In this document: piece after piece, positions 1 to 64,000 of the stretch
Numbering within the stretch: the first letter of the stretch is position 1
Layout of the letters: every line of letters starts with the position of its first letter
Assembly (NCBI RefSeq): GCF_020520425.1
Contig: NC_079492.1
Coordinates: forward strand, 146,475,861-146,539,860
Reading direction: 5' to 3'
DNA: 64,000 bases
DNA from: Spinacia oleracea
Taxonomy: Eukaryota > Streptophyta > Magnoliopsida > Caryophyllales > Amaranthaceae
Position numbers and translations under genes: made by a program
The notes under the pieces: model-generated
Database searches by the model: none
The model's input: only the letters and a program-made list of their open reading frames with translations
What the model was told of the DNA's origin: nothing

Positions 1-351
1 TCTCATTCCGATAGCATGTACAATTATTTATGTTCCCATTGTATTTTATATAGTTGAATTTAGTAATTTTGATGATGAATTAAAATTGTTAAGATGACAA
101 TCAATAGATTAAATATACTAGAATTATTGTGAGATATATATTAATTAGATCAGATATGTAGGGCCCGTATATGTACAGATAATTTAAAATTATATGATTA
201 ATTTTTTTATAATATATTTAACAGAAATTTCTCATCGTAAATAATTAATAAATCTTGAACGAACTCATTTAATAATCTGAGATGTGGGGTTTCAAGAATA
301 TAACAATTGAGATTTAACTTGCTTTTGAATGTTGCACGACATGTTTAGGGC
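1..351. other. AT-rich intergenic flank, nothing recognised
   Basis: AT-rich sequence before the MULE. I see no coding frame, RNA gene or terminal repeat. Confidence 0.5.
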
Positions 352-361
352 TCACAAACAG
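352..361. repeat. Target site duplication of the MULE, left copy
   Basis: TCACAAACAG here is repeated exactly at 6214-6223, immediately outside the right TIR. Confidence 0.9.
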
Positions 362-500
362 GAGTAAATAGGTCTGAAGGTCCCTAAACTTTGCCAAAAG
401 GAGCAGTTAGGTCCCTCAAGTTTCAAAAGGAGCATTTAGGTCCCTCAAAATGGATGGAAAACCGCTGCTTTTTGTTTTCCGTCACTAACGGCCGTTAAAA
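362..500 (+). repeat. MULE left terminal inverted repeat
   Basis: Inverted partner of 6077-6213. It presumably carries the transposase binding site. The promoter for the transposase lies inside or just after it. Confidence 0.92.
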
Positions 501-854
501 TGAATATAATAATATAAAAAATTATTAAAATAAAAGGAGAATTAATATACACGTAGATTAATGATTGAAAACAGATGATTTTGATGAAAATAAGCCTTTT
601 CCAATTACTTAGCCTTTTCAACTTACTTTTTCAATGTGTACACGTGGAAACCTTCCAACTTCCCTCGTATTTTCTGGTTCCTTCCTAATAATGTTTTGGC
701 GGTAATTTTTTTACTGTTCCCAACCCTATTTCCCCCCTTTTCACTTCCTATTTATATGGTCCCCCCCCATTTTCACTCTCAGTTGTCTTTTTGCCATTTA
801 CTCACTCAAACACTTAAGAGAATTTGAAGTTATTGCTCTGAGTTTTCTGCAAAA

Positions 855-1773
855 ATGGGTTCTTGCGTATCAGGAAAGAGGACTGCTGATAAGTGGGAAT
901 GTCGCACCCCCAAGAGAACAAGAATTTCCAGATGGGACGAAGGTATTTTCATTCAATTTGTCGGTTTTTTCAATAAATGTTTGCAGTTGAGCCATGATAA
1001 ATTAGGGTTTTTTTGTTAAGTAACTTTTTCCCAAAATTGGTGCATGCATTATCTTGATTGTGGTTTTTTATATGTTAATTTAAACAATCGTGGGCTGATT
1101 TCGCATAATTTATCAATTGAAGTTGGAATTAGGGTTTCGTCCGTTTTTACTTTCCAATATTTAATTCGAATTGATGCTTGCATGTTCTTGAAAATGGTGT
1201 TTAATATGTTAAATTATACAATTGTTGCCTAATTTGGAATTAATTTAAACTAGATTTTGTAGTAATTAGGGTTTCACTTACTGTTTTTGATTCACTTAAA
1301 TAAAAAACAGAGTTTGATTAATTCGAATTGATGCTTGCATGTTCTTGAAAATGGTGTTTATTTAAACTATTGTTTAATTTGGAAGTATTTTAATCTAGAT
1401 TCCGTATAATAATTAGGGTTTACTTACTGTTTTATTGACTTTGGCCGTTACTTTGACTTTAGGAAACCTTGCTTTAAGGGAGGCACACCCCCTTTGTCAT
1501 CATCAAGACATCCTCATCACCCAAATCTTCACCAAGCTGGACTGGGAGGGGCAGGCTGCTGTGCAGATGGTGTGCAAGCAGTGGCGTAGGTGGGCCAAGT
1601 TGCGGTACCGCCTCCCATACCACTACCCTCAAGGATGCTACCGCGCGTGGCTGCGGGAGTGGGTGATCATGGACATCATTGACAATGATGGCCGTGACTT
1701 CCACGCCTGGATGGACAAGGACATGACCGTCTACTTTGACGGCTTCCCCCTCCTTTTCAAGGAGGAGGAGTAG
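855..1773 (+). CDS. Alternative product of the MULE first exon: F-box-like protein, 132 aa
   Basis: Inside the first transposase intron an acceptor (TTTAG at 1458-1462) opens a 311-nt exon, 1463-1773. Joined to exon 1 (855-942) it keeps frame and gives a 132-residue protein. The new part reads HHQDILITQIFTKLDW, then VQMVCKQWRRWAKL, which fits the F-box pattern of a leucine-rich start, an IF..L core and VCK.WR. It ends at a stop after an acidic tail. This exon is clearly more GC-rich and codon-like than the surrounding intron. It could be a captured host F-box fragment, a real second product that recruits an SCF ubiquitin ligase, or the 3' end of an unrelated gene. Frame compatibility alone has roughly a one in three chance, so transcript evidence is needed. 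Confidence 0.55.
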
Positions 1774-4700
1774 CTGGTGGTGGAGGCCATGCAGGGGTGG
1801 TGGTGGCGCTGGTGGTGGTCCCTCTTTTGTCAAGCTTATGATGATCCAGCTTGTTTATAGCTTTTTTAATTTTTAATTTTCAAGGACAATTACATTACTC
1901 TGTCATTGCAATTAGGTTTTTGTGAATGTGACAAATGTTGGTTTTTGGTATTTGTCACTGCTATGACAGTAGTTTATATCTAACCGTAGGCTTCTCCCTC
2001 AATAGTGGATTGAGGTTTGAAATGTTAGGGTTAAAGCCTACCCTTTTGTAAATGAATTCTGATTATGATGGATGGATGAATGAATGAATGCAATTTAACC
2101 TTTTGTTATCTCTTGTGTTGTTATTCAAGATTTGGTTTGGTTTGATTTCTTAAAGTTTTGTTTTTTTAATTGATATTGTTTAACTTGATCAGATGATGTT
2201 GATGATTTGACTTTGAACCCTTGCATATATGTGCATCATGGTGGTGAATGGGTTGTGCAAGGTGATATGGTTTATAGTGGGGGGAGGGTGGATGTCTTTG
2301 ATTACATCCATGAGAATGCAGATGACAAATATGTTAAGGAATTAGTCGATAGTTTAGGTTATAATGATATAGAGAAAGTACATTTCTGGGACCCTAGGAA
2401 AGAATTCAAGAATGGGGTTAGGTTTTTAGGTTTTGATAGTAGTACTTGTGACCCTTTCTTAGCTTTACTCTTTGAATACAAAAGCATTCATATATACATT
2501 GAACATAAAATCAAACCCACCTACAACTTTAACCTAAACAGGAGTGAAGGAGGGGGAGGAGGGAGAGGTAGCTTCCTTGAGTTGTTGAATACTGATGTGG
2601 TTGACTTAAATTCTGATTATGTGGAACCACCTTTTACAGTACTCCCACCCAAACAAACTGAAACTCAACCTGAACCTCAACCTGAACCTCAAATTCAACC
2701 TCAAAATGTGCCTCAACCTGAAATTGATTATGATTCAGAGGGTACAGATGAAGATGATGATGAGTTAGACACTGCTAGATCTAAGATATCTGATGATATG
2801 AGAAGGGAAAAGGCTTATTTTGAGGAGTTAGTAATGCTGAAAAAACAAGCAGAAAGTAAAGTAGAAGGTGGTCTGAATTTGGGGGATGACTTTGATGGAT
2901 ACAGTGACTTAGACAGCCCTAGTGAGTCAGAAGATGAGGATGATGTTGGTTACTTAGTTGCACCACAACACCATAAGAGGGGGAGAGGGAAACAGAAGCA
3001 AAACAACACTGAAACTGAAGAGAGGGAATCCACTTTTTATGTTGGGCAACAGTTTGAGAATCCAAAGACATTTAGGAAAGCAATCATAGATTATTCAATT
3101 GATAAAGGAAGAAACATTCCATTTTCTAAAAATGATTCCACTAGAATTTGTGCAGAGTGTGAGCACAAAGATAAAGGTTGTAAATGGAGAATTTGGGCTT
3201 CATGGGAGAGAGGAAGAAGGTCATTTACAGTGAAAACATTTGTCAGTGAGCACACTTGTGGTAGGACACCTATCATTAAGAAGATGACTTCACATTGGAT
3301 TGCAGAACACTGCCAGAATCTGTTTAAGGTTAACCCTTACATGAGAGTGCAAGATATTCAGGAAACCATTTGGTTAGAAAAGGGTATAAGGGTGAGCAAA
3401 GACAAGGCTGTCAGGGCTAGGAGAAGGGGTCAAGCACTCATTGTTGGTGAATACAAAGAGCAGTATGCATTACTCCCAAGGTATGCAGCTGAGATACTAA
3501 GAAGCAATCCAGGGAACACAGTGAAGTTGAAGTTGGATGCAAATGTGTTTGACAGACTGTATTTGTGTTTTGAGGCACTTAGGAAAGGGTTCTTGGCAGG
3601 ATGCAGACCTTTCATATCACTTGATGGATGTTTCTTAAAGGGACCATTTGGGGGTCAATTGTTAGTAGCAGTAGGGAGGGATGGAAACAATCAAATGTTC
3701 CCTTTGGCTTGGGCTGTTTGTGAGGTTGAGAGCACTGACACATGGAGTTGGTTTCTAGAACTTCTAGCTACTGATTTAGGCACTAGTGAAGGAGCAGGGT
3801 ACACTTCCATGTCTGACCAACAAAAGGGTTTACTTGCTGCTGTGTCAAATGTGTTTCCACAAGCTGAAAGTAGGGTGTGTGCAAGGCATGTGTACTGTAA
3901 CTTTAGGGGAGTGTTTGGAGGTGGTTTAGAGTACAGAAAACAATTTTGGACTATTGCAAAAAGCAACACAGTAAATCACTTCAATGAAAACATTGAAGTA
4001 ATGAGGGGTATTTCACATGAAGCTGCTGAAGACCTACTGAAAAGGAACTACAAGAAATGGTGTAGGGCATTCTACACTCCATTATCTTGTTGTGACAGTG
4101 TAGACAACAACATGAGTGAGGTGTTTAATGCATACATCTTGAGTGCAAGGCACAAGCCTATTATTACCATGTTGGAAGATATCAGAGAGGGTTTGATGGA
4201 AAGACTGCATAAGAAAAGAGATTTCATTGGGAAAAAGGAGATAATGTTGTGTCATAGGATCCAAATTCAGTTAGAGAAACACAAAATTTGGGCTAGGGGT
4301 TGGAATGCATACTGGGATGGTGGGTTTTGCTATGGAGTAAGAGAAGGTGCAACACAGGTTGAGTATGTGGTGGATCTGAACCAACATACTTGCAGTTGCA
4401 ATGCATGGCAGGTGAGTGGGATTCCATGCAAACATGCAATTGTTGCTATATGGAATAAAGTAGACCACCCAGAACAATATGTCAATGCATATTTCTGCAA
4501 ACAGACCTACATGAAGGCATATGAATTTTTGTTAGAGCCTTTAAATGGTCCTCAAGAGTGGCCTACTTCTGATAGCATTGTTGTGGCTCCAAAGGTGAAA
4601 AAGGTCAATGGAAGACCTAAAACAAAGAGGAGATATGGTGTTGGAGAGGTAACTGCATCTGGTAAGCTGAAGAGAACAGGTTGTTCTATGAAATGCAGCT

Positions 4701-5188
4701 TATGTGGTGTGATAGGCCACAACAAAAGGGGTTGCAAGAATGCCCCTAAGCAACAACAACACAGCAACAATCATGCTACTGCAGAGCAGACCACACTACA
4801 GCAACAACACCCAAGAACCAGTTCAACTATACCAATGCACAATAGGGGTGTGGGTATTTATACCTACCCAAATGGGTATCAAAGAATAGCTACTGTAAGT
4901 CATTCAATATACTCAAATTCTTTCTTACATGTTACTTTACTGTACTGAAGCCAACTTGTTCCTAATTTGTTTTAATTAATGCAGCCTATATCACAACACT
5001 TCCCCACACCACAGAGGCAAAGACCTCCTGCAGCTTTCTATTCTGATCATGGGGGTGAGCAAACCATCTACTCCTTCCCTGCACATGACTTCCCATTGTC
5101 ACAGACTCAACCAAGTCAAGGACACACAATATCAAGCCAAGCATTGCAGGATCTTGCAATGGCTAGAAGATTAGAAAAAAGACCATGA
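855..5188 (+). CDS. MuDR-type MULE transposase, three exons, 997 aa
   Basis: Inferred exons are 855-942, 2193-4894 and 4985-5188; both introns are GT-AG and keep frame. Exon 1 begins MGSCVSGKRTADKWEC and ends in a basic run before RWDE. Without exon 1 the main frame has no ATG upstream of its conserved start, which is why I place the start at 855. Domains in order: an N-terminal PB1-like MuDR domain (about residues 36-115); an acidic, Gln/Pro-rich linker; a FAR1/WRKY-GCM1-like zinc DNA-binding domain (about 310-380); the MULE RNase-H-like core, with Asp near 507 in SLDGCFLKG and near 571 in SDQQKGL; a SWIM zinc finger (CSCNAW then CKHA, about 763-777); and a CCHC knuckle near 864. This is the full architecture of plant MuDR transposases. 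It would bind the TIRs and cut and join DNA in the nucleus. The splice model is my inference; the domains are visible directly. Confidence 0.9.
1159..1431. repeat. Imperfect direct duplication inside the MULE intron
   Basis: About 1159-1291 and 1317-1431 share AATTCGAATTGATGCTTGC and then TAGGGTTT..ACTTACTG in the same order, with small gaps. It lies between transposase exon 1 and the F-box-like exon. Confidence 0.75.
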
Positions 5189-5252
5189 GGTTAGATTTTA
5201 TTGAATTTAAAGTCTTCATTACATTTCATTAGTGCAGATCATTACATTTTAC

Positions 5253-5699
5253 CTACCCACTTAACCCACTTAACTTAAAATAAACCAGATAAAAAAAAAA
5301 CAGAACCACTAGGATTACAACCCACACTTCACATTTCACACTAATAGGTCTTCTCATCTTGCTCATCACATAGTCTGCCTCCCTCTTCCTTGCATAATTG
5401 TTAGCTTCACTAAGTTTTGTCCTAAAACTATCAACTTCAGCAGCAAGGCTTTGTTTATCTTGCATTAACCCTAGTATGACAATTGTTTGCCAAGTTGTTG
5501 GTTCTTGTTCATCAATCCATCTAAAAAAGATGCAACCCCTTCTGTTTGTTTCAACATCATAATCTGGACAAGCAATGAACCTCCTTCCAGGATTTTCTTT
5601 TGTCCATGTCTTTTGAATGGATACTGTGAATCCACAGTAGCACCTCTTAGGGTGTTCATTATCACCATTGTTGAACAAAGAGATAGCCCTGTTCATCAT
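5253..5699 (-). CDS. GRF-type zinc-finger protein with C-terminal membrane segment, MULE second gene
   Basis: A 148-residue frame that converges on the transposase gene, its stop 65 bp from the transposase stop. Residues about 19-65 form a GRF zinc finger: RCYCG, then NPGRRFIACP, then RRGCIFFRWIDE, with the usual Cys spacing and aromatic FF.W. A predicted short coiled coil (about 75-110) follows, then one hydrophobic membrane-spanning stretch (about 124-142). Plant genomes hold many small proteins of this build, of unknown function, often inside transposons. Its place and direction recall mudrB of maize MuDR, but I see no similarity to MURB. The start is the Met pair at 5694-5699, just after a likely acceptor (TTTGCAG), so a 5'-untranslated intron is probable. 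Confidence 0.8.
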   Translation of the reverse strand: MMNRAISLFNNGDNEHPKRCYCGFTVSIQKTWTKENPGRRFIACPDYDVETNRRGCIFFRWIDEQEPTTWQTIVILGLMQDKQSLAAEVDSFRTKLSEANNYARKREADYVMSKMRRPISVKCEVWVVILVVLFFFYLVYFKLSGLSG

Positions 5700-6076
5700 T
5701 CTGCAAATAAATTACGTTTTAATAATTATTTCCTAAATATGTTAATTATTGTTAAAATAAGCTAACTTAAGATTTTTAAAAAAATGGCAGAAAAATACCT
5801 TTTTGTTGAGAAGAGTCAGCTATGGTGGAGCAACAGAGAAAAAACACAGAGCAGAAGATGGAGAAGAAAGAATTTTTTTTTTTTAAGTGTTTTATTGTTG
5901 TTTTGTTTGCCATGGAATGTTAAATACTCTGTTTTTTGAGAGCCTCAACGGCTATATTTTTGTAAAAAGCTAACTGAAATGAATTTCCCTTTATTTAATT
6001 ATTGGTAAATGGTAAATGTAACTGTTTTTTTGTCGTTTAGTGCCTTTTATTTAGTTTCCTTTTAATTTAATTGAAT

Positions 6077-6213
6077 TTTAACGGCCGTTAGTGACGGAAA
6101 ACAAAAAGCAGCGTTTTCCATCCATTTTGAGGGACCTAAATGCTCCTTTTGAAACTTGAGGGACCTAACTGCTCCTTTTGGCAAAGTTTAGGGACCTCCA
6201 GGCCTATTTACTC
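6077..6213 (-). repeat. MULE right terminal inverted repeat
   Basis: Inverted partner of 362-500. The GRF zinc-finger gene reads inward from this side. Confidence 0.92.
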
Positions 6214-6223
6214 TCACAAACAG
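6214..6223. repeat. Target site duplication of the MULE, right copy
   Basis: Exact copy of TCACAAACAG at 352-361. It fixes the element's right boundary at 6213. Confidence 0.9.
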
Positions 6224-6339
6224 TGGCATTATTTGCGTTCAACTTATGGATGATGGACTAGCAGTCATTGGTCCACGTATCGGTGCAACTTCACTTTTCA
6301 TTGACCCAAGTATCAGTACAACTTCACCTGTCATTGTAG

Positions 6340-6948
6340 GTGTATTTTGCAACATTCTTGGATAAGTTTTTGCTTCCGGTGATTTCCGGATGTTTCACCA
6401 TGCTGCTATGTATATAGATTATGGTATAGTTAGTAGTACCGGTGATTTCCGGACGATCATAAGTTCATAACTAAGGGCGTAAACTTAATCCGTTGGAGCC
6501 GATAATTTGTTAATGATGACAAGTTAAATGGATGTTATCTTTTCATTATTGGGGTCATGTAATGGCATTATTTGTCTTTACATCAAGGATTGGAACAAAG
6601 TAAAGATTGTATGTATCTTTGGAACCCTCTCACCAAAACAGCCAAAGAAAACTTTATTGCTTGTTTGTGGGAAGTTGACTCACGTTCTTGTAGATTCTTG
6701 CTGGTTTGGCTATGTTCACTCCTTAAATGACAACAAGACCCCCTGGCTGCTATGCGTTGTCAAATATTTGAATCATTTATAAGGAATCATCGATGGGAAA
6801 TAATAAATGTTAGTGATGAAGATTATGGTATAGTTAGTAGTGCAGGATTTTGTAGTGTATTTTGCAACGTTCTTGGATAAGTTTTTACTTCCGGTGATTT
6901 CATGATGTTTCACCACGCTGCTATGTATATAGATTATGGTATAGTTAG
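6340..6948 (+). repeat. Direct repeat pair flanking an F-box gene relic
   Basis: About 95 bp at 6340-6434 recur at 6855-6948 in the same orientation. Both begin GTGTATTTTGCAAC and end TATGGTATAGTTAG. A third partial copy of the last part lies near 6823-6841. The enclosed stretch holds the F-box-associated relic. Confidence 0.8.
6528..6782 (+). pseudogene. Relic of an F-box-associated (FBA) domain gene
   Basis: One frame reads SLLGSCNGIICLY, the classic start of the plant FBA domain. The next expected piece, LWNPLTKTAK, is present near 6615-6645 but in another frame. Further on FGYVHSLND fits the FGY.....NDYK element. No F-box or full-length frame is present. This is therefore a decayed host gene fragment of a very large plant family. 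Confidence 0.6.
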
Positions 6949-7554
6949 CACGTAGCTGTGCAAGCTTTTGTAGGTGATTTCCCCAATCTTTTGTATTGCT
7001 GTTGCATATGCTTCATGTTGTTGTTTAACGCTCATTTGGCAGTAGCCTAATAATATCTTCTATTTTAAGTATTAAATAAAGTCTTTCTTTTGGAAGAAGT
7101 CCCATACTTGTTTTTGAACTTGAATACCATTGTAATGGTCTTTCAAAAGCCAATATGTAGAAAATAAAAAGACTGGAAGATTGTTTGAATTCTACTTCGC
7201 ACTAAGCAAGAAATACAAGATTGTTTTCATCTTTCTCCTGTAGAACACTTCACTAATTTCATAACGAACTCAAATGAGGCAATATAGTGAAAAGGGTTAG
7301 CTAATATATATACATATAACTTGTTAATTGAGGGGAAGATAATATTCATAATATTCATATTTCTCCCGCGTGGACGCGTGGTTGAGTAACCAATTAGGAT
7401 CTCCATCATACATTCAGTTTCAATAATTATACACAGAATATTGCAATTCAATGGTAAAGGAATTGAGTCATACTATGATTCAAGCCCCCAAATCCTCCCC
7501 AAAGAAATCAGTGTTTGACAATGGCCAGTTGTATATGGATGAACTCATGAACCG

Positions 7555-10500
7555 TCATTTTGAAGATTTCAGCCTCATTATAGGGAATCCATGCACGTAC
7601 TTCATCTTATAGTTGTAGAACTTGTTGGATTGGCTCTTCAAGTAGGGGACTATGTGTTTCTTCATATCATCATCTGAGATTCCGAGATGATTCCCAGCTA
7701 CACTAACAAACTTAACTTTACCAGCAACATCAAGAGTCTTTAAACCAATCCAATCTTCTGTGTAAAGCTTCGTCTGCAAAATAAAAAGTAGAACATGATC
7801 ATTGATCAACCTACTGATGTACAAAACTGATTTTTTGTCCAGTAGGGATAATGAGTGAAACATGCTCAATTACAATCATAGAATCAAGTCAAATATTTAA
7901 ATTAGGCAATTTCATGATATTCAAAATCAAAGAGTGATGACACGAACAAGAACAACAGCTGCAGAACTCCCGTAAATTACAGAGTTCTTATATACAATTT
8001 CAACTGTAAATATTATGTTGCCAATTCAAACTCTCCTTGATTGTTATCAGGTCTAGAACAAGAGGTTCTATGGCAGGCAAGCACAGGGTTCAACATTCTT
8101 GCTAAGTTGATAATTTATTTATCTCCAACAACAGAAGGGACCTAGTTAGTAAAAACAAAAACAAAAAATTGACCAATGAATAGTAAAAATAAAGATTTAT
8201 AATGTTCAAGTAGTATCATCAGATTTTCTTGGTGTAGTTGCCGAGATATCTTCAAAATTTTGTAATATCATCTTTTTTTTTTCATGTTATATAACAACGG
8301 AGATAAATAATCAACTTATGACTTACAATACCTCAAAAGTCCAATTAGCCTATTTTAATTAGATGTATTAGAATTTAGAATAAAGGAAAACATATTGGTA
8401 ATCAGCAAAAACAACACCGCCAATGAAGACAAAATAAATAGTTCGGTTTCCAGTTTATATAAGGCAACTTTAGATGCTTCAATGCATATTTTAGGTAGAT
8501 AACTAATTGAGTCAAAGAGAATACGTACTTCCTGAGGAGGTAGCAAAGGACTAAAAGCGCCATCTGGATAGTATCCAAACCATGAGGTTTCTTTAGGTAC
8601 CAGAACTGTGTCATGCTCGAACTGTAATAGTGAAAAAAGACGTGATTATATTGTTACAAATGCAACCACTTTAATAAATACAAAATATCAAGAAGCTTCA
8701 AAGTATTCTAACATACCATAATCAGCACCAGATTTTCTAAGCTGCTGAAACGTTTCTTGTAAGTTGAATTTCTTTCCTCGGGAATTTCATTGTTAAGTTT
8801 TGGTAAGAACCTACACTTCTCTAAGTAGCCATCCATATTCTGGAAAAACAGAGATTTGGTTGATTAGATGACACATAAATGGGTAACAAGAAGGGATCAT
8901 TATGTAAGACATTTGGGAAAAAAAGAGGTTCCGCCCAAATAAGCACTAAATCATTCTACTATATAGAGTTTTGAAGCCGATATGAAATCTTATTGTGAAT
9001 ATTACTGATACAGAATTTCCAAAACAAAGATTTAAGTACAAGTATGATTCACAAATCACAAGATTCCACAAGAAACTCCTATAAATAAGTCGAGCTGCTG
9101 AAGCATGACAAGTTTATGTGGTCCGATAAGTTGGGACTAAAATGGACCGAAAAAGTAAAACACAGCTAGAAACAGATACTCAGTACGAAACTGCACTTAC
9201 ATTTGGGATTTTAAGATAACCACTGGGAGCCAAATGAGCCTGAAAATCCACAAAGGTTCACAATTAAGAAAATCAAGCTCAGTTCATATGAAGACTATAA
9301 TTAGAAGCATAAACGAAAACACAAAACTCTGAACAGAAATAACGTATGTTTGCAACTTAAGTTGTGACCTGAATATAATCTGTATAAATCTCAGACTTGA
9401 TAAGTGAATCTGCAAGCACACAGAAAATACCAGTCTGCAAATAGAGGTCCTAAATTAGCAAGGGCATAAACAGATTATTAAAAAATTAACTAAACAAGAA
9501 AGCAACATCAATTTCACAGTATATGAGGTGATCATGAAAAGGATAAAAAGAGGAAGAGACAATGCACTTACACCACAAAGGGGAACAGAAGCAATGCCAG
9601 CATGAGGCCCCCCTAATGAGACAAAATTCTTAACCTGTACAAGGCATAAAATCAGAATATTTAGTGCTAATTTCAGGGGAAAAACCACAAATGAGAAAGT
9701 GCATTCCAAAATCATACTCCGGATGAAAGATGAGAAAAGCAAGAAATAAACCAAAACCAAACATCAGAACTTGTTATTTTCTATTGCTTATTCTTACCGG
9801 TGGCCCTCCTTCACAATACTCCACAACGCCTCTCCCAATCAAGTTGCCCTACAAAAAGTATAAATGTCTCAGAACGGAAAATCTGAAAGACGGTGTTCAT
9901 TACTATGACAGCTAAAACGTGACAAAGATAATGGAATTTGCAATGTCACCCCTTCAAAGGTCAAACTAGAACGGAAATACAGTATCCTAAATACATCTTG
10001 AGAACGATAAGAACATAATGTGTGATTCCAGAATCCAGAATCCAGCAACTTTAGCAAATCAGTACAAGAACGACAGCACAGCAGGGTGTACAACATTACC
10101 TGGGATAGACCAACTATGTTGTAACCATTTCTCAATTTTTTCATTTTCTTCACCTATTGATCAATAACACGTTAGTTAGATAGTCAGTCGATTTAACCTG
10201 CACGTTGCAAGTTCCTCCAAGAGCCAACAGCTTTCTTACCTTGTCACAAACAACTTGTGTCTGAAAAGCACAAACAGATCTCGTTTAGAATATCAGACGT
10301 AGTAAAATATATCTTAGTTACTTCATAGCTTTTTATTTCTCTCTACCTGATCATCAAGAGGCGTAAACCAGGAATCCCAGGATCCAGCACCAATTTCACT
10401 AAGTACAATTAGTGGCAAGAAAAAATATATGATCAGTACAAACATCAACTAATTGAAAAAATGAGGACTGTAATGTGAGTCGTCATTATTTTACAATAGA

Positions 10501-13500
10501 CTGACAACAAGAGAGGTCAACAGAGGAAGTAATATGAAAACATTAAACCACCACACGTATTGACTGGAACTTTACCACACGTCACAAATACAACTGCGCA
10601 TGAGAAGTATAGATAATTGGTCCAAGTGATCACAACATGAAAATGACACCAATTTCCAGCGAACAATTAAGGTTTTAAGGAAGATATTGTCACAGTATTT
10701 CTTTGATCCTCTCAGAGGTGTGACCGTGAGCCATACTCTAAGGCACCCAATGATCCATTTTGGGAACTATTATGTCCAGACTTATATAGAACTTACCAAA
10801 TCAATCCTATTCTATTCCCCTTTCCTTAACCTTATTATCTAGGGATCAAATGATAGGTGTAGGACACACATGATCTATTCACAACATCGTTCCCATATTA
10901 AAAAAATGGTTTGAGTTTCAGGGAACAACGTCATCTGTTGCAAAGTTTTTAAAGTTCTGAAAGGTGAAAATAAAGAAGGAAATTTTGGCACCGGATAGAG
11001 TAACCACTAACTAGCAGGTATTGTTTTACATGCCCTAAAACAAACATGAATAAGATGGCAAAAAGGAAACAGGCCAAAATTCAGATGACACAAAATAAGC
11101 TGTGTATGAGAGAGATAAAAGGAGATAGAGAGGCATACACACAATATCCTTCTGATCCTGACCACTCACTTAAGCTCTTAGTAAACTGCTTCATTCCACG
11201 ATTTGTGCATTTATCTCCAATTCCTACAACGAAACATTCTCTTAATTGAGCAAGAAACTCTGAAACTCATGCCACATTACCTAAATGAATAAGTAAAATA
11301 AAACAGGTGTTGAAAATTACAATGACTAGAGAAGAAATGACCCGGGCGAAACAACCAGCAGGACAATGGAGGTAAAAAAGAGTAAGTTTTTCTGACTCAT
11401 TGTTCAACACAAATGTGCATAGGTATTTGTACAATTTATTATAGGATTTAAGACACTAATACTTCAAGTTAGTTGTTTAGCATTGTATTTAAGATCATCC
11501 TACTTGGTTACTTAGGTAACATGCAGAGTGAATTCTTATGGATCAGAACATGCATGTTTTACATGGAGTACTAGACACACAAGTGACCAACTGCAAGTGC
11601 TGTATTGAGTATTGACAAACCCCCAAAGAAAAAACATTCATGCACCATCGCATGGCAATAAAATATGCACTAACAAAATATTCCTATTGACGCAGTTACA
11701 TATAATTCAAACATGAACATGGAACTTGTTATTTGCATCTATGAATTCCAATGGAACATCAACAGAGAAGCCAGTGTGTTTTCGAAAACTAGAAAGCTGC
11801 TACTGCAAAGTTTAGGAAGCAATCACAATAGAGTGATACATCTCCTTCAATAGAAATAGTATACTCCCTTTATCCCATAAAATTGTACATATATTGGTAA
11901 GTTCCATATACCAAACAACACATCTTCTGCCTTTTTATATAACCTATGACTATTAGTTAAATTCCCAATTAATCTGCTTACTAACTTAAGCTCTTAGTAA
12001 ACTTCCATATACCAAACAACGCATCTTCTGCCTTTTTATATAACCTATGACTATTAGTTAAATTCCCCATTAATCTGCTTACTAACTTAAGCTCTTAGTA
12101 AACTGCTTCAGTTCACGATTTGAGCATATATCTCCAATTCCTACAAGAAGTATTATCTTAACTGAGCAAGAAACTGGAACATGAAACTCATACCACATTA
12201 CCATATATGAATCTAAATAAAATATAACAGGTGTTGTAAATTACAATGACTAGAAAAGACATGACCCAGATAAAACACCAGCAGGACAATGAAGGTACAA
12301 AAGAGAAAGTATTTCTGACTCATTGTTCATCATAAATGTGCATAAGTATTTTTTATTACGGGATTTAAGACAACAACACTTCAAATTCAGCGGTTTAGTA
12401 TCATCCCAATTGGTTAACTTAGGTACATGCAGAGCGAACTCTTATGGATCAGAACATGCATGTTTCATAGGGAGTACCAGAAACACAAGTGACCCAACTG
12501 CAAGTGCTGTATCGACAAACCCCCAAAGGGAAAAAAAAACATTCTTGCACCATCCCATACAATTAAATATACACACCCTAACAAAATATTCCTACCGAAA
12601 CAGTTACTCATAAGTCAAAACATGAACATGGAGCTTGCAATTTGCATGTCCAACATCTATGAATTCCAATGGAACATGAACACAGAAGCCAATGTGTTTA
12701 CTAAAACTAGAAAGCCGCTACTGCAAAGTTTAGGAAGCTTCATTACACAATTAACAGATTAATAAAGGTTATTGAAGTGATAGTAATGTACATAAGAAGT
12801 TCCATTACACAAAATTTCAGGTTAAATAAGGAAGAATGAAAATGGTACACAACTAAAATGAAAGGCCAAAAGAAACTTCAGTTACAGGCAGGGAAATATG
12901 AATTTGCAAACTTAACAGAAAATATCCACTGGTGCTTCAAATGTATGATTAACCCAAATACTCAATCAACCAATCAGGAACATACTGCATAAGTGCATAG
13001 TAACCTTCAAGAGTTATCCACTTACCCAGTAACACATATTGTATGTTACAATCCTTCTTTCCCTTCCACTACAATTATATTTTATTTAACCAAGCAAAAA
13101 CCCACACATATTCACTTTCAATCGCTGGCCTATGAAAACAGTAAAATCCCAAATGAGGCACTGACAAGTGACACCCATCTTATAACCCACTCCAGAAATG
13201 AATAATCTGGTCAACTATCATCCCTATATCTCAACAACAATGTTCATATTCCTATTTAAAGCAATCGCAAAAGGATGCTACTTATCCTTCAACACATCTT
13301 CTGGCCTTTTCTATAACCTATGACTATTAGTTAATCCCCCATCCATTAATCTGTTTTCTCAACTTATCAAGACAATCATTTCGACACACGACAGAATTCA
13401 TAATCTTCTCAAACTAAATTAACCACTCTTCAATCTCTTTCACCCAACCCAACCCCACCCCACCCCACCCCACCCCACCCAGTCCAACCACATGTAAGAC

Positions 13501-13989
13501 TCACCCTTCCCCCCGAAGGCTCCAATCCTAATTCACACATATCCTAATCAATGTTACAACCAAAGACCTGACATTTGACCCTAAACAAATCAATCTTGCT
13601 TGTGCACAAACCAAAACCCATATAAGATCAAGAATTGATCATGCATATTACAATCAGTACCTAATACTTCGTATTAGACAATAGAAAAAACCCTAATTCC
13701 ACACCTCGGCTTGCATATTCACACAAAAAAAAAAGTCAAAACAAAAGGGTAACTTCTAATTGAACATAAATGTCAAAATCAACAACTGTAGGCAGCAATT
13801 TGAAACATTGGAAAGTTTCAACATCGCAATTATAGACTTACAAATTCATATGAAATCATACATAAAACAAGAGAAAGAGAGAGAAAATGGTGGCGTACCA
13901 TGGAGTACAATGAAGGGGAGAGAATGAGCTACAGGGAGAAAGACAATGGCCAAAATTACTAAGCTGAAAAGGGGTGCTGCAGATTTCAT
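7555..13989 (-). CDS. PPT1: Palmitoyl-protein thioesterase, 12 exons, 318 aa
   Basis: Exons on the minus strand: 13899-13989, 11139-11223, 10347-10398, 10240-10260, 10100-10153, 9798-9848, 9572-9634, 9369-9434, 9201-9239, 8717-8839, 8529-8621 and 7555-7773. Every junction is GT-AG and in frame. The enzyme removes fatty acyl groups from cysteines of S-acylated proteins in lysosome- or vacuole-like compartments. Residues 1-24 form a hydrophobic signal peptide, followed by PFIVLHGIGDKC. The alpha/beta-hydrolase triad is complete: Ser100 in GLSQGN, Asp219 in FEHDTVLVP and His275 in AGNHLG, with spacing matching animal PPT1. VKNFVSLGGPHAGIASVP is also typical of the family. Length is normal. The first Met precedes the signal peptide, which supports this start. 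Intron 1 (2.7 kb) holds a partial duplication of exon 2. Confidence 0.95.
11169..12738. repeat. Segmental duplication including exon 2 of the thioesterase gene
   Basis: About 650 bp at 11169-11819 match 12087-12738 (offset near 918 bp) with scattered differences and small gaps. The first copy contains most of true exon 2. The second contains a matching but defective copy: its reverse strand reads an in-frame stop soon after KSLS, and it lacks the 3' part with the donor. The second copy would therefore be skipped. Confidence 0.85.
11902..12102. repeat. Tandem duplication of about 101 bp in intron 1
   Basis: Two near-identical units start TTCCATATACCAAACAAC, at about 11902 and 12003. A diverged third copy of the middle part lies at 13290-13350. 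Confidence 0.85.
13441..13481. repeat. (CCCCA)n microsatellite
   Basis: Six or so tandem CCCCA/CCCAA units in intron 1 of the thioesterase gene. Confidence 0.9.
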
Positions 13990-14300
13990 GATTTCTTTGG
14001 CTCTTTGCTCCCAGATAACTGGGAAAGTGGGAATTAATCTTTCTTAAAAATGGTGTCGTTTGTCTTTGATATTAGAGGGTAATTCACACAATTGGGACTT
14101 GGAGAAGACGACGCAATGAGCCAATGAAGAAGAAACCCACAAGTAACAAGCTTTTATAATCCACAATCCACTTGTTATTTACAGATGATGATGTGATTGA
14201 CTGGGAAAGGGGGGAAGAAGCCGGAAAAAGATGAAATTTCCAAACTGATGGAGTAAATTCTAAGGAAAACTAATTAATAATTACGGAGTACATAGTTTTT

Positions 14301-14460
14301 GGTGTTAGTTGGTTCAGCGATGATTGAGGCTGAACTTGGTACAAAGGATTCGTGTTCGATCCTCCGTAATAACAATTGAGGGGGGACTGAAACCTATCGT
14401 CCAGTACTCGCCCCGAATTCGGATTAATCCTAAGGGTGAACCGGGTGCTAACACCAAAAA
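14301..14460 (+). mobile_element. tRNA-derived SINE
   Basis: The head, GGTGTTAGTTGGTTCAGCG, resembles a Pol III A box. GTGTTCGATCC, 65 bp in, fits a B box. The body ends GTGCTAACACCAAAAA. A related copy lies at 43580-43703. The family resembles plant Au-type SINEs; that name is an inference. Confidence 0.6.
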
Positions 14461-14622
14461 TAATAGTTGATCAAAATAATATTGGTGGGACGAACTGGAC
14501 GATGCTTCGAGTCTATTTTTTGTACAACACTACAATCGGGACAAAAATAATAGTTGATCAAAATAATTTGTCCGCAGATTGTAAAACACTCTATTACGAA
14601 AGATGTAAGACTCTATAAGTTA

Positions 14623-14914
14623 CTCCCTCCGTCCCAGATTAGTTGTTACACTTTCCTTTTTCGTCCGTCCCAGATTAGTTGTTACACTTCTAAATTAGGA
14701 ATGAGTGAATGACCCCACAATTATTATATTGTCTCTCTCTTCCCCCTAAAACTTTTTTGGTCCTCACACCCTCTCTCATTCAATTAAAAAATACCTCACT
14801 AACTCCTATCACATCTACTTTTTCAATAAAATAACAATTGATAACCAAACAACCACTTATCACCTAAAACTTTGTGCAAAGGTAAGTGTAACAACTAATC
14901 TGGGACGGAGGGAG
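14623..14914. mobile_element. Stowaway-like MITE
   Basis: TIRs begin CTCCCTCCGTCCCAGATTAG and are inverted at the other end. TA duplications flank at 14621-14622 and 14915-14916. Non-coding, 292 bp, with well preserved TIRs, so fairly young. Confidence 0.92.
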
Positions 14915-15186
14915 TACTATTCGTGTCAAGCTAGAAACGGTAGAGTACGAGATGTGTTTTTTAAGATGCAGAATAATAATTGTTTTTATTGTAATAATTA
15001 TATCTCTTTATACATTGCATGGCTGATTATTAATGATATTGTTTTCCCCGTAAATAAAAAAGACAAAATGGTAAAAACGTGCACTTAATGATAAACTGAT
15101 AGTGAAAACATGTAATGGAGAATGATCGTATTAGTGTGTGACTGTGTGTTACGTTACTTGTTGTTTCGTTCTGCTTAATTACATAT

Positions 15187-15526
15187 TTCTCCATTCCTAT
15201 AAGTTCTTCTCGTTTCCTGAATTGGGGTTCCTTTTTGTTCTTTCAATTTGAAACTATTTCATTTTTGACAATTTTTAACCCCAAAGTACCCCTCTTTCTA
15301 AACTTATAATACCCATTTTGTCCCTTCTTTATTTTCTAACCTACCTCACATATTCTTATTTTATAATTTCTACACTCATTTTATCCCTCAGTTTCCCTAC
15401 CCACCTTATTTTTGTGCAAATGAGTGGTCTATCATTAATGCAAAAGTAAAACCTAACATTTTAACACATTTTCTTTCCTCACCTTTCGATTCCAACTAGG
15501 AAGAACAAACGGGAACGGAAGGAGTA
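15187..15526. mobile_element. Diverged Stowaway-like MITE
   Basis: The left end (CTCCATTCCTATAAGTTCTT) and right end (GGGAACGGAAGGAGTA) are imperfect inverted repeats. Boundaries are uncertain because the copy is old. Confidence 0.5.
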
Positions 15527-15626
15527 ATTTTGTTTAGATATGATATTATAACCTTATAGGTACAAAGTATTAATTTAATAAGTCCTAAAGTTACTCACTA
15601 ACTTCTTAACCTGTACAAATGGGCAA

Positions 15627-15840
15627 TAAGGTTTTGACCTAGCAGTTAAAAGCGTGCGATTCGTGTATCAAAAGTCACAAGTTTGAATTTCTATGCCCTT
15701 ATTTATAATTTGTAACAACATTACTTCACTGATGAGACCCCTCTTATAGGTAAATTGGTTCAACTACATGCACTCTTGGAGAGTTGGAGTCTTGGGTATG
15801 AAGGGAAATGAAAATGTCGACTTCCATGGTTCCATAACAA
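15627..15840 (+). mobile_element. Probable old tRNA-derived SINE
   Basis: An A-box-like GACCTAGCAGTTAAAAGC and a B-box-like AAGTTTGAATTTC stand at tRNA-like spacing. No clear tail or target duplication was found. Confidence 0.4.
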
Positions 15841-15932
15841 TCACCTATTTAGTGAATTAATGATTTAATGGAGTGCGAAGGCCCATATACCAGTATGGCA
15901 TTAATTACTTTGACAGTTTGTCTTACTTTGTA

Positions 15933-16263
15933 CTCCATCCGTCTTTTAATATTCTCACCGTTTTTTTGGATTGTCCCCTTAATACTAGCACCGCTTTTAT
16001 AAATGAAATTTTTTACCAATATTATATTATTATTTTTTACACTTACCTACTAACACACCTACACCCCTACTCTCTACAAAAAATTATTTAAAAATTCACA
16101 CCCCCATTCACCACTCTCCAGTCTCCACCCCTTACACATTTTCCACTAACTATATTAAAAAATACTCCACTATCAACTAACACCCATTAAATTAATAAGT
16201 CAATTAAAATGTCTTAAACTCCGCACGGGGTCAAACCTGTGCGAGTATTAAGAGACGGGGGAG
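15933..16263. mobile_element. Stowaway-like MITE
   Basis: CTCCATCCGTCTTTTAATA at the left is inverted at the right (ATTAAGAGACGGGGGAG). TA flanks both ends. Confidence 0.85.
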
Positions 16264-16312
16264 TATTGTGTTTGGGAATCAAGCTATTGATTATTAGAGT
16301 AACGACCTCTTA

Positions 16313-16600
16313 GGTAGTGTTCTCTTCACCTGAATTTCACTTATCTTATCTTATCTTATTGACCCTTATATTATCTGAACTTATTGACCATTCTCTTATC
16401 TTATCTTATCTTATCTTATCTTATTTTATCTTATCTTATTTTATCTTATCTTATTGAAACTTATAGTATTACCTTATGTAATATTTACCTTACCTTATCT
16501 TATCATATCTTATCGTATCGATCCTTATTTTATCTTATTTTATTTTATCTTATCTTATTAGACCTAAAATAAATGAAAATAAGGTGAAGAGAACATAGTC
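16313..16600. mobile_element. Tourist-like MITE with internal TTATC array
   Basis: The ends share TGTTCTCTTCACCT in inverted orientation (16318 onward; 16570-16597). TTA flanks both sides. The core is an expanded (TTATC)n/(TTATT)n array, about 16340-16560. Any open frame through the array is a repeat artefact. Confidence 0.8.
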
Positions 16601-17138
16601 TTAGTTGTCCTATTACAATTTTCGTATTGGGCTTGTGGCCTTGAATGCTTGAAAACTCTTGAAGCGCTTACCGGGCTGAGGATTAAAAAGGCTCCAATTG
16701 ATATCATCATTTTAAGAACCTATTGCCTATTAGTTTACTCTAATCATTTTAAACAAAGTAAGAATTTACCTAAACCTATGTTTATTTTATTGATATCAAG
16801 TGATTTTCAATTGTGTTTACATTAGAAAATTACACTCCATACATAAAAATCGACTCAATGCTATTTTTTCCTATATTAAAATTATAAGTTACTTATCATG
16901 CTAAAATTTTGGTATGGTGCCCAAGACATCTGATCGGATTCCATGCACATAAAAAACGTAGTTGTTTGGTCACTAAACTCCTCTTCTACTGTCTTTAATC
17001 TTCTTAAATGGACATATTCTATAACCTAGCAACTCCAGTACAAAAACAAAAACAGTTTTGACATAGACAAAAGACCAAAAGCAATAGTATAAACAGAGAA
17101 TCAAAAGAGTATTTAAATTTTTATGGACTTGGCAAATA
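16601..17138. other. Intergenic, nothing recognised
   Basis: AT-rich DNA with no coding signal, tRNA or terminal repeat that I can support. Confidence 0.4.
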
Positions 17139-17401
17139 CTCTCTCCATTTCGATGTAATGGTTACACTTTACCTTCTGATGTGTGCTGTAAATGTTTGAA
17201 CATTAACATATTTAAATTTGTATACGTAAATTGTAAAAATTATAAAAAGTTGATACTCAGAAAGTTCACATTGAAATGAATTAAACAAAATCTCACACGA
17301 CTATATTTTTCTTTGCCCATAAATCACAACTGATGATCAAATTGAAATTTATGAATAATATCAAAAGTAAAAGTGTAACCATCAATATAAAACGGAGGGA
17401 C
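17139..17401. mobile_element. Stowaway-like MITE
   Basis: The left end (CTCTCCATTTCGATGTAATG) and right end (AACGGAGGGAC) lie in inverted TIRs that both contain GGTTACACTTT. TA flanks at 17137 and 17402. A relative with matching core but poor ends lies at about 18085-18315. Confidence 0.75.
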
Positions 17402-18084
17402 TAGATGAATTTGTTTTAAACAGAATTGAAAAATCCAACATCAAATTCCCCATTTAGAAGTTTCTTGACGTTGCTAATACTCTACAAATGAAACCTTAAT
17501 GTTCATTTTGAAGTATCAAACACAACGATTTCATGAGTCATATTGATTTCGAAATCCTCTCAAGATAGTACTCACTAGATATTGTACTCATGCTTATGTT
17601 TGCCATGACCACATTCCGTTAGCACTTAGCAACCAACATGTAACGACTTCCTCATTTAGTATCACACATATATTACTTTGTAAGGAGTAGTAAAATTGAA
17701 GGTTATAAGCCGATCTAGTAGATCATAATGAATTCACGACTATTTTTCCATGCAAAGTCCCGTGTAGTATGACGATTATTAGTCAATCTGTGTTAAATGT
17801 ATAATCTACACGTGAGTATTAGACTAGCTATAACCTACTAATTGATTTTATAATGGAACCCCGCCAGACTTAGATGTGACCAATATCCTTCTCTTGTTCG
17901 ATCTCGTGTATGATCATAACGAATTTACGACTAAATTCAATGTAAAATCTCATGTATAGTTTAGCATGGTATTAGAGCTAACGGGTCTTGGCTAATTGTT
18001 TGTCCCAAAAAGGGAGGCCCTGACCCAGGTAGTTCACATTGAAGAGAAAAAATAAAAAGATCAACTAACATATACTTCACGCAA

Positions 18085-18315
18085 TATTTGTTACTTTCAC
18101 ACATGCCCATGCACAATTTTGGTCATTAATATCTTTAATTCTCTTTAAACAAAATTATAAAAAGTTAATATTTTGAAAATACACATTAAGACGAATCTAA
18201 CAAGATCCCACATGACTATATTTTATCTTACGTATAAATCACCAATAATGATCAAAGTATAATATGTGAATAGTGTATAAATCACAAACGTTGCGAGTAT
18301 TAAAAATCGGAGAAA
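18085..18315. mobile_element. Decayed Stowaway-like MITE
   Basis: The core is similar to the 17139-17401 element, including TCACAC/CATGACTATATTTT and TAAATCAC...GATCAAA. The ends are eroded. Found just downstream of the transporter gene. Confidence 0.5.
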
Positions 18316-18511
18316 GTAAGATTTATATTGGTGTTCTACTCCACCTATCACCAATTGATTTTAAGATGAAGATTGTCATACTGTTTAACAAAAAAAGAGT
18401 ACATAATGAACTTGATTCAACCATACTGGCTAATCTAATTAAACTCTAATCTAAGCTATAAATAAGTACTTAATCTTTAAACTTGTACATTAACTGTCAC
18501 CTAAATTCATC

Positions 18512-21500
18512 CTATCTAAAAACAGGACACCCCTGAACTTGAACCCCTGCCATTGTAGGACACTTAGCAAGAGGACAATAATCATCTTGTTGCAAACCCC
18601 ACCATTGAATCCCAAAAATATCCTTATTCTGCAAACTAAAATACAACAAAATCCCCATAAAAGCAATCCCAGCTTCTAAACCAGCAGAAAGTATGTAATT
18701 ATACTTCGCCCACCATCCTTTATATGCTCTGTAAACATAATAATTGAAGAAAATTCCAACAGCACCCCATGTTAAGTAATTAATAGATCTTGCTGGTGGC
18801 ATCATCATTGTTGCAGATATGATTACAGGTGTGTTTATGAGCTTAAACAGTTTTATTTCTGGGTATTTTCGTGATAATAACCATCCTGGAAATGGTGCAA
18901 GGAATCCTATGAGGAAGAACCAGTTTAGTTGTGGGTAGTTTCCTCTGTTTGTGAACATTTTTCCAGGTCCAATTACTCCCCATATGATTGAAGCATTGTA
19001 GAAAACTTCTTCATCTGGACATGTCCATGGACTTCCTTCGGGTAGTAGGGATGCATCACACATGTTTTCGACTGTTGAGAGGAGCCACCATGTTGTTCCA
19101 AAGTAGACTAGTGATGCTACTATGGTTCCAACCAGCTGATAAATAAAATTAAATACATGTTTTTAAAAAAATGTTAGGGAAAATTGGTGGGAATAAGTCA
19201 ACCTATACATCACAATTCACACATGTATATCTATATTCCACTTTCTCATACAAATCAATCATCAATGTATTTATTACGAAGTATATTCTAATTTCTCATG
19301 TACTATATTCCACTTTTCTTAAAACTTGTGTTTTTAGTCCCTGTTATGTTAACCTTATTTTCAACTATTTCAGGAAAAATAAGTATAGTTAAGGCTATGT
19401 TCTTTTTGACTTATTTTGACTTATTTCCAGACAAAATAAGTTCAGATAAATTCCGTTAAGTTCAAACAATATAAGTTCAGCAAAAATAAGTTTTTTTTAG
19501 ACGTTTTCACACACAAATAAGTTAATTTCAGTCAAAATAAGTTTTTTTTAGATAAAATAAGTTTAGATAAGTTCAAATAAGTGCAGACAAGTTCACATAA
19601 TATAAGTTCAGTCAAATTAAGTTCAATGGAACGGAGATTAAGTTCAGATAAGTTCAGTAAAAATAAGGGTTGACCAAGTACGTAGTATAATTTATAACTA
19701 AAATAAGTTTTGATGAGTTCTAATAAGTTTAGATAAGTTCAGTTAAATTCAGATAAGATAGACTCAGTTAAGTTAAGAAAAAATCAGGTAAATAGAACGC
19801 GCCCTTAGTCAAACGGGACTATAAATATGGGACGGAGGGATATATACCTGAACAATGAACATAGATCTTGGAGGGATCTTCATGTAGTGGCCTAATTTGA
19901 AGTCTTGTAGGAGCCAAAGAGCTTGTGCCATGCTAATGTAACCATATGTCTTGAAAGTCACATTAGCAAGAGGCCGTCCGGGATATATGTATCCAATGAT
20001 CAACTCAGTTATCACATTCAGACCTGGTTGCTAAACAAAAAAAACAAGATGTAAATACATAAATTAGCTAACTTCTTATAAACTCAAGAGTTCACTAAAA
20101 TGGTATTTTTTTTTAATTGTAAAAATGTTGGATAGGGTTTATACTATGTTTGTGGTAGCATTTATAATGCCAATTGGTAAGGTGAAAAATGCAGAAATTC
20201 CACAAGCCATTAACAATCCCCACCAAGGGAGTTGGAGTTGTTTCGAGAAACCTTCACAAGCAAGCAAGGCTAGACCAAATGTAACAGCTAAAAGAATGTG
20301 ATACCACCACTGTGGAACTTGTGCATAGTTCTTTTTCATTAGTCTTGAATGCACATCAGAGAATTCACCACTTATCCCTGATGTTGTTTGAGTCCACATC
20401 CGCCATATTGACCTGCACACGTGTTTTCAACAACATTAAACCGTATTTAGTTCTTTTGAGCTGAATTTTACTGAAATGAATTTTGAAATGACCAGTGGAT
20501 CGGGTCTGACCCAGCCCACCCTAACCCAACCTATAATGAGTCACATGGATCGCACCCACTTATGGCTCATGACACAACCCGCCTAGCCTAATTTCTTTTT
20601 TTGTTGTGTTGTGGGTCGAGTTTTTTCAACACAACCCATTTTACCCATCCCATCGAACCCAACTCAACCCACAACGGCACACTCTACCCACCCAACCCAA
20701 CGCACAAACCCAACCCCCCTAACCCTGTGACCCACCAGACCAACCATCCTAATTCAAACTATTTTTTATGTTTAAAATGCTAATAAATTTTAATTTTATT
20801 GTTTAGATGTGTGTTAACCGCATTTACATGAGTACGTGAATAACATAAAAATTAATTAGTTGAAGTTCATATGAATTTTTATTAATTTTTAATGCTTAAT
20901 TAATTGTCCAACCACCCGACGTCGACCCAAATAATCTCCTAAAACTCGTCTAAACCACCTAATCCACCTGACCCATCGGAGTCACACCAAATCCCAAAAG
21001 CTGTCGTAACCCACCAAATACATTGGACCCACTCGATCGACCTGCACAACCCATCATGTACCATGTCTATTTTTCCCGACTCGACCCACCCTAAGTTACC
21101 ATGACCCACCCAACTCATCACGTTGGCCATCTCTAATTGAATCGAATGCTACTAAATTGAACTGAACTGAAAAATAAGTACTAAAAACCGGAAATAAACC
21201 AAAAGAACAGGGTCTTACTTTCCATGGAAAAGAGCAACATGTGAGATCATAGCCGAAAGTGTAGCAAAGCTCAATCCATAAGCAAACGCAAAGAAGATGC
21301 TAAGGTAAAGCTTCCCATAACTATCATAGGAACCATCATCCAACGTAAATGTATTCTCATTCATAACTCGAGAAATATTATACTGATGACCAGAATAATC
21401 AAATGTTTTGGTGGAAATAAAAGGAAACCTCTTAGCTTCATATGAATTAGAGTAATAAGCAGCAGGAACAACAAAATACGCCACTAAAAAAAACCCAGCC

Positions 21501-24041
21501 ATAATATTCATAATAGCAGAACTTGGTGTTGATAAAGGACTTCCTAAGAAGCTTATTACAGTGTTCCAATCAAGTGAAACAGCTCCTATTCCAAGACCAT
21601 GGAGTCCTGATCCCATTTGTTGCATAAAGATTGATTTTTTCCATAGCCAACACAGGATTGAAAGACAGCCTATTGAAGGGAACAAGTATCCAGGGATAAC
21701 ATAGTAGGCAAAACTTGTACCAATAACCATGAGAAAGAATTGTAGTCTTGTTAGTCCTCCCTTAATCCTTACGTCGTTTTCGTGTAACGTTCTGTATGTA
21801 ATAAGACCATTACACCCGTTAGCTCTGAAAGAATTGCAACAGTTTGACTGACACACTTGCCGATACACTAGCTAGTTTGACCACAATTATAAGAAATTAC
21901 TTTATTACTAAAAAACATTAAAAAAAAGTAAAAAAATTGATATGTGAAAATGTATATTAAGACTTATCCAACAACATAATACACGATAACGTTTGGTTTT
22001 TATATATTAGTAAGAAAATTTAGTTAAAGTTAATGTATGAATAGTAGAAAAAGTTAAATTGTTGCAAGTATTCAGGTACGGAGGGAGGGAGTAATTAGTT
22101 TTGAAAGAGGTTAGCATGGAAATTAACCTGAAAAGAGAGACCTGGACCAGATTTGATGGCCACCACATGTATGGGGAGTCAACTAGGTATTTCCTGAATA
22201 GGCCAGCCCATCCATATCCAAGCAACTATATTGAGAGCCATTTAAAACAACAATGTTAGATTAAGTCCACAAATTTTAGGATCAATTTTTTACCACCTTA
22301 AAAAATTGGTAATCAGTAATTGAAACGATATTTAATGTGTTTGTAAACAAATTTATGTGTGTAATTGATTGGGCAACGTGATGTATGTTAATTGATTTTC
22401 TAAAACAATGACTGAAATGAACCCCAAAATTGGATGTAACAATAACTTTATGTGATCTTTGTCGTTAATAGGTGGTAAAAAATAATTTTTGCTTTTTAGG
22501 CGATAATATATAATTTATATTTTTAATAGGTGGTAAAAGACTTGTACAATATTGTACATTGACAGATGTATCAGTTAAACTGTTGTTGCAGTTACATTAC
22601 CTGAGTAGTAAGCGCGAGCAAAATGGCAGCAACAGGATTCATCTCCCTCTTATAAAAAGCCTTAACAATGGTGATGATACGAGTAGCATAAACACCACTA
22701 GCACCACAACTAGCAAAAATAGTAATCAAAACATGCTCCTTCAAATTAAAAGGTCCTGGATTCATAGAAAAAGACCAATTTGTGAAGGGTATGATGATTT
22801 GTTTTGTAGGTAATGTGGAAGCCATTAATCTTCCAATGGGTGTAACTGCAATCTGGGCTGCTACTGAAGATACAGACAATGGGTTTTGACGAAATCCGAA
22901 GAATCTGTTAATGAAGGCTAAGAGAATGCAGGAAAAAAGGCCAAGTACCCATGTTCTAAATGTTAGTGCTGGTAGTGTTGGATCGTCTGTTATTGGAACT
23001 GTTAGCCTCACTTCTTCAATGGGGTTGTCGTTGATTTCTTCTCCTCCTAGAAATAGAAAAAAAAAAAATTATAGCATCATATATATATTCTCATTCATTA
23101 TTTACAAGATCTGTAATTTTATTTATCATGTTGTTACCATCTAGGAATCACTACAAGTCTACAAGAATTTGTATCTTTAATGGCAGCCTAATAACGACGA
23201 GTCAAAAAATTCGTCGTAAAAGCCTTTTGCGACAGGGCTAACAACCAAACAAAGACGGGAACAACCGTAGCAAATGTATTTAACGACAAGATTTTTCATT
23301 AACGACATCCCCTTTTATGACGGGTTCGCGACAGAAAATTTCGTCATTAATCAACGATTATTGACCTTTAGTAACGGGATTTCCCGTCGTTAATGGTACA
23401 ATTTCTTGTAGTAAATTTATAGTCAAGTACTCAAGTATGTGTCACATTTCATTTTGATGGTAAAAAGTTCAATTTATGAACTTTCATCATATAGAAGTAC
23501 ATATTTGTCGTACAATGATCCTTTCATATACTTTGTATTAACGATTACAGATTAGTTAATGTACGTGTTTTGACAACCAAAATCAAGTACAATGTAACAT
23601 AACACGGGATAAATTTAAAACGATGGGAAAATCATAAATAATGCGGATCTAGAAAACATATGGAATGGGGTGATTATTTAAAAATAAATGCAAAATTAAC
23701 TAAACGTAAGTATTTAAAATAAAAATTACGAAAAAATAACTAAATTGTGTTATTTTTTAGTATCTTTTAAAAAATACTACGGAGTAAAAGTTAACTAAAT
23801 TATGTTTGTTTGTTTTGTTTTTGTTTTTTGCCAAGTGATACTTCCTCTATGCTGGATCCGCCAATGCGTGAATGCATGTAAAGTGGTACTTACATAGTTA
23901 CATGCATAAAAGAAGTTGTTTTTAAGTGATTAGGGGAGAACAAAGAGCAAGATGTATGAAAATACCAGTATCGATTTGAAAAGACGAGTGATTGTTTTCT
24001 GGATCTTTGGAGTAAGATGTACTACCAACCTCGAAACCCAT
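18512..24041 (-). CDS. Oligopeptide transporter (OPT family, PT clade), 7 exons, 755 aa
   Basis: Exons on the minus strand: 23966-24041, 22601-23046, 22128-22225, 21219-21791, 20145-20412, 19848-20030 and 18512-19135. All junctions are GT-AG and in frame. The protein is a proton-coupled carrier for tetra- and pentapeptides, or related metal-chelate or glutathione substrates, at the plasma membrane. The N-terminus [17 protein letters not shown] leads to [16 protein letters not shown], typical of the family. Both signature motifs are present: NPG at 121-123 ([11 protein letters not shown]) and KIPPR at 538-542. Many hydrophobic segments cover most of the length, and the tail [20 protein letters not shown] is nearly diagnostic of plant OPTs. 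Length is normal (about 720-760). I cannot say which numbered OPT it is. Introns 1, 2, 3 and 6 hold MITE or repeat sequence. Confidence 0.95.
19392..19804. mobile_element. Tourist-like MITE in transporter intron
   Basis: The ends are AGGCTATGTTCTTTTTGACT and, inverted, GGGCGCGTTCTATTTACCTG, each flanked by TTA. The core is many imperfect copies of AAATAAGTTCAG. It is followed by a lone right Stowaway end (GGGACGGAGGGA) at 19829-19840. Confidence 0.7.
20441..21215. repeat. Repeat-filled intron: MITE-like arms around an ACCC-rich insert
   Basis: The arms at 20441-20490 and 21136-21215 are weakly inverted (both contain TTCTTTTG near the outer end). Between them is a strongly strand-biased block of short ACCCAAC/GACCCACC words, about 20500-21130. 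It resembles plant non-autonomous DNA elements rich in GGGTTGGGTC. Boundaries and family are uncertain. Confidence 0.4.
21880..22095. mobile_element. One-ended Stowaway-like remnant in transporter intron
   Basis: The right end ACGGAGGGAGGGAGTA is clear at 22078-22093. No convincing left end remains. Confidence 0.4.
23149..23412. mobile_element. CACTA-like non-autonomous element in transporter intron 1
   Basis: It begins CACTACAAG and ends CTTGTAGT, the plant CACTA terminus. Subterminal ACGAC/GTCGT words are repeated throughout in both orientations. No transposase. One end lacks the final base of the motif, so it is probably immobile. Confidence 0.7.
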
Positions 24042-24481
24042 TTTTTTTAATTCCTTGTTTAAATTCCTCAATAAATTCTACAAGTGTTTTTTGTCTATAT
24101 ATATCACGTTTTAGATGTACTTTTTACGGTTGTCCACTCAAAATTTACGTGGATATATTCATTTCACGTAGCATGCATGGCAACTAAAACTGATCTCATA
24201 CAAGTAAAAATGTGGAGTGTAGCAATAATATTCCAATTTTAGCATTTTGAGCGAATCTAATGGAACTAACAACTGCTGTCAGTTAGGCAGTTAATTAACT
24301 CCATCCATAAGCTACAAGACTGAATTATTGTTAGGTCTCAGCATTTCAAGGTCATTTTAAACGTCAAAAAAGGTCATTTTAAACGTCTCACAATAAGCTA
24401 TTTTAAGATTTTCTCGTCGAAAATTATTGATTTGTACAAAGCCTTTTGGAAACCATGGTTCACAACATTGTAATTCCAAAA
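24042..24481. other. Likely promoter region of the transporter gene
   Basis: AT-rich DNA just upstream of the start at 24041. I see no element I can place with confidence beyond ordinary TA-rich tracts. Confidence 0.35.
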
Positions 24482-24814
24482 TCTATTCTAATATTTTAAA
24501 ACACAATGTTTGCATGAAGTGATGCCACGTGTCATCTCTGCCACGTGTCATCTCTTTTATATTGTTTTATTTTTTGTTAAATCATCATTTATATTCATCC
24601 TTTTCAATCTCCTCCTTAATTAATTAGATATTCATTTTATTTCAAAAATAATTTTATTTGTTTCACATTCAAATATAATTTCTTAATACTCCAAATGCTT
24701 CACATTTTAATTATTACTTCAAAATTTGTGTATCCTACTTTATATTACATAAATAAATGATGTACCAGAATGTTTAAATTAAGAAACTCGTGCATCGCAC
24801 GGGGTAAAAACTAG
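24482..24814 (+). mobile_element. Mini-Helitron (non-autonomous)
   Basis: It begins TCTATTCTAATATTTTAAAA after an A. It ends in a GC-rich hairpin (CGTGCATCGCACG, 24789-24801), then a short spacer and CTAG, followed by T. The A|TC...CTAG|T layout is the Helitron signature. It is 333 bp, with CCACGTGTCATCTC duplicated near the left end. Confidence 0.8.
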
Positions 24815-25085
24815 TTATAATCAATGAGATTAGGGGAAATCCCATCCTAGACTTACTAATGGAAATTAATCAAAACGAACTAGACAAATAAGAACGTAAC
24901 TTACTTTATTTGAACTTATATTTTATTTGAATATATTAGTCATTAACTTATTTTATATGGGTTTATACGAGCAAATTAACACTTAACTTGTAGGAAGTAT
25001 TGTATGGACTTATTAGTCTTAACATAATTAGTGAAAATATATAAGGTGAGAAAAAAGAGTCTAGATCGAACATAGTTAGTATTCC

Positions 25086-25617
25086 CTCTGTATTTATTTA
25101 AGAGATACACTTGCCTTTTTCGGTCATATTTATTTAAGAGATACATTTGCCATTTTTAGTAACTTATAAACTCCACAATCTAATTAAATAATCTATCTAC
25201 ACCCGAGGATTGCTAAACCTCAAGTGGCTTGTGTCCATATGGACACAAGTGACTCAAATACAATTATTTTTAGTACCAACACAACATATGTGAGTACCAA
25301 TAACACAAATAATTTGTATTGGTACTTCTTAGCAATGTATTGGTATACCAATACCATACTAGTCTTAGTACCAATACCAAATTAGCGTGTACCAATTACA
25401 AGCCACTTGTGTCCATATGGACACAAGTTACTTGAGGCCAAGACTTCTTCATCTACACCCCACCCTCAGCCCCACCCCCTAAAATGACATGGTCACCACT
25501 TGTTTTACGTATTAAAATATCTACCCAACCCCACTTGTTTTATTACTTTATTTCATTAAATTCTTCTTCTTAATATCTGTTCCCGGCCAAGTGTATCCAA
25601 TAAATAAATACGGAGAG
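25086..25617. mobile_element. Stowaway-like MITE carrying a nested hairpin-ended element
   Basis: The left end TTCCCTCTGTATTTATTTAAG and the inverted right end (AATAAATACGGAGAGAGTA) share the AGATACACTTG subterminal region. Related to the 62712-62988 copy, whose uninterrupted core confirms that 25218-25437 is an insertion. Confidence 0.8.
25218..25437. mobile_element. Hairpin-ended MITE, nested
   Basis: The ends are CCTCAAGT...ACTTGAGG. Directly inside each lies the same perfect 22-nt palindrome (stem CTTGTGTCCAT) at 25228-25249 and 25406-25427. The core repeats AGTACCAAT about six times. No coding capacity and no clear target duplication. Confidence 0.75.
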
Positions 25618-25787
25618 AGTATATGATATTTCATCCGTTACTAAATATGTGCAATAATTTGATTTTCGCACTATTCGGATACTATATATGTTTGCTAAAC
25701 GTAAGGGTCGAATGTTTGGAAACTGTGAAAGCAGCGTGATCGTCATGAATGAAAGTCAAAACAAAAAAAGGTACAGTATGCTATATA

Positions 25788-26043
25788 CTTCCTCCGTTCC
25801 TCAATGGATGCATCGTTTCTCTTTTAGATACTATTCATTAACTAACTTTGACAATTATTCTTTCACATTATGTAAAAAAAACATAATCCATTGAGATATT
25901 GTTAAATTCGTATCAATGTGAGGATTTCAAATATTAATTTTTTATAATTTTTATTTACACGTAATTAGAGATATTAATGTTTAAAGATTCATGTTGGGAT
26001 ACATGAAAAAAGAAATGATGCATCTATTGTGAAACAGAGAAAA
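25788..26043. mobile_element. Stowaway-like MITE
   Basis: The left end CTTCCTCCGTTCCTCAATGG and the right end CTATTGTGAAACAGAGAAAA are imperfect inverted repeats, with GATGCATC inside each. TA flanks both. Confidence 0.8.
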
Positions 26044-26341
26044 TATATTCTATACGTGAGTTGTATACAATCATATGAACGTTACAATTTTCACAAGTTA
26101 TTGTGACTTGTGAGTTTGTCGCATGTAAGATTTTGCCTTATGTACACTACTAATAAGCTACACAATTAACTATTGCTTCATTACTAGAATTTCCCTACCA
26201 TATATAATAAGTAATAAAAAAACTAAAAATACTACGGAGTAATAATCCACCAAGTGTGAAACTTTAGTAACCTCATTCATAATCTGTACGCGCAATAAGA
26301 CCATCTGGAATATATATAATCAACTCTTTTTTTCTCATATA

Positions 26342-26455
26342 TGTTAAATAAAACATAATAAAAGTCACAAATATTAGGTAGAAGTTACAAAATTTTGTAT
26401 AAAAGTTATCTTGGTGTATAACAAATTTATTATACACCTTAAGCATGCAAGATCT
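26342..26455. mobile_element. Truncated hairpin-ended element, right end only
   Basis: It closely matches the right part of the 56857-57215 element: AAAAGTTATCTTGG, a GGTGTATAAC..TTATACACC hairpin (26415-26438) and then CATGCAAGATC. The left end is missing. Confidence 0.65.
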
Positions 26456-27439
26456 TTTGAATATAGTTTAAGTACTAGTATGATTTTATTAAAAACAATT
26501 ACAAAATAATTTATACGTACATAATTTTGTTCTTCCAGAAACAACTAATTAGTTCTTCCATAATTTATAATGCAATATGGGACATGGTCAGACCTAAATC
26601 TGTTAAAATAAAGTGATATATTTGCAAAAAGGAAAAACTAAAAAAACTCAAAATATATTAGTTGACGAAAATGTTAGAAACTAATATTACCTCTAATGTT
26701 TTTGACACTTTAAATTTATGTCCAAAATTTGAAAACATTGATTTCGAATTCTAATTATCGGATATTTCAAAACATTCTCATGTGAAATATTGTTAGATTG
26801 TTATTATCATATTTTATAATTTTTCTCATACAAAATTGAATACATATATTCCACTAAATATTCCCAGAGTAGAGTAGTAGACCGTCAATCAAGTTTGGGT
26901 AAGTTGGGGGAACTAAGCAAAAGCTCAACAAAAATCAGGTATACTTCTAGTTATTTCCCAAACTGTATGAACCATCAGCTTTGATCAATCTATCAGTGAA
27001 GAAATATTCTCACCATTCTCACCATACTTCTTCTCACATAAATTTCCCCATCCATTAACGTGGGCGCTTCTTCACATGGAGTAAATAAAAAAAATAGAAT
27101 AAAATAAACTAATATTTACGGAGTATCAATGATTCGAAAAGAGATTACTCGTCATAGTCTTGATATCCACAAGCTAGAGTACAAGTGTATGCCATAAAAC
27201 AAAAATATTTTACAAACTTGGTAGTAACCTATATAGATGCACAAGGCAGGAAGAATACTTACTAACTAACATCCTCGTAGCATCTGGAGAAGCACGTAAT
27301 CTTACGAGGTTATACGAAACAATCAAATGAGTATATATGATCATTATGGTACACTTGAGGGCATAATTTAATTCTACAACCCACAACAAATTATAAAATA
27401 GAGGATGAATTGAGCCATATAGTGAGGGGAGAAAGAAAT
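26456..27439. other. Intergenic, nothing recognised
   Basis: AT-rich DNA downstream of the DeSI-like gene. It contains two TACTCCGTA-type 9-mers nearby, at 26233 and 27117, and no coding signal. Confidence 0.4.
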
Positions 27440-30400
27440 CTACACCATATCTCTGGCCATTCTAACTGGTTTTTCCTGTAAAAATGCAACATCTGCTGTG
27501 GGAGTAGTTAGCAGATGATGATCAGGATCATCAATCTCCTCTTCACTTTCAAATGAAGCAGATGTCGTCGGAGATTCTGACCCATCCTCTGTTTATACAA
27601 AACCCAAACCAGTTAACAAAAGGTTCTCAAGTAGAGAGTAAAACAGGAAATGAGGAGAACACATTTTTTACAGCTAGATTATAGCATCAGATAATTTCAC
27701 TTTATTTTGGAATATAATTTCGCTTCACATCTAGAGAAATCTTAGCCGTCTAAAAGATGAATATGATGTTCTACCTCATACAGAGTAGCTCAATTATATG
27801 TTTCAACATCTATAAAATATGGATCAAATGAAAAAAAAATTTGAAGCTAAGGTTCTCTGCATGGAAATTAACAAAATTTAAAAATTTCTTAACAATTCTG
27901 TAATTAGTTATTGAGCAAAGAATCTTAACGCCACCACTGTCAATCGGATTGGATTTCCTGACGCAACACATTTTGTTTATAAGAGTATTTTTGCTATGTG
28001 CCCTAAATTTGACAGAAAAGAAAGGAAGGACATTGGTCGTGAATCATAAGAACCTGAGCACTTTACCTGAGCCTGCTATATGATCGGGATTTTGTCGAAC
28101 AGCTGCTATCTGAATATTTTCTGGTAATATGCAATTGAAGAACGAACCTGCAGCTTAAGGAGCATTGTTTTAGACAAAGGAATAACAAGTTCAGATATAA
28201 ACAGTGGGTACAATTAACCACAATTCCTTATTTTCAAGATCTCTTTTGTCAGGAAATCTGCTCAACTCCTTGTTCATTTTCCAATGAAGCTGAAACTCGG
28301 GACGATCTACTGTTCTTGACTTCTTGGCCTTTGGACTATAATGGACCATAAAAAATAACTCATTAAATTGTTCACACCAAGGGAAGGTTTGTTTAGGGGA
28401 TGAGGTTAGGGGGGAAAATGATTGGGATAAAACACCCTCCTCCAATCCCACCAACTAATATCTGTGGGGCGCAATTTAGAAGGTGGACCATAGTGCGCAG
28501 CTAGCATGGTGCACCTTAAGAACACTAGTATATAATAAAAAGAACATCCGGTTACGTGAAAAGAACCTGACATATTTTTTTTTATATACTTTTAATAAAT
28601 AGTGAAATAATATACTTCGTATTATTTTTTATAATAAAAAAGTGAAATATTATAACGCATGTTCTTTTGTCGTAGTGTCATGTTTTTTTACTTATGCACA
28701 TATGTTATTTTGCTTATGCACATATGTTCTTTTGGTGCACTATACTCACTCTGCACCATGGTCCATAGTCCATGGATCGCTATGTCTGGATAGCTACTAT
28801 GGAAGGAAAGGGAGGGGAGGGAATGATAGAGAAAAGAAAGGGAGGGGAGTGGAGATGTGAGCATTTTCCTTCCAAATCTTTCCAATATTGGAAGGATGTG
28901 ATCCCTCCAATTCTTTTCCCTTCCATCTCACCAAGTAATATTCAAACAAGAGAAGATGATCCCTCACTTTCTCTTCCCTCCTTTTACTCCATATTACTCC
29001 ATCCAAACACACCCACACCGTTAATGAAAAATTGAAAAGGAAAGGAGCAGATAAGGGGGAATAGGAGACTTTGGAAGTGTACTTTTGTAACTTTACTCCT
29101 TACTCCAATCTTATTCCTCACCCATATCAAATAAGGGGAAACACTTATTTTATCCCCAATCCCACTCACCAATTCCCAACCTTATACCACCCCTCCTATC
29201 CCAAATTCCCAATAATCTCTATCCCTCATATCAAATGTCCGGTTCAGGTTTATTGTAAACTAGCACATAGCCAATACATTTTGAAATCAGAGTCTAATGA
29301 AAACCACAACCCTATTTTTGCAGCCGATGATAGAGGTAAGTGCCTTCCCCAATCCCTGCATCGAGCCAAAGCTTCTTTTGAGGCAAAGGGGAATGTTGAT
29401 GTTGAAATTCTATGAGTGACTATCACCTATTGCCGATGTAATTAAAGAACAGTAATATAATCTACAATTTTTTTATGTAAAATATAATCTGATTCATATT
29501 GTATACTGCTTTTAAGTAATGCATAATGTAGGCAAAAGGTTATATACCTAAACGTGCAAGTCGATTAATCCATCCAGGAATAGGCCTCCCAGTAAGATGT
29601 GAACAGACTTCATCAGTAAAATGGTTACAGTTCTTGGCAACCAAGTGATATGTGTCCCCGTGATACTTTGAAGCAAGGTGCTGCATGAATGATCGGAATT
29701 CAGCGCGTGACATATCTGTGCTACCGAGAGGTATTGCTTTTCTAAATATAAATCCAGGGCAGCTCCTAGGTTCCACCTCAAACACACCACTGGATGGATA
29801 CTCATGAGCTCCAAAGCCATACTCCATACCATGTACTGCATTTCAGGTTTGCATTAGCAACCACATACAGAAAAAAGTAACAGTCTAAAGTATTTAGCTT
29901 ATGATATAAACCGTCTCAGAAGACATGATGCATAAGTCCACAAAATCAAGTGAACACGATTGCCAAAGACATCAGGTTCTACCTAAACCAGGCAACAGAC
30001 AGACACATACAAATCTATACCTATCCAAAAAGGTCACGTTTCTATCATTGTAAGCAACATAGTTCCAAAAGCCTCCGAAGTTAGTCTTACCTAGTATATG
30101 CTAGGATTCATGATGCTTAAAAGCAAACAGGCAAAGCTGTTACACTCAATTTTGCAGTTAACTATGAAAAATCCAGCTCTCTCTCCATCAATCTATGAAG
30201 GGCTCGTTCAGCATCTCACCTGCTATTGCTAGAAGCCTACAACACCAGTCTACCACTACTTGTTTACAACCTTCATTCTTTATTGAAGAAGTTTTCTCCT
30301 ATGGTCTTTAAAATGATGTATCTCAGTCTTTTATCAAATAAGACTGCCTACATATTAACCACCCAAACTCCTATTCGCAGGTTCCTCATCCTTGTTGTGT

Positions 30401-32523
30401 GCTTGACTGCTGGTATCCAGCTAACAGCTCCAACTAGATCCCTCTGAATTACCACAAATAATTGTCTACAAACTGGGAGAAGGCTCAGGGTCTAACTGGT
30501 GGAAACGTGTGCTTGGATGCCAGAAATTAAGTTCAATAATCGATTTGAGAGAACCTTCTCAAATTGTCTAATAGCAGAAAAACCTGAGCCTTTGAAAGTA
30601 GCCAGCAGAGACGCAATTGGAGAACCGCCTACGATGGTTAATTATTATTTTTTGTTAAAGGAAAAAAATTGATTTCTTGCATGAATTGTTTTGTAATGCA
30701 CAAAGTAGCCACTAATGCTACAAGTTATAACCATGTAACATCTGCCAGACAGATATGTGCCTATATATGCCACAAATCTATATCATACAGATAGCATGGT
30801 TCCTTTGATCTGAAAAGGTTAAAATGACCACAAATAATCTGTTTGATATGGCTAAAATAAGTAACCATGCCAGTAACACACGAGATATTTGTCACTCAGA
30901 TTCGTTAAACTTACAATACTCTCAAATTAGTTTGGACCCTTGACAGTTGACACCTCATCTTGGACAAGAAGATGTGAAAATTCCATAAGTAGTTCAATAT
31001 GACCTGTGTGTGTCTAATAGTAGGTTTGGCTTCTGAGTCTGAGTAACATAGCACTAGACTGTGTGCAACATGTTTCTTCTAATGCAAGAAAAGAGATTCA
31101 GGTGGTTCTCCCATATCAGGTCCAAAAAAAAGTTGTATCATCTAACTTTCAAAATATCAGGTCAAACTACAAAAGAGATTTACAATATCCTGTTTACGTG
31201 GAAAATCTTTTCAGAAGTCATCATTTGTAAGAAAAGCTTCTTGGGCCATTAGAACTTCAGGTAAAGGTCAATGAACTGATGAGGTGACACTAAACTAAAT
31301 AATTCAGCATCCTCGGACATTTGATCACTTGATGAGCGAATGCATTGCTAATTCAGTTAGTAAATCACATAATTTATATCATCTTTTGATATTTTAAACT
31401 AGTCAGATTGTCAGGTAAGAGATATAAATTCCACCAATTTCCACAATTCCACCCCATAACTACTTAAACAATGGATCTGATTAAAAGGGATTTCTTCTGA
31501 AACTAGAGATATTAATTCTAGGAAATAAAATAGAACATAAGCAATGCAAAACAAACAACAGAAAACATTCACAAAATCCTAAAGACCTAAACAGTGTAAT
31601 TTTTTTTTTGACATTTTTAATCCATTTCAGCTTCAAGAAGCAGAAGGTATTACACAGGTATGGTACTACCGTTCTAGCAAAGACAAACACTATAAATCAT
31701 TCATAGTACTAGCAAGACAAAAACCATCACACGTAAATCAGTGACGAATAGTCAAAGCAACCACTACGGAAAGAATAAAGGTAGCACCAACATAACCGTT
31801 CACCACGATGCACCATCAAAATTCCACCTTTAAAACTAGTTAAAAAATCATCCAACCCACAAGTCAATCCAAAAGCTTCTTCAGGAGATACATAATTACC
31901 AGGACACATTGCTACTCCCTCCACATAATAGATAACAGTCGAACATTATACCACTACTATTTTAGGAACTCCGGAAAAAGTTGATCACATACAGAGTATT
32001 CTAACAAAGTACCATGTACGATTGGATTTCCTAGAATATTGTTATCAAGGGTCTTTCAATAAATCATTTTGTACCCTAAATTATAAGCGATTAAGACAAT
32101 GAGAGTGTATGATACTATGATTACACTTCAATGCAAACACCATTTCAAAGACAAGTTACCAAATTAGAGATTACACTTCAGTGCAAACAAATCATCATTA
32201 TCCAATAAACACCATTTCAAATACAAGTTATCAAATTACGCAACATGAAAGTAAAATCAAAGGCAACAATTATCACAGTCCAAACAGTTAGTACTTCCCA
32301 ACTATACCAATTAAGGCGATTATACCAGTAATATTATAAAAAAAAATAACACACAAAAGCAAAACATACCTTCAATTCCAGAATGGAAGATTCCAAGGCC
32401 AAACCAGTACAAATAGTCATTTACAGGGGTGAGATCATATATATTCAAATATAAAGCTGTGAGTTCTTTCTCTCCTTCATTTTGCTCCTTCCTCCCACTC
32501 CAGCTCCTTAAACTGAACCCCAT
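27440..32523 (-). CDS. DeSI-like (PPPDE) thiol peptidase, 4 coding exons, 223 aa
   Basis: Exons on the minus strand: 32370-32523, 29548-29835, 28067-28147 and 27440-27588. All are in frame with GT-AG junctions. The PPPDE fold spans about residues 20-165: LTALYLNIYDLTPVND, then IFHSGIEVHGMEYGFG, then YHLVAKNCNHF. The expected catalytic pair is His47 (FHSGIEV) and Cys121 (KNCNHF). Family members are papain-like isopeptidases that remove SUMO or ubiquitin, and the plant set is known as DeSI-like At4g17486 relatives. RPIPGWINRLARLG and GSFFNCILPE are typical of the plant group. An acidic, Ser-rich tail follows and is probably disordered. An acceptor just before the start (CTGCAG at 32567-32572) suggests a 5'-untranslated intron. 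Intron 1 is 2.5 kb. Confidence 0.93.
28482..28768. mobile_element. Hairpin-ended MITE in DeSI-like intron
   Basis: The left end GGTGGACCAT...ATGGTGCACC (28482-28515) and the right end GGTGCA...TGCACC (28734-28756) each fold back. They are also inverted copies of each other. The core has ACATATGTTCTTTTG-like direct repeats at 28665-28735. Confidence 0.55.
28769..29260. other. Purine/pyrimidine-biased intron sequence
   Basis: G/A-rich on one half (28800-28855, GGGAGGGGA words) and C/T-rich on the other (29085-29230). The halves are loosely complementary, so it may be a further decayed foldback element. No coding frame supported. Confidence 0.35.
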
Positions 32524-33024
32524 ATTTCACCCCCTCCCAATTTGTTGGAATTTTAATCAAACATCTGCAGGAAATTAAAAGTGATCAGGAACCGAGAAAA
32601 ATTCAGGAAATTGGTATAATTACCGAAAATTACCTCCGATTTTCGGGAATAAGGCGAAAGAATTGATGAGAGAGAATGATGCGAAAGGAAGATGAGTAGA
32701 TCGGGGGATAATAGGAGAGCGAGAAACCCTAGAAATTGAAGACAGGTATAGAAGCTCAGATAATTAGGGGGAAATTCGTGGAATTTAGGTGTGGGAGATG
32801 GGGGTTGGCGTTAGGGGTGGCGGGAGGGTGGCCGAAGATCGGAGAGAAGGTGGAGAATGTAGATAGATTTTTCTTACTTATAAACTTTTGTTTCTTTTTG
32901 CCTTTTAACGATTTGGTCATTTCACATTTGGTGTCGGTAAAGGATGATGCAAGAAGTGAGGTATATAGTAAAATAACATGCAATTGTAACGAAATAAGGT
33001 GTACGGAGCTATTATGTGTATCAT

Positions 33025-33055
33025 GCTCAAGAGTCTAGAGTCTAGAGTCTAGAGT
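33025..33055. repeat. Short tandem GAGTCTA repeat
   Basis: Three to four copies of AGAGTCT just upstream of the DeSI-like gene. Confidence 0.8.
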
Positions 33056-33110
33056 ATGCACAATAATAATAGTCTTGATTGAGACTTTAATTACCTTATC
33101 AACTAAATTA

Positions 33111-34285
33111 GAAAAAATTACTTTAAATAATTCAATATTTCGACGATCTTCCGTTAATAATCCAACTTTTGGATTATTATCTAATGATCCAACCTTTGCA
33201 CCCCATTAACTTTTATTAAACCCGAGTGACCGAAAACCAGTAAAAAAGGTCAACTTTTTTTTTTTCCAGTTTTTTTCCCTTACCTCCTTCATCATAACTC
33301 CTCTACCTTCATAGTTGTTTGCTGATATCTCTTCTTCTTCCATCCCAGCTACTGCCATAATACCAGCCCACCAAAAAATCAACCCCACTCAATAAATCAT
33401 ATACCCGTCTCCCTGAAACACCAACCCACCCTCGAAACCCGACCTCTCTCCCCCGCCTTCATCTCATATGCGACCACCATCAACACCTTAATTAATACCA
33501 TTCATGGACATCCTAACTCCACCTCCAACCAATCTCCCATCAAAACCGACTAAAAATATCGTCTCTGCCACCGCAACAAGCTGGAGAAGGCGGAGAGAGA
33601 AAATCGAAACTCCTCACACCCAAACTACCACCGACGTTTCGACTCCCTGCGCACCAATCCTTTGTGCATCCCATGCAAATTAATTAATTATACAAGTATA
33701 AAATAATTTTGGCCTTTTTTATGTTTGTTTATACTTTTATACATGTAATATATGGTGCATGATTCGAATTCCACTTGAAATTTCATCTTTGTTGACTGTT
33801 AATTTGTAATGCTGAATTTGTAGATATTTTTTTCTTACTTTTGTTTCTTGTTTTGGATTGATTTTGTGTGGTTGGTTTCGGCTTTTTTTTCTTTTCAATT
33901 CAAAATTTGAAATGAAGTGGAATTAATTCGCGTAGATCAAAGAGAAAACATTGAAGATGATGTAGATACAAAGTGTTGTTTCCTTTGTTGGTGAGGAGGA
34001 AGTCAAGAGGAAGGAAATAAAAATAAAAATAAAACAGAAAGAAGACAGAAGACAGAAGGAAAACAAAAGAGAAAAAAATAAAGAAATTATACATTTTCAA
34101 AATAAAAATAAATTATGACGAATAGTCGCATGACACGTGTACAAGTTACCTGTTGAATCGGGTTGGTGACCTGTTGGGTGCAATAAAAGTTAATGGGGTG
34201 CAAAGGTTGGATTATTTGATAATAATCCAAAGGTTGGATTATTAACGGAAAATCGTAGAAAGGTTGGATTATTTAAAGTAATTTC
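33111..34285. mobile_element. Long-TIR non-autonomous DNA transposon
   Basis: About 115 bp at each end are inverted repeats. The left contains CGTTAATAATCCAAC and TTTGCACCCCATTAACTTTT; the right contains their complements. CTAAATTA flanks at 33103-33110 and 34286-34293, an 8-bp duplication. The core has a C-rich half (33380-33650, ACCACC/CCTC words) and a T-rich half, and no transposase. Long TIRs suggest a MULE-type element and 8 bp also fits hAT, so the superfamily is open. Confidence 0.8.
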
Positions 34286-34343
34286 TAAATTATTCAATCA
34301 AATGATTATTAGAAGTACGGAGTTTGTATTAGACTACAAAGTA

Positions 34344-34827
34344 TTCCCTCCGTTTCTTTTTGTTCTTTTATTTTTATGCAAAGCAAGGAATAAATTAGAG
34401 TAACAAAAGAGTAGCTACAAAGTTAATGAGGCTTTTCCTCCCCCGATTACATCCAAAACCACATCTGGTGGATTGGTCATAATTCTTTTTGTTCTTTATG
34501 TTTTCCTTGTTAGGTGTTTCAAAATGTTTTTTACATTTCTTTTTATATTATCACATAAATGTTTTAATATTCTATCAAAAATTTTGTCCAATGATTATTT
34601 TAACCAATTAAACTCATTGGGTCATTTAATCATTCACACTTTTTTCATTGAGACATTAAATTTTTCTCATTTTCTCAATATCAGAATTTTGATAAAAGTG
34701 AAAACATTATAAATAAACGTAATATGTCTTGTTTAAATAAAAAATAGAGGAATCTCAATGTACATTAATTATTCATTAATAATCATGTAAAAAACCAAAC
34801 ATAAAGAACAAAAAAAAACGAATGAAG
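34344..34827. mobile_element. Large Stowaway-like MITE
   Basis: TTCCCTCCGTTTCTTTTTGT at the left and, inverted, CTTCATTCGTTTTTTTTTGT at the right. TA flanks both ends. 484 bp and AT-rich; a frame of 79 codons inside is not gene-like. Confidence 0.8.
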
Positions 34828-35167
34828 TATTTCATAGCTATGTGATAAAGACGTACATTTGCAATTATTATTCGATTTTGTTGCAATTAGGGTCATACTT
34901 AGATCAAGTCATGCTCGGGTGAGTCAGGTCGAAATGTCTAATGTCAATAACGAGTCACACCTCTTCATTATTAGGTTGCATAATTAATCACAAATCATAT
35001 CAGGCGGCGATAGATCATCAAGAGTCAATTTCAGGTAATTTCAAGATTTGAGATCGAATTGGTAACTTTAGTGTTTATAGTACTCCGTATTTAAACACAT
35101 ACTATAAGTGGCGGTGTCAATGAGGTGTATGACTGTATGAGGGTGGCCACCAACAACCCGAGGTTGT

Positions 35168-35410
35168 TTTTTCGGATATCAGATATGTGTGGCAACACAC
35201 ATATCAGCTAAAAGACAAATAGCTAAAAGATAAAAAAGGAAGTACCATTTATGTTAAAAAAAGTACAATTCTGTAAAAAAAAGTACCATTCAGTTAAAAA
35301 AAGTACCATTTTTGTTTAAAAAAGTACCATTTAATTTCTTTTTTATCATTTTTCTTATTTTGTCTCTTACTATGATATGCATTTGCCCACACATATCTGA
35401 TATCCGAAAA
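35168..35410. mobile_element. Hairpin-ended MITE with AAAAAGTACCATT array
   Basis: The outer TIR, TTTTCGGATATCAGATATGT, is inverted at 35383-35410. The left TIR continues into a perfect hairpin (ATATGTGTG, loop GCAA, CACACATAT). The core (35239-35335) is about five copies of GTTAAAAAAAGTACCATT. Confidence 0.8.
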
Positions 35411-35600
35411 TATTTCCTCCCAACAACCCAGAGAAGAAGGGAAAACCCCTTTAAATAAATACTACTATGTCAAAATATAATAAATAAATATATACTTCAT
35501 ACTTTTTAGCATGCAACCGGATAAAATTTCTTGCTCCGCCGCTGCATACTATCGGATAAACTTATTAGGTTCATCAGAAATTGAGTTTTGTTTTCTTGTT

Positions 35601-35800
35601 CTACGTACTACGAGGAGTTCCCACCGCCTTTGGCAAGTGGACTAATCTCCCGCGGGAGTTTGCATGGGTATCTCGACGGGAAGCATCCCTCCCAGTTGAG
35701 ATTTTTTCCATACCCAAGGCTCGAACCCGAGACGACGAGACCTTGATTAATGAGCATGAGCCCTTAACCACTCGTGACAACCTCAATTGGTTCAGAAATT
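35601..35800 (-). mobile_element. tRNA-derived SINE
   Basis: Read on the minus strand, CACGAGTGGTTAAGGGCTC is an A-box region and GGGTTCGAGCC a B box at tRNA spacing. A GC-rich unrelated body follows. Confidence 0.65.
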
Positions 35801-36125
35801 AAGTTGTGATGGTTAACTCTAACTTGTGGCAAACTGAAGTCTTGATTGCAAAAAATCAGTTTTAGATTCAAACAAGAAAAGCTGGAAGAGGGACCAGAAT
35901 TAACAAACTGAAAATAAGCAAACAAACTAGCCAAATTCTCCAATATATATATACAAATTATACTATCTACATCCCCATCATAATATATCTCCATCTAATT
36001 ATATCCACCCTGTATATATCAGAGCAGATATTTACATATCCAGATGATATCATTATGTAGTTACAAATAATGTTACATTATGATCAAATGAGATTACATA
36101 CAGTTATGTATGCAGAACCTTAAAC

Positions 36126-39100
36126 TTATGTTCCATTACAGTTGACATCCTGAGTGTTTACAACATTATAGTATAAGGTGGATGATCGATCATCGAATTT
36201 GGAGACTAAATGATGCGCGAAAAGTCCACAGTATTTCTTCCCCATTCTCGCGATGAAAATGTCAGTCACTTTCTTAAGCATGCTATCTTCTTGAATCCAT
36301 GGTTGCTTTACAAACTCCACCAGGGGCATCCACTGTAAATGTGCAGTAAAAGAAACAGAATTCAAAACCAGGCCAGATTGTTCATACTCTTTAAAGGTCC
36401 AAAACGACTTATTTTGACTTATTTAAGACAAAATAAGTTCAGAAAAAATAAGTTTTTTTTAGACATTTTCATATATAAATAAGTTTATTTCAGAAAGAAT
36501 AAGTTTTTTTCAGATAAAATAAGTTCAGATAAAATAAGTCCAATAGAACGGAACTTGCAATAACTCAAATGTGCATACCTTGGCAGCCAAAATTTCGTGA
36601 TCGTCAACCTTGATTTCAGTTGAAAGAGGCTTTAGCATACCGATGAAGAACAAATCTGATTTTTCAAATGCCATGTTTTGAGCATGCCTGAAAAATAACA
36701 TAATCTTTCATTACTAATTAAATTTTTGATAGAACATATTTGCTCTGCTACTTGAACAGGATTTTTTTGGACACATTAAGAAAAATCTGTAAGTTCGATT
36801 TCAGTAGGCCAGAGATATGATATGCTACTCCATAATAAGTTAATATGGATAATGTTGAATTGTTGTCTTGTTGATTGAATTTAGCTTTGGCATGGACCAA
36901 GTTTAGTTACCTGAAAGCAATAACTTCAACGAATTCAGTATCAATCTGCAAAGATTCAACACCATAAAATCAACATTTATCCATAGTGGAAAGTCAAAAC
37001 ATGCCAACAAAAGTAACATGTTTATGATCATATAGGCATAGTACGCCATACTGATACAACTAATCATGTTAATTTTGAAAACAGGCAACAAACAACTTTT
37101 TGTGGCTACCAAAAATCTTGTTTTTTTTGTTTCCAAAATTTGCAATGGTAGCAATTAGGCTCGACAATCACAGACTTAAAGGGAGTTTAAATCTCACCCC
37201 AGTTTCTTCCTTGACTTCTCTAACAGTTCCAGTGTATATCTCTTCTGCCTAATCAGTAAGAAAAAACCAGGAGTAAACGACATGAGTTAATACAAAACAA
37301 AGAAAGCATGAAAAATGCTTGAGCCACAGAAAAAATATATCAAGTACCTCTTGAATAAAACCAGTTGGAATTTTCCAAAATCCAACAAAGGGTGGAGCAC
37401 AATACTTCTCTTGCACTACAAGTACCTATAAGTCATCCATAAACAATGATTACATTCTCATATGATCTTCACTTTATCCTGGATTTTAAACATACCAAGT
37501 GCTTGTTTGGTTCACTTGGATAGTAACTTCCCATTGGAAGTTAATTCCTTTGTTAACTTCCTAGGAAATAACTTGCAACCAAACACATCCCACAAAAGTT
37601 GCAAGAAAACCGTACCTCATTTTTATCGTTGATGACGAATCCTCCAACCCCTACTTGGTGTGAGGCGTTGGCCGGTAGCATAGAAGGCCCTTCCGGTATC
37701 CAATAGGTTAACATTACATACCCGCGCTCTGCGTGATGATATTGGAACCCTTCCTACACCATTCGTAGTCACGATAAGCAATAAGTACCTCTCTTCCAAA
37801 TTGGGGTGGGAATTCAAATCTGAGACCTATCGTACTCAGAACTTCAGTCTTAAGCACTAGGCTAAGACCTCATTGGTAGTACATTCCAACATAATAGTCA
37901 TATTTGATTGTGATGCTTAAACCTTGTTACAATTGGATCGGACCATTTACTTAATTACTTGTCATAATGTGTATTGAGTTATACGGGTGAAAATTATATT
38001 GTTGCACCTAAACAAGTACTCTCTACTCTACTACTCTACTACTCCGTACTTAAGTACACCATTTTTTGAAACTCAAATATGCTAAAAATGCAACATAACT
38101 TTCTCAGTCCTGATCAGTATAACATTGATTATCAGATTTGAACTAGCAAAGACATGCAAATATGCAATATAACCTCTTGTTGATCTGCCCCAAATTAATA
38201 ATCACGGTTGATAATCTAATTTGAACTAGTAATGTGATAATTAAATACGGAAAGACGGGGAGAAAAATATTTGAGGGAGTGATAAGACTCACCTTTACTG
38301 CAATTGGTACAAGTTCAGAATATTCTGATGGCAATTTTAGCCAAATTCCTTTCTTCCCCTGAGGTAAGCAAAAGGGGACAAAAATAAAAACCTTGTTTAG
38401 AAATAAACATCAATTTAATTCATTTTAAAGGAAATGACCAATAATCAGAAAATCAGCAGAAAATATTCACTTATAACAGGTTCGAATCCCCCACTCCCCC
38501 GTTTGTGATTTGTAATGCCCTTGTGGCTCATTCGGGACAAAAAAGTAAAAACCAATAATCATCACAAAATGGAAAGTAAATTACCTTAATTGTCCACCGA
38601 GAAAGTGATGATTGAAGCATAGAAGCAAAAACATTTGGATTAGAGGGTAATTTATCTGGGTTAACAATGACTCCTCCGTACTCATCATCAAAATAATCTA
38701 AAGTTCTTGAAATCGCTTCATTCATCCCATTGATCTTACTTTGGAACAACAAATTTGATGTGCCAACTTTATTAATACTGCCTGAATTTGTACCCTTTGA
38801 ACAAATTACTGCACAGAACACAACAACACAACCTTAATTCATCCCTTAATCACTAAATTAAACAATCATCATTTCTCATTGAAAATGTTTTCTGCCAAAC
38901 AAAATAGAGTTTAAAAGACATGTTCCTGTGAGGTTGATATCATTGTATGTAATTTGTGGTGACTAAACTTGTTGTATACAATACACCCATTAAATCATTT
39001 AACTTCTGAATTAAAATAATGAAATGATAAATCAAATTATTCAAAAAAAATGTAGCTTAAATTAAATATATATATAAAAAAAATTATATATAAAAAAAAA

Positions 39101-39241
39101 GGAGAAGGAAGAAAGATTACCTTTGGAAGAAGAGGGCTTTGGAGAAGAATGTAGGCCAACAAGGGAAGTGGAGTAAGAAGTTCTGAAACCAAACTCTTTA
39201 GGAAGAGAGAGAAAGTTAGCTTCAAGCATTTTCAACTCCAT
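36126..39241 (-). CDS. Nudix hydrolase (plant NUDT2/NUDT8-like), 9 exons, 342 aa
   Basis: Exons on the minus strand: 39121-39241, 38585-38808, 38293-38358, 37616-37753, 37348-37425, 37198-37248, 36911-36945, 36579-36687 and 36126-36332. All are in frame with GT-AG junctions. Residues 1-75 are Ser-rich and resemble an organelle transit peptide. The plant-specific N-terminal domain follows (EYGGVIVNPDKLPS...SSLSRWTIKGKKGIWLKLP). The Nudix box spans residues 205-227: TGFIQEAEEIYTG then REVKEETGI, with every metal-binding residue present. It ends near IARMGKKYC. Relatives hydrolyse ADP-ribose, NADH or similar nucleoside diphosphates. Substrate and compartment here are inferences. A second in-frame Met four codons in is an alternative start. 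SINE and Tourist-like fragments sit in its introns. Confidence 0.95.
36395..36552. mobile_element. Tourist-like MITE fragment in Nudix intron 8
   Basis: It shares AAATAAGTTCAGA-type internal repeats and GACTTATTTTGACTTATTT with the 19392-19804 element. Ends are degraded. Confidence 0.6.
37756..37880 (-). mobile_element. tRNA-derived SINE next to a Nudix exon
   Basis: On the minus strand, ATGAGGTCTTAGCCTAGTGC leads an A-box region and GGTCTCAGATTTGAATTCCC a B box. The 3' part runs right up to the splice acceptor of exon 4 at 37754. Confidence 0.65.
38470..38548 (+). mobile_element. 5'-truncated SINE in Nudix intron 2
   Basis: A B box (AGGTTCGAATCCCC) is followed by TGTGGCTCATTCGGGACAAA and an A-rich tail. 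The same tail type ends the SINE at 46203-46670. Confidence 0.6.
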
Positions 39242-40887
39242 TAATTTGTAAAATTTATTTAATTAACCCCCTTAATTAAGATTTATGTTCTGGATTAACA
39301 TAAATAAATGAAGATTAGAGATTGTTGTGTCAACTTCAATGTGACTAATTTCTGGTGAGATTAGGCTTACACAGATTAAACATGTGACTAAATAGACAAA
39401 TTTCAGACGGTTTTTGCTTTGATGTGTAAGAGATGAAGTAGAAGATAAATGTGAGGGATCTCCCAAGATATCTGGGTTCTTTTATAAAGCTTGTAATAAA
39501 GAAATAGATTAAGGTGGGAAAAAGGCAGAAATATGTGGTTGTAGACTTGTAGTGTAGTACGTGGGTTCGGCTTTCGGATGAAGGAGAATCTGATCATATA
39601 TAAGTTTGGCATATTGTTGTATAAAAATAAAAAATAAAAATAAAAGAAGTTTGGCACATTGTTCATGCCTTAAAGAGTGGTGATATTTGTGAATTGTGGA
39701 GCCGTGGTTTGAGAAATGACATAAATGTATGTCCAATAGACATGCATACAAACATATTTGAAAGTGAAATTTGGGTCCATGATGATAAAGAGTTTGAACA
39801 AATCAACAAAATGGTTGAAATAAAATGTACGGGCTAAAACTTCAATTTGACATATAGGATAACAAAGGAGTCTATGCAAAAAAATCTTAATGCATATGGA
39901 GTATTTCATAGGGAGCAAGGGTCAAGCGATATGATAGAAGACTGGGTCTAATATGAGTAGACCAGGTTATTGTGCGGGTCGGGTCAGGTTGGTGCGGGTC
40001 AAAAGCGGGTAAGATAATTAAAAAAAGTCATTTTTTACGGGTTAAAGCGGCCGTGGATCATTAGCGGGTCAATAACAAGTACTGTAAGGAAAGTGGCGAA
40101 AACACAAGTGAATATGAATCATACACATACACGTAACTTTTTATTTCAAAAATATTTTGTTATAAGTTTGAACTTATATTAACCATGTTAACTAAGGCTG
40201 AAGGCTCTATCTAATAAGAATTTTACCTAATTAAAACCATGTATGTTAACTTGACCTTATAATCATTGGAAACTAGATTTATGTATGGGTATATAATCAA
40301 CGGAATGATCTTGTTGTGTGTTTGAGGCACACGTGGATTTAGAAATGAGCGATTGAGCGTGAGTCACTAGTTGTTGAAAGAAATAAAAAGGTTGATGATG
40401 AAGTACACGAAACCAAATTAAAAATGGAGATTGTTGTCAGAAATTCACTCTTGAATCTTGTCAGTGTCCACTATCATACTTAAAAACAAATTACTCAGTA
40501 AGAGTGAGAGAGGTACCTAACAAATACAATAATAATGCTGCATAAAGCATATTCATATTATGCTTATATTGGATAAACACATCAGCTAAGTACCCAACAA
40601 ATTGTACCAACATGATATATGCCACCATTATCTTTAGGGGCTAGAGGTTGGGGCCGTGGTTTGTGGGACCGGCCATCAGTTACAGACTACCCGTCTATCC
40701 TTAAAAGATTGTCTTAAAGGTTTTTGTTCACTTTTTAAAAAGTTTGACAAAAAAAAACGTGAGCAATACAAATCAAATAAGATATGGGACAAAAAGATAG
40801 AGACATCTATTTATGAAATGACAATATTTTAGAGACGAGAGAGTAATATTTTATGAAATTATTGGAATTTGATTGGAATTGAAACCT
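39242..40887. other. Intergenic, upstream of the Nudix gene
   Basis: AT-rich DNA with a GGGTCGGGTC-rich patch at 39970-40075 resembling an end of a hAT-type MITE. No second end was found. No gene supported. Confidence 0.4.
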
Positions 40888-40889
40888 AC

Positions 40890-40945
40890 TCCCTCCGTCC
40901 CGGAATACTTGACCTGTTTTCCTTATCGGATCCCCCCTAATGTTG
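40890..40945. mobile_element. One-ended Stowaway-like remnant
   Basis: TACTCCCTCCGTCCCGGAAT at 40890 onward is a Stowaway terminus without a visible partner. Confidence 0.5.
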
Positions 40946-41845
40946 GAATAAAGTTATGTATGGATTATGGAATAATGTTTTCAAACACAGCATAATGTTT
41001 TCTACTAACAGGATCCGCGAGCCTTGAAAACTTTAGTCATGTGTCTTTAGTCATCTAATATAATTCGTATTAAAAAGAAAAAAGAATGGACTACACATCT
41101 CTTTTTTTCCTTCTGAAACAATTAATCAATATTTGTGCATCTTTGCCTCTTATATGGTTTCTGACATCCCTATGAAAATTATCTTCAAAACTTCAATTTT
41201 ACATATAGGCTAACAAAGGAATCTATGTAAAAAAATCTTATACATATGGAGGAGCAAGTATCAAGCGATATGACAGAAGACGGGCTCTGGTTAACTAAAT
41301 TAAGTACTCCTTACTTCATAGTGTGTATGTATGAGTAGACCTCAGATATTTTTTGCTGAAAATAAATAAAAATCGAATCCACACAAGGTTTAAAGTAGAA
41401 AAATAAGTTACTCCCAAAAATTAAAATAAAATTATAAGAGCTAGTTTTCTATCATGCCGTCTAACATTTAGTTAACTATCAAGGTTTCTTGATCTACTAG
41501 ATGGGTACGAAGTTGATGATTTGAACGTGATCTCACAATTTACTAATTTTCGAAGCATCTTTTACATGCTATTGAGTGACAACTGACAACTACATAAATA
41601 ATTTGACTTTTTTAAACGAAATGTACATTAACCTTAGAAGAATATTGCCAAATCATGTATTCTCTATTACCTCTGTTTTCCTAAGTTCTGCTCGATCACT
41701 TACCATTTTCATCTATGTTTCTAAGTTTGGGTTGTCTCCCACTTGAATTTTTCTAGTTAATACAGCAAATGAGTATAACTCGGGAACATGGAGGTGGGGA
41801 GGTAGTATGATATAGTATCATGGTGCTGTCAAGTGGAGGTTTAGG

Positions 41846-41966
41846 TGTGTTTTATTTATCTAATTTCACTTGTTTTTTCTGAACTTATCTTTTTTAAATT
41901 TATTTAAATTTATTTAAACTTATTAGAATTTAACATAATTTAGTTATAAGGTGAACATGACATGGT
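41846..41966. mobile_element. Short Tourist-like MITE
   Basis: GGTGTGTTTTATTTATCTAA at the left and ATAAGGTGAACATGACATGG at the right are inverted relatives of the 16313 and 55174 elements. A second right-type end lies at 42340-42385. Confidence 0.55.
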
Positions 41967-42412
41967 CTTAAGATGTGTTTGGCTTAATCGCGTAAAACTT
42001 TTTCATGAAATTTATTTTCACATTGTTAATTATTTTCCGTTGTTCGTTTTGACAAGGGATGAAAAATAATTTTTAAATAACACTCTCTAGAATGGAAAGC
42101 ATTTTCCATTTGAAATGAATGAACTACTCTTTCACTTTTCTTTCTTACCCCCCTTTTCTCTCTTCCCATCAATCCTCACACATTAAAGTACGTTTTATTC
42201 ATCTTATTTTTACTCATTTTCCTACTTATTAGAACCCGTCATAACGTATTTAGTTATTAATTGTATGTCGGAATCCTTATTTTTCCCAAACATATATTAT
42301 CTGAACTTATATAAACTTAAATGAACTTATCTGAACTGTTTCCCCCTAAAATAAATAGAAATAAGATAAACATAATAGAGCCTGAAATGTATTTTTTCCT
42401 TAAAGATTTTCC

Positions 42413-42717
42413 TAGACTTGATCAAACACCGGGCATGGGCATAAAAAAACAGCCCGGTATGTCGGACCGGGCCAAGATTCGGGACAAAAATTTGTGCCCA
42501 AACCCGCTATTTTCGGGCCTAAAATATCGGATTTTCGGGCCATTTTCGGACCAGGCCAAATTTATAACTAAAAAGTCTACTTTTGTGTTTCTCAAACCCG
42601 CCCAAAAAAATTACTTTTTCAGAGCGGGTCAGGTCGGGCCCAAAAACAGGGCCGGAAATTTCTGCCAAACCTGCAAAAGGCCGGGCCGACGGGCTGGGCT
42701 CGTCTCGACCAGGTCTA
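42413..42717. mobile_element. hAT-like MITE with GGGCC-rich ends
   Basis: An exact 8-bp duplication, GATTTTCC, is at 42405-42412 and 42718-42725. The ends TAGACTTGATC and, inverted, TAGACCTGGTC are TIRs. The subterminal regions are rich in CGGGCC in opposite orientations. An 8-bp target duplication is the hAT mark. A 140-codon frame across it is an artefact of GC bias. Confidence 0.85.
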
Positions 42718-42925
42718 GATTTTCCATAGAAAAGTACTCCTAAGGCTACAAAATGACGTATATCATCGGGATTTGCCAGATGCTGAAATGCATACGTATG
42801 AGTTAGTACGTCATAAGCCAAATGAGTAATTAACATATGGAAATATGCAGGTGAGAATTAATTTTCCTTATCCATCCATTATTAATTTGATTTAATCTAT
42901 CTCAATTTAATACATCGACCGCATA

Positions 42926-43037
42926 TAATTGATGGATAGCTCAGTTGGTTAGAGCTTCCATCCCGATTTCAGGTTATCCTGGGATCGATTCTCATCCCTA
43001 CCTTTGTGGTTTATTTCGCACACAAAAAAAAAAAAAA
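42926..43037 (+). mobile_element. Young tRNA-derived SINE with intact target duplication
   Basis: The head GGATAGCTCAGTTGGTTAGA is almost a plain tRNA 5' half (A box). GGGATCGATTCTC is the B box. A short tail, TTTGTGGTTTATTTCGCAC, and about 16 A follow. The perfect 12-bp repeat ATCGACCGCATA flanks at 42914-42925 and 43038-43049. Confidence 0.85.
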
Positions 43038-43119
43038 ATCGACCGCATAACTGAAGTTGATACATTTATGGTTCTTTATTTAGGCATATTTGCTTGTGTA
43101 TAATTTCAAACCCAAATTC

Positions 43120-43545
43120 TTATATGAGACTGTCTTCACCATCAACTGATGGTGAGACCAGTTTACACTTGCGAATTTAGATATGTTACTTCTATAGTTT
43201 AGACATGTTATTTTTTTTAAAAAAATTAGAGAAAGTACTTTTTTTAGTTTAGGTATGTTACTTCTATAGTTTATACTTTATACATGTTACTTTTTTTATA
43301 CAAAGTAGTTTTAGGGGAGATACCTTCTTACTTTAGGTATGTTACTCCTATAGTTTAGACATGTTACTTTTTTTTATACGGAATAGTTTTAGGGGTGGTA
43401 CATTTTTAGTTTAGGTATGTTACTTCTATAGTTTAGACATGTTACTTTTTTTTTATATAGTTTTAGGGGAGGTACGCTATTGGTTTCGCGCTCGTCACAC
43501 CATCAAGTTGATGGTGTGACTGGTCTCACGGGAGACGTGCTTAAT
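43120..43545. mobile_element. Hairpin-ended MITE with TTTAGGTATGTTACTTCTAT repeats
   Basis: The left end holds CACCATCA-AC-TGATGGTG (43137-43154). The right end holds a 23-nt palindrome with stem CACACCATCAA (43496-43518). Both abut GTCTCA-type outer ends. The core has three to four ~80-bp units with TTTAGACATGTTACTTTTTT. Same family as 55673-56437. Confidence 0.75.
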
Positions 43546-43579
43546 TTCAAATACTCCGTAGTAATATATTTGTTTGGTA

Positions 43580-43704
43580 GGGAGTACCCGTGTTCGATCC
43601 CCCATAATAACAATTGGGAGGGGATTGAAACCTAACCATCCAGAACTCGCCCCAAATTCGAATTAGCCATAAGGATGAATCGGGTGCTAATACAAAAAAA
43701 AAAA
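43580..43704 (+). mobile_element. 5'-truncated SINE
   Basis: It matches the 14301-14460 SINE from the B box (GTGTTCGATCC) to the end (GTGCTAATAC) and carries an A tail of about 14. The A-box half is missing. Confidence 0.7.
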
Positions 43705-44285
43705 ATATTCAACTATGATTAAACAAACTATAAAAAAGTTGATACATAGTAGAAAATGTTCATTGAGACAAATCTCAATGTTCGTATGTTGCTACGGAGT
43801 ACGTTTTTTTGTTACGTATAAATTACGACAAAAAGTTAAAGTCACTTGTATGAATTGTAACAAAGTTATAACATGTCAACTAATAGGAATCCAAGGAAAA
43901 AATAGTTATTGGGAAAGTTTTTGGCGGTCCTTTCCATGTCTCATCCTATAAATCATTGTGGTAACTATTTCCATTGTAGTAACTATTTCAAGGTTCTACT
44001 ACAGAGACATCAATGACGGATCTTCTTTTTCCTTGGGTGTGCCCGACCTCCCCGGTAGGAAACTTTTTTCCTAAAATTTGTGTATAATCGTATAAATTAC
44101 ATATTATATTGCTTAAGTTTATGGCCTTCTCGTAAAACTGTTTAAGATGCACCGCTATACGGAGTAGTTAATTAACATCAAGTATTTATTTCCAAACTAT
44201 AACCCCTCATATTTGTAGGCCTAGATTAACTTGTGCATGGTTAAATATAGGGATCGGTCACAAGTTTCCACCTTAAATCGGGAGC
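43705..44285. other. Intergenic, nothing recognised
   Basis: AT-rich, with two TACGGAGTA 9-mers at 43793 and 44158. No gene supported. Confidence 0.4.
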
Positions 44286-44286
44286 G

Positions 44287-44507
44287 GAACTTCGGCATGT
44301 TGTGTTGTGTTTCAAAACACATCACAAGGGCATTTTGTGTACCATTCATTAAAAAGAAAGTACCATTTCGTTAAACGGAGTACCATTACGATAAAAACAT
44401 GATAAAAACATGTACCATTACGATTAAAACATGTACCATTGAAATTCACTGTATTTACAGAAATACCCCTGTGATGTATTTTACATCACATCATGCCGAA
44501 TTTACTT
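44287..44507. mobile_element. Hairpin-ended MITE with TACCATTACGAT repeats
   Basis: The outer TTCGGCATG is inverted at 44492-44500. The left hairpin has stem TGTGTTGTGTTT/AAACACATCACA; the right hairpin has GTGATGTA/TACATCAC (44471-44489). The core repeats GTACCATT(A/T)CG with AAAACATG, close to the motif in the 35168 element. Confidence 0.75.
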
Positions 44508-45929
44508 CCTCTAAACCGTATGAAGTGATTTGAAACATCTCAGTTTTTTATGGAGTATTTTATTAGCGTCGGCATTCATATGGATCATTTGGGAACATGA
44601 CTTTACACTCCACCTCATAATCTCATATACGAAGTATGTGACGTACTGATATCCATCAATAATTCAAGTTGTGCTTCAATTCTACCAAAAATAATAATAA
44701 TTCAAGTTGTGCAATAATCCGCCACTCCATTTAGCAGTAGTACAAGTTGTGCAACTGATTTGAATCGAAGGTACAATCATATTTTAGTTGTTAAATCCAA
44801 CATATAAAACAAATGTAATTAAATTAAGAGGACAACAACAAACATTATCACGTATGATGCCATTTGATGCAAGGGGCCGGGCAGCAAAAATGTACTAGTA
44901 ATCAATGCGATAGAACCATTTTATTGAGTAATCATTAAGTTTGAATAATGAAAAAGTAGGTAAAAATTAATAGAAAATTAATGTGTCAGGGTCTGTAATT
45001 CGGGGTTAAGTATGAGGGATATCCGGATAAACTCACCTCAGACCCACCCATTTAGACGATCCATTAACCAATATTGCCAGTAATAAGAAACGAAACTACT
45101 ATCAATGTACTCCGTGCATTTTCAATAGAGGACATTAAGAAAATCCGACTACGAACAAGTTTACATGATTCTAACGTTGAATACTAACTATACGGATAAT
45201 AGACTCAGCTGAAATAATCCCTTGAACTTTTTTTCTTTTTTTTGGCAGTAATCCCTTGAACTTGTAGGTTAATTATTTCTTAACAGTTTTCTAAGAAAAT
45301 TGACAAAGAGAAATAATAGGTTTTTTCTGTGTGTAAATGAGTCGACATTATAATTCACAAAAACGTACAATATGTCACATATTGTACACAAACTCTTAAT
45401 GTTTATCATTAAGCAAAAATCTCATAAGTAGGAACAAAAATAAGTAGTACTTCTAATTCTAATTACGGAGTTTAAGTGTTACACAAAATGCTTACAAGTT
45501 ATACCAAAATGCTTACAAGTTATAACCCTTTGATGTACGTGTATGGTGTGTGTATCCACTATTCTCTCCCACTTACGAAATGTAGCATTAAAGTCAAAAT
45601 CTCGTGCTTAATTTGGTTGACTTACTTTAAATTTGCTTTTCTTTTGATAACTTGCTACACTGACTTTTGCCACACTATCAGATTTATTATCAGATAAGAT
45701 TAAAATATACCGACGGAAAATGACCCAAAGTTTATACTACAGAAATTATTGGCATATTATAAGTAATTAATTAGTGGCTGATGCAAAATTACAAATCAAA
45801 TAGATAAGTTTTGAAGTTACGATAATTACGGTAGATTAATACAAAAGTTCAGTGAACCTAATCATTGACCGTTTGATTATTTTTATTTTATTGTGAATGA
45901 ATCTTTAAGGGCAATATGAATTATAAATA
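44508..45929. other. Intergenic, nothing recognised
   Basis: AT-rich DNA with scattered short direct repeats such as CAAAATGCTTACAAGTTATA (45485-45523). No gene or RNA supported. Confidence 0.4.
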
Positions 45930-46012
45930 AGGGCGGGAAAACTCGAACTTGAGACCTATAGTACACAGACTCTCAGTTTTAACAAATAGACCGAGATCTC
46001 ATTGGTATTAAC
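45930..46012 (-). mobile_element. tRNA-derived SINE fragment
   Basis: The minus strand reads ATGAGATCTCGGTCTATTTG, then GGTCTCAAGTTCGAGTTTTC (B box). Same family as the copy at 37756-37880. Confidence 0.6.
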
Positions 46013-46202
46013 CGTTGATCGATCATGACCATAGCTAGAGTAACATTCAGAAATTATTGACCCAACCCACAGGCATACACAAGGCACTGTAAATCCCAAA
46101 CAATATCATTCGCGTGTTTTCATTCTTACGTCGGTAACATGGTCAAATTCGTGCATTAGTAAATGTGTCAGACAAACTATTACGATTATTTAGGAACGGA
46201 TG

Positions 46203-46671
46203 AAGTCTTGGGTAGTGGTTAAGACTGATGATCTGCCTACAATAAGTTTTAGGTTCGAATCCCTTAGACCTTAATTTGTACTCCCTCTATTTCTTTTTGT
46301 TTGTTACGTTTGGACTTTTGCATGTTTATTAACGAATAATAAACTCAAGTAAAACCCCAATTCACTAATCATTACAACAACCAATTAGATTGTTTTATTT
46401 TTCAAAATGAACCAATAATGGAAAAGCACAAAGATTGCTAACTTAGCATAATTGGAAAATTGCAAAGATATTTAATGAATTGAAAAAATTAGACCAATTA
46501 AAATTAATAGAAGGCACAAAAAATGATAGTATAATAAATTTGTAAAAGTAAAGATTCTCCACATAACAAACATTGTGAAACACCCTAAAAGAAATACGTA
46601 ACAAACAAAAAGAAATGGATCGGAGGAGTAATTTATATGGCTCATTGTGCCTAATTCGCACCAAAAAAAAA
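46203..46671 (+). mobile_element. tRNA-derived SINE interrupted by a Stowaway MITE
   Basis: The head GTCTTGGGTAGTGGTTAAGA and B box AGGTTCGAATCCC run to 46278. After the MITE the SINE tail resumes (ATATGGCTCATTGTGCCTAA, then CACCAAAAAAAA). The tail matches that of the copy at 38470-38548. Confidence 0.7.
46281..46628. mobile_element. Stowaway-like MITE nested in a SINE
   Basis: CTCCCTCTATTTCTTTTTGT at the left is inverted at the right (AAAAGAAATGGATCGGAGGAG). TA flanks at 46279-46280 and 46629-46630. Confidence 0.88.
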
Positions 46672-47886
46672 TACTGTATTAAGTTTAGATATACTTCATC
46701 TCTATTATATAAAGGAACAGCTGAGGGTATTTTTGTAACGTCACTTTTCGTGTCCCCATTTGAAAAGACTACAATACCCTCTCCACTCTTTCAAACCCTT
46801 TGCGTCTCAGCCTCCGCTGCTTCTTCACTCTCGCCTACTTTCTCTCTCCTCCCTTCACTCAATCTCTCATCTTCGATCTCTCCTCCCTCCATGAGAGAGA
46901 AGCAAACCCAACGAATTGAACCACCTCAACAGGTTTCTCTTTCGCCGCCTCAGACGTTCGGCCAAGATTAATATCCCTGAACTCTCCGACGTTCGGTGAC
47001 GGTGGCGTCAAGGAGATCGAGGAACATCAATTGACTGACTCAAATCCCTTAGCTTCAACGATGCAGCGAATGCGAGAAGAAGAACTAGGGATTTCCCAAC
47101 GCAGTCGTTGTCTATGCCGCCGCCTCCACCGCCGGATTTCCAGCATCCAGTCGTTGTCTTCACCTCTTCTCCTTCCCGCTGCTCTTCTCCATCTCCGCGA
47201 TCCCCTTTTCCCTCAATTTTCTGGATCTGACTTCGGAGACTCCTTATACAAGTATGAATTTATGCATTTTTTTTTGTTAATCTGATTTCAAATTTTTCAT
47301 ATAATACTTCAACAGATCGATTTCAATTGATTTTGGATTAAATTACATTAATTAGCAAGACGTAAATTCAATCTCAATTTATTGCCTTAAATTTGATTTG
47401 GAGTTAACCTTTCTGTCTATTTCGAAAAACCGGGGACATGAAATTGCGAAATACTTGATACCCAGTTGCAAATTTATGATCTTTGTAGATAATGATTAGT
47501 TGTTATATGTTGTGGTTTCTTGCTTACTTCCATGATTTTGGGAGAATTTGCCGGACTTTTGTTTTTGGGTTTAAAGGAACAATTGGTAAAAGGCTTTGAT
47601 CTTTTGGGGTTTGTTGAAATTTGGTTTTAATTACTACATTGTATCTTTATTTGGTTTAAATTTGATTGATTTGGTCCAAAGTACACCTAATATTTGTAGT
47701 TTGCTTAATCTGGACATCTTTTGTGTTAATTCCATTGCCAATTGCACTGCGTTCTTAGTTGATTGATGAATTATGGAAATTAGTAATTTATTTCTTTAGA
47801 AATGCTAGAGGTGAATGTTTGAATTTGAATTATTTTAAGGATATTTTTGGGTGATGTATGCTTCGTAATAATTAGTATTGATGCAT

Positions 47887-48046
47887 GCTAATCTGCTTAT
47901 TATGTTCAAGCTGGACCAATCTGGCCTCTTGCTAATCTGCTTATTATGTTCAAGCTGGACCAATCCGGCCTCTTGCTAATTAGTGTTGATGCATGTTAAT
48001 GTGTTGTTATTATGTTCAAGCTGGACCAATCCTGCCTCTTGCTAAT
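47887..48046. repeat. 44-bp tandem repeat in the Helitron
   Basis: Two perfect-length units starting GCTAATCTGCTTATTATG at 47887 and 47931, and a third partial unit near 48004. Confidence 0.85.
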
Positions 48047-48066
48047 CTACTTTTTCAATATAAATA

Positions 48067-48303
48067 GGCCCTCGCCTTATAACTGGAAACGAGGTTGAGT
48101 TAAACCAGAGATTTTAGACATGGATGTAATGGATGCACTCGAGGTAAAATTTCTATTGTTTTGCTGTTTTTCCAATCATATCAAAGCTTAGTTCTCTGTG
48201 TGCTGCAAGTATTCTGCAAGTGTTCTGAATACTTTTTCACAGGTTAAATCTGATGATGCTGTTAAGATGGCCAGGCAGTTGGCATTACAGGAAGGACTTT
48301 TGG
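48067..48303 (+). pseudogene. Captured fragment of a cysteine synthase / beta-cyanoalanine synthase gene
   Basis: Two exon-like pieces separated by GT-AG introns. The first reads LITGN and, in another frame, VKPEILDMDVMDALE. The second (48243-48303) reads VKSDDAVKMARQLALQEGLL. This matches the C-terminal half of plant O-acetylserine(thiol)lyase-family enzymes, just before the GISSG motif. The rest of the gene is absent. Confidence 0.7.
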
Positions 48304-48410
48304 TAAGAACAAATTATGCTCCTCAAGTTTGTATTGCTTCTAAGCTTTCAAGCTTAGGTAAATAATTAATTGTTTAATCTAAGTTTATTATATTTGCAGT
48401 AACAGTCATG

Positions 48411-48650
48411 AAGTTGGACGTCAATGCTCATAGATACCTCTCCAAAGATGATTTCAGGGTTCTCACTGCCGTTGAGATGGGCATGCGCAATGTAATCATC
48501 TTCCCACTTCTTTTTCTCTCCCCTTTAATTACCAATTAAACTCCTGAATTAATCACTTTTTTGTTTCTGGGTTTCTGTTAATTGTGAAATTTGCAGCATG
48601 AAATCGTCCCTGCTGAGCTAATTGATCGCATTGCTTCCCTCAGCCCTCAG
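48411..48650 (+). pseudogene. Captured 5' exons of a RIO2 kinase gene
   Basis: The exon at 48411-48493 reads MKLDVNAHRYLSKDDF then RVLTAVEMGMRN. After an 104-bp GT-AG intron, 48598-48650 reads HEIVPAELIDRIASLSPQ. This is the start of the winged-helix domain of RIO2, the kinase for small-ribosomal-subunit maturation. The kinase domain is absent. Confidence 0.8.
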
Positions 48651-49350
48651 GTAATTCCCGTTCAATTTCCCAATTTCAATTTTTAATGTGTGATTAATAG
48701 TTGTGAATATATGTGGTTAAGTAAATAATAATAACACAATTGGTTTAATTTATTTATATGAATGGTTGAATATAGACATAGATATGTGTATTGCCCTAAC
48801 TTTCTAAATCGCTCTCTAATTCAGTCGTCTGCAAACCTCTGCAAGTAAGAGCAGTGTGCTAGAGAGAGAAAGAGTAGAGAGGAGGGAGCTATTGCTCCTA
48901 ATTCTATTTATACAGCTTAATATTAATTGATGGTTAATGTCATTTTGTTGAAATTGAATTGGTTATGCTTTTTGAGTAGAAAAGGAACTAATGTCGCATT
49001 GATTTTGGTTTTGGGTTTGTATTCTTTGTAATTGTTTACATTCGTTGAGGTTGGATTGATTATGCTTTGGTGTGATTTGAGTAGAAAGGGAACCAATGTA
49101 AGATTGGAAGTTGGGTTGTCATTTTATTTTCCCTTTCGTAATCTGAATAGAAGGGAGCTGATATCACATTGAGTTGGATTCTTTGGTGTATTGTAATTAT
49201 GTTGAGATTGAATTGGTTTGGCTTTGGTGAAACCAACATCATATCATTCTGGGCTGTCAGTTTTGTTGTTGCAAGTAAGAGCAGTGTTTTAGATTGCTTT
49301 CTAAAATGAAATTCTTGGCGTTTTCATTTACTTAACCAATATGTGTGTGT

Positions 49351-49385
49351 CTCCCTCTCTTTCTCTCTCTCACACACACACACGC
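49351..49385. repeat. (CT)n(CA)n microsatellite
   Basis: A CTCTCTCT tract runs directly into CACACACA in the Helitron body. Confidence 0.9.
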
Positions 49386-50640
49386 AATTATGATATCTAA
49401 TGTATATATCTTTTTTTGAATCTGGGTTGAAATGAAAAAGAACTAATGGGTGGTTTAATGTGGAGATTTTTTACTATAAACATATACTTATTACACAAGG
49501 CAAAAGACTCTCCAAGTATTATTATGACGTTCTAATTCTGTGAATTGATATGGTTACTGGTTATTTAATCCTACCACATTTGTTAGATTTTACTGCTGTT
49601 TGAAATTGACAACAATTTATATGATTGACTAAACTTTAGTCTGCTCATAGAACTATTTAACTGTAACATGATCCAAAACCTACTCCAATAGTAGAAAACT
49701 CATAGTTCCCTTGCATACTGTGAAATGTATAGGTAAATGTATAGGTATTGACGTACTGGTGTAGTGCCCCGTCCCTTATTTGTGGTTTTGGTTCTAGCGA
49801 TGAGTGGTTATCTTCTGTCTTCCGTAGTCCGTTAGGTTCAGTTAGGTCGGGTCTATGCTAGGGAGCAACCTGGTGTCTCTTTTCTACTAAAAAGTTGTGG
49901 TTATAAGTTGTGGATTGATTGGTTGTACTTAAAAAATGCTAGATATTTTGGTAAAATCTAAATGCCTTTGACTGCTCATAATTGTGCTTTGATCATATAG
50001 TTGATGACTCGGTTGATTCAGGAATAGGCGGAGTATTATTAACCTTGAGTTCAACATTGGTAACGGTGTTTCGGCGCCTCGCCCCTTGGCAAGGTTTTTG
50101 GTGATGTTTCTGAGGAACAATCAATTGCGACTGTTATTTAAGCTTTTAATCAGGGTATCAACTTATTTGACACTTCTCCGTAAGTTCATCATCTTCCTCA
50201 AATTTGATGACCCATTTCTGTATTTCTCCCCAATTTTATTAGTATTTAGATGTGTATTTTCTGGAATTGCTGGAATTGTAATATGTTATTTTAATTGTTG
50301 TTGTACGAAAATTGAATTTTTTGTGACCCATTTTGGGGTTAGATCAGTATTTGTCACACTGAAATCTATTAGAGTGAGTATCGCGAAATTACTCCTCCTA
50401 TAGCCAATTGGTTATGGGATGAACAGGGCTACGGGTGTTCTGACTTGGATTCCGGCCAAGCCTATTTTACAAAGTTAACATTATAAAGATGACCCCTTTG
50501 TCATTTGATTGGATCAATTGATTATTTAGATGATGAATCTATTTTGTGGATTTTGTTTAGGTACTATGGTGCAAAAATGTCGGAGAAAGCGCTTAGGAAG
50601 TGTTTGAAAGCACTTGGTGCTCCTAGAGGAAGCTCTCTCA

Positions 50641-52053
50641 TCTCTATTACATAAGGGAAGAGGGGAGGGTTAATATCGTAATCACGCTTTTGGTGTCCCC
50701 AACGTAAAAGACTAAAATATCCTATATCATTTAGTCTTTTAATCATTACAAAACGCCTAAAGTTTGATTTGCAAAAACTGTCTGAATATTAATGGAGTAC
50801 TAAATATTTCATTTTCCCTATTTAATTTAAAATCTTCCTTATGGGGCCATGATAGCAAAAGTCAACAAAAGAATAAAGTAATAATCTGCAAATCAGGACA
50901 AAAATTGAAAATTATGGAAAGGCACCCTACAATCTATCTTTTACGTTACTGGTAGTCAAATAATACAAAAACAAAATCAAATCATTTCCAAATTTATTAC
51001 AATTGCCTAAAGTATTCTACTGTACACTTAATCCTACGAATTATTCTGAAAATTCTAAAAAAAGCAAAGTTCATCACAGAAGCTCCACCGTCGTTTCTCT
51101 TCAAACAGCGCCGATACATGTAAGTATATTTTTCTTCCAAATATGCACAAAAAGAAATTGTGTTATTGAGATTATAAATTGAACAATACATTATTATATT
51201 ATCTGATGGAAATTGTATTTTGCTAGAATACTAGGTAGAATATAAATATGTCGTACTAAAATACTTGCATTGATCTTTGTGTAGATTAGATAACTGATCA
51301 TTGCAATCGATAACTACCATCGAATCAGTTTCAAAAGATAAGGTATGTTTTCATCGTTCCACTAAACAAAAAACTTAATGAAATTGACTATTCGTGAATT
51401 TTTATTATGATATGTCCAATTTTATTTTAATTACGCACTTCATAATAATGCCGTGTGCAAAATGTTACCTTAGAATCATTAATTTTCTATCATTGCATAA
51501 TTAAATTTATTCAGATAAATAACTTATTTTTATGTGATATAGATATTCATATAATGTGTAATTCTATTTTTATCTCTAAAATATTGTTACAGGATGTTAG
51601 GGTACGATTATGCACTCTTTACGCATTTATTTCCTAGCGGTGTACGACGATATGATGTACGAGCTCAATTGATGTTTTCAGTTATACTAACCGATGTACA
51701 ACTAAGAAAATCTGGTAATTGCTTTTTTTCGATGTCGGAATAAGTGTTTTATATTAGTCAATTTTTTATTATGACATTTTTGTATAACATAGTTTTTTTT
51801 TTTCTTCTGTGTGTGCTTTTTTTTTTTGTAGGGCGAGGGTGTTAATGCACTATTTTCTCTCCTCATGTTGAAAACTTCATCAAAAGGTTTCAAAAGGGGT
51901 TCATATATATACTTCATAGGAATTTTATTTCTTTAGATGATCGAACTTTGTAAATAATTTTCCTTCCTTATTATTTATGGTGATTAATTGTAATAACACA
52001 ATTTAATTTAGTTTGTTTACAATTTCGCACGCATCGCGTGCATATAAAACTAG
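50641..52053 (+). mobile_element. Inner Helitron
   Basis: It begins TCTCTATTACATAAGGGAAG after an A, with GTGTCCCC about 50 bp in, as in the other two. It ends with the GC-rich hairpin at 52027-52041 and CTAG before T. 1413 bp. I recognise no captured gene in it. Just upstream, 50562-50635 reads YYGAKMSEKALRKCLKALGA, coding-like but not identified. Confidence 0.75.
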
Positions 52054-52170
52054 TAGTTTAAGAGCCGAGGGATACCAAAGCTCAATTCGCAACTACAAAT
52101 TAAAAATGTAAATTCGATCATTCAACCCTATTAGTTACAAAACTTACCATTACTGAATTATTAAGAGAAC

Positions 52171-52362
52171 TGTTAAATACGGGCCTGGGCCGCACCCGTC
52201 ACCAAGAGAGAGAGTCCACTTAACAAGACCGTAGGAGGTTCCACCTTAAAACCATATGGCAATAAGGGGAGTAGCCCCTTATCCTTATTAAGTGATTAAC
52301 TCTCTCATCTCTTCTCAATGTGGGACACTCACATGTGTTCTTTGGGAAGGCTTTCTTCAACA
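52171..52362 (-). repeat. LTR of the Copia-type element (3' on its own strand)
   Basis: Starts TGTTAAATACGGG and ends TTCTTCAACA; paired with 53470-53661. Confidence 0.9.
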
Positions 52363-52478
52363 CTCCCCCTCACGTGTGAGGTCCACTTTTTAGTTCGGTC
52401 ACATGTGATGTTTCGTGGGCCAGAGTGCGTTTCTCGACACTCCCCCTCACACGTGCCATTTTAATTTGGCCCAGAATA

Positions 52479-53339
52479 TTAACGGTCCAAGGTCCAAGTT
52501 GTGGGCCCGGCTATATTTTCTTCCTCATGACCCTCACGATTGCAATGACCACAAAATCTGCCACTGACATCTCCCGACCTCGACCGAGCCTTAGTCTCGA
52601 CCTTGAACGCCATGACACTCTCCGGACCTCTCGCAGCCTTGGCGCGCATGGTCTCGGTATTCATAACCGTCTGGTACGCCTCGTCGAGTCCTGGCAACGG
52701 CGATCGTGCTAACAGTTGTGCACGAATGGCTTCATAGTGATCATCCAGGCCAATTAGGAAATAGTGCAGACGATCTTCATCGTGAATGTCCCCCACCTGC
52801 TTCCCTATATTACACGTACAACCCGCACATACACACCTGGGAACTCGTGCATACTGTACGTACTCCTTCCATACCTTCGACAAGCGGCCATAGTACTCCA
52901 TGACGCCCTCAGACGTGCCCTGCTTGCAACCACTCAGAGCCATCTTAATATGGCAGACCCTGGTGCCCGACACGACGCAGTACCGCGTCCTCAAATGACT
53001 CCACAACTCGTGAGCAATATCAAAGTCCTCCAGATTCGAACGCAAACTCTCGTCAATGGTGTTTGTGATCCAAGACACCACCATCGAATTGACCGCAATC
53101 CAATGTTTCATCTTCGTCTCGTCCGTAATGGGCTCCTTCACAGACCCATCAAGAAAACCAAATTTGAATTTTGAAATCATCGAGCGACGAACCGCTTTGG
53201 ACCACTCATCGTAGTTCGACGCTCCTCGAAGTTTTACAGGGGTGATGACAATACCGGGGCCGTCACCTGACCCAAGATAGTAGTCCAGATCGACGGCGGC
53301 GGCGATTGTCTTTTGTGGTGGCTCCTCGTCATTACCCAT
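52479..53339 (-). CDS. gag-like frame of the Copia-type element
   Basis: A 286-codon frame. It carries the plant Copia gag build: an N-terminal LRGASNYDEWSKAVRRSM block, the UBN2-type central region (ELWSHLRTRY, then YYGRLSKVW), and a CGHCNREGHEE knuckle at the end. It would form the nucleoprotein shell. No protease, integrase or reverse transcriptase follows. Confidence 0.8.
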   Translation of the reverse strand: MGNDEEPPQKTIAAAVDLDYYLGSGDGPGIVITPVKLRGASNYDEWSKAVRRSMISKFKFGFLDGSVKEPITDETKMKHWIAVNSMVVSWITNTIDESLRSNLEDFDIAHELWSHLRTRYCVVSGTRVCHIKMALSGCKQGTSEGVMEYYGRLSKVWKEYVQYARVPRCVCAGCTCNIGKQVGDIHDEDRLHYFLIGLDDHYEAIRAQLLARSPLPGLDEAYQTVMNTETMRAKAARGPESVMAFKVETKARSRSGDVSGRFCGHCNREGHEEENIAGPTTWTLDR

Positions 53340-53469
53340 TGTTATGCCCTAGGTTTTTGTAACTCCTCAGAACGCAGTACTCAACAAGCGAAGGAATTCG
53401 CTGTTCTCAAACTCTCTCAAACTCGTGCGGAAAAAAATCTAGGGTTTTTAACCTAGGCTCTTGATACCA

Positions 53470-53661
53470 TGTTAAATACGGGCCTGGGCCGCACCCGTCA
53501 CCAAGAGAGAGAGTCCACTTAACAAGACCGTAGGAGGTTCCACCTTAAAACCATATGGCAATATGGGGAGTAGCCCCTTATCCTTATTAAGTGATTAACT
53601 CTCTCATCTCTTCTCAATGTGGGACACTCACATGTGTTCTTTGGGAAGGCTTTCTTCAACA
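53470..53661 (-). repeat. LTR of the Copia-type element (5' on its own strand)
   Basis: Near-identical to 52171-52362 and next to the primer-binding site. Confidence 0.9.
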
Positions 53662-54042
53662 AGAACAAGATAGATTGATCGTATCAAATGGGATATGACT
53701 AAGAAAAGTCGATAAAAGAGTGTTGTAAGTTGAGTTTATGCAAGAAAACAACATAAAAGATACTTTCTTACATAATACGAAGTATTTGTAATGTTGCAAG
53801 TGATCGAGGTGAGGTTTACGTAGGTTAAAATAAGAAATTGAAGTGATATTTTGTAGACAAAAAGATAGCTTATGGAATCCATAGTCCGTACCACATTATG
53901 TTGTATTATGTGAAGTGTATCTGATTATCTTTCAGAGCAAGGTTATTAAAATCGTGATTCTACTTTGAATTGGTAGGGTATGTGAGAATCGGATTGTGAG
54001 ATCGAGTCATAAAATCGAAAAATTCAACAAATTTATGGAATA

Positions 54043-54340
54043 CTGCCTCCGCTTCCTAAATATCTTTACGGTTATTATTTACACAAATATTAAGGAAAAA
54101 GTATAAAAGTTGGTTGAATATAATAAAATATGGATAAAGCAAGATAAATGTGTAAAAACATGAGTGTGTGTAAGAAAAAATGAATAAATTAAGAGAAAGT
54201 TAGTGGAAATTATAATATTGTGGGGTAAGAAGGGTAAGGTAATAAATTTTCATTCCAAAAATAGAATAAAGCAATGTGTAAATAACATAATGAAACTGAC
54301 TAAAACGGAAAGTGTAAAAATTATTTTGAAACAGAGGCAG
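54043..54340. mobile_element. Stowaway-like MITE, nested
   Basis: CTGCCTCCGCTTCCTAAATA at the left and TTTTGAAACAGAGGCAG at the right, inverted. TA flanks both sides. Confidence 0.8.
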
Positions 54341-54409
54341 TAAAATTATATGATAAAATTTGCATATTGTTTACTACTTTTCAATAGAACAATATTAAAA
54401 TAAAACATA

Positions 54410-54535
54410 TGCACCGGGGTGCATGATGCACCATCTCACGTTTTCTCCTTACATATGAGGAGAAAATGTGGTAGAGATCACTAATGAGCATAAAAATACC
54501 ATTGGGTACACGGTACACCCGAATGCACCTAATAA
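54410..54535. mobile_element. Very short hairpin-ended element, nested
   Basis: The left end GGGGTGCATGATGCACC and the right end GGTACACGGTACACCC each fold back and are inverted relatives. A strong central hairpin (TTTTCTCCT...AGGAGAAAA, 54455-54480) fills most of the core. Confidence 0.5.
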
Positions 54536-55173
54536 TTTTCAACAATAATACGCTTAAAATTAAATTGTTTAAATTAAAGCATTATATGCTCACATATACT
54601 AACCTTTTTACTACCATTTTTTGAAGGAAATATAATTTATGGAGTACCATACGACCATTGTTGTGTTCAATCGTGCATTGTAAGATTGTAAGATCGTGAT
54701 TTGAATCAGTTATGTATTTTAATATTGTATAATTGGAAGATTCTAATATTCAAATCACAATTTTAATAACCATGGTTTGGAGTATATTATTTAACTCAGA
54801 CGTTAAACATAAAAAATAAAAAAATAAAATAAAAAAATACTCGATCCATCCGTATACTTATCAGCCGTATAGGAGAGAGAAATTAAAGGAGAGGTGACCT
54901 CGTAATTAAAACAGAATAGCAAGTCAACATTGGAAATAAAAAGTCAATAAACATAAGAAAAAAATGGAGCTAAAGCCTGAGATCAATGATCATACGACGA
55001 CGAGGTCTGTAGATCGGAAAATGAAAAAAACTGCTATTGATTTTGACTATTCCCATGCCATGATGTCTATTTTGTTCTTAAATAATTTAAATAATTGAAC
55101 AAAACCTTCTCCGTAGTTATTATTACGTAGAATTATAAATGCATGCCTATGAAGATGGAAAGTTAAAGTATTA

Positions 55174-55426
55174 TAAGGCTGTGTTCTATTTACCTGATTT
55201 TCACTTATTTTTTCTGAACTTATCTTATCTGAACTTATCTGAACTTAACTGAACTTATCTGAACGTATTAGAACTTATCAAAACTTATTTTAGTTATAAA
55301 TTGTACTTGACCAACCCTTATTTTTCCTGAACTTATCTTATCTGAACTTAACTGAACTAATCTGAACTTATCTGAACTTATTTTTCCTGAAATAAGTGGA
55401 AATAAGGTGAACAGAACAATGCCTAA
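55174..55426. mobile_element. Tourist-like MITE
   Basis: GGCTGTGTTCTATTTACCTG at the left. At the right, inverted, GGCATTGTTCTGTTCACCTT. TAA on both sides. The core is tandem ACTTATCTGA/AACTTATCTG. Same family as 16313-16600 and 19392-19804. Confidence 0.85.
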
Positions 55427-55672
55427 GTGAAACTCGTAGTATATCCAAGAGAATTTCAATTATGATGTATTGCCGTATTGGGATTTATATTCGTAATACT
55501 AATGTTTTTAGTTACTTTATAAAGCAGAGAAAATATATTTCCTCCCTCTAAATTATTATGTTACTAAAGTGATAATTATTTAGTAACGTATAGTTTATGG
55601 AAGATTTTTCTACTTTTAATTTACAAGATATAAGCAATATGTTGTATATTACGGAGTAGTGCATACTCTGTA

Positions 55673-56437
55673 GCGTCTCATGTATGACCACTGACCAGCC
55701 ACACCATCAACTTGATTGTGTAACACGCGCAAAACTAATATGGAGAAAGTTATTGACGAGTGTTACTTGACTTTTGTTGGTGTTACTAATACATTGTATT
55801 CGCCGTTACTTTTCTTGTTTTACTATAGTTTCTTGAATTTAATGTTAGAGGTTGCTTGTATAGATTGGTATTAATTGATTTTCTATGCTGGTGTTATTTA
55901 TACAATTTATTCGCCGTTACTTTTCTTATTTTAATTTACTGCAGTTTCTTGAACTTAATGTTAAAGGTTGCTTGTATATACTAGTGTTACTTGATTTTCT
56001 ATGTTGGTGTTACTTATACGTTGTATTCGCTGTTATTTTCTTATTTTACTACACTTTTTTGAATTTTATGTTCGAGGTTCCTTGTATAAACTGGTTTTAC
56101 TTGACTTTTTATGTTGGTGTTACTTTTAATTATTGCAGTTTCTTCAATTTCATGTTAGAGGTTCCTTGTATACACTGGTGTTACTTGAATTTCTATGCTG
56201 GTGTTATTATATATTGTATTCGCTATTACTTTTCTTGTTTTATTTCATTTTCTTCAATTTCATGTTAGAGGTTCTTTTGTATATACTGATATTACTTTAT
56301 TTTCTATGCTGATGCTACTATATTTTTTATACTGATGTTATTTTATTTTTTGGCTTTAAACGCGATAGACTTATTATAAGTGTGAACATGCCACACCATC
56401 AAGTTGATGGTGTGGCTGGTCACATAAAAGACTCGAG
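55673..56437. mobile_element. Large hairpin-ended MITE with ~111-bp internal tandem repeats
   Basis: TIR: CGTCTCATGTATGACC then GACCAGC and a palindrome (stem CACACCATCAA, 55700-55721). At the right end, inverted, the palindrome is at 56392-56414 and then GCTGGTCACATAAAAGACTC. The core is about five units of about 111-116 bp, each with CGCCGTTACTTTTCTTGTTT-like and GTTAGAGGTTGCTTGTAT-like parts. Confidence 0.8.
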
Positions 56438-56856
56438 GTAAAAAAAAAATTGTGGCATAATATATAAGAGTTGTTATTTTGATTCTTTGAACAAGAGGTT
56501 CAAAGCTCAGCCTGGCGTAGCCCTAAACGTTTTAGTCCAGAATTCCAAATTGCTCATTTACATTAATTAGAAGGTCACCTGGTTGTAAATAGTTCTACAT
56601 ATAACCGGGTAATTAAATTTACATTTTACGACTTAAAGTACATTTTACTTATTTAAAAATTTAAATCATGCACATTTACAATTTAGAAGCACGATAACGA
56701 TCTAATATCACATATTTATATATTTTCGTTTCCTTTACTTGCAACACTTTGCTTTTCATCTGTAAAAAATTTAATTTGTAAATATGTGATTTTAAACTAT
56801 AAAAATTGCTTTATGAGGGGTTAAAAATATAAAGCAATAAAGTTGCATTTAGTATT
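56438..56856. other. Intergenic, nothing recognised
   Basis: AT-rich. No gene, RNA or terminal repeat supported. Confidence 0.4.
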
Positions 56857-57215
56857 ACATGCAATCGGGTGTATGTTCTACCAATTGCAATAAATATTGT
56901 ACACCAGAATAAAAGTTAACTCAAAATGCTTAAAAGTTGTCCTTGTATGTGTAAAAGTTATCTTTATATTTATACGGATAATGTAAAAGTTATCTATAAT
57001 TTTTTTCATTTGAATAACATTTATTTATTCAAATTCACTAATAATGTATAATATTAATCTTTTAACCCTTTAAAATGTTTATCTGTCAATTATGTTTTTA
57101 ATATAAAAGTTAATCAAAACATATAAAAAATTACAAAAAAGGAATAATCACAAAATTTTGGGTACAAGTTATCCTGGTGTATAATAAATTTATTGTATAC
57201 CTCGTTCATGCAAGA
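56857..57215. mobile_element. Hairpin-ended MITE with AAAAGTTATC repeats
   Basis: The outer CATGCAA is inverted at 57208-57215. The left hairpin GGGTGTA...TGTACACC is at 56868-56904. The right hairpin GGTGTATAATAAA/TTTATTGTATACC is at 57176-57201. The core repeats AAAAGTTA(T/A)C about six times. A right-end relative lies at 26342-26455. Confidence 0.75.
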
Positions 57216-57307
57216 TTTTTGCAAACAAGAAGGTTAAAAGTGATATAAAAAACGAAGTTAAAAATAAAAAGCAATAAAAAAATAAAAATATAATTAAGGA
57301 ATATTCC

Positions 57308-57640
57308 TTCCGTCCCTTTTTTCCGTTTCCTTTTAAGGTATCCCAAATTGATCTTCTCATTTCTTTTAATCTACATTTTGAAATCGTAACCTTGTAATTC
57401 TATTGGTTTATCATAAAAATAGCTTGTAATCTCATTGGTTGGTTTAAGTTTCGATGGATTAATGCGTTATCACTTTTATTTCTTAAATTATTGGCTCACA
57501 TCCTTAGTTCCTTACAACTATTTATTTTCTTGTGAAAATGAAATTAAAAAAAAACAATTTCCCTAAAAATACAACAATGATAGTTAATCTTGTAGGTTCC
57601 CTTCTCTTTAGTAACCGCGTAACATAACAAACGGGAAAAA
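57308..57640. mobile_element. Possible Stowaway-like remnant
   Basis: The left end CCTTCCGTCCCTTTTTTCCG is Stowaway-like. The right end is not clear. Confidence 0.3.
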
Positions 57641-59231
57641 TGTTAAGTGGAAAATAACAAATGGAAAAAATTACTTCATTTATCAAATTTGTTTTTTACT
57701 TAGTAGCTGAATTTGATAAGTGAGAATCTTTGAAGCTCGAAGTTCCAAGTATATCAGGCTGGATAAGATAAATAATTTATGCAAAGTATTGACTATTTCC
57801 GTCAATTTAATTATATTAAAATGTAATATTCCTGACATTATTTAATGTATTATTATTGAATACTATAGTATTATCGTGATTTGGTTGACACTTGACCAAC
57901 GTATGCCCTCGTGATCTTTGAACATATCACATATTCTAGAAGCCTAACATTTATTTAATTGAAGAGCATCCAGCAATCAACATGTCTCAACCGTGAATCA
58001 AACTCGAATCACTACTTTATCACTTGATAGAGTATTAATATTATTGCATAGAAAGTTACTTTTCCGAAACGTCCGGGCGTCGGATGTCCAAAATTAGTAG
58101 CCGTATCAGAAAATTTATGGTATGAGTTTGAAAATTTTAAAATAATAGCCGTCTTTTAAAACGATATTTTGATATTGTATATTGTACATATGATGTTACA
58201 AACTGTACTTTGAAATATGAAAACGAAATTATCTCTATTATATAAAGTAACAGCTGAGGGCATAATAGTAAAATAACTTTTCGTGTCCCCCTGCGAATTG
58301 TCGAAATTACCCCCTAAGTAAACCCCCAGCCTTTCACTCAACCTTTCACTCTCACCCTCTCACTGACTCTCACACATACCTCTCTTTCTCTCTCCTAGGT
58401 CTTCGGCGTCCCTCAACCTCCCTCCCGTTTTCTCTCTCCTTCCTCTTCATCTTCTTCGATCTTCTTCCTCTAATCCTCTTCCACCAAACCCTCCGCCTTT
58501 CGCCTTTCGCCTTCGCCACCGCCACCGCCACCGCCATCACCATCACCATCACCATCAACGTCTAATCTTCTGGAGATCCGGGTGAGATAACTCGCCGCTT
58601 TTCAGTTCTATTCTCTTAAAGATTTGGTAAATTCGGATTAAAACTTATGTTCTTATTCGTTTGATCTTTGTGTTATTGAGGTTTTTTAATCATCAATTGG
58701 TTGAGATGGAGATGGAGAAGGAGGCGGCATCGGTCGGCCCTTTTCACGTTGAATCTCTTCAAAAATCAAAACCCTCATCATCATCTAACCAGTTAAGTTC
58801 CCCAATTTTTTGTTTTCGATTAATTAGGGTTTCTATTTTGCTTTACTTATGTCAATTTCGTGTAATTTTCGATTAACCAGAAGGAGGCGGCATCGGTCGA
58901 TTAATTAGGGTTTCAAAACCCTCACGTTGATTTTTTTTGGGTGAAGTTTTTACTGAGGCGATGGCTTCTTCATCAGGTATGAAACTATGAATATCTTCTT
59001 ACCATTTTGTTTAATTGCTAATTTGATTGAAAAATACAATCTTTTGTCAATCAATTGAAAAAAAAACATTCTTATTTCTAATTCTTCATGTATTTGGTCA
59101 ATTTGACTCATTTTCTCATTTGGGTATGTCTTGAAAAAACGCCAATTACTTTGAGTTTATGATTTTTTAGTTGATCACTATGAAATTTGGATATACAATT
59201 TGTAAAATTAATGGTATTTTGTGTATTGCAG

Positions 59232-59313
59232 ACTTGAATTCCCAATTGTGTCGGAGTTAGAGGGTCAGATCCAATACGCTGAGAATTACTTTGATGATAC
59301 TTACGAATACAGG
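59232..59313 (+). pseudogene. Captured first exon of a CKS1-type gene
   Basis: Between an acceptor (CAG at 59229-59231) and a donor (GT at 59314), one frame reads EGQIQYAENYFDDTYEYR. This is the conserved N-terminus of the cyclin-dependent kinase regulatory subunit CKS1. The initiator position and all downstream exons are missing. Confidence 0.8.
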
Positions 59314-60348
59314 TATGGATTTTGAATTTGAATAATAAAATATTTGGGAATTTTTTTCTGTTTTGATAATTATTAGGATTTTTAATAGAGATGAATGTTC
59401 TCTTACCATTTTTGTCAATCAATTGAAAAATACAATATTTTGATGCAGAAAATTGATTGATTCAGCATCTGAGAGTTTTAAATAACTGAAAATAACTGAA
59501 AACTAACTGAAAAATACAATCAATTGATACAGAAAATAATTGTAAATAATTTTCAGTTATTATCCAAATTACAGTTATTTAGCAACTCAAAAGATTGTAT
59601 CATTTTGATTTATTTCCCAATACTTCCATGGTGATTTATTTCTTCCATACATTTTTTGTTACTCAAAATGAAATGAGTAACAAAAAATGTATTGTTTCTG
59701 AAATACTTTAATGGAAAATCATTGTAAAAAGTTCCATATAAGATAAAAAAAAAAAAAACAGTGAAGCCAATTCTGGTAGAACTGTTCAAGTTTAGAGGTT
59801 TCAAATTTAAATATGGACGTTTAGGATTCCATTATTTTCGATCAACCCTAAAATCATTAGGAAGGCTTAATCGAAATTCAAAGTAATTATTTCTTATTTC
59901 TATTTTCTGTGTTTTATTTCAGTTTTAAGGTTTTAGTTACAATTCCAATTTTAATTTTTTATTTCAGTAATTGGAAGCAGAGGTTTCAGGGGTTTATTTC
60001 AGTAATTTCAGTCAACTCCATCAATTCCATGGAAGTAGCCAACAACTCCATCAATTCCTCTCCACCAAACCAAAGGTACATAATCGATTCATCGTCTAAT
60101 TTCAACTTAATTTCATCATTAATTCGTTCTTAGTTCATGTTAATTTAATCAAGTAATTCATGTTTGAATGTTCGATAATGATGATGAACTATAAGTAAGG
60201 TTTGTATCGATGATGGTCTAAATCGAGTTGCTTTTAATTAATTACTTCCTATTTGTGGGATTTCCCGAATTTCAATCATAAAATTTGTGGATTCATTGAT
60301 GTACAAGGGTTTCAGGTGGACATAGCTATTACGAGTTCTATTTTGTTC

Positions 60349-60440
60349 TAGGGTCATCCAAATTGAACGCAAACTTCTATTGTCTAATGTCGATAAAACC
60401 CTAAAACCCAGAATTGAGCTTCTTCAGGGCATAAGGCATA
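60349..60440 (+). pseudogene. Probable captured mTERF-family fragment
   Basis: One frame reads VIQIERKLLLSNVDKT then LKPRIELLQGI, like the helical repeats of plant mitochondrial transcription termination factors. It is short, so the call is tentative. Confidence 0.45.
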
Positions 60441-62006
60441 GGACTTTCTGGGTCTGATATATCTAGCGCTATATCAGCGTGTCCTGCATTATTATGCATT
60501 CGCTTGAATCCTATAATTCAAACTCTATTTTTCTTAACATTTTACATTTGTTAAGGTTAGTTTAAATGCATTTCGGCTGCTATTTCCACATCAACAGCTC
60601 CTGATCCCTCAAATACAGAAACTTCTTATTGCTTTATGGTGTTGTTGTATGTTTAACCTAATATAAATTGTAATCTTTTAACCACAAAAATTGGTGGTTA
60701 AACTGCACTAAGGTGAGATCTTAATGAAATACCATTATTGATAAACCTAGCCTATCTAGAAGGCAATGTGTTTTAGTTTTGGCGACTTGCTAAACAAAGC
60801 ATAATTTGATTACTGCTGCATGATTTAAGATGGGTTTCAATTGGGGTTTTTCATGGAGAACTGTGGTTAATAGTTGTTTCTGAATTTATGAGTTAATTTA
60901 TGATTGTTCGGTTGTTCGTCAATGGACTATATGCACTCATAATTACTGTTGTTTATGCGATTTGGGCACTCATAGCTCACTGTTACTGCTATTATTTATT
61001 GTACAGGATCAGCGGGTACACCATTAAGTCCTCTTCTCACTGTTTCTACTGTTTTTTATGGTACAGGATCAACGGGTGCAGCATTAAGTCTTCTTGATGC
61101 TGGTAATTGAAACCCTAATTGTTGGCCTTCTATTTTCACGCTTGGTAATAACATAGATCAGTGACATTCTCGAGAGGAAGCAATCTCATAATGCACAACA
61201 CACACAAGGTCTTCTTGCTCTTAAGTTAGTGTAATATTTTGACTGAGTAAAGTCTGATTGTCTGATTTTCTTGGTATAGAACCAAATAACACATTTTTGT
61301 CAGCAATTTTGTGAATGTTGATTCCATTTTTGGTCCAGTGTGTATTTTATCTTCAATTCAATTTCGTATTAACTTATTTGCAAGTTTCTTGAAGTTTGAT
61401 GTCGCATATATTTCTTCGTTGTCATTTCTGTATATTTGTAGTTGATTGTGATCTTCCAGCCAAACCTATGATTAAGGCTGTGTTACTGTGTAAATTGACC
61501 TAAATCTATGATTTCATGCTTGCTGATTTTTTTTATTATACTGTACTCAATTTTTTCACCACTTTTTGTGTCTCAATAAGTGTAGTAAGATCTTCCTTTA
61601 GTTGATGAGATTTGTGCTACAGTTATCATTATGAGTAGTTATATATTTTCCCCAACTTTTGAGGATAGGAAATTGTGCAGAATTTGCAAAACCTGACTTC
61701 TCTTGAGCTTGGGTTATATAATCATGTTAAGTTTCTATCACCGTATGCTACATAATTCATTCTTATCTGTTTTTTTTTTGTCTCTTCTGAGACATCTAGA
61801 ATTAAGAACATTATATTGTGTAATTTAATATAATTCCATTTTTATTTCAAAATGTTGCTACTTTGTAAACATTTTTTTTTATCTAATATTTATATTTAGT
61901 GGTTGTAATACAATTTTAAGTTTTATCTAATATTTATATTTAGTGGTTGTAATACAATTTTAAGTTTTTATATAATCCCGCACGCATCGCGTGCATATAA
62001 GACTAG

Positions 62007-62599
62007 TAGAAACTAGATTAGGACGAGATTATCTCTGTCTTTAGGATAATATTAGCCCCCACTATAATTGCTGATGGGATTCAAAGCTAATCTACCCCCA
62101 GGATTCCCTAATCATATGAACGGATTACAGCAATATCATCAATTCTCAAGAACATGTGTTTATCAGAAATATGAATGAAAAACGTAATTAACATTAACTT
62201 TCTGCCTTAGGTTAAATAGGAAAATAATATGGCAGTTACAAAAGTAACCGCCTCTGATATTATCCTATTTAATTAAATAATTAATTAATATTTAAATTAA
62301 TTAAAATATTTAATAACCGCAAAAAGATTAATCGTTAATTACATCCTTAAATATGCCGTGCCCGAAGTGCTAAGTCTTGATTAATAATATATAGCCATAT
62401 TATTAACCCAACACTAGCAAACAAGCCCAATGCCCCACTTGGCCCAATGACTCAAGCCACGACATATTTAATAAGTCAAGCACATAGGTATATTTAAAGA
62501 TATACATTTAAAAATGGCAACACAACTCATAATAAAAACAAATATCAAAACACGAGCTAAGATAGGAAGATTTCCCCAACCAAAACGATAAGAGGAAAA
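62007..62599. other. Intergenic, possible old LTR-like sequence, unproven
   Basis: Low-coding DNA with patches (AACCCAACACTAGC, GCCCAATG) of the style seen in plant LTRs. No partner copy or target repeat in the window. Confidence 0.25.
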
Positions 62600-62614
62600 A
62601 AAAAACAAATATCT

Positions 62615-62707
62615 AATTAACATGAATTGCCTGCCTCCGAATTCGAACCCCAGACATAATTGCAAGTTGTTTTACACCTTAGCTCTATAATCACTGAGTC
62701 AGAAGCA
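62615..62707 (-). mobile_element. tRNA-derived SINE fragment
   Basis: The minus strand reads TGACTCAGTGATTATAGAGC (A box) and GGGGTTCGAATTCGG (B box) at tRNA spacing. An A-rich stretch on that strand's 3' side is not clear. Confidence 0.6.
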
Positions 62708-62711
62708 ATTA

Positions 62712-62988
62712 CTCCCTCCTTATTTATTTAAGAGATACACTTGGCTGGGCACGGAAATTAAGAGAGAAAAATTGAATGAAATAAAGTAATAAAACAAGTA
62801 GGGTTGGGTAGATATTTTAATAAGTAAAATAAGAGGGGACCATGTCATTTTAGGGGTATGGGGGTGGGAGTGAGAGTGGGGTGTAGATAGATTATTTAAT
62901 TATATGGTGGGGTTGATACATTATTAAAAATGGCAAGTGTATCTCTTACATAAATACGGCCGTATCCCTTAAATAAATACAGATGGAG
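62712..62988. mobile_element. Stowaway-like MITE
   Basis: CTCCCTCCTTATTTATTTAA at the left, AAATAAATACAGATGGAG at the right, inverted, with AGATACACTTG inside both. TA flanks both ends. Same family as 25086-25617, without the insertion. Confidence 0.88.
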
Positions 62989-62990
62989 TA

Positions 62991-63908
62991 CTTAATGAAC
63001 CCATCTATATAATTTGTTTAAGTTTTTTTGATCCCCTGTAAAATCAGTTTTTTTATGGATTCAGCTGAACCCAGTAAACCCATACTAGCACCGCCACTGA
63101 CCTAGTTACATGATGTAAATTTTTAAAAATTTATCGCATTCGGATAAAATTTTCCTTGATAAAATTATCAATCGACCAAACGCCATATTTAAAATTGGAT
63201 TGTTTAGTAAGCGAGTAAAATTTTCATAAATAATCTCAACTTAATTTGTCGTTGATATAACCTGTAATCGGAACTCATATAGCTTTACACAGTATATATT
63301 GCAAAAAGTTCAGCTGTAATACTTGACACTTTGACAATGTCGATTAATTTGACAATTGGCCTTTTTTCTTAACTACTACTACGTATAATTTGGAAAAATA
63401 CAAAAAGAAAGTCGTATTCATATCATGTTATTTATACAAATATTTACAAATAATGCCAATAGCCCAACTTCTATATGATATTGATGTATCATTTCCCGTG
63501 ATGATTTTTGATGTAATTGGTCATGTTTGTAACTTTATAAGCTCGGATCGATATTGAATGACAGTTGATTATTTGAATTAATAGTGGTTGACATTAATAT
63601 GTGATACAAATATATTCAAACTTCAACGTTGCAAGACCCACACTACAGAAAGTTCGTGTAATGTTGGACGTGGTTAATTGAGCTAGCTTAAGGACAAAGT
63701 CAACTCAAATAGCTTGCATATGGCTGACTTGGACCAAGTAAAGGGTTGAACCTATAGTTCGATTCGAAAATAAACCGATCTGTATTCAACCCTGAATAAC
63801 ATCGAAATTAAACCGATTTGTATTCAACCCTGAAAAACATCGGTCTACTAGAATATATTGACAGGCTAACATTGTTTCACCAAAAATAATACTCCGTATA
63901 AAGTTGCA
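62991..63908. other. Intergenic, nothing recognised
   Basis: AT-rich. A 25-30 bp phrase (AAACCGATTTGTATTCAACC) is repeated at about 63774 and 63812. No gene supported. Confidence 0.4.
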
Positions 63909-64000
63909 TTTAAGGTGTGTTCTTTCCATCTAATAAGACATGATCGAACTAATTGAATCTGATTAAACTTAATTGCCCTAATAGAATTGAACCTGACTAA
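63909..64000. mobile_element. Left part of a Tourist-like MITE, cut by the window edge
   Basis: TTAAGGTGTGTTCTTTCCAT matches the family terminus, followed by ACTTAATTG/TGAATCTGA-type repeats. The right end lies outside. Confidence 0.5.

Follow-up and report, generated by a model that had tools for sequence, protein, structure and literature searches.

An F-box-like exon inside the transposase gene of a spinach MULE: candidate alternative products of a single first exon

The window, a 64,000-nucleotide stretch of Spinacia oleracea DNA, contains a complete MULE that spans 362-6213 and is flanked by a perfect 10-bp target-site duplication (TCACAAACAG at 352..361 and its exact match at 6214..6223, neither being assigned a strand). 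The terminal inverted repeats are about 140 bp long, lie at 362..501 on the + strand and 6075..6213 on the - strand, and pair with 98% identity when one is inverted. Coding begins on the + strand with an exon of 88 nt (855..942, MGSCVSGKRTADKWECRTPKRTRISRWDE), which ends in phase 1, the next bases being GTATTT. Two introns can be drawn from this donor. The shorter (943..1462, GT...TTTGACTTTAG) is 28% GC and leads to an F-box-like coding exon at 1463..1773, which closes with the stop TAG at 1771-1773 and shows a frame-specific deficit of amino-acid changes; a conserved GC-rich stretch, with low mismatch among divergent copies, follows at 1774..1860. The longer (943..2192, GT...GATCAG) leads to transposase exon 2 at 2193..4894, where Pfam recognizes a MuDR DNA-binding domain, a MULE domain and a SWIM zinc finger (PF03108, 1.2e-15; PF10551, 7.1e-16; PF04434, 3.6e-10; all above cut-off), and an in-frame GT-AG join over 4895-4984 connects this exon to exon 3 and its stop (4985..5188). 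Convergent with these, on the - strand, is a gene for a GRF zinc ribbon protein with a hydrophobic C-terminus (5256..5711; PF06839, E 1.4e-7).

The transposase frame of the window copy appears intact in sequence. Its MuDR DNA-binding, MULE DDE and SWIM domains are all present, the TIRs are long (~140 bp) and the 10-bp target duplication lies in the 9-11 bp range, all of which place the element among autonomous-type MULEs. The element does not fit the Pack-MULE class, as a transposase is present and no host parent was seen in its own genome. The GRF zinc-ribbon gene is a third conserved gene of the MULE, and it has at least 150 genome matches at E<=1e-10 (150 of 384 candidates scored). Three GRF genes elsewhere lie on the same strand about 2.4 kb apart (G000:C4:117771166, 117773543 and 117775900); they are open, 74-78% identical to the gene of the element, and possibly a tandem amplification outside the transposon.

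An earlier note on this DNA had claimed that exon 1 ends one base into a codon and can be joined in frame, with GT-AG borders, to either of two acceptors, and the recomputed arithmetic agrees. Splicing to 1463 (acceptor CTTTAG/G) gives a 132-aa F-box-like protein, and splicing to 2193 (acceptor GATCAG/A) gives a 997-aa transposase once the intron 4895-4984 is removed. A shared 29-aa leader gives both predicted proteins the same basic segment. In young copies and some older ones exon 1 starts with MGSCVS or MGSCSS, and in others with MDASSS, MVASSS or MAGASS; the MGSCVS leader presumably resembles an acylation signal (N-myristoylation/palmitoylation). A cassette exon that would fuse the F-box-like and transposase parts into one protein is disfavoured. 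Every GT of the F-box exon in phase with the transposase was scored as a donor, and all three scored poorly (-6.9, -1.2 and -3.2) next to the two accepted donors (4.5 and 1.3 on the same crude scale). Because the in-phase GTs fall so far below the accepted donors, the two products are probably mutually exclusive, and the F-box-like protein and the transposase are most likely alternative products. The proposal that two in-frame products derive from a single first exon is supported to this extent by the sequence. Openness of the F-box-like frame is, by itself, weak evidence, because GC rises from 28% to 56% on entering the exon and the same stretch also contains an open antisense frame of 126 aa. 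What raises the F-box-like frame above chance is that the frame, its splice sites and its place are conserved across subfamilies.

Searching the 894-Mb genome of Spinacia oleracea gives an idea of how widespread this arrangement is. A 1353-base stretch of the element has 48 matches with 92-100% DNA identity, the window copy included (40 scored of 125 candidates). The F-box-like frame has 125 genome matches, of which 116 are at E 1.1e-5 or better and run from 100% down to 48% identity in several subfamilies. The remaining nine, at E 0.1 or weaker, come from the own-genome protein search of this frame, which revealed no host parent set apart from the rest. Setting aside these nine and another nine that are fragments of counted copies leaves 107 F-box places, and for 97 of them a transposase start follows downstream at no more than 15 kb, among the matches listed. 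For the transposase, 130 places were drawn from at least 152 matches, further fragments of a copy not being counted again, and starts more than 50% identical to that of the window were called related, those with 50% identity or less distant. The expectation that related MULEs carry the same intronic frame holds within the spinach genome: among the matches listed, the F-box frame is found on the same strand, no more than 2.5 kb upstream, at 91 of 110 related starts. For the other 19, also among the matches listed, nine have an F-box frame within 15 kb, as if split off by later insertions, and ten have none. None of the 20 distant starts has the frame, among the matches listed, and eight distant MULEs that were read directly have no match to exon 1 or the F-box exon better than E 0.10. 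In these eight loci, by eye, the transposase frame opens with its own ATG before a PCIVVHHGG-like segment that corresponds to exon 2 here. Because the distant loci that were read show no such match to either exon and begin with their own ATG at the exon 2 segment, exon 1 and the F-box-like exon seem to have been added in one MULE group. Many copies in the spinach genome are young, and several have both the transposase and F-box frames open.

The splice sites are conserved as well. The AG of the F-box acceptor is kept in 23 of 24 correctly oriented copies (L028 left out), and that of the transposase acceptor in 14 of the 16 copies examined. Exon 1 was detected by sequence in two main-group copies and in 10 of 20 divergent copies that were fetched; in the other ten it was not detected by sequence and, on that evidence, is lost or too diverged. 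In all 12 copies with a detectable exon 1, the donor GT and the F-box acceptor are intact, and the full exon 1-F-box frame (132-136 aa) is open in eight of them. The four exceptions are L048, which has no start, L049 and L050, which are broken, and L056, which is frame-shifted near its end. Stops are present in the F-box-like frame of many old copies. Conservation extends past the F-box stop, with 14 divergent copies mismatching at 5-13% in 1783-1862 versus 30-37% in 1863-1922. From 1783 on, subfamilies differ less in this stretch than in most of the transposase start. Judged by its sequence, 1774-1860 is probably a 3' UTR or a remnant of acquired sequence. By eye, another frame in 1774-1860 is Gly-rich, open in several old copies and broken in the window copy; it may be a C-terminus that was lost, or a signal in the RNA.

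Selection on the F-box-like frame can be assessed from dN/dS between copies, a check that the earlier note had suggested. Among nine open copies the values are mostly indicative of purifying selection, at 0.15-0.50 in 29 of 36 pairs, with extremes of 0.08 and 1.09; a single pair stands at 1.09 and two pairs at about 0.73. The copies in these selection tests were chosen for open frames, the pairs share copies, and old copies have been decaying for some time. Because GC-rich, methylated sequence mutates unevenly, a context-matched null was used, in which the observed changes were re-dealt over sites with the same base and CG/CHG context. With a null counting stops, all 15 pairs have fewer amino-acid-changing codons than the null mean, 13 of them at P<0.05. 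Since openness had been the basis for choosing the copies, the test was repeated with a stop-free null, and 11 of the 15 pairs reached P<0.05 and nine P<0.01; L014-L039, L014-L057, L014-L042 and L040-L044 (4/15) were not significant. In a control, all six frames were scored with the null that includes stops: all nine pairs show the deficit in frame +0 (P no higher than 0.033), three of the nine show one at P<0.05 in frame -1, and no pair does so in the remaining four frames. The antisense 126-aa frame was rejected as the conserved one, its deficit being inconsistent across pairs. In the three divergent pairs whose two frames are both comparable, with stops skipped, dN/dS is 0.41, 0.27 and 0.45 for the F-box versus 0.26, 0.25 and 0.43 for the transposase start. 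Across the whole of this analysis the pairs used were L001-L055, L055-L044, L055-L046 and L046-L044; stops were skipped in the L044 transposase and the L046 F-box, and transposase values of pairs with L014, which is frame-shifted there, were left out. Taken together, these comparisons show purifying selection on the predicted intronic frame. Relatives that lack the frame, or in which it evolves neutrally, were said in the earlier note to speak against its reading; the divergent subfamilies of this genome do not fit that description, although old single copies have decayed.

Comparison of the window copy with L055 reveals a mosaic. Their difference amounts to 15% in exon 1 and about 9% in the first two thirds of the F-box exon, as against 0.6-2.3% in the first part of the intron and 0.7-1.0% at the transposase start. 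Divergence at synonymous sites is 0.25 for the F-box exon versus 0.034 for the transposase start, and dN/dS of the F-box exon for this pair is 0.15. In the window copy, 855-942 and the intron end (2001-2192) differ strongly from both L055 and L014, with other parts almost identical, and the F-box exon (1463-1670) differs strongly from L055. These sequences are most simply read as an exchange of F-box cassettes between lineages with near-identical backbones, in which both F-box versions stayed constrained while diverging, the patchwork pointing to recombination between subfamilies.

Care must be taken with the F-box assignment. The window protein scores 14.6-15.2 bits against the Pfam F-box-like family, below the cut-off of 24.3. 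At E<=1, seven of 12 members match F-box-like and four match F-box, and an F-box match is absent in five of the 12. When nine members are seen singly, L044 alone passes PF00646 (21.0 bits vs a cut-off of 20.5); the window protein, L014 and L055 have F-box matches below cut-off, and L039, L040, L041, L042 and L057 have no F-box match in Pfam. Matches to Pcf11_C in four of the 12 members (best E 0.078) are weak and were taken as chance. The F-box matches begin at profile positions 8-11, past the LP pair that contacts SKP1 within the LPxx(I/L) core, and at that register the pair is missing in 17 of 17 copies. An ungapped match to the Skp2 F-box falls in one register in four copies (L001, L055, L041 and L044), with 0, 0, 15 and 4 of 500 shuffles, respectively, being as good. 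Known F-boxes themselves share little sequence similarity: with the Skp2 F-box as query, other solved F-boxes come up at E 0.17-1.5 only. Searching PDB sequences with a single copy or a profile returned weak, unrelated matches only. AlphaFold predicts helices at a mean pLDDT of 49-50, too low to use, and a structure-based assignment was dropped, with pLDDT about 50 in both models. The label 'F-box-like' given in the earlier note stands, with L044 above cut-off in its favour and the five unmatched members and the missing LP pair against it. The role as an SCF adaptor proposed along with it does not follow, because the LP pair is missing in all 17 copies, the Pfam matches start after it, and altering the first motif residue of the viral F-box-like protein p22 abolished SKP1 binding (PMC6784205, in the part of the text available); SCF binding is doubtful on this sequence.

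Several other explanations can be weighed against these results. The protein could be a real F-box protein, an SCF adaptor directed at a silencing factor, in the way that polerovirus P0 targets AGO1, or at the transposase. Plant viruses do use F-box-like silencing suppressors (PMC6593998 and PMC6784205, as far as their available text goes), and the L044 score and the single-register Skp2 match would fit. We consider this explanation unlikely, given the missing LP core, the effect of the equivalent change in p22 (PMC6784205, same part), the five of 12 members without an F-box match at E<=1 and the low-confidence predicted structure. Alternatively, the exon could be an inert captured host fragment, a Pack-MULE-like passenger that is open and spliceable by accident, which the earlier note had called the plainer alternative. 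The jump in GC at the exon is as in captured gene pieces, the antisense frame is open too, and host fragments are known from MULEs (PMC6446971, available portion), but frame-specific purifying selection, conserved splice sites, the constant place upstream of related transposase starts (91/110, among the matches listed) and an own-genome protein search without a separate host parent make it improbable. An old capture may nonetheless be how the F-box-like exon originated. A poison exon, in which use of 1463 truncates the transposase message and limits transposition while the peptide is irrelevant, could account for the stop inside the exon, for the lack of a good in-phase donor onward to the transposase and for the high conservation of nucleotides near and beyond that stop; it has no need of selection on amino acids in one frame, and we give it little chance. 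A main product that includes the F-box-like exon, with translation of the transposase beginning internally, is very improbable, since exon 2 here has no Met in the transposase frame before the PCIVVHHGG-like segment and both the exon 1 donor and the distal acceptor are kept, although the distant MULEs (8 loci, by eye) do begin their transposase with an ATG just before that segment.

The explanation that we consider likely is that this MULE family makes an F-box-like accessory protein as well as its transposase by alternative splicing of one pre-mRNA. One promoter and one first exon would serve two mutually exclusive proteins, with exon 1 spliced to 1463 for the 132-aa accessory protein and to 2193 for the transposase. 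Both splices would occur, and the short message would end in or after 1774-1860. The short protein would be a helper or regulator that benefits the element, most likely using its F-box-like helices for protein-protein contacts that affect host silencing or the level of transposase. The cassette probably entered as captured host sequence in the ancestor of the group and would have been kept since. The anatomy, the conserved predicted frames and splice sites, and the confinement to a single group of related MULEs, of those examined here, can be read directly from the genome comparisons; a regulatory or anti-silencing role for the short protein we infer by analogy. A helper or regulator is favoured because alternative splicing in Spm and the MULE helpers VANC and Ulp1-bearing KIU provide precedents. 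A more ambitious proposal, that the transposon-encoded F-box-like protein inactivates part of the host silencing machinery or adjusts the transposase, as a counterpart of viral suppressors, with its cassettes exchanged between near-identical elements, is speculative and rather unlikely to hold in full.

In maize Spm/En, ORFs sit inside an intron of another product. The spinach element is similar to this CACTA system (tnpA-tnpD) in that one transcription unit would give several proteins by alternative splicing. It differs in belonging to another superfamily with unrelated proteins, and in that the Spm transcripts have been shown whereas the spinach MULE is read from genomic DNA alone. The available part of PMC1636069 describes several proteins produced from Spm by alternative splicing, of which two are required for transposition, and TNPA as acting on how the element's own promoter is methylated. 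Like Arabidopsis VANDAL/Hiun and KIU, the spinach element is a plant MULE carrying an extra accessory gene. Ulp1, like F-box, belongs to ubiquitin-type pathways. The available portions of PMC6446971 and PMC13317346 describe VANDAL/Hiun (VANC anti-silencing) and Kaonashi (KIU, Ulp1-bearing) as MULEs with an extra accessory gene, possibly host-derived. These are described as separate genes, whereas the spinach one is, by description, an alternative exon that shares the transposase start; a further difference is the long TIRs of the spinach MULE. The pairing of a transposase with a convergent second gene is shared with MuDR (mudrA/mudrB) and with Abermu of barley, for which the accessible text of PMC9168764 gives three ORFs (ORF1, ORF2 and the reverse ORFR), two in sense; the word F-box occurs 0 times in that paper. 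Polerovirus P0 and crinivirus p22 are likewise F-box-like proteins of plant genomic parasites, but their binding to SKP1 depends on an LPxx(I/L)-type motif (PMC6784205, available part), and the spinach copies are without the LP.

Among the titles and abstract openings listed from the open-access literature searched, none describes an F-box exon in a MULE. The same is true of the available parts of three papers in which F-box does feature (PMC12595863, PMC12062965 and PMC13359793), one of which presents the reverse case of F-box genes that captured a transposase domain (PMC12062965, in those parts). If the explanation preferred here is true, an F-box-like accessory protein made from inside the transposase gene would join the few known helper genes of plant MULEs, namely mudrB, VANB/VANC, the Ulp1 of KIU and ORF2/ORFR of Abermu. 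With many young copies in the spinach genome, several of them open in both frames, the balance between helper and transposase would be directly testable.
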